A stretch of 64,000 nucleotides of DNA. It comes from an uncultured Oscillospiraceae bacterium. GTDB lineage: Bacteria > Bacillota > Clostridia > Oscillospirales > Oscillospiraceae. The position numbers and the translations under genes were made by a program. The DNA lies in the NCBI GenBank assembly GCA_947623745.1, contig CANQHN010000001.1, positions 1 to 64,000 on the forward strand. Direction: 5' to 3'. Within the stretch, counting starts at the first letter, position 1, and every line of letters begins with the position of its first letter. The notes beneath the pieces are model-generated. The model was not told the origin of the DNA and did not search any database. It saw only the letters and a list, made by a program, of their open reading frames with translations. Of the stretch, positions 1 to 64,000 are shown in pieces.

Positions 1-1
1 C

Positions 2-1321
2 GGCGTGCAGACCATCCAGTATCAGATCAACACCCTGATGACCACCAACGGCCAGTCCCCCTTCGTCACCCTGTTCCTGTGCCTGCGGGAGGACGACCCC
101 TACATCAGGGAGAACGCCGCCATCATCCAGGAGGTCCTGGAGCAGCGGCTGGAGGGCATCAAGAACGAGAGCGGCGTGTACATCACCCCCGCCTTCCCCA
201 AGCTGGTGTACGTGCTGGATGAGTGCAACAACCTGTCCGGCGGCGAGTACGACTACCTGACCGAGTTGGCCGTGAAGTGCTCCGCCAAGCGGATGTACCC
301 CGACTACATCTCCGCCAAGAAGATGCGGGAGAACTACCAGGGCAACGTGTTCTCCCCCATGGGCTGCCGCTCCTTCCTGGCCCCCTGGAAGGACGAGAAC
401 GGGGAGTATAAATTCGAGGGCCGCTTCAACCAGGGCGTGGTCTCCCTGAACCTGCCCCAGATCGGCATCCTGGCCAAGGGCAGCGAGGAGAAGTTCTGGG
501 AGATCCTGGAGGAGCGCCTGGACCTGTGCTTCGAGGCAATCATGTGCCGGCACAACGCCCTGAAAAAGGTGCGCTCCGACTCCTCCCCCATCCACTGGCA
601 GTACGGCGCCATCGCCCGCCTGCCCAAGGGCGCCCCCATCGAGCCGCTGCTCTACGGCGGGTACTCCTCCATCTCCCTGGGCTATATCGGCCTGTATGAA
701 GTCACCAAGCTGGTCAAGGGCGTCAGCCACACCACCCCCGAGGGCCTGGACTTCGCCCTGCGGGTGATGAAGCGCCTGCGCAAGGCCTGCGACGACTGGA
801 AGGCCGAGACCAACATCGGCTTCGCCCTGTACGGCACCCCCGCCGAGTCCCTGTGCTACCGCTTCGCCCGCATCGATAAGGAGCGCTTCGGCACCATCAA
901 GGACGTCACCGACAAGGGCTACTACACCAACTCCTACCACGTGGACGTGCGGGAGCACATCGACGCCTTTGAGAAGTTCACCTTCGAGAGCCAGTTCCAG
1001 AAGATCTCCACCGGCGGCTGCATCTCCTACGTGGAGATCCCCAACATGCGCCACAACCTGGAGGCCCTGAAGGACGTGGTCCGCTTCATCTACGACAACA
1101 TCCAGTACGCCGAGTTCAACACCAAGAGCGACTACTGCCAGGTGTGCGGCTACGACGGGGAGATCATGATCAATGACGACTTCCAGTGGGAGTGCCCCGT
1201 GTGCCACAACAAGGACCAGGCCAAGATGAACGTCACCCGCCGCACCTGCGGCTATCTGGGCGAGAACTTCTGGAACGTGGGCAAGACCAAGGAGATCAAG
1301 GCCCGGGTGCTCCACCTGTAA
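2..1321 (+). CDS. nrdD: anaerobic ribonucleoside-triphosphate reductase, C-terminal part (cut by window edge)
   Basis: Class III ribonucleotide reductase large subunit, which makes deoxyribonucleotides from NTPs under anaerobic conditions using a glycyl radical. The reading frame is open through the left edge, so the N-terminal part, including the usual ATP-cone, lies outside; about 439 residues are visible. Near the start is the family segment QTIQYQINTLMTTNGQSP. The C-terminus has the zinc site as two CxxC pairs (CQVCG and CPVCH) followed by the glycyl-radical loop RRTCGYLG. The gene is followed by a hairpin and then nrdG, the activase that installs the radical. The identification is very secure. 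Confidence 0.97.
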   Translation, partial: GVQTIQYQINTLMTTNGQSPFVTLFLCLREDDPYIRENAAIIQEVLEQRLEGIKNESGVYITPAFPKLVYVLDECNNLSGGEYDYLTELAVKCSAKRMYPDYISAKKMRENYQGNVFSPMGCRSFLAPWKDENGEYKFEGRFNQGVVSLNLPQIGILAKGSEEKFWEILEERLDLCFEAIMCRHNALKKVRSDSSPIHWQYGAIARLPKGAPIEPLLYGGYSSISLGYIGLYEVTKLVKGVSHTTPEGLDFALRVMKRLRKACDDWKAETNIGFALYGTPAESLCYRFARIDKERFGTIKDVTDKGYYTNSYHVDVREHIDAFEKFTFESQFQKISTGGCISYVEIPNMRHNLEALKDVVRFIYDNIQYAEFNTKSDYCQVCGYDGEIMINDDFQWECPVCHNKDQAKMNVTRRTCGYLGENFWNVGKTKEIKARVLHL

Positions 1322-1342
1322 GTCCAGCCGAATCGAATCGCT

Positions 1343-1377
1343 GTGGCCTCCATACATCGATGGAGGCCACAATTTTT
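1343..1377 (+). terminator. hairpin with T-run between nrdD and nrdG
   Basis: Perfect 11-bp inverted repeat GTGGCCTCCAT / ATGGAGGCCAC around a 6-base loop, followed by AATTTTT. It looks like an intrinsic terminator or attenuator placed inside the nrdDG transcription unit, which would lower nrdG output relative to nrdD. Confidence 0.7.
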
Positions 1378-1438
1378 CCGGAGGCGGAACAGAGCCCTGC
1401 GCAGAGCAATTTGAAAAGGAACAACAGGAGGTTTTTCC

Positions 1439-1960
1439 ATGAACTACGCCGACATCAAGCGGGTGGATGTGGCCAACGGCCTGGGGGTGCGGGTGTCCCT
1501 GTTCGTGTCGGGGTGCACCCACCACTGCCCGGAGTGCTTCAACCCCGAGACCTGGGATTTCGCCTACGGCCAGAGCTTTGGCCAGGCGGAGGAGGACAGG
1601 GTCCTGTCCCTGCTGCGCCCCAAGCACATCAAGGGCCTGTCCCTGCTGGGGGGCGAGCCCTTTGAGCCGGAGAATCAGGAGGCGGTGCTCCACCTGGCGA
1701 AACGGGTGCGTGAGGAGCTGCCGGAGAAGGACATCTGGTGCTATACTGGCTACCTGTTCGAGCCCCTGGCCCAGGGCAAGGTGGGCGAGCACTCCCGGGC
1801 CCTGCTGGAGCAGCTGGACATCCTGGTGGACGGGCCCTTCCTGATCGACCAGAAGAATCTGGGCCTGCGCTTCCGCGGCAGCGCCAACCAGCGCATCATC
1901 CTGGTGCAGGAGTCCCTGTCCCAGGGACAGATCGTCCTGTGGGACGACAGCTTGGACTGA
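1439..1960 (+). CDS. nrdG: anaerobic ribonucleotide reductase activating protein (radical SAM)
   Basis: Radical-SAM activase of 173 residues that uses a 4Fe-4S cluster and S-adenosylmethionine to generate the glycyl radical on NrdD. The cluster motif is CTHHCPEC (C-x3-C-x2-C) near residue 26, preceded by the typical GLGVRVSLFVSG strand. Further family motifs are LLGGEPFEPEN and the VDGPFL segment near residue 136. The ATG at 1439 is preceded by AGGAGG at good spacing. Length is normal for NrdG. It follows nrdD after a hairpin and is convergent with rnc. Confidence 0.96.
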   Translation: MNYADIKRVDVANGLGVRVSLFVSGCTHHCPECFNPETWDFAYGQSFGQAEEDRVLSLLRPKHIKGLSLLGGEPFEPENQEAVLHLAKRVREELPEKDIWCYTGYLFEPLAQGKVGEHSRALLEQLDILVDGPFLIDQKNLGLRFRGSANQRIILVQESLSQGQIVLWDDSLD

Positions 1961-1973
1961 TAAGAAAAACGCA

Positions 1974-2003
1974 CAGCGCCCCGCTGTTCCCAGCGGGGCG
2001 CTG
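1974..2003. terminator. bidirectional terminator between nrdG and rnc
   Basis: A 13-bp perfect stem CAGCGCCCCGCTG with a TTCC loop. A-rich sequence lies on the left and T-rich sequence on the right, so it can stop both convergent transcripts. Confidence 0.85.
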
Positions 2004-2019
2004 ATCTTATTCTGATTTT

Positions 2020-2709
2020 TTAGGGTTTCTGCTCCTTGTCCCGGGCCTCCAGGAAACAGATGGCGGCCTTGGCGGCCATCTGTTCGGCCTCCTTCTTGCT
2101 GCGGCCCTGGCCGCTGCCCACCACGGCGCCGTTGAGCTCCACGTCGAAGAAGAAACACTTGTCGTGGTCTGGGCCGCTCTCGCCGGTGAGACGGTAGCGC
2201 AGCACCTGTCCGCTCTCCCGCTGGACGATCTCCTGCAGGGCGGTCTTGTAGTCCCGCACAGCGGCGCTGGCGGCCTCCTTGCTCAAAATAAACTTCCGGA
2301 TGATCTTCCGCACCGAACCGATGCCGCCGTCCAGATAGACCGCGGCCAGCACGGCCTCCACCGCGTCGGCCCGGATAGAGGGCCGGGTGCGGCCTCCGCC
2401 GGCCTCCTCGCCCTTGCCCAGCTTCAGGTGCGTCCCCAGCTCCAGCTGCTGGGCCACCTCCACCAGGCTCTCCTCACACACCAGGCCGGCCCGGATGCGG
2501 GTCAGCTCCCCCTCGGGCAGGTCGGGGTAGGTGCGGTACAGGTGCTCAGCCACCACCATGCCCAGGATCGAGTCCCCCAAAAACTCCAGGCGCTCGTTAC
2601 TGTGCAGGCGGCCGCGGCTCTCGTTGGCGCAGGAGCTGTGGGTCAGGGCGTTCTCCAGCAGGGCGGGGTTTTGAAACGTGTACTCCAATTTCTCTTCCAG
2701 TGTTTTCAT
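2020..2709 (-). CDS. rnc: ribonuclease III
   Basis: Double-strand-specific endoribonuclease for rRNA precursor and mRNA processing, 229 residues. The RNase III signature NERLEFLGDSILG is near residues 37-49, with further acidic catalytic residues in the DAVEAVLAAVYLDGG segment. A C-terminal double-stranded RNA-binding domain starts near DYKTALQEIVQ and ends with the KKEAEQMAAKAA helix. The ATG at 2709 (MKTLEEKLEYTF) is preferred over an in-frame ATG 16 codons upstream because AAAGGA lies just before it. It is the last gene of the dprA-topA-trmFO-plsX-acpP-rnc series. Confidence 0.97.
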   Translation of the reverse strand: MKTLEEKLEYTFQNPALLENALTHSSCANESRGRLHSNERLEFLGDSILGMVVAEHLYRTYPDLPEGELTRIRAGLVCEESLVEVAQQLELGTHLKLGKGEEAGGGRTRPSIRADAVEAVLAAVYLDGGIGSVRKIIRKFILSKEAASAAVRDYKTALQEIVQRESGQVLRYRLTGESGPDHDKCFFFDVELNGAVVGSGQGRSKKEAEQMAAKAAICFLEARDKEQKP

Positions 2710-2758
2710 AGCTTGTCCTTTCGGGCGGTCGGCCCTCTCCATCAGGCCATAGTACAAA

Positions 2759-2778
2759 GCTCCGCCGGGAGGCGGAGC
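2759..2778 (-). terminator. hairpin between acpP and rnc
   Basis: An 8-bp stem GCTCCGCC / GGCGGAGC with a 4-base loop, followed on the minus strand by only three T. It is probably a partial terminator or processing stem that lets acpP be expressed above rnc. Confidence 0.5.
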
Positions 2779-2802
2779 TTTTCTGATCCTCTGCGGAAAA
2801 AA

Positions 2803-3036
2803 TCAGTCGATGCGGCTTTGCAGCAGGTGGACCAGGTCGCCCACGGTGGTGATCGCGGAGGCCTCCTCCTCGCCCAGCTCATCCAGACCGAACTCCTCCT
2901 CCAGGGCCATGGACAGGTCCACGATGTCCACGGAGTCGGCGTTCAAATCGTCCTCGAAGGAGGTGTCCATGGTGATGGAGTCCTCCTCCACGTTGAACTG
3001 CTCGGCGATGAGCGCACAGACTTTTTCAAAGATCAT
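2803..3036 (-). CDS. acpP: acyl carrier protein
   Basis: A 77-residue acidic carrier of fatty-acyl intermediates. The phosphopantetheine attachment serine sits in DLNADSVDIVDL near residue 35. Composition and length are typical, including the usual N-terminal helix MIFEKVCALIAEQF. AGGAG precedes the ATG. A consensus sigma-A promoter lies directly upstream, giving acpP a strong start separate from plsX, which fits the high demand for this protein. Confidence 0.97.
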   Translation of the reverse strand: MIFEKVCALIAEQFNVEEDSITMDTSFEDDLNADSVDIVDLSMALEEEFGLDELGEEEASAITTVGDLVHLLQSRID

Positions 3037-3083
3037 ATTTATAAACTCCTTTGCTTGTGCACAGGCACAATTTTTCTGTCCCT

Positions 3084-3112
3084 ACTATATGCACATTCCG
3101 CCCCGGTGTCAA
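3084..3112 (-). promoter_or_regulatory. sigma-A promoter for acpP-rnc
   Basis: On the minus strand a -35 TTGACA and a -10 TATAGT are separated by exactly 17 bases, about 50 bases upstream of the acpP start. Confidence 0.85.
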
Positions 3113-3140
3113 TAGGGTTGCGGGTATTTTTTATAGAAAC

Positions 3141-4178
3141 TTAGTCCGCCTCTCTGGGCGCCTTGGGCAGGCGCATCGCGTCCACATTGGCGGTGATGTT
3201 CTCGATGATGCCGGAGGACGCGAACTGGGACGCCTGGCGCACGGCGTTTTTAATGGCGTAGGCGTCGGAGGAGCCGTGGGCCTTGATGACCGGCTTGGAG
3301 ATGCCCAGCAGGGCGGTGCCCCCCACCTCGCCGGCGCTCATGACCTTTTTCAGGTCCTTGAGGCCGCCGGACACCAGGGCGGCGGCCAGCATGCTCAGGA
3401 TGTTCTTCTTGAACATCTTTTTCAGCTCCCGGTTGAGGAAAAGGGCGGTGCCCTCCATGGTCTTGAGGAAGATGTTGCCGGAGTATCCGTCGGACACGAT
3501 GACGTCCACTGCGCCCTCCACGGCCTCCCGGGCCTCCACGTTGCCCACAAAGTTGATGCGGCCCTCCTCGGCGGCCTTCTGGAGCATGGGGTAGACCGTT
3601 GTCTGGAGCTGCGTGCCCTTGGAGGGCTCCGCGCCGATGTTCAGCAGGCCCACCTTGGGCTGGGGGCGGCCCAGAAAGTGCTCGGCGTAGTAGCTGCCCA
3701 TGAAGGCGAACTGGAGCAGGTACTCCGGGGGACACTCGGCGTTGGCGCCGCAGTCGATGAGCACCGCGCCGCCGCCGCCCGTGGGGATCACCGGGGCCAG
3801 GGCGGCCCGGCGGATGCCCTTGATGCGCTTGGTGAGCAGGGTGGCTGCGGCCAGCAGGGCGCCGGTGGAGCCGGCGGAGACGAAGGCGTCCCCCGCCCCC
3901 TCCTTGAGCATGTTCAGCCCCACGGTGAGGGAGGAGTCCTTCTTCTTTCGGAAGGCGGTGGCCGGGTCATCGCACATCTCCACCACCTCGCCGGCGTGGG
4001 CGATCTCCACCCCGGCGGGCAGCTCGCTGACCCCGTTTTCCTGGAGGACTTTCAGGATGTCCTCCCCCCGGCCCACCAGGACCACGTCCACTCCGTACTC
4101 CTTGTTGGCCTGGAGGGCCCCCATCACCGGGGCCTGAGGCGCGTTGTCGCCTCCCATGGCGTCTACGATGATCTTCAT
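3141..4178 (-). CDS. plsX: phosphate acyltransferase PlsX
   Basis: Converts acyl-ACP to acyl-phosphate, the first committed donor for glycerophospholipid synthesis in Firmicutes. The 345-residue protein begins with the diagnostic MKIIVDAMGGDNAP. It contains the conserved GASTGALLAAA-like stretch (here SAGSTGALLAAA), IDCGAN and SDGYSGNIFLKTMEG. It is adjacent to acpP, its substrate carrier, as in many Firmicutes. GAAGGG precedes the ATG. Confidence 0.97.
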   Translation of the reverse strand: MKIIVDAMGGDNAPQAPVMGALQANKEYGVDVVLVGRGEDILKVLQENGVSELPAGVEIAHAGEVVEMCDDPATAFRKKKDSSLTVGLNMLKEGAGDAFVSAGSTGALLAAATLLTKRIKGIRRAALAPVIPTGGGGAVLIDCGANAECPPEYLLQFAFMGSYYAEHFLGRPQPKVGLLNIGAEPSKGTQLQTTVYPMLQKAAEEGRINFVGNVEAREAVEGAVDVIVSDGYSGNIFLKTMEGTALFLNRELKKMFKKNILSMLAAALVSGGLKDLKKVMSAGEVGGTALLGISKPVIKAHGSSDAYAIKNAVRQASQFASSGIIENITANVDAMRLPKAPREAD

Positions 4179-4217
4179 ACGTTCCCTTCTTTCTCTGCTT
4201 CGCGCCTGCGCTGCGTC

Positions 4218-5522
<1,305 letters not shown>

Positions 5523-5620
5523 AGCGGCCTCCTTGTTTTCAGACTTTCACGCCTGCGGATACAGGAACCCCTGAACCGGCACAGGCGCCGAGGCGGCGCC
5601 TACCCCCCGGGCCTCCGGGT

Positions 5621-7945
5621 TCACTCCGTCGTCTTTTTCGCGGTGGACTTCTTCGCCGTCTTTGGGGCCGCCGGTTTTTTGGCGGCGTTCTTTTTTGCCG
5701 CGGGCTTCTTAGCGGCGGTTTTTTTCGCGGCGGGCTTTTTGGCAGGGGCCTTCCGGGCGGCGGGCTTGGCCTCCCCGCTCTCCGCACCGGCGGAAGTCTT
5801 GGGTTTCCAGCCGCCCCGCTTGTCCTCGGGGGTGAAGTTGGAGCAGGCCTCGTTGATGCAGTAGGGCTTCTTGGCCCCCCGGCCCGCCTTCTTGAACATG
5901 GTCCAGCCGCACACCGGGCAGTTGTCCTTCACGGGCACGTCCCAGGTCATGAAATCGCAGCGGCGGCTCTCGTCCTTGCTGTTCAAAAATTCACAGCAGT
6001 AGTAGGTATACTGCTTGTTGGTCTTTTTGCTGGTGCCGGTGCGCTTGACCAGCCGGCCGCCGCACTTGGGGCACCTGCCGGGCATCTCCACCACCAGGGG
6101 CATGGTGAAATTGCACTCCGGCCAGCCGGGGCAGGCCAAAAAGCGGCCGAAGCGGCCCGATTTGACCACCAGGTTGCGGCCGCACTGGGGGCAGATCTCC
6201 TCGGACACCTCGTCGGGGACCTTGATGCGCTCCCCGTCCAGGTCGGACTCCGCCTTGTGCAGCTCCTGCTCAAAGCCGCCGTAGAAGTCGCCCAGCACCT
6301 TTTTCCAGTCGGCGCTGCCGTCCTCCACCTTGTCCAGCTCCTCCTCCATCTGGGCGGTGAAGGTGTAGTCCACAATGTCCCGGAACTTGTCCTTCATCAG
6401 CCCCGTGACCACCTCCCCCAAAGGGGTGGGGCGCAGGGCGCGGCCCTCCTTCACCACGTACTCCCGGTTGAGGATGGTGGAGATGGTGGGGGCATAGGTG
6501 GAGGGGCGGCCGATGCCCTTCTCCTCCAGGGCGCGGATGAGGGTGGCCTCGGAGTAGCGGGCGGGGGGCTGGGTGAAGTGCTGGCTGGCCTTGGTGCCGG
6601 CCAGATGCAGCGGCTCCCCCTCCCGCAGGTCGGGCAGCGGGGACTGGGGGGCCTCGTCGGGCTCGTCCCGGCCCTCCTCGTACACGGCGGTGAAGCCGGC
6701 GAATTTCAGCTCGGAGCGGCTGGCCCGGAAGGTGTAGCCGGCGCTGGCGCACTCGATAGACAGGCTGTCGTAGACGGCGTTGGCCATCTGACAGGCCAGG
6801 AACCGGCTCCAGATCAGCTTGTAGAGCCGGTACTGCTCGGCGGTCAGGTCCCTGCGCACGTCCTCGGGGGTGAGGGTGACGTCGGAGGGGCGGATGGCCT
6901 CGTGGGCGTCCTGGGCGTTGGAGTTGGCCTTGAACCGGCGGGTGCGGGGCGGGTAGTAGCTCTTGCCGTATCGGCTCTCGATAAAGCCCTTGGCGGCGGA
7001 CAGTGCCTCCTCCGATAGGCGCAGGGAGTCGGTACGCATATAGGTGATCAGGCCCACGGTGCCCTCCCCGGCGATGTCCACGCCCTCGTAGAGCTGCTGG
7101 GCCACCGACATGGTGCGGGCGGGGGTCATGTTCAGCTTGCGGCTGGCCTCCTGCTGGAGAGTGGAGGTGGTGAAGGGGGGCGCGGGCTGGCGCTGCTTGT
7201 CCTGGCGCTTCACCCCGGTGACCGAGAAGGGGGCGGCGGACACCGCCTGCACGACCTGGTCGGCCTGGGCTTTGCTCTTGAGCTCCATCTTCTTCTCCCG
7301 GCCGTAGAACTGGGCCTGGAAGGAGCCCAGGTTGGGGGCCACCCGGTCCAGGCTGACCTCCACGGACCAGTACTCCTGGGGCTGGAAGGCGCGGATCTCC
7401 TCCTCCCGCTCCACCACGATCCGGGTGGCCACCGACTGCACCCGGCCGGCGGACAGGCCCCGGCGGATCTTCTTCCACAGCAGCGGCGAGAGCTGGTAGC
7501 CCACGATGCGGTCCAGGATACGCCGGGCCTGCTGGGCGTCCACCAGGTTCTGGTCGATGGCCCGGGGGGCGGCGATAGACTCGTTGACCACCCGCTTGGT
7601 GATCTCGTTGAAGGTGACCCGGTAGGTCTTGTCGTCGGGGATGCCCAGCATCTCCTTCAAGTGCCAGGAGATGGCCTCCCCCTCCCGGTCCGGGTCGGTG
7701 GCCAGGTAGACCCGGCCGCTCTTCTTGGCGGCCCTTTTCAGGTCGCTGATCACGTCCTCCTTGCCCTGGATGGGCTGGTAGTCGGGCAGGAACCCGCCGG
7801 GGATGTCCACCCCCAGCTTGCTCTTGGGCAGGTCCCGGATGTGCCCCATGGACGCCTTCACCTCATAGCCCGGCCCCAGGTACTTGCTGATGGTCTTGGC
7901 CTTGGACGGGGACTCTACAATCACCAGATTCGTCTTTGTCGGCAT
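5621..7945 (-). CDS. topA: DNA topoisomerase I
   Basis: Type IA topoisomerase that relaxes negative supercoils, 774 residues. The Toprim domain starts LVIVESPSKAKTI and carries DPDREGE near residue 84. The catalytic tyrosine is Tyr302 in GLITYMRTDS. Three tetracysteine zinc fingers follow at about 585-611, 625-663 and 676-701. The last 48 residues are a lysine/alanine tail built of KKPAA-type repeats, probably a nonspecific DNA-binding extension. The start at 7945 (MPTKTNLV) is chosen because GGAGG lies 11 bases before it; an in-frame ATG at 7963 has no ribosome site and would include that GGAGG in its coding sequence. Confidence 0.96.
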   Translation of the reverse strand: MPTKTNLVIVESPSKAKTISKYLGPGYEVKASMGHIRDLPKSKLGVDIPGGFLPDYQPIQGKEDVISDLKRAAKKSGRVYLATDPDREGEAISWHLKEMLGIPDDKTYRVTFNEITKRVVNESIAAPRAIDQNLVDAQQARRILDRIVGYQLSPLLWKKIRRGLSAGRVQSVATRIVVEREEEIRAFQPQEYWSVEVSLDRVAPNLGSFQAQFYGREKKMELKSKAQADQVVQAVSAAPFSVTGVKRQDKQRQPAPPFTTSTLQQEASRKLNMTPARTMSVAQQLYEGVDIAGEGTVGLITYMRTDSLRLSEEALSAAKGFIESRYGKSYYPPRTRRFKANSNAQDAHEAIRPSDVTLTPEDVRRDLTAEQYRLYKLIWSRFLACQMANAVYDSLSIECASAGYTFRASRSELKFAGFTAVYEEGRDEPDEAPQSPLPDLREGEPLHLAGTKASQHFTQPPARYSEATLIRALEEKGIGRPSTYAPTISTILNREYVVKEGRALRPTPLGEVVTGLMKDKFRDIVDYTFTAQMEEELDKVEDGSADWKKVLGDFYGGFEQELHKAESDLDGERIKVPDEVSEEICPQCGRNLVVKSGRFGRFLACPGWPECNFTMPLVVEMPGRCPKCGGRLVKRTGTSKKTNKQYTYYCCEFLNSKDESRRCDFMTWDVPVKDNCPVCGWTMFKKAGRGAKKPYCINEACSNFTPEDKRGGWKPKTSAGAESGEAKPAARKAPAKKPAAKKTAAKKPAAKKNAAKKPAAPKTAKKSTAKKTTE

Positions 7946-8007
7946 TAGGTCGATTTCCTCCATAAACGATATCGTTCAGCGGCATGCCGCCGCGCGGGAC
8001 ATTACAA

Positions 8008-9237
8008 TTACTCCTCCAGCCGCACCAGCGCCTCGAAGCGCCGGCCCGCGCTCTCGCTGACGGCGGCGCGCACCTGGAGCATGGTCAGGGCCGAGGTCAC
8101 CCGGCGCACCGGGATCTGGGTCAGCTCCACCAGCTCGTCGGCGGAGCGGCGCTTGGCCCCCAGGGCGGCCAGGATGGCCAGCTCGTCGTCGGTGAAGCGC
8201 TCCCGCTGCTGCTCCCGGGTGATCAGCTCCCGGGGGTCGCTGTCCTCCGGGGAGGGCTCCTCCTCCCGGGCCGCCGGGGCGGGGGCGGGCTCCGTCTGTG
8301 CCGGGCCCTCCAGGCGCTGGGCCTGAACGGCCCCGTCGGGCAGGCGGGCGGTGAGCTTGTGGGGAAAGCGGTCCAGATACTCCACCAGGATGTCGCTGCC
8401 GCAGGTGACCAGCTTGGCCCCCTGCTGGATCAGCCGGTTGGGCCCCGCGCTCATGGGCGCGTCGGCCGGACCGGGGACGGCATACAGGTCCCGGTTCTGC
8501 TCCAGGGCCAGGTCCATGGTGGTCATGGTGCCGCTCCAGGGCCGGCACTCCACCGCCGTCACCCCCAGGCACAGGCCGCTGATGATGCGGTTGCGGATGG
8601 GAAAGTGGTGGCCCTTGTTCTCCGTGCCCGGCGGGTACTCGGTGATGAGGGCCCCCGCCGCGGCCACGTCCTGGTAGAGAAAGCGGTTCTCATAGGGGTA
8701 GACCATATCGGTGCCGCCGCCCAGGACGGACACCACCGGCTTTCCCGCCTTCAGCGCGCCACGGATGGCCAGGCTGTCCAGGCCCTTGGCGATGCCGGAG
8801 ACCACCAGGGCCCCGCCCTGGGCCAGCTCGTACCCGAGCCGTTCGGCCATGCGCTCGCCGTAGGGGGTGGGCTCCCGGGCGCCCACGATGCCGATGGCGG
8901 CCTCCTCGTCAAAGGCGGGCAGCCTGCCCTTGACGTACAGCACGATGGGCGGGTCGGCGATCTGCCGCAGCCGCTCCGGGTAGTCGGCGTCCTGCCAGGT
9001 GAGGATGCGCAGGCCCAGTCGCTCGCAGTCGGCCAGGATCTGGTCAGCCCGGCTGGTGTCCTGGTCCCGGAGGGACTGCCTGGCCGCCGGGGTCAGGTCC
9101 TCGATCAGGTCGAACTCCTCCGGGTCGGCGTGGAACACCTGGTCGGGCATGACAAAGTGGTCCAGCAGCCGCACCTTCCCCAGCGCGCCCAGCCCCTTCC
9201 GGGTGGACAGCCACAGCCAGTATTTCAGGCTTGCCAC
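8008..9237 (-). CDS. dprA: DNA-processing protein DprA
   Basis: Binds incoming single-stranded DNA and loads RecA in natural transformation; it is also widespread in non-transformable species. The 409-residue protein has an N-terminal helical region, then the Rossmann-like DprA core with GIVGAREPTPYGERMA near residue 113, VVSGIAKGLD and FPIRNRIISGL. A C-terminal winged-helix domain is visible near residues 345-405 (LAALGAKRRSADEL). The start is GTG at 9237, preceded by GAGGTGAG; the nearby ATG is in another frame. It heads the minus-strand topA cluster. Confidence 0.96.
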   Translation of the reverse strand: MASLKYWLWLSTRKGLGALGKVRLLDHFVMPDQVFHADPEEFDLIEDLTPAARQSLRDQDTSRADQILADCERLGLRILTWQDADYPERLRQIADPPIVLYVKGRLPAFDEEAAIGIVGAREPTPYGERMAERLGYELAQGGALVVSGIAKGLDSLAIRGALKAGKPVVSVLGGGTDMVYPYENRFLYQDVAAAGALITEYPPGTENKGHHFPIRNRIISGLCLGVTAVECRPWSGTMTTMDLALEQNRDLYAVPGPADAPMSAGPNRLIQQGAKLVTCGSDILVEYLDRFPHKLTARLPDGAVQAQRLEGPAQTEPAPAPAAREEEPSPEDSDPRELITREQQRERFTDDELAILAALGAKRRSADELVELTQIPVRRVTSALTMLQVRAAVSESAGRRFEALVRLEE

Positions 9238-9343
9238 ATTTTCTCACCTCTTGAGAAAAAATTCTCTTTACAAATGCCGTTCCAGCGTGTAAGGTAAATT
9301 TAACGAACTCCGTCCCCGGGGCGGAGCGATTGGGAGTGATATC

Positions 9344-10573
9344 ATGCGCCGTCCCCACTACGCCTGGGCCGTGTGCCTGGGCGGCGCGCTGGCCCTGTTC
9401 TCGGTGATGGGCCTGGGCGTGAACATCTTCTCGGTCTATCAGCCCTATATCATCGCCCAGAACGGCTTTTCCAATGCCCAGGGCTCCCTCATCACCACCG
9501 CCCGCAGCCTGTTCACCCTGGCGGCCATGCTCACGGTCAACCAGCTGTGCACCCGGCTGGGCCTGCGGCGGGTGATGACCTTGGGGATGGCCCTGCTGTG
9601 CGCCTCCTGTGTGTGCTTCGGCCTGGCGTCCAGCTTCCCGGCCTACTGCGCCGCTGGGGCGCTGACCGGCCTGGCCTACGGCTACGGGGGGATGGTCCCC
9701 CTGTCGCTGGTCATCGGCCACTGGTTCCGGGACCGGCGGGGGTTCGCCCTGGGACTGGCCGCGGCGGGCAGCGGGGTGTCCACCATCGTGGCCCCGGCCC
9801 TGGTGACCCGGCTCATCGAGACCCGGGGCCTGCGCGCGGCCTTCCTGCTGGAGGCCGCCGTCATCGCCCTGCTGGGGGCGCTGGTGTGGCTGCTGGTGCG
9901 CAGCTCGCCGGAGGAGATGGGGCTGGAGCCCTACCACCTGGGCGGCGCGCAGGCCGCCCCTCCCCCGCCCCGTCAGGCGCCGGCCCCCATGGGGCGCGGG
10001 ATGTGGTATGCCCTGCTGCTGTCCGCCTTCCTCATCGGCGGGCCGGGCGGGCCCGGGTTCTCCCACCTGACGGTATTATATGACAGCTGCGGCTATGACA
10101 GCATGACCGTGGCCGCGCTGGTGTCCTACCTGGGGCTGGTCATCTGCGCGGGCAAGCTCATCTGCGGCCAGGTGTACGACGCCCTGGGCGGCCTGCTGGG
10201 CAACTTCTACATCTCGGGGGTCTTTCTGGGGGGCTTCGCGCTGTGCTGCATGGCCCCGCTGGGCGGGAAGGTCCTCCCCTTCGCGGCCATCACCCTGTTC
10301 GGGCTTGGGGTGCCCATCTCCGCCCTGTCCTTCGCCGTTTGGGCGGGGGACCTGCTGGGGGATGAGGGCTACGAGAGCGCGGTGCGCTCCCTCACCGTGG
10401 CCTACGCCCTGGGGATGCTGGCCTTCGGGCCCGTGGCCGGGGCGGCGGCCGATTGGACAGGCAGCTATGTCCCCGCCTACGCCCTGTTCGGCGGCGCGCT
10501 GGCTGCGGCCACCGTCATCGTGCAGTGGGCCTATCTCAAGCTGGGGGCCGGGAAACGGCCCGGGAAAACGTGA
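9344..10573 (+). CDS. MFS transporter, oxalate/formate-antiporter-like
   Basis: Inner-membrane major facilitator protein of 409 residues with about 12 hydrophobic segments. The arrangement resembles the OFA (oxalate/formate antiporter) and monocarboxylate branch: a long first helix with MGLGVNIFSVY, a GLAYGYGGMVPLS helix 4, WFRDRRGFALGLAAAGSG between helices 4 and 5, and a mid-protein loop rich in Pro/Ala near residues 200-220. The substrate cannot be read from sequence; an organic anion is likely. GGGAG precedes the ATG. It is divergent from dprA and convergent with the methyltransferase that follows. Confidence 0.85.
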   Translation: MRRPHYAWAVCLGGALALFSVMGLGVNIFSVYQPYIIAQNGFSNAQGSLITTARSLFTLAAMLTVNQLCTRLGLRRVMTLGMALLCASCVCFGLASSFPAYCAAGALTGLAYGYGGMVPLSLVIGHWFRDRRGFALGLAAAGSGVSTIVAPALVTRLIETRGLRAAFLLEAAVIALLGALVWLLVRSSPEEMGLEPYHLGGAQAAPPPPRQAPAPMGRGMWYALLLSAFLIGGPGGPGFSHLTVLYDSCGYDSMTVAALVSYLGLVICAGKLICGQVYDALGGLLGNFYISGVFLGGFALCCMAPLGGKVLPFAAITLFGLGVPISALSFAVWAGDLLGDEGYESAVRSLTVAYALGMLAFGPVAGAAADWTGSYVPAYALFGGALAAATVIVQWAYLKLGAGKRPGKT

Positions 10574-10585
10574 ACTATTCTCTGT

Positions 10586-10612
10586 GCCGCCCCTCCGGGG
10601 CGGCGCTTTTTT
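10586..10612 (+). terminator. terminator of the MFS transporter gene
   Basis: Stem GCCGCCCC / GGGGCGGC with a TCC loop, then GC and six T. The T-run overlaps the stop codon of the convergent methyltransferase gene. Confidence 0.8.
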
Positions 10613-11363
10613 ATCGGAACATCTCCCACAGCACCACGGCGGCGGCCACCGCGGCGTTGAGGGACTCGCACCGGGGGCTCATGGGGATCTTCAACGTCTT
10701 TTCACACCGGGCCAGCACCGGCTGGGACACCCCCTGCCCCTCGCTGCCGATGACCACGGCGCACCGGGACAGGTCCACATCCCGCACGTCCGCCGTGTCC
10801 TCCCGCAGGGCCGCGGCGTACAGGGGGACGCGGGAGCGGTCCAGCAGGGCGGACAGCTCCTCCAGGGTGCAGCGGTACACCGGGCGGCGGAAGTGGACGC
10901 CCATGGCGGCGCGCACCGTCTTGGGGCCGTACAGGTCGGCGCAGCCGGGCAGCAGGAATATCCCGCCGCAGTCGAAGGCGTCCGCCGTGCGCAGGATGGT
11001 GCCCACGTTGCCCGGATCCTGGACGCCGTCCAGCACCAGGCAGCGGCCCGTCTCCATCGTCTCGGGCAGGGACCGCTCCGGCAGGCGGCAGGAGAACACC
11101 ACCCCCTGGGGGGTCTGCATGGGGCTGACGGCCTGCATGACGCTCTCGCTCACCTGGACTGCCCGGACGTGCTCAGGCAGGCAGGCGGGGGGCTCCCCGG
11201 TGAAGAGGACGGCGGAGAGCTCCGCCCCCCAGGCCGCCGCCTCGGCGAGCAGCTTGGGGCTATCGCACAAAAACTCCCCCGCCTCCTCCCGGTAGGCCCG
11301 GGAGGCCGCCAGTTTGCGGAAATGGGTGCACAGGGAATTTTTCCGGCTGGTGATGTTCTCCAT
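10611..11363 (-). CDS. SpoU-family RNA 2'-O-ribose methyltransferase (TrmH/RlmB-like)
   Basis: SPOUT-class methyltransferase of 250 residues that probably methylates a ribose in rRNA or tRNA with S-adenosylmethionine. The three SpoU motifs are present: NVGTILRTADAF near residue 126, VVIGSEGQGVS near 199, and IPMSPRCESLNAAVAAAVVLWE near the C-terminus. The N-terminal about 90 residues match the SpoU substrate-binding domain. The exact target (RlmB, TrmH or other) cannot be decided. It lies downstream of greA and lysS, on the same strand, beyond a weak hairpin. Confidence 0.9.
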   Translation of the reverse strand: MENITSRKNSLCTHFRKLAASRAYREEAGEFLCDSPKLLAEAAAWGAELSAVLFTGEPPACLPEHVRAVQVSESVMQAVSPMQTPQGVVFSCRLPERSLPETMETGRCLVLDGVQDPGNVGTILRTADAFDCGGIFLLPGCADLYGPKTVRAAMGVHFRRPVYRCTLEELSALLDRSRVPLYAAALREDTADVRDVDLSRCAVVIGSEGQGVSQPVLARCEKTLKIPMSPRCESLNAAVAAAVVLWEMFR

Positions 11364-11395
11364 GCCGCCCTCCTTGTCAGCTATTGCGCGTGAAA

Positions 11396-11434
11396 GGCAT
11401 ACCGACGGGCCAAAGCGGCGCCGGTATGCCTTTT
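11396..11434. terminator. inverted repeat after lysS
   Basis: Arms GGCATACCG / CGGTATGCC separated by 17 bases that can extend the stem. TTTT follows on the plus strand and only TTT on the minus strand. This is a weak terminator or partial read-through point between lysS and the SpoU gene. Confidence 0.4.
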
Positions 11435-11438
11435 GGGA

Positions 11439-12938
11439 TCAATCCAGGGGTTTCATCGTGGGGAACAGAATGACCTCGCGGATGGTGTCCGCCCCGGTGA
11501 GGAGCATGACGCACCGGTCGATGCCCATGCCCATGCCGCCCGTGGGGGGCATTCCGTACTCCAGGGCGGTGAGGAAATCCTCGTCCAGCATCTCCGCCTC
11601 GTCGTCGCCCCGGTCGCGCAGCTCGATCTGCTTTTCAAAGCGCGCCCGCTGGTCGATGGGGTCGTTGAGCTCGGAATAGGCGTTGGCCATCTCGCTGTGA
11701 CAGATGAACAGCTCGAACCGCTCGGTGAGCCGGGGGTCCTCGGGGGAGCGCTTGGTCAGCGGGGAGACCTCCACCGGGTACATGGTGATGAAGGTGGGCT
11801 GGATGAGCTTCTCCTCCACCTTCTGGTCGAAGCAGGCGTACAGGGCGTTGCCCCAGGTCTTATCGGCGGTGTCGGCCAGCTCCACCCCCACGGCCTTGGC
11901 GGCGGCCACGGCCTGGGCGTCGTCAGAGATGGCGCCGAAGTCCACGCCCACATACTCCTTCACCGCGTCGATCATGGTCAGCCGGCGCCAGCCGGGGGTC
12001 AGGTCGATGTCCTGGCCCTGCCACTGGACCTGGTAGGAGCCCAAAATCTCCTTGGCGGCTCCGGACAGGACCCCCTCGGCGATATCCATCATGTCGTGGA
12101 AGTCGGCGTAGGCCTCGTAGAGCTCGATGGTGGTGAACTCGGGGTTGTGCTTGGGGTCCATGCCCTCGTTTCGGAAAATGCGGCCGATCTCGTACACCCG
12201 CTCCATGCCGCCCACGATGAGCCGCTTCAGGGGCAGCTCGGTGGCGATGCGCATATACATATCGATATCCAGGGTATTGTGGTGGGTGATGAAGGGCCGG
12301 GCGGCGGCGCCGCCGGCCAGGGTGTTCAGCACCGGGGTCTCCACCTCGATGTAGCCCCGGCCGTCCATGTAGTTGCGCAGGAACTTGATGAACTGGGAGC
12401 GGATCTCAAAATTCCGCTTCACCTCGGGGTTGACGATCAGGTCCACGTACCGCTGGCGGTAGCGCAGCTCCTGGTTGGTCAGGCCGTGGAACTTCTCCGG
12501 CAGGGGCAGCAGGGACTTGGACAGCAGGGTGGGCTTGGCCACCCGGACGGACATCTCCCCCCGCTGGGTGCGGAAAACGGTGCCCTGGATGCCCACGATG
12601 TCGCCGATGTCGTACTTCTTGAAGCGCTCGTAGTCCGCCTCGTCCATCTCGTCCCGGCGGGCATAGAGCTGGATGCGGCCGGACTTGTCCTGCAGATCGC
12701 AGAAGGACACCTTGCCCATGCCCCGCTTGGACATGAGGCGGCCGGCGATGGTGATCTCGCTGTTTTCCAGCTGGTCAAAGTTGTCCTTGATCTCCTGGGC
12801 GTGGTGGCTGACGGTGAACTTGGTGATCTGGAAGGGGTCGCTGCCCGCGCTCTGCAAGTCCTTGAGCTTGTCCCGGCGGATCTGGAGCAGCTGGGACAGG
12901 TTCTGCTCGGACTGGTTCTGGTTGTTTTTCTCGGCCAT
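11439..12938 (-). CDS. lysS: lysyl-tRNA synthetase, class II
   Basis: Charges tRNA-Lys in the cytoplasm. The 499-residue protein has an N-terminal OB-fold anticodon-binding domain (about residues 60-165, with GRLMSKRGMGKVSFCDL). The class II core follows, with FLRNYMDGRGYIEVETPVL (motif 1), FRNEGMDPKHNPEFTTIE (motif 2) and the C-terminal GMGIDRCVMLLT (motif 3). Length is as expected. AGGAGAG precedes the ATG. It follows greA after a 55-base gap, a widespread Firmicutes arrangement, and likely shares the greA promoter. Confidence 0.98.
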   Translation of the reverse strand: MAEKNNQNQSEQNLSQLLQIRRDKLKDLQSAGSDPFQITKFTVSHHAQEIKDNFDQLENSEITIAGRLMSKRGMGKVSFCDLQDKSGRIQLYARRDEMDEADYERFKKYDIGDIVGIQGTVFRTQRGEMSVRVAKPTLLSKSLLPLPEKFHGLTNQELRYRQRYVDLIVNPEVKRNFEIRSQFIKFLRNYMDGRGYIEVETPVLNTLAGGAAARPFITHHNTLDIDMYMRIATELPLKRLIVGGMERVYEIGRIFRNEGMDPKHNPEFTTIELYEAYADFHDMMDIAEGVLSGAAKEILGSYQVQWQGQDIDLTPGWRRLTMIDAVKEYVGVDFGAISDDAQAVAAAKAVGVELADTADKTWGNALYACFDQKVEEKLIQPTFITMYPVEVSPLTKRSPEDPRLTERFELFICHSEMANAYSELNDPIDQRARFEKQIELRDRGDDEAEMLDEDFLTALEYGMPPTGGMGMGIDRCVMLLTGADTIREVILFPTMKPLD

Positions 12939-12993
12939 ATTGGCTCTCTCCTATTCTCTACCGGCCAATGGCCGCAGTGTTTTATTCAAAGGC

Positions 12994-13464
12994 TCACTCG
13001 ATCTTGAGGATCTTGTACTCCACCGGGCCGGCGGGGGCGTCCACGGTGATGTCCTCCCCCTCGCCCTTGCCCAGCAGGGCCTTGCCGAAGGGGGACTCCT
13101 CGGAGATGCTGCCGTTCATGGGGTCGGCCTCCTGGGAGCCCACGATCTTGTAGGTCAGCTCCTCGTCGAACTCCTTGTCCAGCACGGTGACCACGGAGCC
13201 CAGGCGGATGTAGACGCCGCTGTCCTCGTTCTCCTCGATGACCACATAGTTGGACAGGATCTCTTCCACCTCGGCGATGCGGGAGTAGAGCTTGCCCTGC
13301 TCAGTCTTGGCCTCGTCGTACTCGCTGTTCTCAGACAGGTCGCCGAAGGAGCGGGCCTCCTTGATCAGGTCGGCCACCTCCTTCTCCCGGACGGTCTTGA
13401 GATAGACCAGCTCGTCCTGGAGTTCCTTCAGCCGCTCGGGGCTGAGCTTGTATTCCTTTGCCAT
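12994..13464 (-). CDS. greA: transcription elongation factor GreA
   Basis: Rescues backtracked RNA polymerase by stimulating transcript cleavage. The 156-residue protein has the N-terminal coiled coil with the acidic tip SFGDLSENSEYDEAK near residue 41 and the C-terminal FKBP-like domain ending PAGPVEYKILKIE. The start at 13464 (MAKEYKLS) is preceded by GAGGTG; the frame stays open far upstream but that part lacks conservation and a ribosome site. A fully consensus promoter lies about 85 bases upstream. Confidence 0.97.
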   Translation of the reverse strand: MAKEYKLSPERLKELQDELVYLKTVREKEVADLIKEARSFGDLSENSEYDEAKTEQGKLYSRIAEVEEILSNYVVIEENEDSGVYIRLGSVVTVLDKEFDEELTYKIVGSQEADPMNGSISEESPFGKALLGKGEGEDITVDAPAGPVEYKILKIE

Positions 13465-13548
13465 GACGATACACCTCACAAATCGGGCCCGGAGCGGGCC
13501 GGGCCTATACATTATAAATAAAAATTGGGCGGAAATATAGTATGTGTC

Positions 13549-13577
13549 ATTATAGAGGCTTTGTCCCGGTCTGTCAA
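13549..13577 (-). promoter_or_regulatory. consensus sigma-A promoter for greA-lysS
   Basis: On the minus strand TTGACA and TATAAT are separated by 17 bases, a perfect consensus. The -35 overlaps the stop codon of the upstream unknown gene. Confidence 0.9.
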
Positions 13578-14254
13578 GTAAATTCCAAATCGTTCCTGCT
13601 GATTTTTCCGGCCTCCCACAATGCGGCGTACAGGCGCAGGGGCTCACAGCCCGCCGGATCCAGGCCGGGCAGGCTGATTTCCTCCGCCCCCGGCCAGTTT
13701 CCCTCCGGGAACAGCTCCAGCACCTGCTCCCCCGCGTCCCAGGTGCGGCGGTCAAAGCGGACGGCGGCGCCCACCCCCTCGAAATCGGGGCGCACCGCCA
13801 GGCCGAACTCCCACTGGAGCTCCCGGCACAGCCCCTCGCCGCCCCGGGGGGCGGACACGCACAGCTCCCGCACCCGGGGACACAGCTCCCAGGCCGCCCG
13901 CTCCAGGCCCCGCCCGGTCCGCAGGGCCCGCAGGGCCACGGCGCACCGCTCCGGCGCCCTCCCCCGCCGCTCCAGGGCAGCCAGGGTCAGGGGCGCGGCA
14001 TGGGCCTGGAGGAACTCCAGCGGGTCCACCGGGCGCAGGCCGCACCGGCGCAGCACCTCCCAGCCGTCGAACCCCTCCGGCACCAGCACCCGGCGGCAGC
14101 CGGCGCGGAAGAGCTGCTTTCCCCAGCGGCGCAGGCGGTGTTTGGCGAAGAGGGCGGCGGGATCGTACTGGACCCGGAGCACGCTCAGGCCGGCGATTTG
14201 GGCCCGCTCTGGGGCCCCGGCGGGATGGGAGGAGTAGGAGAGCTGTGCCAGCAT
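13574..14254 (-). CDS. conserved protein of unknown function downstream of the ftsEX-M23 group
   Basis: I do not recognise this 226-residue protein. It has no clear signal peptide or membrane segment, and it is rich in Arg, Leu, Ala and Gly. It contains RRVLVPEGFDGWEVLRRCGL near residue 60, suggesting an alpha/beta fold with a nucleotide- or sugar-binding-like strand-loop. The ATG at 14254 is preceded by GAGGTGG at good spacing; a GTG three codons upstream is less well placed. It lies last in the ftsE-ftsX-M23 direction, after a weak terminator. That the frame is a real gene is supported by its placement and ribosome site. Confidence 0.7.
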   Translation of the reverse strand: MLAQLSYSSHPAGAPERAQIAGLSVLRVQYDPAALFAKHRLRRWGKQLFRAGCRRVLVPEGFDGWEVLRRCGLRPVDPLEFLQAHAAPLTLAALERRGRAPERCAVALRALRTGRGLERAAWELCPRVRELCVSAPRGGEGLCRELQWEFGLAVRPDFEGVGAAVRFDRRTWDAGEQVLELFPEGNWPGAEEISLPGLDPAGCEPLRLYAALWEAGKISRNDLEFT

Positions 14255-14305
14255 GAAAACCACCTCGGGGGCAAGGATATGCGCCCCGGGGCCGGGGTAT
14301 GCAGG

Positions 14306-14332
14306 AAAGGACCGGCGGGAAAACGCCGGTCC
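14306..14332 (-). terminator. terminator after the M23 hydrolase gene
   Basis: Stem GGACCGGCG / CGCCGGTCC with a 6-base loop, followed by TTT on the minus strand. The short T-run suggests moderate efficiency. Confidence 0.55.
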
Positions 14333-14339
14333 TTCGCTG

Positions 14340-15578
14340 TCAATTCACCGTGTAGGGGTAGGTCTTGCCGCCGGACTGGATGTAGAGATTGGAGCCCTTG
14401 AAGTAGTTCAGGGGGTCCTGGCGGGTGCCGTTGAGGCGGATCTCGAAGTGCAGGTGGTTGCCGCTGGAGGAGCCGGTGGAGCCCACCTTGCCCAGCTCCT
14501 GGCCCTGGGTGACGGTCTGCCCCTCGCTGACGGAGCGCTTGCTCATGTGGGCGTAGAGGGTGGTCTGGCCGTTGCCGTGGCTGACCACCACGTAGTTGCC
14601 GTAGGAGCTGTTGCGGGTGGAGGTGATGACCAGCCCGCTCTTGGCGGCCATGATGGTGGTGCCGCCGGGGGCGGCGATGTCGATGCCGGTGTGGTTGTTG
14701 GGCTTGCCGGTGATGGGGTGGATCCGGTTGCCAAAGAGGGAGGTGAGGGTCTTGTTGTTTTTCAGCGGCCAGATGAAGCCGGCCTCACTGACGATCTTGG
14801 ACAGCTGGGCGGCCAGCTCGGCCTCCTTTTTCCGGATCTCCGCGTCCATGGCGTTGGCGGCGGCCTGCAGGTTGGCCTCCATCTTAGCCAGCTCCTCCTC
14901 CTTGCTGCTGATCTCGGCGATGAGCTGGTCCACCTTGGCGCGGCGGTCCTCCAGCTCGGCCTTGGCCTGCTCCTGCTCGGTCTTGGCGTCCTGCTGCTCC
15001 TGGCGGGCGGTCTCCAGGTCGGCCTTGTCCTGCTGGATCTGCTCCCGGATGGCGATGAGCTGCTCCATGACGGCGTTGTCGTAGTCCATGAACTCCTCCA
15101 CCATGATGAAGCGGTCCAGCAGGTCGTTGAAGTCGCTGGAGTCGAAGAGGATGGACCAGTAGGTCACCTCGCCCTGCTCCTCCAGCTCCCGCACCCGGCG
15201 GCAGAACAGCTCGTAGCGGCGCTGCTCCTCCTCTTGGGCCAGGCCGATCTCCACCTCTTTCTGGGCGATGAGGTCGTCGTACTTGGCGATCTGCTCCGTG
15301 ATGGTGTCGATGCGCTGCTCGATGAGGTCGATCTCCTGCTCCAGCAGGGCCTTCTGCTGCAGGGCCTCGCCCTTCTCCGTGGCTGCGGCCGCCAGCTGGT
15401 CCTTGATCTCCTTCTGCTGGGCGGCCAGGCCCTTGGCATCGTTTTTCAGCGCGTTGATCTCCTCCTGGGTCACGGCCTGGACAGGGGTGGCCAGCCAGGC
15501 CGGCAGGACGGTGACGGCGGTGACGGTGACGGCCGCGGCCAGCAGGAGGCTCATGGCGCGGCGCAGGAATCGCTTCAT
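14340..15578 (-). CDS. secreted coiled-coil M23 peptidoglycan endopeptidase (EnvC/PcsB-like partner of FtsEX)
   Basis: Secreted murein hydrolase of 412 residues. A signal peptide occupies about residues 1-36, ending in a VQAV-type cleavage region. Residues about 40-255 form long heptad-rich coiled coils (many Gln/Glu/Lys/Leu). The C-terminal LytM/M23 domain has the zinc ligands in NHTGIDIAAPGG and GNHLHFEIRLNG. The ATG at 15578 has GAGGTG at proper spacing; the upstream GTG does not. Gene context with ftsE and ftsX suggests that FtsEX regulates it at the division site, as known for EnvC and PcsB systems; that pairing here is inference. Confidence 0.92.
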   Translation of the reverse strand: MKRFLRRAMSLLLAAAVTVTAVTVLPAWLATPVQAVTQEEINALKNDAKGLAAQQKEIKDQLAAAATEKGEALQQKALLEQEIDLIEQRIDTITEQIAKYDDLIAQKEVEIGLAQEEEQRRYELFCRRVRELEEQGEVTYWSILFDSSDFNDLLDRFIMVEEFMDYDNAVMEQLIAIREQIQQDKADLETARQEQQDAKTEQEQAKAELEDRRAKVDQLIAEISSKEEELAKMEANLQAAANAMDAEIRKKEAELAAQLSKIVSEAGFIWPLKNNKTLTSLFGNRIHPITGKPNNHTGIDIAAPGGTTIMAAKSGLVITSTRNSSYGNYVVVSHGNGQTTLYAHMSKRSVSEGQTVTQGQELGKVGSTGSSSGNHLHFEIRLNGTRQDPLNYFKGSNLYIQSGGKTYPYTVN

Positions 15579-15607
15579 GGGAAACACCTCGCTTCGGATG
15601 CGCGCAT

Positions 15608-15706
15608 TCAGCGGATGAAGATATTCGCGATCATAGGCAGGATCATCAGCACCACCATCAGCAGGGCCAGGGCGGCGATGATCTTCTGTTGGGTATTGCG
15701 TTTCAT
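15608..15706 (-). CDS. 32-residue single-span membrane miniprotein
   Basis: A short frame between ftsX and the hydrolase gene encodes MKRNTQQKIIAALA, then a hydrophobic stretch to the end at residue 32 (…ANIFIR). It has a positively charged head, one predicted membrane helix (about residues 9-30) and no tail. This layout resembles the tiny Firmicutes membrane proteins such as Prli42/DUF4044. A weak AGAGGGG site lies about 10 bases before the ATG. The gaps to both neighbours are 28-29 bases, which fits an operon member. Its role is unknown. Confidence 0.65.
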   Translation of the reverse strand: MKRNTQQKIIAALALLMVVLMILPMIANIFIR

Positions 15707-15734
15707 AATAGTGGAACCCCTCTCCCCTTCCAGG

Positions 15735-16625
15735 TCACACCTGGAGGAACTTGCGGATGGCCAGCAGAGAGCCGCCCACGCCGATGATAAGTCCGGCGCC
15801 GCAGAAGGCCGGCAGGATATAGCGGATCATGGTCGTGAAGCTGACCATGGTCACCAGGGACAGCCCGTTGCCCTGGACCACCACCCGGGCCACGGCCTCG
15901 TACAGTCCCCACTGGAGGAAGAACGCCACCAGGGCCCCGCACAGGCCCAGCAGCATGCCCTCCACCACGAAGGGCCAGCGCACGAAAGCGTTGGTGGCGC
16001 CGCACATCTTCATGATGGCGATCTCCTCCCGGCGGTAGAAGGTGGCAAGCTTGATGGTGTTGGCGATGATGAACAGGGAGATGAGCACCAGCATGGCGAT
16101 CAGGGCGATGGCCACGCCGGTGGCGATATTGCGCACCATGATGAACCCCTGGGCCACCTTCATGGCGCCCCGCACCAGGGCGACCCCCTCCAGGCTCTCC
16201 ACGGCGCTCCAGGTTTTGGCCATAAGCTCAATGTCGTCCACATGGATGTGGTAGCGGTCCCGCAGGGTCTCGTCGGGCAGCTCGTTGTACAGCGGGTTGT
16301 CCTCGTGGCCCTCCAGGAAGGCGTCCAGGGCCTCCCGGCGGGTCATAAAGGTGACGTTGGACACGTTGGGGATGGCCTCCAGCGAGGACTGGAGGGCCCT
16401 CGCCTGCTCCTCGGTGTAGTCCTCCTCCACGTAGGCGATCAGCTCGTTCTCCGCCTCCAGGTCCCCCAGCATGTGCTCCAGGTTCAGCGCCACCAGGGAG
16501 AAGGAGCCCATGATGAGCAGGCAGGCCACCGTCATGCACACGGCGGCGAAGGACATGAAGCCGTGGGTGAAGATGGAGTGGAACCCCTCGCTGATATAGT
16601 AGCCTGTGTTAAATCGTCTCGCCAT
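15735..16625 (-). CDS. ftsX: cell division protein FtsX
   Basis: Membrane partner of FtsE in a mechanotransmitting ABC complex that controls peptidoglycan hydrolases. The 296-residue protein starts MARRFNTGYYISEG. It has one N-terminal helix, an extracytoplasmic loop of about 110 residues, then three C-terminal helices with the conserved IANTIKLATFYRREEIAIMK and MCGATNAFVRWPF. The start at 16625 overlaps the end of ftsE by 17 bases, with AGGTGG inside ftsE as ribosome site, indicating translational coupling. Confidence 0.96.
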   Translation of the reverse strand: MARRFNTGYYISEGFHSIFTHGFMSFAAVCMTVACLLIMGSFSLVALNLEHMLGDLEAENELIAYVEEDYTEEQARALQSSLEAIPNVSNVTFMTRREALDAFLEGHEDNPLYNELPDETLRDRYHIHVDDIELMAKTWSAVESLEGVALVRGAMKVAQGFIMVRNIATGVAIALIAMLVLISLFIIANTIKLATFYRREEIAIMKMCGATNAFVRWPFVVEGMLLGLCGALVAFFLQWGLYEAVARVVVQGNGLSLVTMVSFTTMIRYILPAFCGAGLIIGVGGSLLAIRKFLQV

Positions 16626-17298
16626 TGTAGTAACCACCTGTCTCGTCGCTGATGATCCGCCCGTCCTCAATGGCCACCACCCGCTTGGCGAAGCGGTTGA
16701 CCAGGGCGCGCTCGTGGGTGACCACCAGCATGGTGGTGCCCAGCTCGTTGATGCGCTCCAGCAGCATCATGATCTCCAGGGAGCGCTGGGGGTCCAGGTT
16801 GCCCGTGGGCTCGTCGGCGATGATCATGCTGGGGTTGTTCACCAGGGCCCGGGCGATGGCCACCCGCTGCTGCTCGCCGCCGGAGAGCTGGCCGGGGTAC
16901 TGTTTGGCCTTCTCGTCCAGGCCCACCAGCTCCAGCACGTAGGGGATGCGGCGCTTGAGCTCCTTGGGGGAGGCGCCGATGGCCCGCATGACAAAGGCCA
17001 GGTTCTCGTACACCGTCTTTTTCTCGATGAGGCGGAAGTCCTGGAAGATGATGCCCAGGGTGCGGCGCATATAGGGGATCTGCCGGCCGCTGATGTTGTT
17101 CAGGTTGTACCCGTTGACCATCAGCTTGCCCTCGGTAGCGGCGATCTCGCCGGTGATGAGCTTGATGACGGTGGACTTCCCCGACCCGGAGGGGCCCACC
17201 AGAAAGACGAACTCCCCGTCGTCGATGCGCAGGTCGATGCCCTTGAGGGCCTTGGTGCCGTTGTCGTATTCCTTATGTACGTCGATGAGCCGTATCAT
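16609..17298 (-). CDS. ftsE: cell division ATP-binding protein FtsE
   Basis: Cytoplasmic ABC ATPase of FtsEX, 229 residues. It has Walker A GPSGSGKST, the Q-loop IIFQDFRL, signature LSGGEQQR, Walker B MIIADEP and the H-loop VVTHE. The family opening MIRLIDVHKEYDNG is typical. It heads the unit ftsE-ftsX-miniprotein-M23. Confidence 0.97.
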   Translation of the reverse strand: MIRLIDVHKEYDNGTKALKGIDLRIDDGEFVFLVGPSGSGKSTVIKLITGEIAATEGKLMVNGYNLNNISGRQIPYMRRTLGIIFQDFRLIEKKTVYENLAFVMRAIGASPKELKRRIPYVLELVGLDEKAKQYPGQLSGGEQQRVAIARALVNNPSMIIADEPTGNLDPQRSLEIMMLLERINELGTTMLVVTHERALVNRFAKRVVAIEDGRIISDETGGYYNGETI

Positions 17299-17379
17299 GC
17301 CTGTTCCCCCGAGCGGCGCCGGTCTCCCCCGCCCCGCCGGGCGCGGAAATACCAGAAAGCGCGAAAATTCTCTCCTAAA

Positions 17380-17408
17380 AGATTACATCCCCCGGCGTTC
17401 TTTGTCAA
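17380..17408 (-). promoter_or_regulatory. candidate promoter for ftsE operon
   Basis: Minus-strand TTGACA is followed after 17 bases by TAATCT, about 80 bases upstream of ftsE. The -35 is perfect and the -10 is weak. Confidence 0.45.
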
Positions 17409-17469
17409 CAGAAAAACGTGGTTGTCATAAAATGTTTACAAAGCTGTAACCCTTGGGGCCCAAGCGAAA

Positions 17470-17497
17470 GCCCCGCCCGCCTTTTGGCGGACGGGGC
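17470..17497 (-). terminator. terminator after the CdaR-type regulator gene
   Basis: A 12-bp stem with one mismatch and a 4-base loop (GCCCCGTCCGCC / GGCGGGCGGGGC on the minus strand), followed by TTTCGCTT. Confidence 0.65.
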
Positions 17498-17526
17498 AGA
17501 GATTTCTCTGTGGGAAAATGTACTGT

Positions 17527-18618
17527 TCAGGACTCGATCCCTCTGGAGATCAGGTACTTTTTGACCATCAGGGCCACCTTGAAGGTGATGGCGTCGTCGA
17601 ACTCCCGCAGGTCCAGGCCGGTGAGCTTTTTGATCTTCTCCAGGCGGTAGACCAGGGTGTTGCGGTGGACGAACAGCTTGCGGGCGGTCTCGGACACGTT
17701 CAGGTTGTTCTCGAAGAACTTGTTGATGGTCAGCAGGGTCTCCTGGTCCAGAGCGTCGATGGGGCTCTTCTTAAAGACCTCCTGCAGGAACATCTGGCAC
17801 AGGACGGTGGGCAGCTGGTAGATCAGACGGCCGATGCCCAGGTTCTCGTAGTTGATCACGGTCTTTTCCGTGTCGAACACCTTGCCCACGTCGATGGCCA
17901 CGCCGGCCTCCTTGTAGGCCCGGGCCAGGTCGCGGATGTGGTTGACCACGGTGCCGATGCCGATGACCACCTTGATGCCCAGCTCCTGGCTGATGGTGGT
18001 GGAGATCTGCTTGGCGATCTTCTGCAGGTCCTTGGCGTCGTACCCCTCGGGCAGCTGCTTGATCAGGGCCACGTCGGTCTCGTTGATGGAGATGACGAAG
18101 TCGGTCTGCTTGTCGGGGAACAGGCCCTGGATGACGTCGATGGTGGACACATCGGCCTGCCCCAGCTGGCGCACCAGGAAGGCGGCCCGGGGGGCCTCAG
18201 AGACGAAGTGCAGCTCCTTGGCCTGGGTGTAGATGTCCCCCAGCAGGATGTTGTCGGAGATGATGTTCTTGACGAAGGTGGTCTTGTCGTGCTTCTCCTC
18301 ATAGTAGGACTTGGCGCCGTTGAAAGCCACCACGGCCATGGCGCACAGGGCGGCGGCGGTCTCGTCCTCGCCCCGGACGAAGGCGGCGTAGTCGAACTGG
18401 GAGCCCCAGCCGGCCAGAGGCTTGAAGGTGCGGCCCTCAAAGTAGGCCACCGGGCCGTCGGCGGTGCGCAGCGCGGTCAGAGCGCCGGGCCAGTGCTCGC
18501 CGATGCAGGTCAGTTCGCTGCAGGCCACGACCACACCCTCGGAATCGATCACGCCGATCATGCGGTCTACGCTGTCTTTCATCTGGAGTACGATTCCCTG
18601 GAACATCCTGCTTGCCAC
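17527..18618 (-). CDS. CdaR/PucR-family transcriptional regulator
   Basis: A 363-residue DNA-binding regulator. The N-terminal region (about residues 1-130) resembles a sensory domain. The middle contains the GGDEF-like CdaR domain. The C-terminus has the PucR-type helix-turn-helix, visible as NNLNVSETARKLFVHRNTLVYRLEKI near residues 310-335. The start is GTG at 18618 (VASRMFQG), with GGAGGG six bases upstream; the open frame extends further but lies across the promoter. Family members respond to sugar diacids, purine catabolites or amino acids, but nothing adjacent reveals the ligand. It has its own promoter and terminator. Confidence 0.85.
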   Translation of the reverse strand: MASRMFQGIVLQMKDSVDRMIGVIDSEGVVVACSELTCIGEHWPGALTALRTADGPVAYFEGRTFKPLAGWGSQFDYAAFVRGEDETAAALCAMAVVAFNGAKSYYEEKHDKTTFVKNIISDNILLGDIYTQAKELHFVSEAPRAAFLVRQLGQADVSTIDVIQGLFPDKQTDFVISINETDVALIKQLPEGYDAKDLQKIAKQISTTISQELGIKVVIGIGTVVNHIRDLARAYKEAGVAIDVGKVFDTEKTVINYENLGIGRLIYQLPTVLCQMFLQEVFKKSPIDALDQETLLTINKFFENNLNVSETARKLFVHRNTLVYRLEKIKKLTGLDLREFDDAITFKVALMVKKYLISRGIES

Positions 18619-18672
18619 AATAATCCCTCCCAAAGTTCTCCTGTGTCCGGTGAGGTAGTCATACGATACCCT

Positions 18673-18702
18673 ATTATAACGGTTCCGCCCCCCATTTGGC
18701 AA
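18673..18702 (-). promoter_or_regulatory. promoter of the CdaR-type regulator gene
   Basis: Minus-strand TTGCCA and TATAAT with an 18-base spacer, about 55 bases upstream of the GTG start. Confidence 0.7.
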
Positions 18703-18743
18703 GAGGTTTTGCGGATTTTTTTGTGAAAAACGCCGAAAAAAAT

Positions 18744-19466
18744 TTAATCCTCGTCCCCGGCCAGCTCCAATGCGCTCCGCTCCTGGGCGGTCAGGGGCCG
18801 CCATTCCCCTTTTTTCAGCCCCTCATCCAGCCAAACCGGCCCCATGGACAGCCGTTTGAGGTAGACCACCGGCGCCCCCCGGGCGGCCAGCATCCGCTTG
18901 ACCTGGTGGTATTTGCCCTCCCGCAGGGTGATGCGGCACTCGCTGCCGTCCCCCAGGGGCTCCAGCAGGGCGGGCAGGCATTCCAGGCCTTCCCCCAGGG
19001 TCATGCCGGCGGCCAGGGCCGCCGCGTCCTCCTCCCCCACCCGACCCTCCAGCCGGGCGTAGTACACCTTATCCACGTGCTTCTTCGGGGAGAGCAGGCG
19101 GTGGGCCAGGGGGCCGTCGTCGGTGAGCAGCAGCAGGCCCTCGGTGTCCTTGTCCAGCCGGCCCACGGGGAACAGCCCCCGGCGGCGCAGGTGGGCGGGC
19201 AGCAGGTCCAGGACGGTGGGCTGGTTTTTGTCCTCGGTGGCGGTGAGCAGCCCGGCGGGCTTATGGAGCATCAGATAGACGTGGGGGGTGCAGTCCACCT
19301 CCCCGCCGTCCACGGCGATCTTTGCGCCGGGGGCGCACTTGTCCTCCGGCTTTCCGGCCTTGACGCCGTCCACCGTGACCCGGCCCCGGCGCACCAGCTC
19401 CCGGACCTCGGCGCGGGACCACAGGCCGGTGGAGGCCAGGAGCTTATCGAGACGTTGTTGAGCCAT
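18744..19466 (-). CDS. RsuA/RluB-family pseudouridine synthase
   Basis: A 240-residue enzyme isomerising uridine to pseudouridine in rRNA. An N-terminal S4 RNA-binding domain (about residues 3-50, RLDKLLASTGLWSRAEVREL) is followed by the catalytic domain with GRLDKDTEGLLLLTDDG, whose Asp is the nucleophile. Later come HVDKVYYARLEG and EGKYHQVKRMLAA. AGGAGG lies six bases before the ATG. Length and motifs place it in the RsuA (16S) or RluB/E/F (23S) branch, without a secure target. Confidence 0.93.
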   Translation of the reverse strand: MAQQRLDKLLASTGLWSRAEVRELVRRGRVTVDGVKAGKPEDKCAPGAKIAVDGGEVDCTPHVYLMLHKPAGLLTATEDKNQPTVLDLLPAHLRRRGLFPVGRLDKDTEGLLLLTDDGPLAHRLLSPKKHVDKVYYARLEGRVGEEDAAALAAGMTLGEGLECLPALLEPLGDGSECRITLREGKYHQVKRMLAARGAPVVYLKRLSMGPVWLDEGLKKGEWRPLTAQERSALELAGDED

Positions 19467-19569
19467 AGGACCTCCTATCCGTCCCGCCGTTCCGGCGGGG
19501 CACAGCATAAAGTGCGCCCGGGGCGCATAAAGTGGAACGACCACACAGCTTTTGGAAGGAGAATGTCCC

Positions 19570-20079
19570 ATGTTGATCGTAACAGCGAAGGTGCCCCGGC
19601 GGAAACTGGCGTTTGGCGTCGCGGCGGCGGCGCTGGTGTGCTGCGCCTGTCTGGTGACGGCGCTGGGCGCGGGCCCGGCCGGCCTGCCGGCGGCACGGGA
19701 GACCTCCGGCGCCGCCCAGCCCGACCCGAAGGGCGTGCGCAGCAACGCCGACCGGGTGGCCTACCTGGAGGGGTGCGGCTGGCAGCTGGTGGACGAGAAG
19801 CCCGCCGCCACCGAGGAGCTGCTCATCCCCCAGGAGATGGACGACAGCTACGACGACTACCTGGAGCTCCAGCGCAGCCAGGGCTTCGACCTGACCAAGT
19901 ACGCGGGCAAGCGGGTCAAGCGCTACTCCTACGAGATCGCCAACTACCCCACCGGGGAGACCGGGGTGATCGCCAACCTGCTCCTCTACAAGAACACCGT
20001 CGTGGGGGGCGAGGTGCTCTCCCCCCGGCTGGACGGCTTCCTCCACGGGCTGATTTTGCCCCAGGAGCCGGCCGCCTAG
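19570..20079 (+). CDS. membrane-anchored DUF4830 protein
   Basis: A 169-residue protein with an N-terminal membrane segment or signal (about residues 10-35, rich in Ala/Val/Cys) and a C-terminal DUF4830-like domain from residue 60. Recognisable family features are RVAYLEGCGW, IPQEMDDSYDDYLELQ, QGFDLTKYAGKRVKRY and the terminal GGEVLSPRLDGFLHGL. No function is established. The ATG at 19570 has AAGGAG at 8 bases; an upstream in-frame TTG lacks one. It is divergent from the pseudouridine synthase and ends 6 bases from the convergent MscS gene. Confidence 0.8.
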   Translation: MLIVTAKVPRRKLAFGVAAAALVCCACLVTALGAGPAGLPAARETSGAAQPDPKGVRSNADRVAYLEGCGWQLVDEKPAATEELLIPQEMDDSYDDYLELQRSQGFDLTKYAGKRVKRYSYEIANYPTGETGVIANLLLYKNTVVGGEVLSPRLDGFLHGLILPQEPAA

Positions 20080-20085
20080 GGCGTC

Positions 20086-20916
20086 TCACTGGTCCGCCGT
20101 GTGGACGATGATGTGGTTGTAGGTCATCTGGACCCCGTTGCGCTCAAAGGCGTCCCGCACCCCCTCCTGGAGGGCAAAATAGGCCGCCCAGTAGTCGCTT
20201 GCCTTGATCCAGGCCCGCAGCTCGTACTTGATGCTGCTGGACCCGTACTCCCGCAGGTGGGCCATGGGCTCCGGGTCATGGAGGACCTCCGGCACCCGGT
20301 CCGCCGCCTCCAGGATGGCGGCGATCACGTCCTTGGTGGCGTCATCGTAGGAGGCCTCGAAGAACAGGTCCAGGCGGCGGACCCCCAGGGAGGAGTAGTT
20401 GGTGATGGTGGTGGCGGCCAGCTGGCTGTTGGGGATGAATACCTCTTTGTTGTCCACCGTTTTCAGGGTGGTGTAGGACAGGTTCACGGCGGTCACGGTG
20501 CCCTCCATGCCGTCGGCCATGATGTAGTGGCCCACCTGGATGGGCTTGACGGTGAGCAGCACCAGGCCGCCGGCCACGTTGGACAGGGTGTTCTGGAGGG
20601 CCAGGGAGACGGCCACGCCGGCCACGCTGAACAGGGCGATGACGGAGGTGACCTCGATGCCCAGGGAGCCCAGCACCACCATGAGCAGCAGGAACCACAG
20701 CAGGACATTGATAAAGGAGCGGATATAGCGGTGGATGGAGCTGGTGCCGAAGTGGCGCCGGACGACCCGGTCGGTGAGGCGGGAGATCAGGCGCACCAGC
20801 AGGATGCCCACCGCGATGATGAGCACGGTCTTGATCACCGTGTTCACATCCATTTTGACCAGGTTCACCTCGGTGCTCTGTACCGTGTCGGTAATGATCT
20901 GACCTACATCCGTCAT
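20086..20916 (-). CDS. small-conductance mechanosensitive channel (MscS family)
   Basis: A 276-residue channel that opens under membrane tension to release solutes during hypo-osmotic shock. Three N-terminal membrane helices are visible. The pore-lining TM3 is near residues 90-120 with AGVAVSLALQNTLSNVAGG, followed by the beta domain with GHYIMADGMEGTV and FIPNSQLAATTITNYS. Its ATG is preceded by GGGAGGG. It has its own promoter about 110 bases upstream. Confidence 0.94.
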   Translation of the reverse strand: MTDVGQIITDTVQSTEVNLVKMDVNTVIKTVLIIAVGILLVRLISRLTDRVVRRHFGTSSIHRYIRSFINVLLWFLLLMVVLGSLGIEVTSVIALFSVAGVAVSLALQNTLSNVAGGLVLLTVKPIQVGHYIMADGMEGTVTAVNLSYTTLKTVDNKEVFIPNSQLAATTITNYSSLGVRRLDLFFEASYDDATKDVIAAILEAADRVPEVLHDPEPMAHLREYGSSSIKYELRAWIKASDYWAAYFALQEGVRDAFERNGVQMTYNHIIVHTADQ

Positions 20917-21025
20917 GACGATCCCTCCCGTTTCCAGTCCGGCGCGCCGCACCCGCGCCGTGTGCCGCGCGGCGCACGGCCGCGGTTTCATTTCGCACAG
21001 GGGGCAAACCCCCAAGTATAGGAGT

Positions 21026-21054
21026 ATTATACGACACTTCCCCCCTCCTTGCAA
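21026..21054 (-). promoter_or_regulatory. promoter of the MscS gene
   Basis: Minus-strand TTGCAA and TATAAT with a 17-base spacer, reading toward 20916. Confidence 0.7.
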
Positions 21055-21127
21055 GGGGAAAGGGGCCGCTGTGCCCCTCCGCATCCGCGGATCAGGGCAC
21101 TATCAGGGCACTTCTGACGATTTTTTC

Positions 21128-21156
21128 TTGACAAACCGCCGCCTGTCCGCTATACT
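21128..21156 (+). promoter_or_regulatory. promoter of the T-box/valS transcript
   Basis: TTGACA and TATACT with a 17-base spacer, placing the transcript start near 21163, at the beginning of the T-box leader. Confidence 0.85.
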
Positions 21157-21162
21157 GTGTGC

Positions 21163-21401
21163 CATAAAAGGCGCAGAAGGGAATCAGTACCCGCCTGACC
21201 CGTTTCAGAGAGCAGCCGCTTGGTGCGAGGCTGTACCGGGAAAGCGGCGAAGTGGTCCCGGAGCCCCGCTTCTGAAGAACAGGTAGGAAGCGGCGGGCCC
21301 TCCCGTTACAGAGGTTCGAGCGCCCCCGGCCCCCGGGGGAAGCCAGGTGGTACCGCGGAAGTTTTCGCCCTGGACCGTACAGACGGTCCGGGGCGTTTTT
21401 T
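21163..21401 (+). ncRNA. T-box leader (valine), tRNA-sensing transcription attenuator
   Basis: This leader senses uncharged tRNA and switches between terminator and antiterminator. Seen in order: the AGAGAG motif at 21207-21212, the distal Stem I element TTGGTGCGAGGC at 21220, and a specifier region with overlapping valine codons GTG (21252) and GTC (21255). The canonical T-box AGGTGGTACCGCGG is at 21345-21358, and its TGGT can pair with the ACCA end of tRNA-Val. The competing terminator (stem about 13 bp, CGCCCTGGACCGT) with a T-run ends at 21401. The valine assignment rests on valS lying downstream and on both candidate codons being Val. Confidence 0.92.
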
Positions 21402-21423
21402 ACGCCGGAAGGAGGACGAGACC

Positions 21424-22014
21424 ATGGCCGCCCGCATGACCACTTACACCACATACGACCAGGAGCTGCTGGAGGAGCTCCAGTGGGTCATCAGCCGGGC
21501 CATAGACCCCTCTGTGGCCCGGCGGGAGCGGGCCGTCGCGTTGGTCTGGAGCGTGTGCGCCTTCCTGATGTCCGTCCTGGCCCAGCAGCGGGGGGCCCAC
21601 CCCGCCCTGGTGGCCCTGCTCTTTGTAGTGGGGCTGTACTTCGCCGCCCGGGTGCTGAAGGTCTACCGCTCCATGGCCAGGAAGGCCTGGATGGATATGG
21701 ACAAGTCCCTGACCCGCACCGACTACCTGCTGGACAAGTCCCACATCGTGGCCTCCAACGCCAAGAGCCAGCAGAGCTTCCCCTACTCCCAGTGCGAGCG
21801 CCTCCTGGAGACGGAGGGGCACCTGTACTTCATCCTGTCCAGCGGCGAGGGACTGATCCTGGACAAGAGCCACCTGACCGGCGGCACCGCCAGCGACCTG
21901 CGGACCTGGCTGGAGAGCAAGAGCGGCAAGCGCGCCGAGCAGGTGGACCGGCGCTTCAAGCTGGACCTGCCCAAATTCCAATTCCCCAACAGCGGGCCGC
22001 CCCGGCTGCGCTGA
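21424..22014 (+). CDS. YcxB-like membrane protein inside the T-box/valS operon
   Basis: A 196-residue protein with two adjacent membrane helices (about residues 38-58 and 62-80) and a soluble C-terminal domain of the YcxB-like type. The latter is visible as FPYSQCERLLETEGHLYFILSSGEGLILDKSHLTGG. The function of this domain is unknown. AGGAGG lies 9 bases before the ATG. It is the first gene after the valine T-box and only 54 bases before valS, so its expression should rise when valine is short. Whether it has a role in that response is unknown. Confidence 0.8.
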   Translation: MAARMTTYTTYDQELLEELQWVISRAIDPSVARRERAVALVWSVCAFLMSVLAQQRGAHPALVALLFVVGLYFAARVLKVYRSMARKAWMDMDKSLTRTDYLLDKSHIVASNAKSQQSFPYSQCERLLETEGHLYFILSSGEGLILDKSHLTGGTASDLRTWLESKSGKRAEQVDRRFKLDLPKFQFPNSGPPRLR

Positions 22015-22068
22015 GCCCGCCCGGGAACTGAGCTGATACACCATATTATTATAGGAGAGGGATACCAC

Positions 22069-24711
22069 ATGAGAAAAGAACTTCCCAAAGTCTACGAGCC
22101 CCAGGAGGCCGAGGGCCGCATCTACGAGCGCTGGGAGAAGGCCGGCTGCTTCAAGGGCCGCCGGGACCCCAAGCGCAAGCCCTTCACCATCGTCATGCCG
22201 CCGCCCAACGTCACCGGCCAGCTCCACATGGGCCACGCCATGGACTGCACCCTCCAGGACATCCTCATCCGCTTCAAGCGGATGCAGGGCTACGCCGCCC
22301 TGTGGGTCCCCGGCACCGACCACGCCGGCATCGCCACCCAGATCAAGGTGGAGGAGGACCTGCGGGTCAACGAGGGCAAGACCCGCTACGACCTGGGCCG
22401 GGACAAGTTCCTGGAGCGGGTGTGGGCCTGGAAGGAGAAGTACGGCGCCCGCATCGTGGAGCAGCAGAAGAAGATGGGCGTGTCCTGCGACTGGGACCGC
22501 TCCCGGTTCACCATGGACGCCGGCTGCTCCAAGGCCGTGCGGGAGGTGTTCGTCTCCCTGTACGAGAAGGGCCTCATCTATAAGGGCTCCCGCATCGTCA
22601 ACTGGTGCCCCCACTGCGTTACCGCCCTGTCCGACGCCGAGGTGGAGTACCAAGACAAGCCCGGCCACCTGTGGCACATCCGCTACCCCCTCACCGACGG
22701 CTCCGGCTATCTGACCGTGGCCACCACCCGGCCCGAGACCATGCTGGGCGACACCGGCGTGGCCGTCAACCCCGCCGACGAGCGGTACAGGGACATCGTG
22801 GGCAAGACCTGCACCCTGCCCCTGGTGGGCCGGGAGATGCCCATCGTGGCCGACGAGTACGTGGAGCTGGACTTCGGCACCGGCTGCGTAAAGATGACCC
22901 CCGCCCACGACCCCAACGATTTCGAGGTGGGCCTGCGCCACAACCTGGAGACCATCCGCGTGCTGGACGACAACGGCGTGGTGGTCCCCGGCTACGGCAG
23001 GTACTCCGGCATGGACCGCTACGAGGCCCGCAAGGCCATCGTGGCCGACCTGGAGGAGCAGGGCTATCTGGTGAAGGTGGAGCCCTACCAGCACAACGTG
23101 GGCACCTGCTACCGCTGCCACAACGACGTGGAGCCCATCATCTCCGCCCAGTGGTTCGTGAAGATGGCCCCCCTGGCCAAGGAGGCCCTGCGAGTGGTCA
23201 ACGAGGGCGAGACCCGCTTCGTCCCCGACCGCTTCTCCAAGACCTACACCAACTGGATGGAGAACGTCCACGACTGGTGCATCTCCCGCCAGCTGTGGTG
23301 GGGCCACCAGATCCCCGTGTGGTACTGCGCCGACTGCGGCCACATGACCGTCAGCCGGGAGGACGCCAAGGTGTGTGAGAAGTGCGGCTCTACCCACATC
23401 GAGCGGGACCCGGACGTGTTGGACACCTGGTTCTCCTCCGCCCTGTGGCCCTTCTCCACCCTGGGCTGGCCGGACAAGACCGAGGACCTCAAATACTTCT
23501 ACCCCACCGACGTGCTGGTCACCGGCTATGACATCATCTTCTTCTGGGTATCCCGGATGATCTTCTCCGGCTGTGAGCACACGAAGCAGACCCCCTTCCA
23601 CACCGTGTTCATCCACGGCCTGGTGCGGGACAGCCAGGGCCGCAAGATGTCCAAGTCCCTGGGCAACGGCATCGACCCGCTGGAGATCGCCGAGAAGTAC
23701 GGCGCCGACGCCCTGCGCTTCAACCTGATCACCGGCAACTCCCCCGGCAACGACATGCGCTTCTACACCGAGCGGTGCGAGGCCATGCGCAACTTCGCCA
23801 ACAAGATCTGGAACGCCAGCCGGTTCCTGATGATGAACCTGACCATCGACTCCTGCGCCCTGCCCGAAAAGCTGGAGCTGGAGGACAAGTGGATCCTGTC
23901 CAAGCTCAACCGGTGCATCGCCGAGGTCACCGAGAACATGGACCGCTACGAGCTGGGCGTGGCCGCCCAGAAGATCTACGACTTCATCTGGGACGACTAC
24001 TGCGACTGGTATATCGAGCTGACCAAGACCCGCCTCCAGGGGGAGGACGAGGACAGCAAGGTCCGGGCCCAGCAGGTGCTGTGCTGGGTGCTCACCGATA
24101 TGCTCAAGCTGCTGCACCCCTTCATGCCCTTCATCACCGAGGAGATCTGGCAGGCCCTGCCCCACGCCGCCGACGTGGGGGCGGACAGCTTCCTGATGCT
24201 CCAGTCCTGGCCCAAAACCGACGCGGCCCTGGACTTCCCTGAGGAGGAGAAGGCCATGGAGATCATCATGGACGCCATCCGGGCCGTGCGGGCCCGCCGC
24301 TCCGAGATGAACGTGCCCCCCTCCAAGAAGGCCCATCTCACCGTCTCCACCGCCGAGGGCGCGGTGTTCCAGCTGGGCGTGCCCTTCCTGAAGAAGCTGG
24401 CCTACGCCAGCGAGGTGACCATCGTCCCCGCCGGGCAGGCCGCCCAGGCCGCCGGGCAGGTCACCGTGGTCACCCACGCCGCCCAGCTGTCCATGCCGCT
24501 GGCCGAGCTGGTGGACATGGCCAAGGAGAAGCAGCGGGTGGAGAAGGAGCTGAAAAAGAACACCGCGGAGTTGGAAAAGCTCACCGCCAAGCTCTCCAAC
24601 CCCGGCTTCCTCAACAAGGCCCCCGCCCAGGTGGTCCAGGCCGAGCAGGAGCGCGCCGGCAAGCTGCGCGAGCTGGTGGCCAAGCTGGAGGAACAGCTGA
24701 AAACCATGTAA
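22069..24711 (+). CDS. valS: valyl-tRNA synthetase
   Basis: Class I synthetase of 880 residues that charges tRNA-Val and edits threonine. The HIGH-type motif is in [15 protein letters not shown] near residue 45. The editing domain contains [20 protein letters not shown] occurs in [11 protein letters not shown] near residue 526. A C-terminal coiled-coil arm (about 815-880) is typical of ValRS. The start [11 protein letters not shown] and length are normal. Expression is controlled by the T-box upstream and the gene ends in a strong terminator. Confidence 0.98.
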
Positions 24712-24717
24712 CGGTCA

Positions 24718-24748
24718 GGCGGCCGCCCGAACGGGCGGCCGCCTTTTT
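24718..24748 (+). terminator. terminator of valS
   Basis: A 12-bp perfect stem GGCGGCCGCCCG with a 2-base (effectively larger) loop, directly followed by TTTTT. Confidence 0.9.
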
Positions 24749-24798
24749 CGCGGCGGAGGTTTGTACCATATAGACAACAGCTTTATCCCCTAGGGGAA

Positions 24799-24826
24799 TT
24801 GACATTTTTTTGAACCGGTGTATAAT
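24799..24826 (+). promoter_or_regulatory. promoter of the surface-protein block
   Basis: TTGACA and TATAAT with a 16-base spacer. It leaves a leader of about 95 bases before the GTG at 24925. Confidence 0.85.
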
Positions 24827-24924
24827 TTAGAATGATTCTGTCTGTTTCCCTGGATTATTGACGAATTATGTAACCTTATTGCCGCGTGTGTGGGCGGCAC
24901 CTCTGGAGAAATGGGTGATCTCTC

Positions 24925-26649
24925 GTGAAACGAAACCATCTGATCGCGTTGCTGCTGTGCGCGGCACTGCTGCTGGGTGCCGTGCCCGGCCAGTATCTCG
25001 CCGCCGCCCAGGACACCCAGATCAGCGTCTCCTTTGACGCCAACGGCGGCTCCGGCGACCTGCCCGAGCCCATCTCCTGCGCGGCCGGCCAGGCGGTCAC
25101 CCTCCCCGACGCCCAGCTCAACGCCCCCCCGGAGAGCGGCATCTGGCGCTTTGCGGGCTGGGCGGCTGATCTGACCGCGTACAGGCCGGAGTACCTGCCC
25201 GGGGACAAGTTCACCCCCGCGGGCAGCGTGACCCTCTACGCCGTCTACACCTCCTCCGCCTGCACCGTCACCTACCGGGTGGGCGGCTCCTCCTCCATCG
25301 AACAGGTGGCGCCGGGCGGCTCCCCGTCCAAGGTCCCCAAGCTGCCTGAGGAGTACCTGGGCTGGCGGGACCGCTCCGGGGCCCAGGTGGACCCCGCCCA
25401 GGCGGTCATCCAGACCGACACGGTGTTCACCGCCTACCGGAACACCGCCCTGAACACAGACGACCACAGCAAGTACATGGACGGCGAGAGCGACGGCCTG
25501 TTCTACCCGGACCGCAGCATCACCCGCGCCCAGGCCGCCCAGGTGGTCTATGAGCTGCTCACCGACCGGCCCGATGGGCGGGCGGAGTTCACCGACGTGC
25601 CCCAGGACGCCTGGTACGCCAAGGCGGCGTCCGCCCTGTGCTATCTGGGCATCCTCTCCGCCGACGAGGACGGCCGGTTCCTCCCCGACGCGGCCATGAC
25701 CCGGGGCGCCTTCGCCCAGATGCTGGACCGCTTCGTCTCCGGCGAGGAGGAGATGAGCACCTTCTCCGACGTGCCGGCCGACCACCCCTACTCTCTGGCC
25801 ATCGGCCGCACCGCCGCCCGCGGGCTGTTCGGCGGCTACCCGGACGGGACCTTCCGCCCCTCCGAGCCCCTGACCCGCGCCCAGGCCGCGGCGGTGCTCA
25901 ATAAGCTGCTGGGCCGCGCGCCCCAGGCGGGCGCCATCGCCGCCCGGAGCGACGTGCGTATCTTCCCCGACGTGCCCTCCACCCACTGGGCCTACGCCGA
26001 CGTCATGGAGGCCAGCATCACCCACGACTACACCATGTCCGCCTCCGGCGAGACCTGGACCACCGTGCAGCGCACAGCCACCGCCATGTCCGACGGGTTC
26101 CACACCGTGGGCGGCTGGCTCTACAAGGTGGAGAACGGCGCTTTCCTGCGCTCCACCACCCGGGGCGACTTCACCTTCGACGCCGAGGGGCGCTACACCA
26201 CTGGCTCGGCCACCCTGGACGAGAAGCTGCACAACATCATCGTCACCTACACCAACGACTCCATGACCCGGGACCAGAAGCTGCGGGCCCTGTTCAACTA
26301 CGTCCGGGACAACTACTCCTACCTGAAGCGGGACCTGATCGCCAAGGGCACCACCGGCTGGGAGCCGGCCTACGCCGAGAAGTTCCTGGACACCAAGAAG
26401 GGCAACTGCTTCAGCTTTTCCGCCACCTACTGCCTGCTGGCCCGGGAGCTGGGCCTGCCCGCCTACACGGTGATCGGCGGCCTGGGCCGGAACAACAGCC
26501 CCCACGGCTGGGTGGAGATCGAGCTGGATGGCAAGACCTACATGTTCGACACCCAGCTGGAGTGGCGCTACCTCCACGACTACGGCATCCGGGGCTACAA
26601 CCTCTTTAAGATGCTGCCCTCCAAGGCCCCGTTCACCTACCACTGGTAA
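24925..26649 (+). CDS. secreted SLH-domain protein with C-terminal transglutaminase-like domain
   Basis: A 574-residue exported protein. A signal peptide spans about residues 1-28. Two InlB-type B-repeats follow (FDANGGSGDLPEP near 38; a second to about 150). Three S-layer homology modules come next, with the FTDVPQDAWY, FSDVPADHPYS and GYPDGTFRPSEPLTRAQAA signatures, which would bind secondary wall polymer. The C-terminal transglutaminase-like domain shows a full triad: Cys495 in GNCFSFSATYC, His527 in PHGWVEIEL and Asp near 542 in MFDTQLEW. It is probably a wall-bound protease or cross-linker. The start is GTG, with only a weak GGTGA site. It is followed by the acyltransferase genes. Confidence 0.9.
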   Translation: MKRNHLIALLLCAALLLGAVPGQYLAAAQDTQISVSFDANGGSGDLPEPISCAAGQAVTLPDAQLNAPPESGIWRFAGWAADLTAYRPEYLPGDKFTPAGSVTLYAVYTSSACTVTYRVGGSSSIEQVAPGGSPSKVPKLPEEYLGWRDRSGAQVDPAQAVIQTDTVFTAYRNTALNTDDHSKYMDGESDGLFYPDRSITRAQAAQVVYELLTDRPDGRAEFTDVPQDAWYAKAASALCYLGILSADEDGRFLPDAAMTRGAFAQMLDRFVSGEEEMSTFSDVPADHPYSLAIGRTAARGLFGGYPDGTFRPSEPLTRAQAAAVLNKLLGRAPQAGAIAARSDVRIFPDVPSTHWAYADVMEASITHDYTMSASGETWTTVQRTATAMSDGFHTVGGWLYKVENGAFLRSTTRGDFTFDAEGRYTTGSATLDEKLHNIIVTYTNDSMTRDQKLRALFNYVRDNYSYLKRDLIAKGTTGWEPAYAEKFLDTKKGNCFSFSATYCLLARELGLPAYTVIGGLGRNNSPHGWVEIELDGKTYMFDTQLEWRYLHDYGIRGYNLFKMLPSKAPFTYHW

Positions 26650-26686
26650 ACTGCTTGAAACTTGAAAAAGGAAGGAGGCGGACGGA

Positions 26687-28096
26687 TTGGTATTCAGTTC
26701 CCCCATTTTCCTGTTCGTCTTTTTCCCCGTCACCTATCTCGTCTGCCGCCTGCTGCCCTCCTCCCGGCTGCGCAACGGCTGGCTGGCCCTGGCCAGTCTG
26801 GTGTTCTTCGCCTTCGGACAGCTGCCCTACCTGGTCCTGCTGCTGGCCAGCGTGACGGCCAACTACCTGTTCGGGCTGTGGCTCCAGACGGGCTCCCGCC
26901 GGAAGCTGGCGGCGGGGCTGGCGGTCTTTGTCAACCTGCTGGCCCTGGGGACCTTCAAGTACCTGGACTTCCTCATCGGGACGGCCAACGGCCTGCTGGG
27001 CACCTCCCTCCCCCTCCAGAAGATCGTGCTGCCCATTGGCATCTCCTTCTACACCTTCCAGGGGCTGAGCTACGTCATCGACGTGTACCGCCGGCCGGAG
27101 CGGGGCACAAGGAACTTCGGCAAGCTGCTGCTGTACATCTCCTTCTTCCCCCAGCTCATCGCCGGCCCCATCGTCATCTACCACGACGTGTCCCACCAGA
27201 TCGACGCGCGGGAGTTCACCCCGGAGCTGACCCTCACGGGCCTGGAGCGGTTCATCGGCGGGCTGGGCAAAAAGCTGCTGCTGGCCAACACCGCCGGGCG
27301 GGTGGCCGACGCGGTGTTCGCCATGACCGCCGGGGAGCTGGACCTGCGCCTGGCCTGGCTGGGGGCGGTGTGTTACACATTGCAGATCTACTTCGATTTC
27401 TCCGGCTACTCCGACATGGCCATCGGCCTGGGGCGGCTGTTCGGGTTCCGATTCCTGGAAAACTTCGACCTGCCCTACACCGCCAGATCCATCCGGGAGT
27501 TCTGGCGGCGGTGGCACATCTCCCTGAGCTCCTGGTTCCGGGACTACCTGTACATCCCCCTGGGGGGCAACCGGCTGGGGGCGCGGCGCACCGCATTCAA
27601 CAAGTTTTTCGTGTTTTTCGCCACCGGCCTGTGGCACGGGGCCAACTGGACCTTCGTGCTGTGGGGGCTGTGGCACGGGCTGTTCTCCACCCTGGAGGGG
27701 GCGGGCCTCGTCCCCAAGCGGCTGCGGGAGTCCGCCCTGGGCCATGTGTACACCATGCTGGTGGTGATTTTGGGCTTCACCCTGTTCCGGGCGGACGATC
27801 TCGCCCAGGCGGGGCTGATGTTCTCCCGGATGTTCACCGGGTTCTCCCTCACCGCCGCCCACACCCTTGCCCTGCGCGCCCTGCTGGATGCCAAGACGGT
27901 GTGCCTGCTGTGCATCGCGGCGCTTCTGGCCGCCGGACTGCCTCAGCGGCTGTGGAAGGCAGCAATAGAGCGGTCTGTAAAGCTCTTCCCCCTGTCGGGG
28001 ACGGTCCAGGTTTTAGGCTGCGCCGGGGTGTTCGCCCTGAGCGTGCTGAACCTGGCCAGCACCACCTTCAACCCCTTCATCTATTTCCAGTTCTAA
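26687..28096 (+). CDS. AlgI-type membrane-bound O-acyltransferase (MBOAT)
   Basis: A 469-residue multi-span membrane enzyme that moves acyl (usually acetyl) groups across the membrane for O-acylation of a surface polymer. The catalytic His317 is in GLWHGANWTF. Other AlgI/DltB-type motifs are LPIGISFYTFQGLSYVIDVYR, FPQLIAGPIV, and REFWRRWHISLSSWFRDY. The start is TTG at 26687, with GGAGG 8 bases upstream. The following gene encodes an AlgJ-like partner, only 13 bases away. The substrate polymer is not shown by the sequence; a wall polysaccharide is likely. Confidence 0.94.
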   Translation: MVFSSPIFLFVFFPVTYLVCRLLPSSRLRNGWLALASLVFFAFGQLPYLVLLLASVTANYLFGLWLQTGSRRKLAAGLAVFVNLLALGTFKYLDFLIGTANGLLGTSLPLQKIVLPIGISFYTFQGLSYVIDVYRRPERGTRNFGKLLLYISFFPQLIAGPIVIYHDVSHQIDAREFTPELTLTGLERFIGGLGKKLLLANTAGRVADAVFAMTAGELDLRLAWLGAVCYTLQIYFDFSGYSDMAIGLGRLFGFRFLENFDLPYTARSIREFWRRWHISLSSWFRDYLYIPLGGNRLGARRTAFNKFFVFFATGLWHGANWTFVLWGLWHGLFSTLEGAGLVPKRLRESALGHVYTMLVVILGFTLFRADDLAQAGLMFSRMFTGFSLTAAHTLALRALLDAKTVCLLCIAALLAAGLPQRLWKAAIERSVKLFPLSGTVQVLGCAGVFALSVLNLASTTFNPFIYFQF

Positions 28097-28109
28097 GGAG
28101 GGGCGAGAG

Positions 28110-29501
28110 ATGACCGATAAATTCAAGGCCGATTTGGCCGTGGGGGCCTTCCTGCTGGCCTGCCTGATCCCCTCCGCCGGGATGCTCGTTCTGCCCGAGG
28201 AGCGGGCCGCCGCCAACCAGGACCTGGCCCCGCCGCCCCAGCTCACTGTGGACGGCTCCTTCAACACCGAGGTGCTCAACGACTTCTCTGACTACCTCTC
28301 CGACCACTTCGCCCTGCGGCAGGAGCTGATCACCGCCCAGGCCGCCCTGGACGCCGGGGTGTTCCGGGTGTCCGCCCAGGACGATGTGCTGCTGGGCCGG
28401 GACGGGTGGCTGTTCTATCGGGAGACTTTGGACGACTACCTGCGCACCGCGCCCATGACCCAGCGGCAGCTGTGGGCCTCGGCCCGCTGCCTGTCCCTGA
28501 TCCAGGAGTACGCCGCCGGGCGCGGGGCCCGGCTCTACTTCACCGTGGTCCCCAACAAGGCCTCCCTGTACCCCGAGTTTCTGCCCGATGTGGGCGCGCC
28601 CCTGGAGGGCAGCGCCGGCATCGACCGGCTGGTCCCCCTGCTGGAGCAGGAGGGGGTGGCATACATCGACCTGTTCTCCCCTCTGCGGGGACAGGACGAG
28701 GTGCTCTACTACCGCACCGACTCCCACTGGGACGCCCGGGGGGCCGCTCTGGCCCACGACACCGTCATTTCCGCCATGGGCAAGTCCGACCAGCAGCCCT
28801 TCTTCCCCGGCTCCACCCATACCGGCGGGGAGCACCTGGGCGACCTGTACGAGATGCTCTACCCCACGGGTACTGTGACGGAGCCTGAAACGGTCTACGA
28901 CCGGGCGTTCACCTTCTCCTATGTCCGCCAGCCCAGAAGTCCCGAGGACCAGCGCATCGAGACAGAAAATCCGGCCCGGTCCGGGAATCTGCTCATGTTC
29001 CGGGACTCCTTCGGCAACTCCCTGCACAGCTTTCTGGCCGACGCCTTCGGCAGCGCCCTGTTCTCCCGCTCCATGCCCTACCAGCTGTCCCTGCTGGACC
29101 AGGCGGGGGCGGACACGGTGCTCATCGAGATCGTGGAGCGCAACCTGGAGTGGCTGTGCCAGCGGGCGCCCATCCTCCCCGCCCCGGAGCGCCTGCTCAC
29201 CGGCACGCCCCCCCAGGGGGAGGCCGCGCTGACGCTGGGGCAGGCCGGGGGCGACCCGGGGGCGCTGGAGGGTTATGTCCGCCTGGAGGGCAGCCTGTCC
29301 GGGGAAATGGACAGCGACTCCCCCATCTACATCCAACTCGGGGAGCAGCTCTACGAGGCCAGCCCCGCCGGCGAGGACTGGGAGGGCGGTGCGCCCTTCA
29401 CCCTGTATGTGCCCGAGGGCTCCCTGACCGGTCAGGCGCAGGCCCTGTATCTCCACGACGGCGCGCTGTACGCCAGCGCCGCCGCTGCAATACTACGGTA
29501 A
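28110..29501 (+). CDS. AlgJ/DHHW-type extracytoplasmic O-acetylation protein
   Basis: A 463-residue protein with an N-terminal membrane anchor (about residues 8-28) and an SGNH-like AlgX/AlgJ-type domain outside. Catalytic signatures are TDSHWD (Asp204, His206) and FRDSFGNS (Ser300). Proteins of this family finish transfer of acetyl groups delivered by an AlgI-type MBOAT, which is the preceding gene. AGGAGGGG precedes the ATG. The C-terminal about 90 residues look like an additional beta domain, perhaps for polymer binding. Confidence 0.88.
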   Translation: MTDKFKADLAVGAFLLACLIPSAGMLVLPEERAAANQDLAPPPQLTVDGSFNTEVLNDFSDYLSDHFALRQELITAQAALDAGVFRVSAQDDVLLGRDGWLFYRETLDDYLRTAPMTQRQLWASARCLSLIQEYAAGRGARLYFTVVPNKASLYPEFLPDVGAPLEGSAGIDRLVPLLEQEGVAYIDLFSPLRGQDEVLYYRTDSHWDARGAALAHDTVISAMGKSDQQPFFPGSTHTGGEHLGDLYEMLYPTGTVTEPETVYDRAFTFSYVRQPRSPEDQRIETENPARSGNLLMFRDSFGNSLHSFLADAFGSALFSRSMPYQLSLLDQAGADTVLIEIVERNLEWLCQRAPILPAPERLLTGTPPQGEAALTLGQAGGDPGALEGYVRLEGSLSGEMDSDSPIYIQLGEQLYEASPAGEDWEGGAPFTLYVPEGSLTGQAQALYLHDGALYASAAAAILR

Positions 29502-29520
29502 GTAAAGGATCTGGTATGGA

Positions 29521-30132
29521 ATGAGAAAACTGTCTGCCCTTCTGCTGTCGGCCGTGGTGCTCCTGTCCGCCTGCGGCACCGCCCAGCCCGCGTCCAGCGC
29601 CGGCACCCCCGGCAGCTCCTCCCCCGCCCCCGCGGCGTCCGTCTCCGCGCCCGACGCCTCTCTGCCCCAGACTGGGGACCAGAGCGCCGTCCAGAGCACC
29701 CCGCCGGAGGATCCGGACGCCTCCGCGCCGGACAGCTCCGCCCCTGCCCCCGACGCCAGCCAGGCCCCGGACGCCAGCGCCCCCGCCGTGTCCGCCCCCA
29801 AGCCCAGCGTGAGCAAGCCCCAGGCCCCCGCGGTGACCAAGCCGGCAGCCCCGGAGCCGCCCGCGCAGGACACCACCCCGGCGCAGCCCGCCCCGGACGC
29901 CCCGGCCGAGGAGCCGCCCGCGCAGGAGGCCCCCGCCCCCACCGCTGACGCCGCCCGGGCCTGCATCGGCCAGAGCGTGTCCGCCCTGTACGCCGCCGTC
30001 GGCCAGCCCTCCGGCAGCTCCTACGCCGCCAGCTGTCTGGGCTCCGGCGAGGACGGCGAGCTGTACTACCCCACTTTTACCGTATATACCTACCGTGAGA
30101 ACGGGACTGAGACTGTCCAGGACGTGGAATAA
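29521..30132 (+). CDS. Pro/Ala/Ser-rich lipoprotein
   Basis: A 203-residue predicted lipoprotein with lipobox LLSACG at about residue 19. Residues 22-145 are a low-complexity Pro/Ala/Ser/Asp linker, as in wall-spanning stalks. A small C-terminal domain of about 55 residues begins at ARACIGQSVSALYAAVGQPSGS, resembling SmpA/OmlA-like or BLIP-like repeats, but too short to assign. It is 19 bases after the AlgJ-like gene, in the same direction. Function unknown; a surface accessory role is inferred from context. Confidence 0.75.
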   Translation: MRKLSALLLSAVVLLSACGTAQPASSAGTPGSSSPAPAASVSAPDASLPQTGDQSAVQSTPPEDPDASAPDSSAPAPDASQAPDASAPAVSAPKPSVSKPQAPAVTKPAAPEPPAQDTTPAQPAPDAPAEEPPAQEAPAPTADAARACIGQSVSALYAAVGQPSGSSYAASCLGSGEDGELYYPTFTVYTYRENGTETVQDVE

Positions 30133-30241
30133 GTCCCTCCCGCCGCGCGGGAGACGACAGCGATCGCTTGTTTCCGCACCCGGCACAGGCGAAAATAGGA
30201 TGTGACCGGGATCAGCACTTCCCGCGCAAAAGGAGTTTTCT

Positions 30242-31909
30242 ATGCACAAAAGATGGTTTGCGCTGTTTTTAGCGCTGCTGCTTGCCCTCCCCGCCGGCTG
30301 CGGGGGGCCGGATACGCCGCCGGACGCCTCGTCCATGCCGGCGCCCGCCGTCTCCCAGCCGGACGCCTCCACACCACCCGACACCAGCGGCGCCGTGTCC
30401 GCCGCGGCCCCGGCGGAGCCGGTGGACCCCCACGCCACCGACTATTACGAGGGCAAGACCCCCTGGGAGAGCGGCCGCGCCCTGGCCCCGGAGCAGATGC
30501 CCGACCGCTACAACGGCCTGGAGCTGCCCGTCTACGGGGCCACGGGGTACGCCTCCACCCCCCTCCCCCTCTGGCCCTCCATTGAGACCTACGAGGCCAC
30601 TCAGGAGGCCCTGGACGCCTGGAACCAGGCCCAGGCGGAGCAGGGGGAGGAGCTGCCCGGCGATCTGCCCGACTTCTCCCAGCCCGACGATCTGGAGCTG
30701 GACGGCCCCGCCCCGGTGGTGGCGGCGGCACAGGCCGAGCTGCCCGGCGGGGACGAGCCCCAGGCCCCTGACACCGCGGAGCAGCCCGGCGAGGACGCCC
30801 CCTCTGAACCGGAGGCTCCCCCGGCGGAGCCCGGGACAGACCCGGAGCCCCAGGAGCCGGGAGTCCCTGCCGGCCCCGATGCCCCCGACGGGGAGGAAAA
30901 CCCGGACGAGGAGGAGAACCCCGAGCCCACCGCCACCGACGGCATCATCACCACCCTGCCCTCCGGCACCCCCTTCACCATCCTGAACGAGGTGGAGGAC
31001 TGGTGGGAGATTTCAGTGGAGGCCGACTACGAGGTGGAGCAGGAGGACGGCACCGTCACCACTGAGCACGGGAAGCTCACCGGCTGGGTGCAGCACCTGA
31101 CGTGCCTTATCAACCTGCCCGACGTGATCCCCTCCATGCTCTACGACGCCACAAACAGCTACTCCTCCCGCTTCGTCACCTGCGGCAAGGCCATCAGCGG
31201 CATCACCGCCCAGGCCCTCTACCCCGGCGCCACCTACAACGAGCGGCTGGGGGAAAAGGAGTTCAATATGCCGGTGCTGTACTCCATGGCCTTCCGCGTC
31301 TGCCAGGCCCAGCGCAGCGCCTTGGCTGAGGGCAACACCCTGATCCTCTACGAGGGCTACCGGCCCCACGAGGTGCAGACCAAGGTGCTGGGCGCCCTGT
31401 CTGCCATGACCAGGCAGGACGCCGAGGTCAAGCAGGCGGTCACCGCCCCGCCCTGGCAGATCTCCTGGTTCATCTCCGGCGGCTACTCCAACCACCAGCG
31501 GGGCTACGCCATGGACGTGGGCCTGGCCAAGGTGACCAGCCTGGAGGAGCGCTCCACTGGCGGACACCGCTACGTGCGGGTGAAGGACTATGAGATGTAC
31601 CAGATGCCCACCCCCATCCACGAGCTCAGCCGGGAGGCGGCCACCTTCACCAAGCCGGTGGCCATCAACTCCACCACCGCCTGGAAAACCGCCGAGCTCT
31701 CCCCCGGCATGAACCAGGAGGCCCTGGCCCTCCAGCGCTACTGCACCGGGGCCGATCTGACCCCTCTGGCCTCGGAGTGGTGGCACTTCAACGACCTCCA
31801 CACCCGGGAGCTGGTGTTCGAGGTACAGGGGATCGGCGACTTCACCATCGACGGCAACCGGAGCGCCGCTCCGGTCATCCCGGAAGAGCCCGCCCCGCAG
31901 CAGTCATAA
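30242..31909 (+). CDS. lipoprotein with SH3-like domain and VanX/VanY-type M15 peptidase domain
   Basis: A 555-residue predicted lipoprotein (lipobox LPAGCG near residue 20). Residues about 25-235 are acidic/Pro-rich linker. Residues 235-300 look like an SH3b module (TLPSGTPFTILNEVEDWWEIS … LTGWVQHLTCLINLP). The catalytic domain has YEGYRP, SNHQRGYAMD with zinc ligands His418 and Asp425-region, and EWWHF near the C-terminus. This is the D-Ala-D-Ala dipeptidase/carboxypeptidase fold, so it likely trims wall peptides. AAAGGAG precedes the ATG. Resistance to vancomycin cannot be inferred, as no vanH or ligase is near. Confidence 0.88.
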   Translation: MHKRWFALFLALLLALPAGCGGPDTPPDASSMPAPAVSQPDASTPPDTSGAVSAAAPAEPVDPHATDYYEGKTPWESGRALAPEQMPDRYNGLELPVYGATGYASTPLPLWPSIETYEATQEALDAWNQAQAEQGEELPGDLPDFSQPDDLELDGPAPVVAAAQAELPGGDEPQAPDTAEQPGEDAPSEPEAPPAEPGTDPEPQEPGVPAGPDAPDGEENPDEEENPEPTATDGIITTLPSGTPFTILNEVEDWWEISVEADYEVEQEDGTVTTEHGKLTGWVQHLTCLINLPDVIPSMLYDATNSYSSRFVTCGKAISGITAQALYPGATYNERLGEKEFNMPVLYSMAFRVCQAQRSALAEGNTLILYEGYRPHEVQTKVLGALSAMTRQDAEVKQAVTAPPWQISWFISGGYSNHQRGYAMDVGLAKVTSLEERSTGGHRYVRVKDYEMYQMPTPIHELSREAATFTKPVAINSTTAWKTAELSPGMNQEALALQRYCTGADLTPLASEWWHFNDLHTRELVFEVQGIGDFTIDGNRSAAPVIPEEPAPQQS

Positions 31910-31912
31910 AAA

Positions 31913-31947
31913 CTCCGCCCCGGATGGATTCCGGGGCGGAGCTTTTT
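31913..31947. terminator. bidirectional terminator between M15 and MATE genes
   Basis: Stem CTCCGCCCCGGA / TCCGGGGCGGAG, with CTTTTT to the right and AAAAA to the left, so both convergent genes can end here. Confidence 0.85.
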
Positions 31948-31960
31948 GTTATCTGGCTGC

Positions 31961-33355
31961 TTATTCCTCCCGGGGCTGGACCAGGCTGTCCCGGCCGGAG
32001 GAGAGGTGGACGAAGTGGTAGTAGACCAGGGTGAGCAGGCTGCACACCAGCCACCCGGCGGGGTAGCCCATGGCCAGGGGCAGGATGGTGTTGCTGATGA
32101 AATGGGACACGATGTACAGGTAGATCTGGCGGAACAGGACGAAGGAGCACAGCATCATGATCATGGGGGCCTGGCTGTCCCCCGCGCCCCGCAGGGCGCC
32201 GGCGTACACCTGGTTGACGCAGCACAGCACATAGAAGGGGGTCAGGCAGCGCAGGAAGAGGGTACCGTACTCCACCACCTCCGGCTTCTTGTTGAAGAAG
32301 GTCACCAGGGCGGGGGCAAAGCCGATGACCAGGGCGGTGATGACCACGGTGGCCGCCATGGCCATAAGCAGGGAGTCCCGCACCCCCTTCTCCGCCCGCT
32401 CGTCCTGCCCGCTGCCCAGGTTCTGCCCCACAAAGGTGGTGGCGGCCATGGAGATAGACTGCATGGGCAGGAAGATGAGCTGGTCCATCTTGGTGTAGGC
32501 CGTCCAGCCGCCCATACAGTCGGAGCCGAACTGGTTGATGTAGGACTGGACAAAGACGTTGGAGAAGGCGGTGACAGCCATCTGCAAAGCGGCGGGGATG
32601 CCCACCCGGATGATCTGTTTGAGCAGGTCCATGTGCAGCTTTATCTTCCGCAGGTCCAGCCGGATGCAGGACTGGCTGCGCATCAGGGTAAGCACCGTTA
32701 GGACGGCGGAGATGGCCTGGGCGATGATGGTGGCGTAGGCCACGCCCTCCACGCCCATGTGGAACTGGATGACGAACAGCAGGTCCAGCACCGTGTTGAT
32801 GACGGCGGAGGTTACCAGGAAGTAGAAGGGCCGCCGGGAGTCCCCCACCGCCCGGAGGATGCCCGAGCCCATGTTGTAGAACATCAGCCCGGCCATGCCG
32901 GCGAAGTAGATGGTCAGGTAGGACGCCGACTCCGGGAACACGTTGTCCGGGGTGCGCATGAACCGGAGCATCATGGGGGTCATCCCCACGCCCAGGACGG
33001 TGAACACCACCGAGAGGACGATGGTCAGCCAGATGGAGGTGTGGACCGCGTCCTGCACCGACTTCTCCCGCTTGGCCCCGTAGTACTGGGAGATGACCAC
33101 CCCGGCGCCGCTGGACAGGCCCATGAAGGAGCCGATGAGCATATTGATGATGGGGGCCACGGTGCCTACGGCGGAGAAGGCCTCCTCGCCGACGAAGTTG
33201 CCCACCACCCAGGTATCCACCATGTTGTACATCTGCTGAAAGAGGTTCCCCGCCAGCAGGGGCAGGGAAAACAGGAGCAGGTGGGAAAAGATGTTCCCCT
33301 GGGTCATGTCTACATCGTGCCGGCCTCTTTTTTCAAGCTGTTGACGCGCCTCCAC
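31961..33355 (-). CDS. MATE-family efflux transporter
   Basis: A 464-residue inner-membrane antiporter with about 12 helices. The MATE hallmarks are LPLLAGNLFQQMYNMVDTWVVG at the N-terminus, GILRAVGDSRRPFYF and, in the second half, TFVGQNLGSGQ and GALRGAGDSQAPM. Members export cationic drugs or metabolites using Na+ or H+. The start is GTG at 33355, with GGAGGAG six bases upstream. No regulator is adjacent. Confidence 0.94.
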   Translation of the reverse strand: MEARQQLEKRGRHDVDMTQGNIFSHLLLFSLPLLAGNLFQQMYNMVDTWVVGNFVGEEAFSAVGTVAPIINMLIGSFMGLSSGAGVVISQYYGAKREKSVQDAVHTSIWLTIVLSVVFTVLGVGMTPMMLRFMRTPDNVFPESASYLTIYFAGMAGLMFYNMGSGILRAVGDSRRPFYFLVTSAVINTVLDLLFVIQFHMGVEGVAYATIIAQAISAVLTVLTLMRSQSCIRLDLRKIKLHMDLLKQIIRVGIPAALQMAVTAFSNVFVQSYINQFGSDCMGGWTAYTKMDQLIFLPMQSISMAATTFVGQNLGSGQDERAEKGVRDSLLMAMAATVVITALVIGFAPALVTFFNKKPEVVEYGTLFLRCLTPFYVLCCVNQVYAGALRGAGDSQAPMIMMLCSFVLFRQIYLYIVSHFISNTILPLAMGYPAGWLVCSLLTLVYYHFVHLSSGRDSLVQPREE

Positions 33356-33506
33356 GTCTGTCTCCTCCTCTCCCCTGTCCCGGACACTCCCCGGGGCAGG
33401 TTTTCTGTCATATCTATGGAGTATATCACGAAACAGGGTAAACTGGAATAGATATCATCCCATTTTTTACACGTTTTTTTCGGCCCGCGGACTGTTCCAG
33501 GGCATA

Positions 33507-33535
33507 CAAAAAGCGGCGGCCAGTACGGCCGCCGC
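33507..33535 (-). terminator. terminator of the 65-residue protein gene
   Basis: Stem GCGGCGGCC / GGCCGCCGC with a 5-base loop and TTTTT on the minus strand, just downstream of the stop at 33591. Confidence 0.85.
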
Positions 33536-33590
33536 CTGAGTCCAGGCAGGGACAGAAACAACAGGCCCGGCAGAAAAGGACCCCGTCACT

Positions 33591-33788
33591 TTACCAGATC
33601 GCCGCCACTCGCTGCGCAGAAACGTCAGGGGAGAGGCCCAGATCCTCAGAAACAGCCTTGACCGTGTCCTCAAACGACCCCTTGACCTTCTTGCTGATAT
33701 CCACATATGTCCTTACGATCACGTCATCCCGCACGTCTGCGTCCAATGAAACAATCAAGTTGATCATCCTCTGCTCAGAATTCTCCAT
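33591..33788 (-). CDS. small soluble protein of unknown function (65 residues)
   Basis: I do not recognise this protein. It begins MENSEQRMINLIVSLDADVR and ends in RVAAIW. It is probably helical, with no signal or membrane segment. Support that it is real: GGAGG seven bases before the ATG, a strong promoter just upstream and a clean intrinsic terminator just downstream, making a complete monocistronic unit of about 330 bases. The last third, DLGLSPDVSAQRVAAIW, may be a small helix-turn-helix. Confidence 0.7.
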   Translation of the reverse strand: MENSEQRMINLIVSLDADVRDDVIVRTYVDISKKVKGSFEDTVKAVSEDLGLSPDVSAQRVAAIW

Positions 33789-33821
33789 CCGTCTTCCTCC
33801 GCCGGGCCATTTATCGCGGCA

Positions 33822-33850
33822 ATTATATCTAATTTTGCCCCATTTTTCAA
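33822..33850 (-). promoter_or_regulatory. promoter of the 65-residue protein gene
   Basis: Minus-strand TTGAAA and TATAAT with a 17-base spacer. The remaining bases to the terminator near 34097 (about 245) hold no gene that I can support. Confidence 0.8.
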
Positions 33851-34096
33851 GGGTCCGATACGTGAAGGTTCTGTAAAGATTTTGAAATCTGCCCCTCTGA
33901 CACAGGCGGGGAGAGTGTGTCCGCGCCGGGCGGACGGTGAGACAGAATCCAGCCGTGTTTTCAGGCATATCTCAGGCATAGTAAGGGCCGCCGGCCGGGC
34001 AGCTTCAGGAGGATGGGCCCGCGGCCGTCCTTGGGTTCACCTTCACCTGACACGTCTCCGTTCCGATACCTCTTGTTCCGATGCGTCAGGGGGAAT

Positions 34097-34131
34097 AAAA
34101 AAAGCCCGCGGCATACGCCGCGGGCTTTTTT
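34097..34131. terminator. terminator of rplJ-rplL
   Basis: Stem GCCCGCGGC / GCCGCGGGC with an ATAC loop. Seven A lie on the left and six T on the right, giving a strong terminator for rplL on the minus strand; it could also work on the plus strand. Confidence 0.9.
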
Positions 34132-34148
34132 CATTCGCTTGGGCTGGA

Positions 34149-34523
34149 TCACTTCAGCTCGATCTTCGCGCCGACCTCTTCCAGCTTCTTCTTCATTTCC
34201 TCGGCCTCTTCCTTGGAAACGGCCTCCTTCAAGGTCTTGGGAGCGCCCTCGACGGTAGCCTTGGCCTCGGCCAGACCCTGGCCGGTGATCTCGCGGACGA
34301 CCTTGATGACCTTGATCTTGGTGGCGGCGTCGAAACCGGCCAGGACCACGTCGAACTCGGTCTTCTCCTCCACGGGGGCGGCGGCGGCGCCGGCGGCGGG
34401 AGCGGCCATAGCGGCGGCGGACACGCCGAACTCCTCCTCCAGAGCGTGGACCAGCTCGGACAGCTCCAGAACAGTCAGAGCCTTGACTTCTTCGATAATA
34501 CCAGTGATCTTCTCGCTAGCCAT
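34149..34523 (-). CDS. rplL: 50S ribosomal protein L7/L12
   Basis: Stalk protein of the 50S subunit that recruits translation factors, 124 residues. The N-terminal dimerisation domain ([20 protein letters not shown]) is joined by an Ala-rich hinge (about residues 36-52) to the C-terminal domain with [26 protein letters not shown] lies 10 bases before the ATG. It is 54 bases after rplJ. Confidence 0.98.
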
Positions 34524-34577
34524 AGTGAAAGTACCTCCTAAATAATGATGTTGGTTTGTTTTGGATGGATGTGCCGC

Positions 34578-35108
34578 TTACTCGGCGGCCTCGGGGGCGG
34601 ACTCGCCGCCGCCCTGCTTCTCGGCGATGGCCTTCAGGACGATGGCCAGGCTGGTGATGGGGGCCAGCATGGTGCCCAGGACCTGCGCCTGCAGGACGTC
34701 CTTGGCGGGCAGCTCGGCCATGGCGATGACCTCGTCCAGGGGCAGGACCTTGCCGTCCATAAAGCCGGCCTTGATGATGAACTTGGCGCCGTTGAACTGC
34801 TTGGCGAACTTCTGGACGATGCGCATGGGGGCGATGGGGTCGTGGTGGCTGATGGCCAGGGAAGTGGTGCCATTGAGGCTGTCGGACAGCTCGCCCAGGC
34901 CGGCGTTCTGCGCGGCAAAGCGGGTCAGGGTGTTCTTCACCACGGCATACTCCACCTCGTTGGAGCGCAGCTCGTTACGAAGGGCGGTATCCTCGGCCAC
35001 GGTGATGCCCTTGTAGTCCACCAGCACACCGGAGGCGGCGTTCTGCAGCTTCTCGGTCAGCTCGGCCACGACGGCCTTCTTCGCTTCCAGGACTTTTGCG
35101 TTAGGCAT
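34578..35108 (-). CDS. rplJ: 50S ribosomal protein L10
   Basis: Base of the L12 stalk, 176 residues. Conserved segments include GVLVDYKGITVAEDTALRNELR and the EYAVVKNTLTRFA strand. The C-terminal helix that binds L12 dimers is LGTMLAPITSLAIVLKAIAEK. A structured leader of about 150 bases and a perfect promoter precede it. No rplK or rplA is in the window, so the usual rplKAJL order is broken here. Confidence 0.98.
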   Translation of the reverse strand: MPNAKVLEAKKAVVAELTEKLQNAASGVLVDYKGITVAEDTALRNELRSNEVEYAVVKNTLTRFAAQNAGLGELSDSLNGTTSLAISHHDPIAPMRIVQKFAKQFNGAKFIIKAGFMDGKVLPLDEVIAMAELPAKDVLQAQVLGTMLAPITSLAIVLKAIAEKQGGGESAPEAAE

Positions 35109-35260
35109 TTTGGGGATTCACCTCCAGAGAATTGGTAGGCGCAAAAAAGCGCCGCTCGCGTCAAAGGCGAAACAGCGCAAAACGATCGTAAGATGTCATT
35201 TTTCACTGCACTCTCGGCAGGACTTCCGCCCGGAGGGGCCGCCTGCTGTCTTTGAACGCA
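35109..35260 (-). promoter_or_regulatory. probable L10 autoregulatory leader
   Basis: About 150 untranslated bases separate the promoter from rplJ and contain several inverted repeats, for example the GGCGC / GCGCC stem around a T-run near 35130-35150. Firmicutes rplJ leaders bind the L10(L12)4 complex and repress translation or cause termination. Position fits; the exact fold is not worked out. Confidence 0.6.
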
Positions 35261-35266
35261 AGCGAT

Positions 35267-35295
35267 ATTATATCCGCTCCTCCCCCGGTTGTCAA
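35267..35295 (-). promoter_or_regulatory. consensus sigma-A promoter for rplJ-rplL
   Basis: Minus-strand TTGACA and TATAAT with a 17-base spacer, a perfect consensus suited to a highly expressed ribosomal operon. Confidence 0.92.
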
Positions 35296-35367
35296 GGACT
35301 TTTTTGTTTTTTTCGGGGCTTTTTTCCCAAATCTCCCCCCGGGGCGCGCCAAAAGGGGCGGGATGGG

Positions 35368-35397
35368 ACCGCCCGGCCCCAGGCGGGGCCGGGCGGT
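35368..35397 (-). terminator. stem-loop downstream of glyA
   Basis: A 13-bp perfect stem ACCGCCCGGCCCC with a 4-base loop, 12 bases after the glyA stop. There is no T-run directly after it on the minus strand (CCCATCCC…CCTTTT), so it may act as an mRNA 3' stabiliser or weak terminator. Confidence 0.5.
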
Positions 35398-35408
35398 TGA
35401 CATAATTT

Positions 35409-36659
35409 TTACTCCTGATAGATGGGGTGCCGGTCGGTGAGGGCTTTGGCCCGGGCGCGCAGCTCCTCTTTGCGGTCCTCGAAGCCGGCCCCGGCGGCGG
35501 CGCAGATGATGGCGCCCACCTCGTCCATGTCGCCCTCCGTAAAGCCCCGGGAGGTGACGGCGGGGGTGCCCACCCGGATGCCGGAGGTGACGAAGGGGGA
35601 CTGGGGGTCGTTGGGGATGGTGTTCTTATTGACGGTGACGTACACCTCGTCCAGACGCTTCTCCATCTCCTTGCCGGTCAGGTCTGCCGGGCGCAGGTCC
35701 ACCAGCATCAGGTGGTTGTCGGTGCCGCCGGACACCAGCTCCAGCCCGCCGGCCAGGATGGCCCTGGCCAATGCCTGGGCGTTCTTCACGATCTGGCCCT
35801 GGTAGGCCTTGAACTCGGGGCGCAGGGCCTCCCCCAGCGCCACCGCCTTGGCGGCGATGATGTGCTCCAGGGGGCCGCCCTGGGAGCCGGGGAAGATGGC
35901 GGAGTTGAGCTTTTTCGCGATGGCCTCATCGTTGGTCAGCAGCATGCCACCCCGGGGGCCCCGCAGGGTCTTGTGGGTGGTGGTGGACACCACGTCGGCG
36001 TAGGGCACCGGGGAGGGGTGCAGCCCGGCGGCCACCAGACCGGCAATGTGGGCCATGTCCACGAACAGGTAGGCCCCCACCTCGTGGGCGATGTCGGCGA
36101 AGGTCTTGAAGTCGATGATCCGGGGATAGGCGGAGGCGCCGGCCAGGATCATTTTTGGTTTGTGCTTTCTGGCCAGGTCCCGGACCTGGTCGTAGTCGAT
36201 GCGGCCCTGGGCGTCCACGCCGTAGGCCACCATATTGTAATGCTTGCCGGAGAAGTTGGCCGGGGAGCCGTGGGTCAGGTGGCCGCCGTTGTCCAGGCTC
36301 ATGCCCATGACGGTGTCGCCCAGCTGGCACAGGGCCTGGTAGACGGCGTAGTTGGCCTGGGCGCCGGAGTGGGGCTGCACGTTGGCGTAGCCGGCGCCGA
36401 AGAGCTTTTTGGCCCGCTCGATGGCGATGGTCTCCACCACGTCCACGTTCTGGCAGCCGCCGTAGTAGCGCTTGCCGGGGTAGCCCTCGGCGTATTTATT
36501 GGTGAGCACCGTCCCGGCGGCGGCCAGAACGGCGGGGCTGACGATGTTTTCCGAGGCGATCAGCTCGATATTCTGCTGCTGGCGGGCGAACTCCGCCAGG
36601 ATGGCCTGTCCCACCTCGGGGTCGGCCTGGGCGATAAACTGCATGGCTTGATGGATCAC
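35409..36659 (-). CDS. glyA: serine hydroxymethyltransferase
   Basis: PLP enzyme that interconverts serine and glycine and feeds one-carbon units to tetrahydrofolate, 416 residues. The PLP lysine is in [16 protein letters not shown] near residue 225. Other motifs are [32 protein letters not shown] and [16 protein letters not shown]. The start is GTG at 36659 with AAGGAG seven bases upstream; the shorter ATG form would lose that spacing. It is divergent from nth. Confidence 0.98.
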
Positions 36660-36713
36660 AAAAAAACTCCTTCCACTCCTGAAATCGCGGGCTGACCCCG
36701 CCGCTGCCGGTCT

Positions 36714-36741
36714 ATTATATCAAACTCACGGAGAAAAACAA
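36714..36741 (-). promoter_or_regulatory. promoter of glyA
   Basis: Minus-strand TTGTTT and TATAAT with a 16-base spacer, about 55 bases upstream of the GTG start. Confidence 0.6.
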
Positions 36742-36763
36742 TGCAAAAACTGTAAATTGCCTG

Positions 36764-36792
36764 TCGAAATTTCTTCCGCGCTGTGGTATGAT
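36764..36792 (+). promoter_or_regulatory. promoter of nth
   Basis: TCGAAA, 17 bases, TATGAT, preceded by an extended -10 TGG. It lies back to back with the glyA promoter. Confidence 0.55.
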
Positions 36793-36825
36793 TTCTGTGT
36801 TACGCCTGATTAGGAGGGAACTGAC

Positions 36826-37494
36826 GTGAAATCAACTCAGGACGTGCTGTCCATCATAGAGGAATTGAAGGCCCTGTACCCCGACAGCCTGTGCTCGCTG
36901 GACTACGGCAAGGACTACGAGCTGCTCTTCTCCGTGCGCCTGGCCGCCCAGTGCACCGACGAGCGGGTCAACCAGGTCACCCCCGCCCTCTTCGCCCGCT
37001 TCCCCACCCTGGAGTCGCTGGCCCAGGCCGAGGTGGCCGAGGTGGAGCAGTATATCCGCTCCACCGGCTTTTTCCGGGCCAAGGCCCGGGATATCGTGCT
37101 GTCCTCCCAGATGCTGCTGCGGGACTACGGGGGCAAGGTGCCCGGCACCATGGAGGAGCTTTTGAAGCTGCCCGGCGTGGGCCGCAAGACCGCCAATCTG
37201 GTCCTGGGCGACATCTACCGCACCCCCGGCGCGGTGGTGGCGGACACCCACTGCATCCGCATCACCGGCCTGCTGGGCCTGACGGACGGCACCAAGGACC
37301 CGGCCAAGGTGGAGACCCAGCTGCGGGCCGTGCTGCCCCCGGAGGAGTCCAACGACTTCTGCCACCGCATGGTGCTCCACGGCCGGGCGGTGTGCATCGC
37401 CCGCCGGCCCCAGTGCCAGAGCTGCACCCTGCGGCCCTGGTGCGACCACTTCGCCAGCCAGCACACGGAAGGGGGCGCCGCCGTTGGACCGTAA
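36826..37494 (+). CDS. nth: endonuclease III
   Basis: DNA glycosylase/AP lyase for oxidised pyrimidines, 222 residues. The helix-hairpin-helix LPGVGRKTANLVL contains the catalytic lysine, and VVADTHCIRI the catalytic aspartate. The C-terminal 4Fe-4S site is Cys-x6-Cys-x2-Cys-x5-Cys within CIARRPQCQSCTLRPWC. The start is GTG at 36826, preceded by AGGAGGG. It overlaps the next gene by 11 bases, suggesting coupling. Confidence 0.97.
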   Translation: MKSTQDVLSIIEELKALYPDSLCSLDYGKDYELLFSVRLAAQCTDERVNQVTPALFARFPTLESLAQAEVAEVEQYIRSTGFFRAKARDIVLSSQMLLRDYGGKVPGTMEELLKLPGVGRKTANLVLGDIYRTPGAVVADTHCIRITGLLGLTDGTKDPAKVETQLRAVLPPEESNDFCHRMVLHGRAVCIARRPQCQSCTLRPWCDHFASQHTEGGAAVGP

Positions 37495-38134
37495 AAAAAC
37501 GGCCCGCTGGGCCATCTACCTGCTGGGCATGTGCGTGCTGGCCCTGGGCATCACCCTGAACACCAAGACCGGCCTGGGGGTCTCCCCCATCATCTCCGTG
37601 GCTTTCTGCGTCTCGGAGCTGTTCTCCCTCAACTTTGGGGACATGACCTTCCTGCTCTACGCCCTGTTCGTGGTGGTCCAGCTGTTCCTGCGGGACCGGC
37701 GCGAGCGCATCCCCACCCTGCTCCAGCTGGTGGTCAGCCTGCTGTTCAGCCGCCTGCTGAACCTGTTCGCCGCCCTCATCCCCTATCAGAGCGGGGAGCA
37801 CAGCCTGCCCGCCAACCTCCTGCTGCTGGCCCTGGCCATCCTGTGCACCGGCGCGGGGGTTTCCCTCACGGTGAACATGGCCCTGGTGCCCAACCCCGGC
37901 GACGGCATCGTCCAGGCCATCGCCCAGAGGGCCGGCTGGGAGCAGGGGTTCGCCAAAAATATCTTCGACATCGGCTGCGTCATCGTCACCGTTCTGACGG
38001 GGCTGGCCCTGGCCGGGCACCTGGTGGGCATCGGCCTGGGCACCGTTCTGGCCATGCTGGGGGTGGGCCGGGCGGTGGCCCTGACCAACTACCTGTTCAA
38101 ATCCCGGATGCGCGCCGCGGCGGGGCTGTCCTGA
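37484..38134 (+). CDS. YczE/YyaS/YitT-type membrane protein
   Basis: A 216-residue protein with five or six membrane helices. The opening GITLNTKTGLGVSPIISVAF and the later NPGDGIVQAIAQRAGW match the YczE-like (DUF6198-type) family, whose role is unknown. The start is TTG at 37484, with GGAAGGGGG upstream inside nth. Its last 46 bases overlap the end of the opposing GIY-YIG gene. Confidence 0.82.
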   Translation: MDRKKTARWAIYLLGMCVLALGITLNTKTGLGVSPIISVAFCVSELFSLNFGDMTFLLYALFVVVQLFLRDRRERIPTLLQLVVSLLFSRLLNLFAALIPYQSGEHSLPANLLLLALAILCTGAGVSLTVNMALVPNPGDGIVQAIAQRAGWEQGFAKNIFDIGCVIVTVLTGLALAGHLVGIGLGTVLAMLGVGRAVALTNYLFKSRMRAAAGLS

Positions 38135-38373
38135 CCGGCGATGAGCGCCAGCTTTTTGCTCCGGGGCAGGGCCTTCACCGCCAGCTCCCGCCGCAGGGCG
38201 GCGGACTTGTCCGGGACCTGCTCCAGATAGACCAGCTCCAGCGGGCCCCGGCCCCGGGTGTACTTGGCCCCTCTCCCCGCCCGGTGGGCGGCCAGACGGC
38301 GCTGCACGTCGTCGGTGATCCCGGTGTAGAGGGTGCCGTCCCCGCACCGGAGCAGATACACATACCAGCCCAT
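38089..38373 (-). CDS. GIY-YIG domain nuclease-like protein (YhbQ/UPF0213 type)
   Basis: A 94-residue single-domain protein. The GIY-YIG signature is seen as WYVYLLRCGDGTLYTGITDD, followed by RRLAAHRAGRGAKYTRGRGP, the arrangement of the UPF0213 family. Members are small putative endonucleases of uncertain role in DNA repair. It ends inside the convergent membrane-protein gene. A plus-strand terminator sits just upstream of its start. Confidence 0.9.
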   Translation of the reverse strand: MGWYVYLLRCGDGTLYTGITDDVQRRLAAHRAGRGAKYTRGRGPLELVYLEQVPDKSAALRRELAVKALPRSKKLALIAGQDSPAAARIRDLNR

Positions 38374-38392
38374 CCCTTTTCCGCCTCCGCCC

Positions 38393-38421
38393 GCGGCGGC
38401 CCGGAGGCCGCCGCGTTTTTT
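38393..38421 (+). terminator. plus-strand terminator beyond the GIY-YIG gene
   Basis: Stem GCGGCGGCC / GGCCGCCGC with a CGGA loop, then G and six T. It is oriented to stop the nth transcript after it has run antisense through the GIY-YIG gene. Confidence 0.8.
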
Positions 38422-38481
38422 CTCTGTGTCAGTTTACCACATTTTCCTCCGCCGCGCCAGAGACACAGGCGCAAGAAATGG

Positions 38482-38510
38482 TTGATAATTCCGGTTTTGC
38501 GTGGTAGAAT
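38482..38510 (+). promoter_or_regulatory. promoter of trpS
   Basis: TTGATA, 17 bases, TAGAAT with an extended -10 TGG. The leader to the ATG is only about 55 bases, so there is no T-box here. Confidence 0.75.
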
Positions 38511-38571
38511 AAAATGATTTGATGTGGGGTCCCGCCCCCGGCGCGCCCCCGAGACAAAGGAGTGGACCATC

Positions 38572-39570
38572 ATGGAAGGTAAAAAGCGTACGTTCAGCGG
38601 CATCCAGCCCAGCGGTGACCTGCACCTGGGCAACTACCTGGGCGCGATCAAAAACTGGGTGGATTTCCAGGACGAATTTGATAACATCTACTGCATCGTG
38701 GATATGCACACCATCACCGTCCGGCAGAACCCCGCCGACCTGCGCCGGCGCTGCCTGGAGCAGCTGGCCCAGTATCTGGCCTGCGGCCTGGACCCGGAGA
38801 AGAGCATCCTGTTCATCCAGTCCCACGTGCCCGCCCACGCGGAGCTGGGGTGGGTGCTGGGCTGCTACACCCAGTTCGGCGAGCTGTCCCGCATGACCCA
38901 GTTCAAGCAGAAGGCCCAGCAGCACGCCGACAACATCACCGGCGGCCTGTTCACCTACCCGGTGCTCATGGCGGCGGACATCCTGCTCTATCAGGCCGAC
39001 CTGGTCCCCGTGGGCGAGGACCAGCGCCAGCACGTGGAGCTGTGCCGGGATATCGCGGTGCGCTTCAACGGCATCTACGGGGACACCTTCACCCTGCCCG
39101 AGGTGCTCAACCGCAAGGCCGGCGCCCGGGTCATGGGCCTGACCACCCCCAACGCCAAGATGTCCAAGTCCATCCCCGAGGGCTGCGTGCTGCTCATGGA
39201 CAAGCCCGAGGACATCCAGCGCAAGTTCAAGCGGGCCGTCACTGACAGCGACACCGAGCGCTGCGTCCGCTTCGACCCCGTGGCCAAGCCCGGCGTGTCC
39301 AACCTGATGCAGATCTACTCCGCCGTCACGGAGAAGAGCTACGACGAGATCGAGGCCGAGTTCGAGGGCAAGGGCTACGGCGCCTTCAAGCCCGCGGTAG
39401 GCGACGCCGTGGTGGAGCGCCTGCGTCCCATCCGGGAGGAGGCCACCCGCCTGCTGGCCGACAAGGTCTACCTGGAGAGCATCTACAAATCCGGCGCCGA
39501 GCGGGCCTCCTACCTGGCCAACAAGACCCTGCGCAAGGTGTACAAAAAGGTGGGCTTCGTGGCCCGCTGA
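38572..39570 (+). CDS. trpS: tryptophanyl-tRNA synthetase
   Basis: Class I synthetase of 332 residues that charges tRNA-Trp. The HIGH-like motif is in QPSGDLHLGNYLGA near residue 10 and the KMSKS-like motif in NAKMSKSIPEG near residue 192. AAGGAG lies 9 bases before the ATG at 38572; the frame is open further upstream but runs into the promoter. It begins a unit with the next two genes. Confidence 0.97.
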   Translation: MEGKKRTFSGIQPSGDLHLGNYLGAIKNWVDFQDEFDNIYCIVDMHTITVRQNPADLRRRCLEQLAQYLACGLDPEKSILFIQSHVPAHAELGWVLGCYTQFGELSRMTQFKQKAQQHADNITGGLFTYPVLMAADILLYQADLVPVGEDQRQHVELCRDIAVRFNGIYGDTFTLPEVLNRKAGARVMGLTTPNAKMSKSIPEGCVLLMDKPEDIQRKFKRAVTDSDTERCVRFDPVAKPGVSNLMQIYSAVTEKSYDEIEAEFEGKGYGAFKPAVGDAVVERLRPIREEATRLLADKVYLESIYKSGAERASYLANKTLRKVYKKVGFVAR

Positions 39571-39609
39571 CCCCTCCTTTCCGAACACAGACAAAAGAGG
39601 TCATACCAC

Positions 39610-40812
39610 ATGCCGTTCCAGCTTCCTACTATCGCCCTGGTGGCCGCCGCCCTGCTGACGGCCACCCTCATCTCCGCCATCACCACCCCGGTGGTCAAGT
39701 CCCTGGCCTTCAAGATCGGCGCCGTGGACGTGCCCCGGGACGGCCGGCGGATGCACGACCACCCCATCCCCCGGATGGGCGGGCTGGCCATTTTCCTGGG
39801 CTTTCTGCTCAGTGTGCTGGTCTTTCTGCCCATGACGGCCTCCCTGCGCGGGATGCTGCTGGGGGCGGTGGTCATCGTGGTGCTGGGCATCTTTGACGAC
39901 ATCTACGCCCTGGGCCCCAAGCTGAAGTTCGCGGTGCAGATCGTCGCCGCCCTGATCGCGGTGCTGTCCAGCCCGGACAACGTGATCACCCTGCTGTCCA
40001 ACCCCAACATCTTCAGCGCCAACCCCTACTGGGACCTGGGCATCCTGTCCATCCCCTTCTCCGTGCTTTGGGTGGTGGCCATCACCAACGCCGTCAACCT
40101 CATCGACGGGCTGGACGGGCTGGCCTGCGGCGTGTCCACCATCAGCTCCATGACCCTGCTGGTCATCGCCCTGGCGGTGTCCGAGGGCAACGTGGCTATC
40201 CTCATGGGCGCCCTGGCCGGGGCCTGTATCGGCTTTCTGCCCTACAACCTGAACCCCGCCAAGATCTTCATGGGGGACACCGGGGCCACCTTCCTGGGCT
40301 TCGTGCTGGCGGTGACCTCCATCCAGGGCCTGTTCAAATGGGCCACCATCATCTCCTTCGCCGTGCCCTTCCTGCTGCTGGGCCTGCCTATTTTCGACAC
40401 CTGCTTCGCCATCCTGCGCCGGGTGTCCCACGGCCAGTCCCCCATGTCCCCCGACCGGGGGCACATCCACCACCGGCTCATTGACATGGGCCTGTCCCAG
40501 AAGCAGGCGGTGGCGGTGCTGTATATCATCAGCGCCATCCTGGGCCTGTCCGCCGTGGTGCTCACCACCAACGGTGTGGAGAAAGCGCTCATGTTCCTGC
40601 TGGCCCTGTGCGTGGTGGGCGGCCTGGCGGCCAAGCTGTACCTGGACCGGCTCAACCAGCACGTCCAGCAGGAGCAGGAAAAGCAGACGCCTCCGCCGCC
40701 CCGCCCCCAGCAGCAGCAGAGGGTCTCCCCCACCCGGCGCAGGCGCTCCCCGCCCCCCGAGGTGGCCGGCAACGACAAGTTTTTCGGCGAGGAGGAGCGC
40801 AGCGACAAGTAA
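39610..40812 (+). CDS. TagO/WecA-type undecaprenyl-phosphate sugar-1-phosphate transferase
   Basis: A 400-residue polytopic membrane enzyme that starts wall glycopolymer synthesis by loading a sugar-1-phosphate (usually GlcNAc) on undecaprenyl phosphate. Family motifs are GIFDDIYALGPKLK, the Mg-binding NAVNLIDGLDGLA, MGDTGATFLGF and the DRGHIHHRL loop that distinguishes WecA/TagO from MraY. About 11 helices are visible. The last 60 residues are a Pro/Arg/Gln-rich cytoplasmic tail. It lies 39 bases after trpS. Confidence 0.92.
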   Translation: MPFQLPTIALVAAALLTATLISAITTPVVKSLAFKIGAVDVPRDGRRMHDHPIPRMGGLAIFLGFLLSVLVFLPMTASLRGMLLGAVVIVVLGIFDDIYALGPKLKFAVQIVAALIAVLSSPDNVITLLSNPNIFSANPYWDLGILSIPFSVLWVVAITNAVNLIDGLDGLACGVSTISSMTLLVIALAVSEGNVAILMGALAGACIGFLPYNLNPAKIFMGDTGATFLGFVLAVTSIQGLFKWATIISFAVPFLLLGLPIFDTCFAILRRVSHGQSPMSPDRGHIHHRLIDMGLSQKQAVAVLYIISAILGLSAVVLTTNGVEKALMFLLALCVVGGLAAKLYLDRLNQHVQQEQEKQTPPPPRPQQQQRVSPTRRRRSPPPEVAGNDKFFGEEERSDK

Positions 40813-40854
40813 GCGCCCCCTCAAAGGGGCCCTCCCCGGAAAGGAGCTGGTGAA

Positions 40855-41625
40855 ATGGGACAGAAAAACCGCCTGGCCCTGGTGGTCGTGGTCACGGTGG
40901 TGATCGCCATCGCCATTTTCGCCAGCTTCGGCGGCGGCCTGTTCACCCAGGACCTGCCCCAGGTGGTGCTCCCCTCCCCCGACTCCAGCCAGGGGGACAG
41001 CAGCGGCGCGTCCTCCTCCGTGGGGGAGTCCGCCCACTTCCAGCGGGTGGAGGTCACCCCGGAGACGGTGCAGAGCGTCATCGCCTCCCTGTCCCGCAGC
41101 ACCAGCTACTACCGGGAGCTGAACGTGGAGACCTTCTGGGGCGAGGGCGACTCCTCCTCCGCCAGTGTGCGCACCTGGGTGGACGGCGACTGGTCCCACA
41201 GCGTCCAATCCCTCCCCACTGGCCTGGTCCGCCACGACATCGTGGGGGACGGCACCCTCTACTACTGGTACGACGGGGATGAGACCTGGCGCACCGTCCC
41301 CGCCGACGGGCGGTCCGCCGACCTGGCCCAGCACATCCCCACCTACGAGACGGTGTTGGAGCTGGACCGGGACTCCATCCTCTCCACCGGGTACGAGGTG
41401 CAGGGGGATATGCCTTGCATCTACGTGGAGGTCCTGGGCGGCGTGGAGGGCTACGAGGAGCGCTACTGGGTCAGTGTGGACAGCGGCCTGCTGGTGTGCG
41501 CCGAGTCCCTGGAGGACGGCGCGCTGGTCTACCGCATGACCGCCTTCACCCCCATCTCCTCCCCCTGCCCCGTGGAGCAGGACACCTTCGCCCTCCCGGA
41601 CGGCACGGTGCTCCACGCGCCGTGA
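40855..41625 (+). CDS. membrane-anchored extracytoplasmic protein of unknown function
   Basis: A 256-residue protein with an N-terminal membrane anchor (about residues 7-27), a Ser/Asp-rich linker to about 60, and a beta-rich external domain with several Trp/Tyr pairs (YYWYDGDETWRTVP, YWVSVDSGLLVCAE). The pattern resembles LolA/outer-membrane-lipoprotein-carrier-like or MucB/RsiV-type sensor folds, but I cannot assign it. AAAGGAG precedes the ATG. It is 42 bases after the TagO-like gene and ends at a strong terminator. Confidence 0.75.
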   Translation: MGQKNRLALVVVVTVVIAIAIFASFGGGLFTQDLPQVVLPSPDSSQGDSSGASSSVGESAHFQRVEVTPETVQSVIASLSRSTSYYRELNVETFWGEGDSSSASVRTWVDGDWSHSVQSLPTGLVRHDIVGDGTLYYWYDGDETWRTVPADGRSADLAQHIPTYETVLELDRDSILSTGYEVQGDMPCIYVEVLGGVEGYEERYWVSVDSGLLVCAESLEDGALVYRMTAFTPISSPCPVEQDTFALPDGTVLHAP

Positions 41626-41633
41626 GCCCTCTC

Positions 41634-42005
41634 TCACAAGCCACCAGGGCCGGACGGCTGATTTCCGTCCGGCCCTTTTTCCTTCTTCTTTCCCAGTCCC
41701 ATCAGGAGCATCAGCCCCAGGGTGATCACCAGCTCGGTGTTGTCCCCCTCCGAGATCAGCAGGAGGATGATGAGCGCCAGCAGGATGTCCCCGCTGTCCA
41801 GGTCCTCCAGGCCGAAGGCCGACAGGATGCCGCCCAGGGGGGCGGACTTGTCCCGGTCCAGCAGCCGGCCCAGCCCCTCCAGCAGATTTCCGCCCTGCCG
41901 GGGCTCCCGGGCGCTCTGGCTCTCAGCCGCCGCGGCCCCCTCCGGACCGTCCGGCTCCTCCACCGGGACGTAGTAGTTTTCCTGGGGAATATAACGGTTA
42001 TACAC
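41634..42005 (-). CDS. unknown protein with C-terminal hydrophobic segments (last of a three-gene set)
   Basis: I do not recognise this 123-residue protein. It starts GTG-Tyr-Asn-Arg (MYNRYIPQENYYVPVEEP), with a Tyr/Pro-rich head. A helical middle follows (LLEGLGRLLDRDKSAPLGGILSAFG). Two hydrophobic helices (about residues 72-108, ILLALIILLLISEGDNTELV) lead to a charged tail. It overlaps the previous gene by 8 bases, so translation is probably coupled. The ribosome site GGGGGAGGGG is close to the GTG. Confidence 0.6.
   Translation of the reverse strand: MYNRYIPQENYYVPVEEPDGPEGAAAAESQSAREPRQGGNLLEGLGRLLDRDKSAPLGGILSAFGLEDLDSGDILLALIILLLISEGDNTELVITLGLMLLMGLGKKKEKGPDGNQPSGPGGL
41647..41680 (+). 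terminator. terminator of the trpS unit
   Basis: An 11-bp stem GGGCCGGACGG / CCGTCCGGCCC with TTTTT. It lies inside the 3' end of the opposing unknown gene, whose Gly/Pro/Lys-rich tail it encodes. Confidence 0.85.
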
Positions 42006-42402
42006 GCCCCTCCCCCTCTCTCATCAGGCTCAGCAGCACCTTGACCACCCGGGACAGCCGGGCCACCTGGACCGCCCTGTCCAGCTGCTCATACCGCTCC
42101 TCCTTGACAAAGGGCCGCAGGGCGGTGAGCAGGGCCGTTTTCCGGTCGTCGGTGCGCTGGTACTCCTGGAGCAGCCTCGCCCCCAGCTGGAGCAGCCGGG
42201 GGTCCAGCCCCTCCAGGGGGTTCCCCGCCGCCTGGGGCGGCGGAGCGGCCGCTGCCGGCGGGGGGTTGGCTCTCTCCCCCTCCCCGCTCCCCTGCCCTTC
42301 GAGGGCCCCGGAGGCCCCCAGGGACTGGGCCAGGGCCATGATCTGCCCCATGGCCTCCTGGTTGTTCAGGATCGCGCTGAGTTTCTCGTCGAATTCCGCC
42401 AC
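41998..42402 (-). CDS. unknown helical protein with Ala/Pro linker (middle of a three-gene set)
   Basis: A 134-residue soluble-looking protein. The N-terminal helix VAEFDEKLSAILNNQEAMGQ resembles the start of its neighbour's repeat-like helix. An Ala/Pro/Gly linker follows (about residues 32-60), then a helical C-terminal half rich in Leu/Arg. I choose GTG at 42402 because GGGGGAGGTG lies 9 bases before it; a GTG four codons upstream sits on the ribosome site itself. No function is known to me. Confidence 0.6.
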   Translation of the reverse strand: MAEFDEKLSAILNNQEAMGQIMALAQSLGASGALEGQGSGEGERANPPPAAAAPPPQAAGNPLEGLDPRLLQLGARLLQEYQRTDDRKTALLTALRPFVKEERYEQLDRAVQVARLSRVVKVLLSLMREGEGRV

Positions 42403-42430
42403 GGGACAGCTCACCTCCCCCTGGTTTGCG

Positions 42431-42697
42431 TTATGTCAACCCGTTTCCCTTCGCCTTCCGGCTGATCCGCTCCACCAGCTCCGCCCCCTCCCGGGAGCTC
42501 ATCACCTGCTGCATCATCTTCACCAGCTCCGCCGGGTCGCCGTCGGCGGCCGCCTGGGCCGCCCCCTGGACCTCGCCCCCCTGCCGCAGCAGCTGCAGCA
42601 GCCGCTGCGCGTCGCTGGACTGGGCCAGCCTGGAGATGGCTTCCCGGTTCTTCACCAGGTCCGCAGCGCCCAGGGTCTTTCCATCCTTCCCGCTCAT
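42431..42697 (-). CDS. unknown small helical protein (first of a three-gene set)
   Basis: An 88-residue protein with the pattern LVKNREAISRLAQSSDAQRL, then LVKMMQQVMSSREGAELVER. Both stretches look like the same kind of short helical motif (residue-rich in Leu, Met, Gln, Ser) found in the next gene's N-terminus. The ATG at 42697 has AAGGAG eight bases upstream; a GTG two codons earlier is too close. It is divergent from the phosphodiesterase gene, with TATAAT-like sequence near 42750 as possible promoter element. Confidence 0.6.
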   Translation of the reverse strand: MSGKDGKTLGAADLVKNREAISRLAQSSDAQRLLQLLRQGGEVQGAAQAAADGDPAELVKMMQQVMSSREGAELVERISRKAKGNGLT

Positions 42698-42780
42698 TGA
42701 CACCGCTCCTTCCGCTCACGGGGCGCCGCCCCGAGGATCTCACTTCCATTATATGCAGACGACGAAACAGGGTGACCGCT

Positions 42781-43236
42781 TTGAAGATCTTAGTTTTCTC
42801 CGACTCCCACCGCTCCCGCGCCGGGATGCTGGACGCCATTGAGCAGGAAAAGCCCGACATGGTGATCCACCTGGGCGACCTGCTCTCCGACGCCGAGGAG
42901 GTGGGCTACGTCTACCCCCGCCTGCCCCTGGTCAGCGTCCCCGGCAACTGCGACGGCTGGACCATGGAGCCGGCCATCCGCCGCTTTCAGGCGGGCGGAA
43001 AGACCTTTCTGGTCTCCCACGGCCACCTGTGGCGGGTGAAGCAGGGGTATGAGCTGGCCATCGCCGAGGCCAGGAAGGCAGGGGCGGACTTCCTGCTCTT
43101 CGGTCACACCCACCGGCCCTACTGCGAGCAGGTGGACGGCCTGTGGGTGATGAACCCGGGGACGGCCCGCACCAGCTACGGCACCATCCTTCTGGAGCCG
43201 AACCGCGTCAAATGCTCCATCACCCCCATGGACTGA
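42781..43236 (+). CDS. YfcE/MJ0936-type metallophosphoesterase
   Basis: A 151-residue calcineurin-like phosphodiesterase, probably acting on phosphodiesters or small nucleotides. All metal-binding motifs are present: FSDSH at the start, HLGDLLSD, VPGNCD, VSHGHLW and FGHTHRP. Length is typical. The start is TTG at 42781 (LKILVFSD), with AGGGTGA five bases upstream. Confidence 0.9.
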   Translation: MKILVFSDSHRSRAGMLDAIEQEKPDMVIHLGDLLSDAEEVGYVYPRLPLVSVPGNCDGWTMEPAIRRFQAGGKTFLVSHGHLWRVKQGYELAIAEARKAGADFLLFGHTHRPYCEQVDGLWVMNPGTARTSYGTILLEPNRVKCSITPMD

Positions 43237-43246
43237 CCGCGCCCAC

Positions 43247-43280
43247 AAAAAACTGCCCGCCGGAGAACTCTCCGGCGGGC
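43247..43280 (-). terminator. terminator of the DUF4364 gene
   Basis: An 11-bp stem GCCCGCCGGAG / CTCCGGCGGGC with an AACT loop, and T6 on the minus strand. On the plus side the T-run is broken (TTCGTTTT), so it may also slow the phosphodiesterase transcript. Confidence 0.75.
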
Positions 43281-43295
43281 GGTTCGTTTTCTGTT

Positions 43296-43817
43296 TTACT
43301 CCTCCTCCAGTGCGGCCAAAAGGCGGTGGAACATCTGCTCCGGGGCCCGCTTGAACCGGGCCGCCAGCTCGTCCCCCTGGGCGAGACTGGGCGAGAGGAC
43401 GTTCAGCTCCATCAGCGCGCCCCGGTCGTCGAACAGGGCCAGGCGCACGGTGCAGGTGCCATCCGGGTGGGGGGTGACGCCGCTCTGGACCTGCTGCTCC
43501 CGGCGCAGGGCCTCGTTGAGAGTGACCAGGTTCTCGTCGCACCGGCGGCGGACTGAGAAGGGCAGGCTGCTCTGGCAGATCTCGCTGTTGTGGCGTCCCT
43601 TCTCGGTGATGGCGTACCGCTCCCCCTCCTGGGAGAGGTGGCCCGTCTCCACCAGGTGGCCCACCGCCTGGGTCAGGGAGAAGTAGTCCACCCCCGCGTC
43701 GCACAGGGCCAGCTCCAGCAGTTGCAGAAAGGTGATGGGGGCCGCTGCACGGGCGGCGATGTAGAGGACCAGCAGTTTCAGGTCCAGCTCGTCCTGGATG
43801 AATCCGACCCGCGGCAT
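43296..43817 (-). CDS. DUF4364 winged-helix family protein
   Basis: A 173-residue protein. The N-terminal half is a winged-helix-like domain (LDLKLLVLYIAARAAAPITFLQLLELAL, then HLVETGHLSQEGERYAITEKG). The C-terminal half carries a conserved beta/alpha domain with RALFDDRGALMELN-type strands. DUF4364 proteins are widespread in Clostridia and are thought to be DNA-binding regulators, without a known regulon. It has its own promoter and terminator. Confidence 0.82.
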   Translation of the reverse strand: MPRVGFIQDELDLKLLVLYIAARAAAPITFLQLLELALCDAGVDYFSLTQAVGHLVETGHLSQEGERYAITEKGRHNSEICQSSLPFSVRRRCDENLVTLNEALRREQQVQSGVTPHPDGTCTVRLALFDDRGALMELNVLSPSLAQGDELAARFKRAPEQMFHRLLAALEEE

Positions 43818-43848
43818 AGGCCCACGCTCCTCTCCTTTTTATGTACAT

Positions 43849-43877
43849 AGTTTACCAGAAACGGCGGGAATGGGCAA
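43849..43877 (-). promoter_or_regulatory. promoter of the DUF4364 gene
   Basis: Minus-strand TTGCCC, 17 bases, TAAACT with an extended -10 TGG. Confidence 0.6.
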
Positions 43878-43896
43878 GTGGTTTTTTAGTTTACAT

Positions 43897-43926
43897 AAAA
43901 ATGCGGGGCCGCCTGCGCGGCCCCGC
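43897..43926 (-). terminator. terminator of the 64-residue protein gene
   Basis: Stem GCGGGGCCGC / GCGGCCCCGC with a 4-base loop, then ATTTTT on the minus strand. Confidence 0.85.
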
Positions 43927-43929
43927 TCC

Positions 43930-44124
43930 TCACTGGATGTTCTCCTCGGCGCAGTTGTCCAGCACCCGCATCCCCATCTTCCCCGGCTTGGCCACAGGAA
44001 ACCGGGCGATGCTGTTCTCGTCGAACCGGCTGCACAGCCGGTCCTGGGGGTTCAGGCGCAGGTCCTCCCCCATCTCCGGGGGCTGGCCACGGTCCGGGTC
44101 AAGCCTCTGTTTGCGCTTTGACAT
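43930..44124 (-). CDS. small charged protein of unknown function (64 residues)
   Basis: I do not recognise this protein. It begins MSKRKQRLDPDRGQPPEMGE and contains two cysteines (LCSRFDEN, DNCAEEN). It is hydrophilic with no signal. GAGGTGAT precedes the ATG at normal spacing and a clean terminator follows immediately, supporting a real monocistronic gene. It is divergent from the Cys-rich protein gene. Confidence 0.65.
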   Translation of the reverse strand: MSKRKQRLDPDRGQPPEMGEDLRLNPQDRLCSRFDENSIARFPVAKPGKMGMRVLDNCAEENIQ

Positions 44125-44303
44125 ATGGGATCACCTCACACACAGTATGCCCCGGCGGCAGACGATCTATCGGTCCCGGGCAAATTTTCCGCGGGAGGCA
44201 CCGTTTTTTTGCCGTTTCATAGAATGGGATGGTAGCTGACCTACCCGGCGGGGCGGCCATACGCCAAACCGCTGTGTATCCATGAGAAGGAGGTTTTTTC
44301 CAT

Positions 44304-45128
44304 ATGCCTGATAGGGTCACGCCCGGCCCCGTGAGCGAGGAGCGCAGCATCCGGGAGGCCGTGTGTATACACACCAAGAAAATCTTCGACTCCTGCCGAG
44401 ACAAGGACTGTATCGAGGACCTGCGGGTCTACCCCACCCGCTGCTCCCAGGAGGTCATTGACCGCGCGGTGTCGGTGAAAGCCAAGTGCGCCCAGCTGCT
44501 GTGCGCGTACATCGACGTGCAGCCGGTGGGCTACAACCGCGGGTTCTTCACCGTGGACGTGCGCTACTACTACCGTATCACCGCCGACGCCTTCGTGGGG
44601 GCCGCCCGGCCCATCGAGGTCAGCGGCCTGGCCGTCTTTGACAAGCGGGCCATCCTCTTTGGCAGCGAGGGCAGCGCCAAGGTGTTCTCCTCCCAGAACA
44701 GCGGCGAGAACTGCCCCTGCACCAGCGCCAACCTGCCCACCGCCGTGGTGGAGTCGGTGGATCCCATCATCCTCAACCTGAAGCTGGTGGACGTGTGCGA
44801 GTGCCGGCCCTGTGACAGCGGCATCGCCGAGATCCCCCTGGCCATCAGCGAGGCGTTCGGGGACGACCTGATGCAGGGGGGCGACGTGCACCGCCTGTAC
44901 GTCACCCTGGGCCAGTTCTCCATCATCCGCCTGGAGCGGGACACCCACCTGCTCATGCCGGTGTACGACTACTGTATGCCCGAGAAGGAGTGCACCTGCG
45001 GGGACTGCACCCCCGAGGACCCCTGCGAGATCTTCCGGAAGGTCAACTTCCCCGTCAACGAGTTCTTCCCGCCCAACAGCATCGACTCCAGCAAGGAGAC
45101 CTACCCCGGCTGCTCCATGTGCCGGTAA
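44304..45128 (+). CDS. cysteine-rich conserved protein of unknown function
   Basis: A 274-residue soluble protein with 20 or so cysteines. An N-terminal segment CIHTKKIFDSCRDKDCIEDL appears to be the family hallmark. A beta-rich middle contains FFTVDVRYYYRITADAF. A Cys cluster near the C-terminus reads CTCGDCTPEDPC and ends in CSMCR. No signal peptide or membrane helix is seen. The Cys pairs suggest metal binding or disulfide cross-linking, as in spore-coat-like proteins; this is speculation. AAGGAGG lies 10 bases before the ATG, and an intrinsic terminator follows. Confidence 0.75.
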   Translation: MPDRVTPGPVSEERSIREAVCIHTKKIFDSCRDKDCIEDLRVYPTRCSQEVIDRAVSVKAKCAQLLCAYIDVQPVGYNRGFFTVDVRYYYRITADAFVGAARPIEVSGLAVFDKRAILFGSEGSAKVFSSQNSGENCPCTSANLPTAVVESVDPIILNLKLVDVCECRPCDSGIAEIPLAISEAFGDDLMQGGDVHRLYVTLGQFSIIRLERDTHLLMPVYDYCMPEKECTCGDCTPEDPCEIFRKVNFPVNEFFPPNSIDSSKETYPGCSMCR

Positions 45129-45146
45129 GCGTGTTTCCTTCCAAAA

Positions 45147-45169
45147 GGCCGCCCGCGGGCGGCCTTTTT
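45147..45169 (+). terminator. terminator of the Cys-rich protein gene
   Basis: Palindromic stem GGCCGCC / GGCGGCC with a 4-base loop, followed by TTTTT. Confidence 0.85.
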
Positions 45170-45208
45170 CCATGCCGGCGCATAGGATGGGCAAAGGAGG
45201 CGGCAGAT

Positions 45209-45904
45209 ATGAAAAAACAGGAGCGTTCGGAGCCCTTCCAGGTGACCTGGCAGGAGGAGGTCCGCACCCTGACGCTGGGCGGGGAGCCGGTGCTGGAGGT
45301 GCGCCTGTCCTGGCCCCAAGTGGCGGGGAATGGGCCGCTGGCGCGGGGCGCCAACCGATACTATGAGCGGCTGGCCGGGGCCTGGCGGCGGCAGTGGGGG
45401 CGGGACCTGTACTGGCGGGCCTGCGCGGCCCTGGTCCAGTGCCGGGAGCAGTCCCGGCCCTTCACCCCCTGGGCGGCGGCCCTGAGCGGAGCGGTGTCGC
45501 TGGAGACGGAGGAGCTGCTCTCCCTCACCCTGACGGCCCGGGAGACCCGGGGGGACCGGCGGACGCTGGAGCACCGCTGGGGGGATATCTGGCGGAAGGC
45601 GGACGGCGCACCCGTCCCGCTGTGGGAGCTGTATCCCAGGAGGCGGAGCCGGCGGCGGGCGCTGTACCGCGCCCTGGAGAAGGCGGCCGGGGAAGCCAAA
45701 CGGGGCGGCGTCTTTCTGGATAAGGAGCTGAAAAAGCCCCTGCGGCGGTGGTTTTCCCCGGACCGGTCCGCCCTGACGGCCCAGGGGCTGGAGGTCTACT
45801 ACCCCCAGTGCACCGTCGCCCCGGCGGTGGAGGGGGCGGTGACCCTGCGTCTGCCCCTCCCCGACGCGGTCAGGACCGCCCAGCCGGGGCCGGCGGACGC
45901 ATGA
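45209..45904 (+). CDS. DUF3298-type (RsiV-like) domain protein
   Basis: A 231-residue protein without a visible signal peptide. The segment LEHRWGDIWRKADGAPVPLWELYP, followed by a helix and the strand GLEVYYPQCTVAPAVEGAVTLRLPLPD, matches the DUF3298 fold found at the C-terminus of RsiV and in many Clostridial proteins. In RsiV the domain binds lysozyme; here no anti-sigma part or membrane helix is attached. AAGGAGG lies 8 bases before the ATG at 45209. It is 42 bases before the symporter gene. Confidence 0.75.
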   Translation: MKKQERSEPFQVTWQEEVRTLTLGGEPVLEVRLSWPQVAGNGPLARGANRYYERLAGAWRRQWGRDLYWRACAALVQCREQSRPFTPWAAALSGAVSLETEELLSLTLTARETRGDRRTLEHRWGDIWRKADGAPVPLWELYPRRRSRRRALYRALEKAAGEAKRGGVFLDKELKKPLRRWFSPDRSALTAQGLEVYYPQCTVAPAVEGAVTLRLPLPDAVRTAQPGPADA

Positions 45905-45946
45905 ACGGGGCCTCCTCCCGCATAAACTTGGGCGGAGGTGAGGCCC

Positions 45947-47323
45947 ATGTCCTGTCTGGAGCGGCTGACCAGCGCCCTGTGGGACCCCTGGCTGTTGGGG
46001 GCGTTCCTGCTCACGGGGGGATATTTCTCCCTGAAAACCGGGTTCTTCCAGCTCTTCGGCCTGCCCACGTGGCTGAAGGCCACGGTGGGGAGCCTGCTCC
46101 GCGCCCCGAAGCGCGGAGGGGGCCGGGGCGTCACCCAGTGGGAGGCCCTGTGCACCGCTCTGGCCGCCACCATCGGCACCGGGAGCATCGCCGGGGTAGC
46201 CACAGCGATCCAGCTGGGCGGGCCGGGGGCGGTGTTCTGGATGTGGGTGTGCGCCCTGCTGGGGATGATGACCGGGTTCGTGGAGAAGTCCCTGGCGGTG
46301 CGCTGGCGCAGGCCGGACGGCCGGGGCGGCTGGCGGGGCGGACCCATGTACTACCTGCGCGACGGCCTCAAGTGCCCGCCCCTGGCGGCTTGGTTCGCCG
46401 CGGCCTGCCTTGCCTCGGCGCTGATCGGGGGCAATCTGGTGCAGTCCAACTCCATCGCCGCCGCCTTTCAGGCCTCCTTCGGCTGTGACCGGCTGGCGGC
46501 GGGGGCCGTGACCGCCCTGGCCGCTGGGCTGGTGATCGCCGGCGGCCTGGGCCGGGTGGCCAGGGTGAGCAGCCTCCTGGTGCCGGTGATGGCTCTGGCG
46601 TACCTGGGGAGCGGCGCCGCGGTGCTGATTGCCTGCGCGCCCCGCCTGCCCCACGCGCTGCGCTTGATTGTGGTCTGCGCCCTGGACCCCAGGGCCGCCC
46701 TGGGAGGCGGGACAGGGTACACCGTGGCCGCCGCCATGCGCTACGGGGTGGCCCGGGGGGTGTTCACCAACGAGGCCGGGCTGGGCACCTCCGCCATCGC
46801 CCACGCCGCCGCCGACGTGGACTGCCCCGCCCGGCAGGGGATGTGGGGGATCCTGGAGACCGGGGTATCCACACTTCTGATCTGCACCGTCACCGCCCTC
46901 GCCATCCTGTGCAGCGGGGTGTACGACCCGGCCCGTCCAGACGCCGCGGCCATGGGCGCGCCGCTGACCGCGGCGGCCTTCTCCCGGGTGCTGGGCCCGG
47001 CGGGAGCGGCCGTGGTGGCGGTGAGCCTGCTGCTGTTCGCCTTCTCCTCCATCCTGGGCTGGAGCTGCTACGGGGAGCAGTGTCTGGGCTACCTGGCCGG
47101 CGGGGCGCGGGGGCGGGGCGCCTTTCGGGCGCTGTTCCTGCTGTTCATCGTGCTGGGCAGCGTGTGGGACCCGGCCCTGGCGTGGACCTTGGTCGATCTG
47201 TGCAGCGCGCTGCTGGCCATCCCCAACCTGGCCGCCCTCCTGCTGCTCTCCCGGCAGAGCCTGGAGGAGCTGAAGCAGTGGGACGGGCGAAAAGATTTTC
47301 GGAAAAATGAATTTAGCTCTTGA
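45947..47323 (+). CDS. AGCS-family alanine/glycine:cation symporter
   Basis: A 458-residue membrane transporter with about 10-11 helices, importing alanine or glycine with Na+ or H+. Signature segments are ATIGTGSIAGVATAIQLGGP near residue 75 and VFTNEAGLGTSAIAHAAA near residue 270. The ATG at 45947 has GGAGGTG six bases upstream. Its TGA stop is embedded in the -35 box of the tRNA-Gln promoter. Confidence 0.93.
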   Translation: MSCLERLTSALWDPWLLGAFLLTGGYFSLKTGFFQLFGLPTWLKATVGSLLRAPKRGGGRGVTQWEALCTALAATIGTGSIAGVATAIQLGGPGAVFWMWVCALLGMMTGFVEKSLAVRWRRPDGRGGWRGGPMYYLRDGLKCPPLAAWFAAACLASALIGGNLVQSNSIAAAFQASFGCDRLAAGAVTALAAGLVIAGGLGRVARVSSLLVPVMALAYLGSGAAVLIACAPRLPHALRLIVVCALDPRAALGGGTGYTVAAAMRYGVARGVFTNEAGLGTSAIAHAAADVDCPARQGMWGILETGVSTLLICTVTALAILCSGVYDPARPDAAAMGAPLTAAAFSRVLGPAGAAVVAVSLLLFAFSSILGWSCYGEQCLGYLAGGARGRGAFRALFLLFIVLGSVWDPALAWTLVDLCSALLAIPNLAALLLLSRQSLEELKQWDGRKDFRKNEFSS

Positions 47324-47347
47324 CAATCCCCGGTAATTTGCTATAAT
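47320..47347 (+). promoter_or_regulatory. promoter of tRNA-Gln
   Basis: TTGACA, 16 bases, TATAAT. The transcript should start near 47354, about 22 bases before the mature tRNA. Confidence 0.85.
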
Positions 47348-47375
47348 AGCACCTGTGCTTGTGACAAGCACAGAT

Positions 47376-47449
47376 AGCGGGATTGTGTAAGGGTAGCACA
47401 GCAGACTCTGACTCTGTATGTGAGGGTTCGAATCCTTCTCCCGCTGCCA
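47376..47449 (+). tRNA. tRNA-Gln (anticodon CUG)
   Basis: A 74-base tRNA with encoded CCA. The acceptor stem AGCGGGA pairs with TCCCGCT. The D-arm is GTGTAAGGGTAGCAC. The anticodon stem CAGA/TCTG closes the loop CTCTGAC, giving anticodon CTG. The T-arm is AGGG-TTCGAAT-CCTT. A dedicated promoter and terminator make it a single-gene unit. Confidence 0.93.
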
Positions 47450-47454
47450 GCACG

Positions 47455-47499
47455 GAACACCAGCTTCGATACGGTACGTATCGAGGTTGGTGTTCTTTT
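47455..47499 (+). terminator. terminator of tRNA-Gln
   Basis: A long, almost fully paired stem of about 18 bp (GAACACCAGCTTCGATAC with its wobble complement) and a 5-base loop, followed by TTTT. Confidence 0.85.
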
Positions 47500-47544
47500 A
47501 TCCACAAACGGAACCCGTAAACTGACTTTCAGGAGGACCAGGAC

Positions 47545-48030
47545 ATGGAGCTTTGGGACGCCTATGACAAAGATTTTCACCTCATACCGGGCCGGGAGCT
47601 GGTCCGCGGAGAGGCCGTCCCGGACGGCATGTTCCATCTGGTCTGCGACGTGATCGTCCGGCACAGGGACGGCACATACCTGCTCATGCAGAGGGACCCG
47701 CAAAAACACTTCGGCGGCATGTGGGAGGCCACGGCGGGCGGCTCCGCGCTCCGGGGGGAGACGCCTTATGAGTGCGCCGTCCGGGAGCTGAGGGAGGAGA
47801 CCGGGATCGCGGCCGGCGGCCTGACAGAGCTCGGGCGGGTCGTAAGCGAGGAGAACCACTCCCTCTACGTGGAATTCCTGTGCGTTACAGACTGCGACAA
47901 ACGCAGCGTCATCTTGCAGGAGGGCGAAACCTCCGCCTACCGGTGGGTCGGGCGGGAGACCCTCGCCAGCATGGGAAAGTTGGAACTGGTGACCCACCGG
48001 ATGCAGAAATTCCTCCCGGAACTGCGGTGA
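47545..48030 (+). CDS. Nudix hydrolase
   Basis: A 161-residue pyrophosphohydrolase. The Nudix box is complete: GGSALRGETPYECAVRELRE followed by ETGI, with the REL-x-EE-x-G metal site. An upstream strand HLVCDVIVRHRDGTYLLMQRD is typical of the fold. The opening WDAYDKDFHLIPG resembles the IDI/YfcD-like Nudix proteins. The substrate is unknown. AGGAGG lies 9 bases before the ATG. Confidence 0.9.
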   Translation: MELWDAYDKDFHLIPGRELVRGEAVPDGMFHLVCDVIVRHRDGTYLLMQRDPQKHFGGMWEATAGGSALRGETPYECAVRELREETGIAAGGLTELGRVVSEENHSLYVEFLCVTDCDKRSVILQEGETSAYRWVGRETLASMGKLELVTHRMQKFLPELR

Positions 48031-48085
48031 CTGCCCCGGCTGAATCCGTGGGAACCACAGCAGTACAGGCTAATGGTGGCAAAAG

Positions 48086-48115
48086 AACGCCTCGGAGCCG
48101 CAGCTCCGAGGCGTT
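48086..48115. terminator. bidirectional terminator between Nudix and sensor-kinase genes
   Basis: A 13-bp stem AACGCCTCGGAGC / GCTCCGAGGCGTT with a CGCA loop; T-rich to the right (TTTCATTTTTC) and A-rich to the left. Confidence 0.8.
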
Positions 48116-48145
48116 TCATTTTTCAAAACAACAACAAAATAGCAT

Positions 48146-48856
48146 TCAGGTGACCGCGGCCGCGCTCTTCTGCGGGGCGTCCGCCAGCGCCGGACGGGGC
48201 AGGAACACGGAGGCCAAAAACCGGCCCTCCTCTGCGGAGAACTTGGCCTGTCCGCCCCGTTTCCGGGCGATATCCTCCACGATGGACAGCCCCAGGCCCA
48301 GGCGGCCCTCCGCCTTGCTGGACAGATACCGGCCGCCCAGCGTCCGCAGGGAGCCGGCGCAGGAGTTGCCCACCACCAGGGAGATATAGCCCTCGGCGCA
48401 GACGCACCGGGCGCGCACCCAGCCGCCGCCCTCCCGCCGGAGAGCCTCCACCGCGTTTTCCAGCAGGTTGCTGATCACCAGATACAGGTCCGGCAGCATC
48501 GGCCCCTCGCAGCCCTCCAGGTCCAGCCGGATATCCGCCTGCGCGCCCAGGTCCCGGGCCTGTTCCCGGTAGTGCTCCACCAGGGTCTCCACCGGCGAGC
48601 CGCAGGCCGCCGCGGCCTGCGAGCGGAGAAGGTCCGCCGAGATTCCCTCCGGGGGCTCCCCGCCCAGGAGCAGATAGTGGCGCAGGTCGTGGCACAGCTT
48701 GCGCAGCTGTTCCTGGTCCTCCTCCCGGGAGAGCAGCTCTGTCACTTCGCGCAGGCGCCTGTTCTCGGCCCGCGCCCGGCGCAGGTCCAGCAGGACCCAC
48801 AGCAACAGCGCCAGCAGGACGGCGCAGGCCACAGCCAAAAGATACCTGACCGTCAT
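48146..48856 (-). CDS. GHKL sensor histidine kinase (AgrC/LytS-like), short
   Basis: A 236-residue kinase with a single N-terminal membrane helix (about residues 4-24) and no large sensor domain. A coiled segment leads to the phospho-acceptor His56 in KLCHDLRHYL. The GHKL ATPase domain has the N-box VISNLLENAVEALRRE and the G-box GRLGLGLSIVEDIA. The ATG at 48856 overlaps the response-regulator stop by four bases (ATGA), a coupled two-component pair. With so little outside the membrane, the signal may reach it through a partner protein. Confidence 0.85.
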   Translation of the reverse strand: MTVRYLLAVACAVLLALLLWVLLDLRRARAENRRLREVTELLSREEDQEQLRKLCHDLRHYLLLGGEPPEGISADLLRSQAAAACGSPVETLVEHYREQARDLGAQADIRLDLEGCEGPMLPDLYLVISNLLENAVEALRREGGGWVRARCVCAEGYISLVVGNSCAGSLRTLGGRYLSSKAEGRLGLGLSIVEDIARKRGGQAKFSAEEGRFLASVFLPRPALADAPQKSAAAVT

Positions 48857-49581
48857 GCCCGCGCCCACGCTTTCCGATAGGTCCAGTTGATGAACTGACT
48901 GCGCAGGGCGGCCAGCTCACCGGTGCGGATGGGGACCAGGGAGCCGTCGGTGAGGCGGAAATCGCTGCCCTCGATCCCCCGGACGTAGTTCAGGTTGACC
49001 AGGTAGCTGCGGTGGCAGCGCAGGAAATCCTCGCTGCCGATGGAGGCGGCCAGGTCGTCCATCCCCCGGCGGATCACCACGTCCCGGGTGCCGGTGTGGA
49101 TGTGGGCGTGGTGCCCCAAGATCTCGATGTACAGGATGGAGGCGAGAGGGATATCCATCCACTCCCCCTCGGCGTAGACCGACAGCGGCCGTAGCTCCTT
49201 GGGGGCGTGCTCCAGGAACCAGTCCATGGCCCGGTCCACATCCTCCTGCTGGATGGGTTTCACCAGGTAGTCGGAGGCCTCCACCTCGAAGCTCTCCAGC
49301 CCGTGGTCGGTGCTGGTGGTGGCAAAGACGATGGCGCAGCTCCTGTCCACCCGCCGCAGCCGCCGGGCGGTCTCCACGCCGGACAGGCCGGGCATATAGA
49401 CGTCAAGGAACAGGATATGGAACTGCCCCGGCCGCTGGATGACGGAGAGCAGCTCCTCTCCCGAGGAGAACAGCCGCAGTCTGGCGTCAAGTCCCCGCCG
49501 CTGGCAGCAGCTGCGGATCATTTTGGCCAGCGACACGCGCTCCTCCTGCAGATCGTCACAGACCGCGATGGTCAGTTCCAC
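48853..49581 (-). CDS. LytTR-type response regulator
   Basis: A 242-residue two-component regulator. The receiver has the acidic pair in AVCDD (residues 7-10), phospho-acceptor Asp60 in ILFLDVYMPG and Lys108 in DYLVKPI. The LytTR DNA-binding domain follows from about residue 135, with FLRCHRSYLVNLNYV near 195. The start could be GTG at 49581 or 49590; I prefer 49581 because AGAAGGTGA is better placed. It is coupled to the short GHKL kinase downstream. Confidence 0.9.
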   Translation of the reverse strand: MELTIAVCDDLQEERVSLAKMIRSCCQRRGLDARLRLFSSGEELLSVIQRPGQFHILFLDVYMPGLSGVETARRLRRVDRSCAIVFATTSTDHGLESFEVEASDYLVKPIQQEDVDRAMDWFLEHAPKELRPLSVYAEGEWMDIPLASILYIEILGHHAHIHTGTRDVVIRRGMDDLAASIGSEDFLRCHRSYLVNLNYVRGIEGSDFRLTDGSLVPIRTGELAALRSQFINWTYRKAWARA

Positions 49582-49622
49582 TCCAATCACCTTCTCTCAC
49601 GGTACATTCCAAACAGGCGCAG

Positions 49623-50342
49623 TCAGCCCTCCCGAAGTCCGCCCGGCAAAAGGGCGCCGCCCCACAGCTGCTGCAGCTCCCGGCAGGCCTCCAGCACGCT
49701 GGCGCGGGCCCGCCGCCCGACAGGGACCTGGTCCCCGTTGGACAGGCCGATCGAGGTCTGACTGATATCCCGGGTATGGTACAGGCTGACCAGGAAGCTG
49801 CGCTGGCAGCGCAGGAAGCTCTTTTCAGGCAACCGGGCCTCCAGGTCCCGCAGGGGTTCCCGGGTCTGGATCTGCTCCCAGCTGGTGTGGAGCAGACTCC
49901 CGTGCTGGCTGCTCTCCACCCACAGCAGGTCGTACAGGGGGATCTGCCGCCGCAGGCCGCCGCACAGCACCTCCACCCGCTCCAGATCGTCCCACCAGGC
50001 CCCGATGCACCGGCTCAGCGTCTGGCGCAGGTCAGCCATGCGGACGGGCTTCTTGAAAAAACCGGCGGGATGCAGCGCGTAGCTCTCGATGGCCGCTCTG
50101 GAGTCGGAGGCACACAGGAACAGAAGCGGCTGTCCGTCCGCCCCGCGGGGGTAGCCCGGCGGCAGCGCCGGCGCGCCGTCCATATCCCAGAACAGCGCCG
50201 AGAGGTCCCCGGGGAGTTCCCCCTGGCCGGGGTCCCACGGGAGGACCTCCGCACGGAGGCAGACCATTTCGGCCCACAGCCGGAGCGCCCGGCAGAGCGC
50301 GGCGCTCTCCGCCTCGCTGCTCATATGGACCGCCGCCCGCAT
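49623..50342 (-). CDS. LytTR protein with atypical receiver domain
   Basis: A 239-residue protein. The C-terminal LytTR domain is clear (SFLRCQRSFLVSLYHTRDIS; then GLSNGDQVPVGRR). The N-terminal half keeps the receiver layout (LFWDMDG near residues 51-56, LLFLCASDS and FFKKPVRM near 96) but lacks the N-terminal acidic pair needed for Mg2+, so ordinary phosphorylation is doubtful. The ATG at 50342 is preceded by GGGAGCGG. It is head to head with the next kinase gene and 41 bases upstream of the LytTR/GHKL pair, so it likely heads their transcript. Confidence 0.82.
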   Translation of the reverse strand: MRAAVHMSSEAESAALCRALRLWAEMVCLRAEVLPWDPGQGELPGDLSALFWDMDGAPALPPGYPRGADGQPLLFLCASDSRAAIESYALHPAGFFKKPVRMADLRQTLSRCIGAWWDDLERVEVLCGGLRRQIPLYDLLWVESSQHGSLLHTSWEQIQTREPLRDLEARLPEKSFLRCQRSFLVSLYHTRDISQTSIGLSNGDQVPVGRRARASVLEACRELQQLWGGALLPGGLREG

Positions 50343-50382
50343 ACCGCTCCCCTCCCCCGGTCGAACTGGAATGGTTGGTATT

Positions 50383-50391
50383 ATTATACCA
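50383..50391 (-). promoter_or_regulatory. extended -10 promoter of the LytTR-GHKL unit
   Basis: Minus-strand TGGTATAAT, an extended -10 without a good -35, about 40 bases before the ATG at 50342. The missing -35 fits a promoter needing an activator. Confidence 0.5.
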
Positions 50392-50412
50392 TAACTGGTT
50401 GGACGCCCTGTT

Positions 50413-50446
50413 TGTCGATTGGGGGCCAAATCCTGTCGTTTAGGGG
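50413..50446. promoter_or_regulatory. candidate LytTR operator (direct repeat with 21-base period)
   Basis: TGTCGATTGGGGG and TGTCGTTTAGGGG are imperfect direct repeats starting at 50413 and 50434, exactly 21 bases apart. LytTR regulators bind pairs of about 9-base direct repeats separated by about 12 bases. The site lies upstream of the LytTR gene and about 110 bases upstream of the kinase promoter. The assignment is inference. Confidence 0.45.
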
Positions 50447-50557
50447 TGGATTTCCAGCCGCGCTTGCAACGCAGACGCCGTTTCGTTAGAATAAGATATA
50501 TTGTGAGATTGCTGCCAGGACAAGGCTGTATTGCCGCAGAAAACCTGCTTTCCAGGC

Positions 50558-50586
50558 TTGCGGCTTTGCTCCGGATATACTAAAAT
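50558..50586 (+). promoter_or_regulatory. promoter of the large GHKL kinase gene
   Basis: TTGCGG, 17 bases, TAAAAT, giving a leader of about 60 bases. The rest of the 310-base gap between the two divergent genes holds the candidate operator and no gene. Confidence 0.5.
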
Positions 50587-50652
50587 AGGGAAAAGGAAAC
50601 CGCTCTGACCGGGACATCGACGGGACCGCGCAGGCAGAAAGGGGGAATTTCC

Positions 50653-52350
50653 ATGGACAGGGCCCGCAAATGGGGCTGCATCGCGGCCTTTGTGCTGATC
50701 TGCCTGCTGGCTATCAACTTTTTAGGGCGCTTCACCAACGCGGACACGCCTCTGCTGGGCATGGTCGGATGGGAGAACGCCGAGATCAAAGGGGTGGACG
50801 GCGCCGTCCGGCCGGTGGACATCGGCGCCGGCCAGGATTCCTGGAATTTGAAAGCGGGGGAACAGTTCCGCCTCACCTGTACCCTGCCGGAGGAAGGCGT
50901 GATCCCCGGTCTCTACGAGGACGCCTACCTGCTCATGGAGACGGGGAGCGGCGAGACGGTCATCCTCCTGGACGGGGAGGAGTATCTCCGCTGCGGCACC
51001 CGGGATATGGGGCAGGACCTGAACTTCCAGCAGCTCCACCTCACCCTCCCGCCGGACGCCGCCGGCAAGGAGCTGGCCGTTCTGTTCACCCCCAGCGGAG
51101 CGGAGAACTATGTGACGCCCGCCTTCGCCCGGTACTCCAGCGAGTACGCCAAAGACGCCGCGTCGGCCGCCACCTATAACCAGGCCGCCCTCCCCGCCGG
51201 GGCCTACTCCCTGGGTCTTGTGCTGGTGTGCGCCATCTTCCTGGTGGGGCTGGCCGGAGGGGTCCCTGACTGGAGTCTAATCCTGCTGGCCGCCGCCTTC
51301 TCCCTCACCACCGCCAATGGGATCGCCATTTCCTCCGGCTACTATTTCCTCTCTCCCGGTCCGTATCACTTCCTGACGGCGGAATACCTGCCCCTGGCCT
51401 CCACCGTCCTGCTGCTGGTGTATCTGCTCCTCAACCGGAAGCAGTCCTTCTGGCGCTATCTCGGCCTGGTCTCCCTGGGGACTTTGGCGGCGGCTGCGGT
51501 GTACTTCGTGTACTCCAACATGACCGACGGACACTTCGCCTCCAGCCTGATCCATGTGCTCTCCGCGGCCCTGGAGGGGTATCCCCGCTCGCTGCTGAGC
51601 TGGCTGAACACCTACCTGCTGGCGGCCTGCGGCTGCATCGCGGCCTATGGCCTGCTCCAAAACCTGGTCCGCACCAAAAGTGAGGTGAGGGTCCTGTCCC
51701 TCAAAAACAACCTCATCATGGATAACTACCACACGATCCAGCAGAACCTCACCAACACCGCCGCCCTGCGCCACGACCTGAACAACCAGCTCACCGCCCT
51801 GCGCCTGCTGTATGAAAAGGGGGACCTGGAGGGGCTGGGCCACCGTCTGGGGGAGATGGGGCAGGAGATGGAGCAGCTGAAGCTGCCCAGCTACTCCGAC
51901 CACTTCACCGTCAACGCCCTGCTTCAGAACGCCGCGGCCCGGGCCGCCCGGATGAAGATCCGCTTCCAGGCCCGCGCCCCCCTGCCGGCCGAGCTGCCGG
52001 TGGACGAGGGGGACCTGTGCAGCCTACTGACGAACCTGCTGGACAACGCCCTGGAGGCCGCCGGACAGGTGGCGGACCCGGGGGAGCGCTCCGTGTCGGT
52101 CTCCCTCCAGGTCAGCCAGGGATTCCTGGCCATCAGCTGCCGCAACCGGTATGACGGCAAGCTGACCCTGGACGAAAAGGGCTGGCCTCAGACCACCAAG
52201 GAGGACCAGAACAGCCATGGCTTCGGCCTGCGGCAGATGGAGGCCATCGCGCGGAAATACTCCAGCAAGCTGGAGCTGAGCTACGACGGGGACACCTTCA
52301 CCGTTCAGACCGCCCTGAAGCTGAAAAAAGCCGCTGTCCCGTCCGCCTGA
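50653..52350 (+). CDS. GHKL sensor histidine kinase with extracytoplasmic and multi-span sensor region
   Basis: A 565-residue kinase. An N-terminal membrane helix (about residues 8-25) is followed by an external beta-rich domain (about 30-175), then five or six membrane helices (about 183-335) in a 7TMR-DISM-like layout. The cytoplasmic part has the phospho-acceptor His374 in ALRHDLNNQLTAL, the N-box TNLLDNALEAA near 460 and the G-box SHGFGLRQM near 525. It belongs to the AgrC/LytS-type GHKL group. A regulator gene lies tail to tail with it. The ligand is unknown; no agrB/agrD-like gene is near. Confidence 0.88.
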   Translation: MDRARKWGCIAAFVLICLLAINFLGRFTNADTPLLGMVGWENAEIKGVDGAVRPVDIGAGQDSWNLKAGEQFRLTCTLPEEGVIPGLYEDAYLLMETGSGETVILLDGEEYLRCGTRDMGQDLNFQQLHLTLPPDAAGKELAVLFTPSGAENYVTPAFARYSSEYAKDAASAATYNQAALPAGAYSLGLVLVCAIFLVGLAGGVPDWSLILLAAAFSLTTANGIAISSGYYFLSPGPYHFLTAEYLPLASTVLLLVYLLLNRKQSFWRYLGLVSLGTLAAAAVYFVYSNMTDGHFASSLIHVLSAALEGYPRSLLSWLNTYLLAACGCIAAYGLLQNLVRTKSEVRVLSLKNNLIMDNYHTIQQNLTNTAALRHDLNNQLTALRLLYEKGDLEGLGHRLGEMGQEMEQLKLPSYSDHFTVNALLQNAAARAARMKIRFQARAPLPAELPVDEGDLCSLLTNLLDNALEAAGQVADPGERSVSVSLQVSQGFLAISCRNRYDGKLTLDEKGWPQTTKEDQNSHGFGLRQMEAIARKYSSKLELSYDGDTFTVQTALKLKKAAVPSA

Positions 52351-52361
52351 CCGCCACAAAC

Positions 52362-52398
52362 AAAAAATGCCAGCGCCGGTTAGGCGCTGGCTTTTTTT
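52362..52398. terminator. bidirectional terminator between kinase and LytTR regulator
   Basis: Stem GCCAGCGCC / GGCGCTGGC with a 5-base loop, flanked by A6 and T7; the T-run overlaps the stop of the minus-strand regulator. Confidence 0.9.
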
Positions 52399-53110
52399 AC
52401 TTATTCGCGTTCAGGTATCGGATAAAGCGGCTCTGGGCCTGCTCATAGTACCGCCTCCCGATGGGGATGGTCCGATCCCCGCACAGCGTCACCCAGTTCC
52501 TGCTGATCTCCGTGACGGCGGCCATATTGACCAGAAAGCTGTTGTGGCAGCGGCAGAACTGCTCCTGGGGCAGGATCTGTTCAGCTTCAGATAGAGAGAT
52601 GGGGAAGGTCTGCTCCTCCCCCGTCATGTGCAGACAGATCCCGTGGTCCCGGCTCTCCACGTAGATGATCTCCGCGATGGGCAGGGCTGACGTCCGGTTC
52701 CCCCGGCGGAAGGTGACCAGCCGGGGGCTGTGATTGATCCTCAAATCGCTGCGCAGGGCCTCCGCCAGCTCCTCCCCTTTCAGGGGCTTGGACAGATACT
52801 GGATGGGGCGGACACTGTACCCCTCCCGCAGATAGGCGTCGCTGCTGCTGATGAACAGGATGCTGGTCCGGTCGTCCCGCTCCCGCAGCTCGTGGGCCAG
52901 GTCCATCCCCGTCTTGCCGTCCATGCAGATGTCCAGGCACAGCAGGTCGAACTGCTCCCGCCCGGAGCTCAGCGCGGCGGACAGGTCTTGGGCGGAGGAA
53001 AAGGGGACGATCTCATGCTCCACCTTCAGCCCGTTCAGGATTTCGCCGCACATCCGGCACAGCTCCTCCAGGGCCTCCCCCTCGTCGTCGCAGACCGCTA
53101 AGCGGTACAT
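52397..53110 (-). CDS. LytTR-type response regulator next to the contractile-system operon
   Basis: A 237-residue regulator. The receiver has AVCDDEGE (Asp8, Asp9), Asp60 in LLCLDICMDG and Lys108 in QYLSKPLKG. The LytTR domain contains IIYVESRDHGICLHM and FCRCHNSFLVNMAAV. The ATG at 53110 is preceded by GGGGGGA. It follows the last operon gene by about 110 bases and has its own promoter. Its natural partner may be the large GHKL kinase encoded convergently. Confidence 0.9.
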   Translation of the reverse strand: MYRLAVCDDEGEALEELCRMCGEILNGLKVEHEIVPFSSAQDLSAALSSGREQFDLLCLDICMDGKTGMDLAHELRERDDRTSILFISSSDAYLREGYSVRPIQYLSKPLKGEELAEALRSDLRINHSPRLVTFRRGNRTSALPIAEIIYVESRDHGICLHMTGEEQTFPISLSEAEQILPQEQFCRCHNSFLVNMAAVTEISRNWVTLCGDRTIPIGRRYYEQAQSRFIRYLNANK

Positions 53111-53146
53111 GCCGATCCCCCCCTTCCAACAGGAAATCCTGCCCAT

Positions 53147-53175
53147 ATTATAACTGCTTCCGGGGCAGACGTCAA
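53147..53175 (-). promoter_or_regulatory. promoter of the LytTR regulator
   Basis: Minus-strand TTGACG, 17 bases, TATAAT. There is no T-run terminator between the operon end at 53219 and this promoter, so read-through from the operon is possible. Confidence 0.7.
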
Positions 53176-53218
53176 CGGCCCCTCCGGGGCAGAACGCGGC
53201 GCATCGGAGCGGGCGTGC

Positions 53219-55249
53219 TCACGTCCCGCGTCTCTCTTCCAGCCGCTTGACCGCGGTGACCGTGTCTGCCCCGCTGCCGGATTCAAAGAGGACCCGGTCG
53301 CAGGTGCGGCGGACAAAGTCGGCGGCGCCGCGCAGAACGCCGTTTTCCGGGACGTCCAGCGGGTCCCGGCCCCCCATGGCTCCCCGGACGCGCAGGATCA
53401 GGAGGTTCTCCTCCCGGGAGACCATACACTCGGCCATGAACCGGCTGTCCTGGGCTCCTCTGGCCCGGCACAGGGCAAACAGCTCGTCTCCCATGACCAG
53501 CAGCTGGGCCATCTGGCGCTGGGGGACCTGGTTGGCCTGGAACTGGCCCCGGAGGAAGTCCTGCATCGCGGCGGCCCCGGCGGCGTCGCCGGTGAGGACA
53601 CAGTGGGCCTGGGCCCGGTCCCGGCGGCAGTACTCCAGGGCCAGGAGGGCGTAGGCCCCCACCTGGCTGCTGTAGGCGGCAAAGGCACCGCCGTCGTCCG
53701 CCACCCACTGGATCTGCTGGTCCAGGTCGGCCTGCCGGACCCGGAGCTCGTTGATGCAGGGCCGCAGCCGGTCCTTTCCAAAGGTCTGCTCCCCGGCCCC
53801 ACGGATATTGGCCAGTCCGGCGGTGTAGAAGAACAGCCGGTCCCCCTGGCTCAGGTCCAGCTCCAGGGTGTGGTAGGACACGTTCTCGCTCTGGCCCAGA
53901 GAGGCGTAGGAAAAGGCGTCGGCCCAGTCGTACCGCTCCTCCCGGAACCGCTGGAACAGGGGCGTCTGTTCCCCGGCGTTGACGCAGGAGAAGCGGCCGG
54001 TGGTGCCGTCCAGCACCCCCGCCAGCACGTTGAGGCACAGCTCGCCGCCGCCCATCTCATAGAGCTGCTGGTTGGCCGCCGACATGGCCTGGTCCAGACT
54101 CAGGCCGGAGCGCAGGTGGCTTTTCAGGGTCGTCTGGGCGATCACGATGTAAAGCGCCTGGGTCAGCCCCCGGCTGGGGGTCTCCCCGACCAGGACGCAC
54201 AGCCGCTCCCGGTCCAGCAGGAAGTAGTCGTAAAAGCAGCAGGCCAGCCCCTCCCGGCAGCGCACACTGCCGCTGACCTGGAAGGGATAGGGGGTCTCCC
54301 GCTGAGGCAGGGCTTTGGGCCGCATGGCGGCGTTCAGGCCGTTGGCCAGCTGGGTGTCGCTCTCCTGCTTCTGCTCCTGGACCGCCAGCTCCAGCTGCTC
54401 CAGGTTGTTCACTTCGATCTCGGCCAGCATGAGCCGGAAGGTGTCGGCCAGGTCGTTGAGCTCATACCCGCCGTGGAAGGATAGGCCGCTGAAGGCCCGC
54501 TTGTTCTCACCCTCCGAATAGCTCCGGGCGGCGTTGGTCAGCTGGGTGACAGGGATCAGGAAGCTGCGCCGGATGAGGAACAGATAGACCGCAGACAGAA
54601 TGATCGCCGCCAGCGCCACAAGCCGTGCCGCGTCGCTGACAAACGCGTGGACGTTCGCCATCACGTTCTCCAGCACGATATCGGTCAGGACGTAGTACCC
54701 GGAGAAGGTCCCGTTCTCCCGCAGGATCGGTACCCCGGCGGTGATCAGCAGGCCGGCAATTGGGTCGTCGTCCTGGAAGGGGGGGAACTGCTCCCCCCGC
54801 TGGGCCTGCTCCATGGTCAGGGGCAGATTGTCCATTGTCAGGATGCTCCCCAGGCTCTCATAGCTGTCGTAGATGTTATAGGTATCCCCGATCAGGAAGT
54901 TGGCGCTGGCCAGGACCATAGCGTAATCGCACTGGGTGTCCTCTATGGGCCGGATCACATAGATCTGGGCCACCCCGCTGCCGGAGCGCAGGGTGTTCAC
55001 CAGAGAGTCCAGCTCGGCGAATCGCTCGTCAGGCTCTCCGCCCTCATAGTAGCGGTCCAGGTCCTCCCCGGTCAGCTGGTCGGCCAGCGCCTGGGCCAGA
55101 TTGGAGCCCAGGTCCTCGTAGTGGCGCATCAGCTGGTCCGTGTAGCGGTCGTAGCAGACATAGAGGGCGACCGCGGAGAGGACGACGCTCATCAGCAGGG
55201 CCATGCCCATCATCTGAAAGCTCAGGCTGGACCAGAATTTTCGTTTCAT
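53219..55249 (-). CDS. membrane SpoIIE/PP2C-like protein, probably catalytically dead
   Basis: A 676-residue receptor-type protein. Two membrane helices (about 10-32 and 207-228) flank an extracytoplasmic Cache-like sensor domain. HAMP-like and coiled segments follow to about 305. Residues 325-540 align with SpoIIE/RsbU phosphatases, but the metal site is lost: the usual GGDFYD is LACCFYD (335-341), GDVSGKG is GETPSRG (355-361), the TDG motif is TAG (476-478), and the final DD is absent. Residues 545-676 resemble an RsbW-type ATPase fold without the N-box Asn. It is the last gene of the operon, 22 bases after the AAA+ gene. Likely a sensor/scaffold rather than an enzyme. Confidence 0.8.
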   Translation of the reverse strand: MKRKFWSSLSFQMMGMALLMSVVLSAVALYVCYDRYTDQLMRHYEDLGSNLAQALADQLTGEDLDRYYEGGEPDERFAELDSLVNTLRSGSGVAQIYVIRPIEDTQCDYAMVLASANFLIGDTYNIYDSYESLGSILTMDNLPLTMEQAQRGEQFPPFQDDDPIAGLLITAGVPILRENGTFSGYYVLTDIVLENVMANVHAFVSDAARLVALAAIILSAVYLFLIRRSFLIPVTQLTNAARSYSEGENKRAFSGLSFHGGYELNDLADTFRLMLAEIEVNNLEQLELAVQEQKQESDTQLANGLNAAMRPKALPQRETPYPFQVSGSVRCREGLACCFYDYFLLDRERLCVLVGETPSRGLTQALYIVIAQTTLKSHLRSGLSLDQAMSAANQQLYEMGGGELCLNVLAGVLDGTTGRFSCVNAGEQTPLFQRFREERYDWADAFSYASLGQSENVSYHTLELDLSQGDRLFFYTAGLANIRGAGEQTFGKDRLRPCINELRVRQADLDQQIQWVADDGGAFAAYSSQVGAYALLALEYCRRDRAQAHCVLTGDAAGAAAMQDFLRGQFQANQVPQRQMAQLLVMGDELFALCRARGAQDSRFMAECMVSREENLLILRVRGAMGGRDPLDVPENGVLRGAADFVRRTCDRVLFESGSGADTVTAVKRLEERRGT

Positions 55250-55271
55250 CTGTCAGTCTCCCTTCCCCGCC

Positions 55272-57413
55272 TCAGTCCAGCAGGTCCGCATACTCCCGCA
55301 GCTCTTCCCGGACCACTACGATCTCGTTCTTTTTCAGCTCACCCACGGCGGCACGCAACAGGTGGGACATACCGATGGGCGTCCCCTCCAGGGCTGCCAG
55401 GAACGCGGCAGAGAGGACGATGTTTTTGATATGGCCGCCGGACAGCTCGAACTTCTCGGCCAGGAAAGTCCAGTCGATGTCGTCCGACAGGGGGGCGTCC
55501 CCCGGCATGGTGCGCCGGTAGATCTCCTCCCGGGCGGCGGCGTCCGGGAAGGGGAAGCGGACCACATAGGTGATCCGGCGCATGAACGCCTCGTCGATGT
55601 TTCCGATCAGGTTGGTGGCCATGATGCACACCCCGTCGTACTCCTCGATCTGCTGGAGCAGGTAGGCCACCTCCACGTTGGCGTTGCGATCGTGGGCGTC
55701 CTTCACCTCGCTGCGCTTGCCGAAGATGGCGTCGCACTCGTCGAAGAACAGCACGCAGTTGGACTTGCGCGCCTCGGTAAAGACCGCGTGGAGGTTCTTC
55801 TCCGTCTCGCCGATGTACTTGCTGACGATCTGGGAGATGTTGATCTTGTACATCTCCATGTTCAGCTCGTTGGCGATGACCTGAGCACACATGGTCTTGC
55901 CGGTGCCCGGGGCCCCGGCGAACAGGATGGACAGGCCCCGGCCATAGGCGATCTTTTTGTCAAAGCCCCACTGGCAGTAGACCTGATACTGGTACTTGAT
56001 GTGTCCGCAGGCCTGCTGGAGCAGCCTTTTCTGGTCCTCTGGCATGACCACGTCGCCCCAGCTGAAGGCGGGGCGCACCCGCCGGGCCAGGTCGTCCAGC
56101 TTGTGGACCGCCTGGCGGTAGCAGCACTGGTGCAGCTCCCGGCCGGAGATGGCCCCGCGGCCGTCCAGCCGGGCCAGACCCACGGCCTGACGGCAGGCCA
56201 GGGCGATCTGACGGGGGGAAAAGCGGAACTTGGCCGCCAGCTCCTCCACGGTCACGCCCTCCAGGTCCAGGCTGCCCAGGGCGGCCCGGAACAGGCGGAT
56301 GCGCTCCGCCTCGGCGGGGTCTGGGACCTCCAGCTCCACCACCAGCCGGTCGAACCGGGCGTGGGCGGGGAGCTGGGAGAGGAAAAAGGCCCTCCCTCCG
56401 GGCAGGCCCAGGGCCAGGATGCCCTCCAGCAGCCGCTGGGAGGGGGGCTGGAGCTTGCCGTCCTGGTCCGTTTTCTCCATGTGGCCGAAGGCGGCCACCG
56501 CCCCGGTGAGTCGGGCGGCCAAAACGGCGTCCCGGGCCCGGTCCAGCTGCTCCTCGCAGTCCAGGTCCGCAAAGACGCACTTCGCTCCGCTGCGGGCCAT
56601 CAGATGTTCACACTGGAACCGCTTGCCGCTGCCGGGCCCCCCGGTGAGGCAGAGGACCCGCTCCCCCGGCTCGGCAAAGAGGGCGTCCAGCCGCCGGGCC
56701 AACTCCTGGCCGATGACCAGGGGGCCGCCGGGGGCGTCCTTCTTCCCGTCGAAGAGCCGCAGCCCTGCCTGGGGGGCGACGGTCCCGGTGCTCAAAAACT
56801 CCAGCACCAGGGGGTGGAGGACCAGGGCCCCCGCCGCCAGCTTCTCCCGGTCAAAGAGCCCTGTGAAGTCGTCCGGCCGGGCGAACCGGGACAGGTACTC
56901 CTCCATGTTCCCCTCCAGGGGCAGGAATAGCTGCACCGCCAGGGCGGAGGTCGGGGCCTTCTGGGTGATATCGTCCTGGAGGTAAGCCATGAGCTTCTCA
57001 TATTTCCGGTCCAGGGCGGAGGCGTATGCCAGCACCACACAGCCCCGCTCAAACTCGTCCAGGTTGCACCGCCTGGCCAGGGCCAGCAGGGGGAACTCCG
57101 TCTCCGTCCGGTCCAGGCGGGTCTGGATGGCGTCCCAAGAGGCGGCCATCTGGGCGGCCTCCTCCCCGTCCATCCGGGCGGGCAGGCCCAGCTGGGCGGC
57201 TTTGAGCAGGTTGTGCTCAAACTCCTCCCGGGTGACCACCAGACCCAGCATGTTGCGCATGTCGTTCTTGGGGCCGAGCCACTGGTGGTGCTTGTAGAAG
57301 AAGTAGATGCGCAGGTCCAGCCAGGCGAACAGGTCGTCCATCAGCTCCCACTGGCTCTCATACCCCCGGCCCAGCTTCTCGTAGGCCACATCCCGCAGGT
57401 CGTAGTCGTCCAT
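55272..57413 (-). CDS. tandem AAA+ ATPase of contractile injection system type (Afp15/Pvc15-like)
   Basis: A 713-residue ATPase. The first AAA module is degenerate: GGPGSGKR at 258-265 as Walker A and no clear Walker B. The second is intact: GAPGTGKT at 500-507, Walker B LFFDE near 555, sensor-1 Asn601 in ATNLIGN and arginine fingers at Arg612-613 in MRRITYVVRFPFPD. An N-terminal helical region covers about 1-220. This layout and length match the ATPase that eCIS clusters (Afp15, Pvc15) use for particle assembly. The DUF4280 gene ends 12 bases upstream, and the phosphatase-like gene starts 22 bases downstream. Confidence 0.88.
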   Translation of the reverse strand: MDDYDLRDVAYEKLGRGYESQWELMDDLFAWLDLRIYFFYKHHQWLGPKNDMRNMLGLVVTREEFEHNLLKAAQLGLPARMDGEEAAQMAASWDAIQTRLDRTETEFPLLALARRCNLDEFERGCVVLAYASALDRKYEKLMAYLQDDITQKAPTSALAVQLFLPLEGNMEEYLSRFARPDDFTGLFDREKLAAGALVLHPLVLEFLSTGTVAPQAGLRLFDGKKDAPGGPLVIGQELARRLDALFAEPGERVLCLTGGPGSGKRFQCEHLMARSGAKCVFADLDCEEQLDRARDAVLAARLTGAVAAFGHMEKTDQDGKLQPPSQRLLEGILALGLPGGRAFFLSQLPAHARFDRLVVELEVPDPAEAERIRLFRAALGSLDLEGVTVEELAAKFRFSPRQIALACRQAVGLARLDGRGAISGRELHQCCYRQAVHKLDDLARRVRPAFSWGDVVMPEDQKRLLQQACGHIKYQYQVYCQWGFDKKIAYGRGLSILFAGAPGTGKTMCAQVIANELNMEMYKINISQIVSKYIGETEKNLHAVFTEARKSNCVLFFDECDAIFGKRSEVKDAHDRNANVEVAYLLQQIEEYDGVCIMATNLIGNIDEAFMRRITYVVRFPFPDAAAREEIYRRTMPGDAPLSDDIDWTFLAEKFELSGGHIKNIVLSAAFLAALEGTPIGMSHLLRAAVGELKKNEIVVVREELREYADLLD

Positions 57414-57425
57414 GGCGCGCCCTCC

Positions 57426-57803
57426 TTACGGGACCTTGATGGTCAGAGCCGGGGTCATCATAGGCTGGATGATGCCCCCGTAGGTGCACAGCAGCTTACT
57501 GGTGTTGTTCAGCAGGGGCTTCTTGTTCACCAGCACCGTGGGCACTCCCGGCACCCACGGCGCGACGATCAGCGGCACGCAGGGCATGGGGGTCAGCACC
57601 CCCAGGGCCGCCGCGGTGGCCGCCGCCACGGTGGGGTTGGCCGGGCTGGAGCACATGCCGAAGGTGGGGAACTTGTTGTCCATGATGGTGGCGGCCAGCT
57701 GCTTGCTCATCATCACCGTCTGCTGGCTGGTCACCATCAGAGGGCACGGGGCCACCCCGAAGGAACAGGTACACATGGCTGTCATGACCATTGGGTTTGC
57801 CAC
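57426..57803 (-). CDS. DUF4280 PAAR-like protein (putative spike tip)
   Basis: A 125-residue protein with the DUF4280 pattern: MCTCSFGVAPCPLMV, FPTFGMCSSPANPTVAAATA, LGVLTPMPCVP, PWVPGVPTVLVN and the terminal LLCTYGGIIQP. PAAR-like proteins of this type cap the spike of contractile injection systems or carry effectors. The many cysteines may bind zinc at the tip. The start is GTG at 57803 with GAGGAGG eight bases upstream. It is 13 bases after the preceding gene and 12 before the AAA+ gene. Confidence 0.88.
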   Translation of the reverse strand: MANPMVMTAMCTCSFGVAPCPLMVTSQQTVMMSKQLAATIMDNKFPTFGMCSSPANPTVAAATAAALGVLTPMPCVPLIVAPWVPGVPTVLVNKKPLLNNTSKLLCTYGGIIQPMMTPALTIKVP

Positions 57804-57816
57804 GGCGGCCGCCTCC

Positions 57817-58548
57817 TCACTGCAAAGTCAATTCCAGGGTGTTTTCCCCCTCCGCCAGCTCCTTGCTGCCCAGCAGGCCCAGCTCCTCGTGGAAGGCCGC
57901 GGCGGTGCAGGGGGCGCGGAACAGGGCGGCGGCGGTGCCGCCCGGACCGGTGCGGTAGTGCTGGGCGGGGAGCAGACGCTTCCCACGGCTGTGGGTCTTT
58001 TTCAGGGGGGCGGCCAGGGTGCCGGTCTCCCCCTCGAAGGAGCACAGGGTGACCAGCTCGCTGTTCTTCCCGTCCTCCAGCAGAAACGGCGCGGGGGTGG
58101 GCACGGTCTCCGGGTACTTACAGAAGAGCCGCAGCTGATCCTTCCCGGCCTCCGCGCTGGCCTGGGCCAGCTTGATCTCTACGCCGCCGGCGGCAGCCAG
58201 CCAGAAGTGGAACCCCTCCAGCCCGGCGCCGCCCTTCTGGACCGCCAGGTCCAGCCGGACCGGCATCTGCCGGAAGGGGTAGCTCGGCCCCGGTTTCAGG
58301 GTGACGTCCAGCTCCGGGACCGTCTCCCCCGCGGTAAAATCCACCACTTCCTCCCGGTAGCCCCGGCAGCGCAGGACCAGCGTGTGGGGCCCGGCGGGCA
58401 GGTCCAGGAGGACCAGATAGCCCTCCTGCTTGGCCACCGGCCGGCAGGGGCGCCCGTCCAGGGCGCACAGCACCCCGGAGGGGGGCAGAGCGGCCCCGGT
58501 ATAGCCGTCCCGGACCCGAAATACGGCCCCGGCGTGAAAGGCGATCAT
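57817..58548 (-). CDS. Pvc16-associated protein with carboxypeptidase-regulatory-like domain
   Basis: A 243-residue protein. Residues about 10-90 look like a PEGA/carboxypeptidase-regulatory beta sandwich (ALDGRPCRPVAKQEGYLVLLDLP, then TLVLRCRGYREEVVD). The remaining 150 residues include more beta strands and do not match a family I know. Such beta sandwiches are often fused to, or encoded beside, DUF4255 proteins in eCIS loci. Its ATG overlaps the DUF4255 stop by four bases (ATGA), so the two are translated together and probably act in one complex. Confidence 0.72.
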   Translation of the reverse strand: MIAFHAGAVFRVRDGYTGAALPPSGVLCALDGRPCRPVAKQEGYLVLLDLPAGPHTLVLRCRGYREEVVDFTAGETVPELDVTLKPGPSYPFRQMPVRLDLAVQKGGAGLEGFHFWLAAAGGVEIKLAQASAEAGKDQLRLFCKYPETVPTPAPFLLEDGKNSELVTLCSFEGETGTLAAPLKKTHSRGKRLLPAQHYRTGPGGTAAALFRAPCTAAAFHEELGLLGSKELAEGENTLELTLQ

Positions 58549-59147
58549 GACCGTCCCCCCTCCCCGGTGCCGAGCGCGGCCTGGTCGGTCTCGATGGTGA
58601 CGCCGGTGACACGGCTGACGCGGCGCTCGCGCCGGGAGTCGATCTCCACGTTGCCTAGCAGCACCACAAAGGACATCTTGTAGCCCTTCGAGTTATTGTT
58701 CCAAATCTTCAGCAGCTGGTCCATGGAGGTCTTTTCCAGGGTCAGGGTGATCCTGGCCTCCCGCTCCTTCAGGGAGCCGGACAGGTACTGCGCGTCGATC
58801 ACCGGGTGGTCCTTCAGCACCTGGAGGGCCGCGCCCACCATGCGGTACTGATCCGCCTCCCGCAGCTGCACCGGGGCCTTGGAGTGGGCGGTGACCAGGA
58901 AGCGCAGGTTGTACCGGGCGGGCCGGATGCGCTGGACGTCCCGGCTCACCTGATAGTAGCCCTGCTCCACCCCCTGGGTGTCCTCCTCCACCTGGTAGAG
59001 CCAGACGGTGAGCTGGTTGTTCTCGTTCTCATGGGGAGAGCACAGGGCGATGAGCTCCCGGTTGCTGATAGGCTCCGGGGTCAGTGTGTCCCGGAGCAGC
59101 TCCACCAGGGCTGTGCCCGCCTCCACCAGGGCGGTATAATCTGCCAT
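58545..59147 (-). CDS. DUF4255 / Pvc16 N-terminal-like tail terminator protein
   Basis: A 200-residue protein. The N-terminus MADYTALVEAGTALVELLRD, followed by ELIALCSPHENENNQLTVWLYQVEE and PARYNLRFLVTAHSK, is typical of DUF4255 (Pvc16 N-terminal domain). In eCIS this protein caps the tube/sheath end (Afp16 function). The ATG at 59147 is preferred over one three codons upstream because the AAGGAG is only two bases from the latter. It lies 20 bases after the MORN gene and is coupled to the next gene. This is one of the strongest markers for a contractile system here. Confidence 0.9.
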   Translation of the reverse strand: MADYTALVEAGTALVELLRDTLTPEPISNRELIALCSPHENENNQLTVWLYQVEEDTQGVEQGYYQVSRDVQRIRPARYNLRFLVTAHSKAPVQLREADQYRMVGAALQVLKDHPVIDAQYLSGSLKEREARITLTLEKTSMDQLLKIWNNNSKGYKMSFVVLLGNVEIDSRRERRVSRVTGVTIETDQAALGTGEGGRS

Positions 59148-59167
59148 AAACGGCATCTCTCCTTCCG

Positions 59168-61708
59168 TCAGCCCACGGGGCCGGCAGTCTCGGGCTCCGC
59201 TTCGGTCTCACCCTGGGAGTCCCCCTCTTCCTGCCCCTGCTCCTGTTCCGCCCCTCCGGCGGCCGGCACGTCCGCGCTCTCATTTTTCGCCAGCTCCTGG
59301 TCGTCCTGGTTGCGCTGGACCGACAGGTCGTAGAGCACGCCGAAGGGCTCCGCGAACCAGCCGCGCTGCTCCGCCAGGGCACCGCCGGACAGATTGTTGA
59401 GCTGGACGGCCTGCTTGGTATAGGCCCCCATGCTCATGAACAGGGCGGCGGCCGCGTCGTTCCGGGAACACTGGGCGTCGTACAGGGCCAATTTATCCGC
59501 CGTGCCGGTGGAGTAGGCCTGGGTGGTCTTTTCCAACACGCCGGCGGCCCGCTCCAGCGTCTCCTGTCCGGCGCGGATCTCCTCGTACGCCATGCTCAGG
59601 TCCAGGATCTGGGTCTTGAGCTTCAATTCCAAATCGGCCGCGTCCACGTCCCGCGGCTCGGCAGCCACGCTCTTGGCGTAGGCCAGGGCGGCGTCGTACA
59701 GGGCCTGGGTGTCCAGCTCCGCGGTGTCAAACGACGTCAGCACCGCGGCCAGGTCGTAGGCGTCCAGCTTCAGCCCGGTGAGCGTCTCCGCCGTCAGCTT
59801 GGCCTGCTCCCGGCCGGTGCGGTACTGGGCCAGCCGGCGGTCCAGGGCGTCCAGGCGGTCCTGGACGCCGTCCACGGCGGACTGGGTGGTGTCCCCCCGG
59901 TCCAGCAGTCTCTGCTGCTCCAGCAAGTTCTGCTCCAGCAGGGGCTGACTGGCCTCCAGGGCCTGGAGCATCTGGTTGTAGACGTAGTAGTCCGTCAGCG
60001 CGTCCATCAGGCTGTTGCCGTCCTCGGGGGTGAGCATCAGGCCCAGCAGGCGCTCCACGTCCGCCGGGTCGGCGGGGGGCTCGTCGCCGGAGCCGCCCGC
60101 CAGGTTGTCCAGGGTCTGGAGCAGGTCGTCCAGCCGCTCCTGGGCCTGGACCGCGGCCTCATCCAGCAGCCCTCCGGGCACGATGGCGCCGGCGCGGCTC
60201 CACAGGATCTGCTCCGGCGCACCCCCCCGGTCCTCGCTGAACAGGGTGCAGGTGGCCGCCTCCTCGGGGTAGATGATCTGGGTATTGAACCACTCCCCGT
60301 CCATCCCGCCCTCCGGCACGGACACCGGGGACGGACCCGCGGTATAGCTCATCTCGGGCTCCTCTTCCCGGCCGGCGGTCAGCTGGAGCTGGGCCGCCGC
60401 GGCGCTGTCCCAGGGCAGCAGGGCCGCCGCCGGGTCATTCGCCGCCGGGGAGAGCAGGACCTGGTAGACCTGGGGGTCCTCCCCGCTCGTCTGGTAGCTG
60501 CACAGCGCGGTCACACCCAGGTCCGCATTCCGGATCAGGAATCCGTCTCCGCTGTCCTGCTCGGTCAGCGCAGCCTCGCCGAAGGTCTCCCGCAGCTCCC
60601 CCGCGGTCAGGCCCAGCAGCCACAGGCCGTCCAGGGTGCCGTGGTCCATCTGGCCGGCGTAGACGACCTTCCCGCTGGAGGCGTAGATGGTGCCGTAGCC
60701 GTCGGGCGTCAGGTCGTCGGCCTCGCCGTCGTACCACAGCCGGCCTCCCCGGTACCACTGGATGGAACCGCCGCTCTCACCGGCGGAGAATTCCGACTGG
60801 ATGCGGTCGCCGCTGTCCAGGTAAACGGTCCCATCCCCCTCGTAGAGCCCGGCGGAAAACCCGCCCTTGTAGCGCAAAAGGCCCTCCTCGGTATAGTAGG
60901 CCCCCTCTCCCTCGTACTTGCCCTTAGAGAAGGCGCCCTTGTACTTCAATGTTCCTCCGGCGTAGAACTCCTCGCCGGTGCCCTGATAGAGCCCGTCCAC
61001 GAACCCGCCCTGGTAGCACAGCACGCCGCCGTTGTAGCCGGTGCCGGTGCCGTTGGGCAGGCCGTTGGAGAAGGTGCCCGAGTAGACCATGCCGTCCTCG
61101 TCAAAGAGGCGGCCCGTCCCCTCGTAGACGCCGGCGAGCAGCTGGCCCTCGTAGACCAGGACGCCGTCCTCATAGCAGACGCCCTTTCCGCTGCGCTCCC
61201 CGTCCAGGAAAGTCCCCTCGTAGGCCAGCAGGCCCTCCTCGTCGTACTCCCTGCCCGTCCCCTGAAGGACGCCCTCCTCCAGCCGTCCGCTGTACATGGG
61301 GATGTGCTTTCCCTTGTCGGCGTAGACGATGACCTTGCCCGTCCAGTCCGGGACGCGGCTGTCCTCCTGCCAGAACCGGGCGGTGAGGAAGTGGCTCAGG
61401 ATAAAGGGCCACAGCACGTACCAGCACAGCAGCGCAAAGCACACCAGCCCTACGACCAGCAGGATTAGAAAGGATTTTGAGATGAACAGGCGCTGGGTCT
61501 CGATGTAGTCCTCCCGCTTGGTGGGCTTCTTGACCGCGGCAGCGGCCCCCTGGAAGGAGGCGCTGGCCACCTTGGTGGCGTTGCGGGAGAAGTTTGTGAC
61601 CTGGCGGAACCTGGCCGTGACCGCCGTAAACTTACGGAGGAAGAAGGCCCGGAAGGTCCGGATAAAGACCCCGCAGGAGTTCATCAGTTGTCGAAGGAGA
61701 AAGCTCAT
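59168..61708 (-). CDS. large membrane protein with MORN repeats and helical C-terminal region
   Basis: An 846-residue protein. Residues 1-78 are basic and probably cytoplasmic; one membrane span lies at about 79-104 (SFLILLVVGLVCFALLCWYV). Residues about 135-345 hold seven or eight MORN repeats of roughly 21-23 residues (YEGTFLDGERSGKGVCYEDG, YSGTFSNGLPNGTGTGY and others). A mixed beta region reaches about 530. A long helical, coiled region covers about 540-790, and an acidic Gln/Glu tail ends the protein. By the positive-inside rule the repeats are outside the membrane. I infer an anchoring or envelope-spanning role for the injection system. Confidence 0.75.
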   Translation of the reverse strand: MSFLLRQLMNSCGVFIRTFRAFFLRKFTAVTARFRQVTNFSRNATKVASASFQGAAAAVKKPTKREDYIETQRLFISKSFLILLVVGLVCFALLCWYVLWPFILSHFLTARFWQEDSRVPDWTGKVIVYADKGKHIPMYSGRLEEGVLQGTGREYDEEGLLAYEGTFLDGERSGKGVCYEDGVLVYEGQLLAGVYEGTGRLFDEDGMVYSGTFSNGLPNGTGTGYNGGVLCYQGGFVDGLYQGTGEEFYAGGTLKYKGAFSKGKYEGEGAYYTEEGLLRYKGGFSAGLYEGDGTVYLDSGDRIQSEFSAGESGGSIQWYRGGRLWYDGEADDLTPDGYGTIYASSGKVVYAGQMDHGTLDGLWLLGLTAGELRETFGEAALTEQDSGDGFLIRNADLGVTALCSYQTSGEDPQVYQVLLSPAANDPAAALLPWDSAAAAQLQLTAGREEEPEMSYTAGPSPVSVPEGGMDGEWFNTQIIYPEEAATCTLFSEDRGGAPEQILWSRAGAIVPGGLLDEAAVQAQERLDDLLQTLDNLAGGSGDEPPADPADVERLLGLMLTPEDGNSLMDALTDYYVYNQMLQALEASQPLLEQNLLEQQRLLDRGDTTQSAVDGVQDRLDALDRRLAQYRTGREQAKLTAETLTGLKLDAYDLAAVLTSFDTAELDTQALYDAALAYAKSVAAEPRDVDAADLELKLKTQILDLSMAYEEIRAGQETLERAAGVLEKTTQAYSTGTADKLALYDAQCSRNDAAAALFMSMGAYTKQAVQLNNLSGGALAEQRGWFAEPFGVLYDLSVQRNQDDQELAKNESADVPAAGGAEQEQGQEEGDSQGETEAEPETAGPVG

Positions 61709-61799
61709 GGGCGAAGATCCTCCCGGTAGATTTCAGGGAAAAACGGCGCGGGGCGCCGGAAACGGTCCGTTCAGGCGCAAAGCGCCCAGACCGCCGCCG

Positions 61800-62192
61800 T
61801 CACACCCGGATCACCCCAATGCGCAGGAGCAGATACACCACCACAAATATGGCGATCACGAGCAGGACCACCTGCGTGATGCGGGTGGCCAGCCGCCGGT
61901 AGTAGTTCGCCGGGCGGTACAGGGGCTGCACGGGGCTGCGGCGCACCCAGCCGTCCGCCGCCGGCTGGACCGGGGGCGGCGTCGTGGGGACGGTCCCGGA
62001 CAGCGTCCGGGACCTGGGCTCCGTATTGCCGCCGCTGGGCAGGCTGACCCCCCGGGCGGCCCGTCCGGCCAGCAGGTGGGCCCGGTTCACCAGGCTGGTC
62101 TCCCTGCGCAGGTCCGCGGCGGCCCGGTTCATCTGATTGCGCGCCGCCGCCTCGGTCTGGCGGCGGATGGACTCCAGTTGTGTGAGCGCCAT
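61800..62192 (-). CDS. tail-anchored small membrane protein
   Basis: A 130-residue protein. Residues 1-60 are helical and charged (MALTQLESIRRQTEAAARNQMN). A Pro/Thr/Ser-rich linker follows to about 85, then a basic patch (YRPANYYRRLATRI). A single C-terminal helix (VVLLVIAIFVVVYLLLRIG) forms the tail anchor. The ATG at 62192 has GGAGGGGG upstream; an earlier in-frame start lacks one. It sits 27 bases after the cyclase-like gene. Function unknown; a link between machine and membrane is possible. Confidence 0.7.
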   Translation of the reverse strand: MALTQLESIRRQTEAAARNQMNRAAADLRRETSLVNRAHLLAGRAARGVSLPSGGNTEPRSRTLSGTVPTTPPPVQPAADGWVRRSPVQPLYRPANYYRRLATRITQVVLLVIAIFVVVYLLLRIGVIRV

Positions 62193-62219
62193 AGCGCCCC
62201 CTCCCCTCTGGATCATTGT

Positions 62220-64000
62220 TTACATGGCCCGGTCCAGGCTGGGAGCCTCCTCCGGGTGCTTCTCCATCTGGTCCGCCAGATAGAGGTAGTACCGGGCCCC
62301 GCCGTCGCTGGTGCTGCGGTGGACCAGGCTGAGGAAGATCCGCTTGGCGCGGGAGAAATCCCCGCCGTACAGGGCGTAGACCCCCTCGGCAAAGCGCTCC
62401 CGGGTCTGCTCCTTGAACTTTCGGATGTCGTAGGGGTCGCCGTCAAATATCTCGTAGGTGCGGATCTGCATATCCCCGTCCACGCACTTGCCCACGTAGC
62501 GGCTGGCGTAGCCCTCCGCCCCGGCGGCAACCGCCTCGGTACAAAGGATGTTGGCCTCCAGCCGGCCGCACAGCTCCAGCAGGCGCCGGGCGGCGGAGAA
62601 GCTGGCCGAGATGGAGGTGGGCTCGATCTGGTTCTCGTCCCCCACCACGCCCAGGATGACGTTGCCCTCGTCCAGCGCGATGCGGGCGGACACCCGGGGC
62701 CGGCCCTCGGCCTCCCGCTGGGCGTTGATCTCCAGAATCTCCTGCTGGACGGCCACGGCGGTGCTCACAGCCGCCGCGCTGCCCCCCTCAAACACGGCGT
62801 CGTAGCCGCTGTAGGCGAAGTTGAACACCGTGCCCCCCTTGCCGGTGACGATGGAGGCGGTGCGCTCGATGATCTCATTCACATTGTCGAACAGCTCCCG
62901 GCCGCTGCTCCCGTAGACCTCCTCCGGGAACCGGAAGGAGAAGGTCATGGCGGCCAGATGCCGGGTGACAAAGGTGTGCTTATCCACCTGGGCGATGGAC
63001 TGCTTGCCCAGCAGGGACAGCACCCGCTCCGGCACGAACCGGCGGTAGGCCTGTTCCACCCGCCGGTGCCGCTCCTCCAGTGTGCCGATGGCATTGGACA
63101 GGGCGTTCAGGTCATCCGCAAGGCTGGTCAGCTCGTCGCCGCCGCTCTGATGGACGGAGATGTCCCGCTCCCCGGAGGCGAGGGCCTCCATGCCCGCCAT
63201 CACCTTCCGCAGACCTATGGTGATCCGGCACAGGATAGCCACCGCCAGGGCGGTGAACAGGATGGCCAGGGCGGCCAGCTCCCGGACGGTCCAGAACACG
63301 TGGGCGCGGCTGTGGGCGAGCAGGCTGTCCCCGCTCACATCCATAGCCAGCACCTGCCCGTCAAGGGACAGATAGTACAGGAATCGCAGGCTGTCCCCGG
63401 CACCCAGGGTGCCGAAGGAGGACCCCCGGGTCAGAGCCTGCTGGGCTAGGTCCCGGTCGAAGCCGGGGCACATCTCGCCCCGGATCCCCGCCGGCCTCCC
63501 GGCGCTGTCGGACACCAGACGCCACAGCATGTCCTCGTCCCGCTCAAACACGGCGGCCTGGGCGTCCCGGTAGGTCCCGCCCTCGACATGGGCCAGGCTG
63601 GTGCCGATGCGCTGCGTCAGGTCCAGGGCGGACGGGCCCTCGTCCATAGACAGACGGGCGACGGCGCTGAGCATCTCCTGGGCCTCCCGCTCCGATGCGG
63701 TCCGGATGGCGACAGGGGCGGACAGCCGGGCCAGCCCGGTCACCGCCAGCACGGCCACCGCGGCGGTCAGCACCCCCCACCGCACCAGCAGGGGCAGGCG
63801 CAGCCGCCGCACCTCACACACGACGTACCACAGGACCAGGGAGACCAGCAGGACCCCCGCGGTCAGCCCCGCCAGGATCAGCCAGCACTGCCAGTCCGGC
63901 CGGTGGAGCATCTCCGACAGGTCGGTCACGCTCTCCCCCTGGTCCAGGAGGATGCGCCTGCCCTCCAACAGCAGCAGGACGCTGCCGCCGGAGTCGACGG
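62220..64000 (-). CDS. membrane receptor with degenerate class III adenylate/guanylate cyclase domain (cut by window edge)
   Basis: The frame is open through the right edge; about 593 residues are visible. Two hydrophobic segments (nt about 63880 and 63780) precede an external domain of about 140 residues; then another helix, a HAMP-like linker and RRFVPERVLSLLGKQSI, the usual lead-in to a class III cyclase domain. In that domain the metal aspartates are missing: the FSDIR-type motif is FSFRF (nt 62928-62942) and the GDA motif is SGYDAVF (nt about 62795-62810). The transition-state Asn of VNLAxR is also replaced (SFSAARR). About 70 residues follow, resembling a TPR. It is probably a signal-binding pseudo-cyclase. 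It is the first visible operon member. Confidence 0.78.
   Translation of the reverse strand, partial: VDSGGSVLLLLEGRRILLDQGESVTDLSEMLHRPDWQCWLILAGLTAGVLLVSLVLWYVVCEVRRLRLPLLVRWGVLTAAVAVLAVTGLARLSAPVAIRTASEREAQEMLSAVARLSMDEGPSALDLTQRIGTSLAHVEGGTYRDAQAAVFERDEDMLWRLVSDSAGRPAGIRGEMCPGFDRDLAQQALTRGSSFGTLGAGDSLRFLYYLSLDGQVLAMDVSGDSLLAHSRAHVFWTVRELAALAILFTALAVAILCRITIGLRKVMAGMEALASGERDISVHQSGGDELTSLADDLNALSNAIGTLEERHRRVEQAYRRFVPERVLSLLGKQSIAQVDKHTFVTRHLAAMTFSFRFPEEVYGSSGRELFDNVNEIIERTASIVTGKGGTVFNFAYSGYDAVFEGGSAAAVSTAVAVQQEILEINAQREAEGRPRVSARIALDEGNVILGVVGDENQIEPTSISASFSAARRLLELCGRLEANILCTEAVAAGAEGYASRYVGKCVDGDMQIRTYEIFDGDPYDIRKFKEQTRERFAEGVYALYGGDFSRAKRIFLSLVHRSTSDGGARYYLYLADQMEKHPEEAPSLDRAM

Follow-up and report, generated by a model that had tools for sequence, protein, structure and literature searches.

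A contractile injection system of Clostridia with a conserved membrane module of apparently inactive signalling enzymes

Background

Contractile injection systems (CISs) close to the one described here are known from haloarchaea and Streptomyces. In Halogeometricum borinquense, the T6SS mode goes together with a putative membrane anchor of six TM helices, and the haloarchaeal Cis11 was placed by its authors nearest to representatives from Bacillota (PMC11566945). Firing of the Streptomyces coelicolor CIS needs the membrane protein CisA, which is encoded just after the baseplate genes (PMC12237407). Further points of comparison are the eCISs (Afp/PVC, DUF4157 class; PMC8213781, PMC11297309) and EssB/YukC, a pseudokinase scaffold within the Gram-positive type VIIb secretion machine (PMC12599244). 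No published description of the subtype reported below was found in the literature searched, which did not include the 2019 eCIS classification, and no CIS paper was found on Clostridia by name.

Results

The window, i.e. the whole stretch of 64,000 nucleotides that was analysed, ends inside an operon that the original prediction had assigned to a CIS with built-in signalling. All eight consecutive minus-strand genes of the claimed run were present (53219..64000) and their spacing was short, with gaps of 22, 12, 13, -4, 11, 91 and 3 bases from the SpoIIE-like gene upward. The rest of the system occupied positions 64841-103106 of the contig. A refutation test set beforehand, namely the search for sheath and tube genes within 30 kb to the right of 64000, uncovered a sheath gene (83624-85390, Pfam Phage_sheath_1 1.5e-21) and three gp19-type tube genes (80788-83573, Phage_T4_gp19). 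The same region displayed genes for a LysM tube-initiator, a spike (Phage_base_V 1.9e-21), gp25 (GPW_gp25 1.9e-20), two baseplate-J proteins (Baseplate_J 4.2e-16), tail-I and a Cis13-type protein.

Within the window, Pfam recovered the three eCIS hallmarks that had been claimed. These are a Pvc15/Afp15-type tandem AAA+ ATPase with an N-terminal winged helix and P-loops at residues 258 and 500 (55272..57413, minus strand; AAA 2e-33, WHD 2.8e-23), a DUF4280 PAAR-like tip protein (57426..57803, minus strand; 1.3e-25, with a match to the NCBIfam IglG PAAR-like family at 7.7e-10, under the family cut-off) and a Pvc16-type cap/terminator (DUF4255; 58545..59156, minus strand; Pvc16_N 1.1e-26). A small Ig-like/carboxypeptidase-regulatory-like protein (57817..58548, minus strand; CarboxypepD_reg 0.011, weak and under cut-off) was encoded next to the cap gene. 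With sheath and gp19-type tube, gp25, J, spike and PAAR-like tip, AAA+ ATPase and cap as well as DUF4157 effectors, the particle gene set is, as read from the DNA, that of a complete CIS, and the predicted CIS operon was thereby upheld.

Among solved systems, the sheath was nearest to that of the haloarchaeal T6SS-like CIS (9ezm, 6.7e-115), followed by the Streptomyces CIS (8bky, 1.5e-105). DUF4157 effectors are a further likeness to the haloarchaeal system (PMC11566945), and core genes were also common with a Haloferax plasmid CIS. The Streptomyces coelicolor CIS was the sole solved match both of the two baseplate-J proteins (E <=0.01) and of the cap (9gts, E 0.085, the one match at E <=0.1). 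Sheath, tube, spike, gp25, baseplate J, AAA, Pvc16 and DUF4157 are likewise shared with eCISs. A canonical Gram-negative T6SS was ruled out on gene content, as neither the TssJLM complex nor ClpV was matched by Pfam among 37 cluster proteins. A defence system was also rejected, PADLOC matching the AAA domain alone among ten proteins.

The structural genes were followed by nine tandem DUF4157 (eCIS-core) effector-like genes, all nine of which matched Pfam when scanned. Ten of the 12 DUF4157 domains in the genome occurred at the locus. The encoded proteins displayed a common N-terminal leader with the motif QTYxxRRR, and their genes were not interspersed with immunity genes. This effector array is unusually large.

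What distinguishes the locus from eCISs is an extra conserved membrane module with apparently dead signalling enzymes. It comprises the Cis13-type protein, a kinase-like protein (u242), a pseudo-cyclase (cyc), a MORN protein and, in part of the family, a tail-anchored protein, and it lies between the baseplate genes and the cap/ATPase genes. As sought by comparison across Oscillospirales, the module recurred in nearly fixed order in this order as well as in Lachnospirales and other Clostridia. Among the 63 of 80 named loci that had enough flank, to which counts were limited, u242 was found in 61, cyc in 63, MORN in 63 and the small Ig-like protein in 61; module order was kept in 52 of 57 loci. 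An even phylum sample, in which seven loci encoded a long Cis13-type protein and had enough flank, gave MORN 7/7, u242 5/7 and cyc 4/7. A broader MORN search (28/149), which picked up unrelated MORN proteins besides true relatives, was left out as a measure of prevalence. Cultured carriers included Anaerotruncus colihominis DSM 17241, strains of Flavonifractor such as An10 and An306, Pseudoflavonifractor capillosus An827 and Agathobaculum massiliense. With the same gene order in dozens of genomes, the arrangement is not due to chance, and such conservation supported the claim that the membrane and signalling genes are parts of the machine. Unlike this locus, the Haloferax plasmid CIS displayed no u242, cyc or MORN gene in 41.7 kb examined.

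The predicted MORN protein (846 aa; 59168..61708, minus strand) was confirmed by Pfam (MORN 2.7e-6, OEP 1.2e-5). It consists of an N-terminal stretch, probably cytoplasmic, a TM helix (81-99), MORN repeats and a C-terminal part with a weak OEP-like match; a single TM helix was predicted in 74 of 78 sources. Downstream of cyc lies a 138 aa tail-anchored protein (61800..62216, minus strand) recognized by hydropathy scan and motif. Its C-terminal TM helix was preceded by DGYxRRSPxQ in 34 of 51 sources (here DGWVRRSPVQ), one TM helix was predicted in 49 of 51, and the gene was found in 42 of the 63 loci but not in the other 21. All TM predictions come from a simple hydropathy scan, which covered 23 cluster proteins. 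The putative haloarchaeal anchor is a single six-TM protein; the maximum predicted here was four TM helices, and no six-TM anchor was seen among these 23 proteins. Where Streptomyces has the one bitopic CisA, this locus encodes several proteins, in the membrane or linked to it, that bear receptor and pseudo-enzyme domains. As for the Cis13-type protein, its N-terminus matched the Cis13 family (NF053767, 4e-29, under cut-off) and its C-terminus differed. Since Cis13 holds the fibre position in released eCISs, this N-terminal domain makes a target-binding fibre possible. Related N-termini were found on other CIS proteins, one of which was annotated as collagen-like (Cereibacter).

The signalling enzymes of the operon look catalytically dead. 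The cyclase-like receptor of the original prediction was confirmed by a HAMP match (2e-5), but the window edge cuts its gene: the full pseudo-cyclase has 874 aa (62220-64844, minus strand; 62220..64000 in the window), with four predicted TM helices, HAMP and a cyclase-like domain. Pfam made no cyclase call in the window part, and a PDB profile search was used for the 66-member alignment. In these sequences (66 of 72 listed untruncated ones were aligned), the first metal Asp was present in 0/66, the second in 31/66 and the transition-state Asn in 8/66, on which counts plain cyclic-nucleotide signalling was dropped.

The predicted SpoIIE-like receptor (676 aa; 53219..55249, minus strand) was likewise found (Pfam SpoIIE 6.7e-17). 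Two TM helices were predicted (14-32 and 200-218), the part between them being probably extracellular, together with a HAMP-like region (Pfam HAMP 0.0085, under cut-off). Its PP2C domain is degenerate, with ACCFYD, GETPSRG and YTAG in place of GGDFYD, DVSGKG and YTDG, and 30 relatives displayed similar losses. The three metal-site Asp residues occurred in 1/31, 1/31 and 2/31 sequences and all together in 0/31; a plain phosphatase/partner-switch reading was abandoned on this loss. In two relatives examined, an intact PP2C paralogue adjoins the dead gene. The receptor is not universal, as a MalT/LuxR-like regulator (read by eye) took its place in type B loci; no SpoIIE was found beside the ATPase in the Anaerotruncus colihominis stretches examined. 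Cross-matches of the SpoIIE profile to the pseudo-cyclase via HAMP were left out of counts.

The likeness of u242 to kinases is weak. Kinases made up 16 of 22 PDB profile matches (E <=10), the best at E 0.017, and, of four weak genome matches, the one examined (G012:C84, 4.7e-5) lay inside a Pfam kinase domain. A weak hhalign comparison with a single kinase, for which one of 20 loci yielded a profile, reached E 0.0011 at 20% probability, against 0.005 or worse for eight controls. Provided that u242 is correctly aligned to kinases, the HRD and DFG Asp residues were each conserved in 0/72 members. Like EssB/YukC, u242 terminated in a TM helix in loci of types B and C and in some of those from Lachnospirales. 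Yet none of the 72 members matched a Pfam kinase family or YukC, so that Pfam gave no support for an assignment to YukC/EssB, and the machine is a different one. A stand-alone pseudo-receiver was encoded upstream of the sheath (phosphoacceptor 0/6). The claim of built-in signalling was thus modified: with catalytic residues lost, conformation and binding are the routes left for any signalling.

The cyc, u242 and SpoIIE-like genes were under purifying selection in the relatives tested. In the closest pair, pN/pS was 0.059, 0.032 and 0.063, respectively, versus 0.123 for baseplate J and 0.109 for tail-I, and all pairs tested ranged from 0.03 to 0.57, well below 1. The diverged pair L080/L089 gave 0.46-0.57 for the module and 0.16-0.48 for most structural genes. 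As judged from conservation and selection, neither the membrane genes nor the signalling genes merely ride along in the operon.

Discussion

A membrane-associated machine is plausible. Our main reading, with a probability of roughly 0.55, is a membrane-docked, receptor-gated CIS whose dead signalling enzymes would transmit an external signal to the baseplate through conformational change. The AAA+ ATPase would help to load leader-bearing effectors into the tube, while at the membrane the Cis13-type protein would link the baseplate with the kinase-like protein, the tail-anchored protein and the MORN protein. The signal would be detected by sensor parts that the pseudo-cyclase and the pseudo-phosphatase expose outside the cell, and the dead domains may pass it on by shape change or partner binding. 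The baseplate would then let the sheath contract, and the docked machine would fire either into a neighbouring cell or across the membrane that holds it.

Precedents for such docking and gating are the putative haloarchaeal anchor and CisA, and the sheath is nearest to the haloarchaeal contact-dependent system, the baseplate-J and cap proteins to the Streptomyces CIS. The conserved position and order of the module, the purifying selection on genes devoid of catalytic residues and the intact PP2C paralogue beside the dead one also argue for it. Against it stand the Cis13-family N-terminus, the lack of a six-TM anchor among the 23 proteins scanned, the 21 loci in which no tail-anchored protein was found, the non-universal SpoIIE-like receptor, the weak kinase likeness of u242 and the simple hydropathy behind the TM helices. 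A more specific version, which we consider tentative and more probably wrong than right, is a Gram-positive counterpart of the T6SS: in gut Clostridia, the CIS would sit at the cytoplasmic membrane, and a receptor complex of dead receiver, kinase, cyclase and PP2C enzymes would trigger it. Its sensor parts would be exchanged between lineages, most having the pseudo-cyclase and others a substrate-binding protein together with a sensor-MFS fusion, while MORN stays.

A serious rival, albeit an unlikely one, is a classical released eCIS, in which the Cis13-type protein would be a short Ig-tipped tail fibre, particles would exit by lysis, and the membrane proteins would time production or release. 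The Cis13 match and its related N-termini on other CIS proteins suit this alternative, as do the DUF4157, Pvc16 and DUF4280 markers and the effector genes without immunity genes. However, membrane genes inside the structural operon of most relatives examined, between baseplate and cap genes in type A loci, would be odd for mere regulators, and no holin or endolysin family was found among 37 proteins scanned.

Quite improbable, in our view, is a cytoplasmic stress-suicide CIS similar to that of Streptomyces. Its particles would be free and called to the producer's membrane once the sensor is tripped, whereas the main reading has them docked beforehand. The Streptomyces matches of baseplate and cap proteins, with a CIS that needs CisA to fire, agree with it, and tandem effectors without immunity genes would suit self-killing; yet the sheath is slightly nearer to the haloarchaeal contact-dependent system, suicide has no obvious need for large effector arrays, and multicellularity is not known from these hosts.

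Phage-tail core genes would also fit a defective prophage or tailocin, a very remote prospect that was ruled out on gene content: as originally claimed, no capsid, portal, terminase, integrase or holin was matched by Pfam, nor any packaging or lysis (endolysin) family, among 37 proteins (53.2-102 kb, excluding a few mostly small ORFs), a search of 50,697 phage records gave nothing for the Cis13-type protein, and the ATPase, Pvc16, DUF4280 and DUF4157 are CIS markers. That the dead enzymes are decaying leftovers of normal signalling genes caught up in the operon is strongly disfavoured and the least credible alternative, since despite catalytic losses in all four enzymes and the raised module values of L080/L089, pN/pS was low in the closest pair and well below 1 throughout, frames were open and order was conserved in distant genera.

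Conclusions

How Gram-positive cells hold and fire phage-tail-like machines that lack the canonical T6SS membrane complexes is an open question, for which the published precedents found consist of one membrane protein (CisA of Streptomyces, PMC12237407) and one putative archaeal anchor (PMC11566945). Our results suggest an uncharacterised way to hold and trigger such machines in these cells. Since the conserved receptor module is part of the operon and also occurs in cultured bacteria, the question of the trigger becomes testable. Four apparent pseudo-enzymes that a single machine has co-opted form a natural set at this locus, which further offers its large effector array.

Gene content of the cluster

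The eight minus-strand genes at 53219-64000, which the original prediction had read as part of a contractile injection system (CIS) operon, were confirmed with the domains it had named. The contig is 184,994 bases long (genome 3.05 Mb), the window being its initial 64000, and the gene of the cyclase-like receptor (a pseudo-cyclase, cyc) runs past the window edge to 64844, giving a product of 874 aa. Further to the right, likewise on the minus strand, were found genes for a kinase-like protein (u242, 64841-65569), a Cis13-type protein (u601, 65599-67404), a tail-I-like protein with a weak Pfam match (67370-68476), two baseplate J proteins (68517-70589 and 70652-73609), gp25 (73606-74025), a spike (74092-74877), a GPD hub (74877-75971), a CIS_tube+LysM protein (76006-76734), an Ala/Pro/Gln-rich protein of 1334 aa between the tube and LysM genes (76773-80777), three gp19 tubes with small proteins in between (80788-81207, 81211-81855 and 83094-83573) and the sheath (83624-85390). 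Past the sheath came three more minus-strand genes: one weakly YbjN-like, u392, and one receiver-like (87403-87768). Together with the window genes, this forms a full CIS gene set; as the prediction had been staked on sheath and tube genes lying to the right of 64000, the CIS operon stands.

The relatives seen of the 76773-80777 protein, a candidate tape measure, plug or scaffold, ranged from 275 to 2397 aa and matched it mainly in the initial ~125 residues. Just downstream of the operon (50653-53146) a histidine kinase is paired with a response regulator, an ordinary AgrC/LytTR-like system as judged by eye; its receiver is intact, in contrast to the receiver-like gene.

A single plus-strand eCIS_core (DUF4157) gene (88034-89173) was followed by nine in tandem, all on the minus strand (89285-101160). 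The nine proteins displayed a common leader (M[SPT]Q[TI]YxxRRR) and a HELSH motif but differed in their C-termini. Their longest ORFs were spaced by -86 to 81 bases, which leaves no space for immunity genes between them. Four of these effector-like proteins (E3, E4, E5 and E7) had a common C-terminal family (38-46% identity), and one protein matched alpha/beta-hydrolases (7.6e-7). Similar leaders were seen in five DUF4157 proteins of relatives. This genome contained 12 DUF4157 domains versus 0 to 7 in 40 named carriers, 32 of which had at least one. In the literature DUF4157 is tied to eCIS toxins and perhaps to loading (PMC8213781, PMC11297309). Adjoining the array is a GNAT-like protein (by eye, 102204-103106), whose relatives adjoin DUF4157 genes in genome G054 and locus L185.

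Affiliation and distribution

The best solved structure for the sheath was 9ezm (6.7e-115), from a Halogeometricum T6SS-type CIS, followed by the Streptomyces coelicolor sheath (8bky, 1.5e-105). Sole solved matches of both baseplate J proteins (9gtp) and, weakly, of the cap (9gts, 0.085) were from Streptomyces CIS. In the sheath tree (25 rows from 26 sources, one lacking a sheath; G050 and a few fragments left out), 16 clostridial rows formed one clade (100/98) apart from Haloferax, Paenibacillus, Streptomyces, Cereibacter and others; clostridial row x_G145 fell outside it, and several outer rows were long and unsurely placed.

Among 149 genomes (its own included), sheaths occurred in 15 and DUF4157 in 12, with both in 8 (Fisher p 5e-7); seven displayed a sheath without DUF4157 and four DUF4157 without a sheath match, the genomes being partly draft. 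Strong u242 matches (E < 1e-30) were recorded in 7 of the 149, with a profile that misses the divergent u242 of gene orders B and C. Six of these had a sheath, and the seventh (G074) displayed MORN and DUF4157 matches. Genome G009, of the same genus, harboured a type A and a type B CIS cluster, which differ in gene order (L040/L041 and L048/L049). This CIS is also carried by Anaerotruncus colihominis DSM 17241 (L126, L179 and L180), which is in culture, has a complete genome and comes from the human gut. Human-gut CIS are reported to be predominantly from Bacteroidota (PMC12210884).

Conservation of the membrane module

The u601 alignment was scanned against 84,980 species (one genome each), which gave at least 478 confirmed relatives, the best 80 loci being kept. 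With ten relative loci, Haloferax, Paenibacillus and the window these made 93 sources, scanned with profiles built from the named loci and the ten relatives: u601 was found in 92, cyc in 83, u242 in 82, the MORN membrane protein in 78 and the tail-anchored protein (TA) in 51. Within the best 80 of at least 478, 63 loci extended to the genes for Pvc16 (DUF4255 cap), DUF4280 (PAAR-like tip) or the ATPase; all 63 displayed cyc and MORN, 61 u242 and 42 TA. The order u601-u242-cyc-MORN-Pvc16 on a single strand was observed in 52 of the 57 loci from this best 80 that had all five.

These loci are not a fair sample since they were picked by u601 likeness. A set of 398 genomes spread evenly over the phylum is fairer; there u601 matched in 21: 9 long (one from the window's own genome), 4 N-terminal only and 8 C-terminal tail only. 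Eleven loci were examined: every long one apart from that of the window (8), plus three of the four with an N-terminal match only. Seven long loci displayed MORN (7/7), u242 (5/7) and cyc (4/7, one of these matches being an ORF of just 309 aa); the eighth stops at a contig edge. In long loci L216 and L217 the place of u242 and cyc is taken by a sensor-like part (by eye) fused to an MFS domain and by an ABC_sub_bind protein, beside u601; MORN lies on the opposite strand there. None of u242, cyc and MORN was found in the stretches examined of the three N-terminal-only loci, nor in the examined CIS stretches of Haloferax, Paenibacillus, Cereibacter, Streptomyces cadmiisoli and Deinococcus. Conservation in the clostridial loci supports the membrane and signalling module as part of the injection machine. 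Relatives of u601, u242, MORN and cyc also occurred in a MAG labelled Bacteroidales (L135), through transfer or misbinning.

Hydropathy indicated four transmembrane helices for cyc (68/83 sources) and one each for MORN (74/78) and TA (49/51). For u242, a helix was recorded in 12 of 82 sources, in the C-terminal part in 10. This C-terminal helix and a TA gene never occurred together (0/82; TA only 51, u242 helix only 10, neither 21, some being cut loci), which suggests that TA can take the place of the u242 membrane end in some lineages.

Apparently inactive signalling enzymes

The signalling enzymes of the module look catalytically dead, as judged from their residues in comparison with the canonical active-site motifs. 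The cyc profile (66 relatives) matched adenylate cyclase 2w01 (5.3e-9) plus HAMP/chemoreceptor parts. The first metal Asp was missing in 66/66; Asp at the second site occurred in 31 and the transition-state Asn in 8. The SpoIIE-like gene, a degenerate PP2C receptor next to the AAA+ ATPase, was compared in the window and 30 relative loci drawn from 40 genomes: Asp was present at the first, second and third metal site in 1/31, 1/31 and 2/31, respectively, and at all three together in none (0/31). The ATPase gene was visible in the flank examined of 21 of the 30 relatives. Flavonifractor An10 and An306 each have a further SpoIIE-like copy directly downstream that retains GGDFYD, DVSGKG and YTDG; this intact copy beside the degenerate one is a built-in control. 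L184 and L185 displayed second SpoIIE-like copies too.

Protein kinases made up 16 of the 22 PDB matches of the u242 profile, all weak (best 0.017), and no kinase match was found in Pfam for the 72 members scanned. An off-target match of the profile in G012 (4.7e-5) falls within a Pfam kinase domain. Provided that the alignment to kinases holds, the HRD Asp and D[FYL]G were missing in 72/72. By eye, the phosphoacceptor Asp was missing in all six receiver-like sequences and retained in three LytTR receivers shown alongside.

pN/pS was calculated for six species pairs for most genes and fewer for some, all pairs being relatives of the window, itself not among them. The closest pair gave 0.059 for cyc, 0.032 for u242, 0.063 for SpoIIE-like and 0.107 for MORN, against 0.024 for u601, 0.109 for tail-I and 0.123 for the second baseplate J. 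For L080/L089, cyc, u242, MORN and SpoIIE-like ranged from 0.46 to 0.57 versus 0.16-0.48 for structural genes. A single pair for the receiver-like gene gave 0.364. The signalling proteins are thus kept, in places evolving somewhat faster than structural ones.

Proposed mode of action

Residues 17-159 of u601 matched NCBIfam CIS13 (4e-29; 102 bits, under the curated cut-off of 370), so a fibre-position protein is present. Its end is Ig-like by eye; no solved relative was found up to E 1 and no match among phage records. Either a short fibre or a membrane link would fit u601. The main rival explanation is a released eCIS with a short tail fibre; it is favoured by a report of fibre genes in Bacillota CIS (PMC12923769).

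We favour, with a probability of roughly 0.55, a membrane-docked, receptor-gated CIS. The sequences themselves show which genes are there, their order and conservation, the lost catalytic residues and selection on the proteins in relatives. Beyond this, the ATPase would load effectors (PMC11495950) into a CIS docked at the membrane, where the module receptors would sense a signal and the module would gate firing. Confidence was kept at this level mainly because of the warning in PMC12998442 that predicting mode of action from sequence alone can be unreliable. There are precedents. Firing of the Streptomyces CIS requires CisA (PMC12237407), described there with a substrate-binding-like domain; L216 and L217 encode an ABC substrate-binding protein. 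A haloarchaeal T6SS mode is accompanied by a putative membrane anchor (PMC11566945), and EssB/YukC is a pseudokinase scaffold of a secretion system (PMC12599244).

No description of the module was found in the literature searched, and it may have been mentioned before. Particles of this kind are known; what appears new is the membrane module, with its seemingly dead signalling enzymes. Anaerotruncus colihominis DSM 17241 could serve as a test organism for this CIS.
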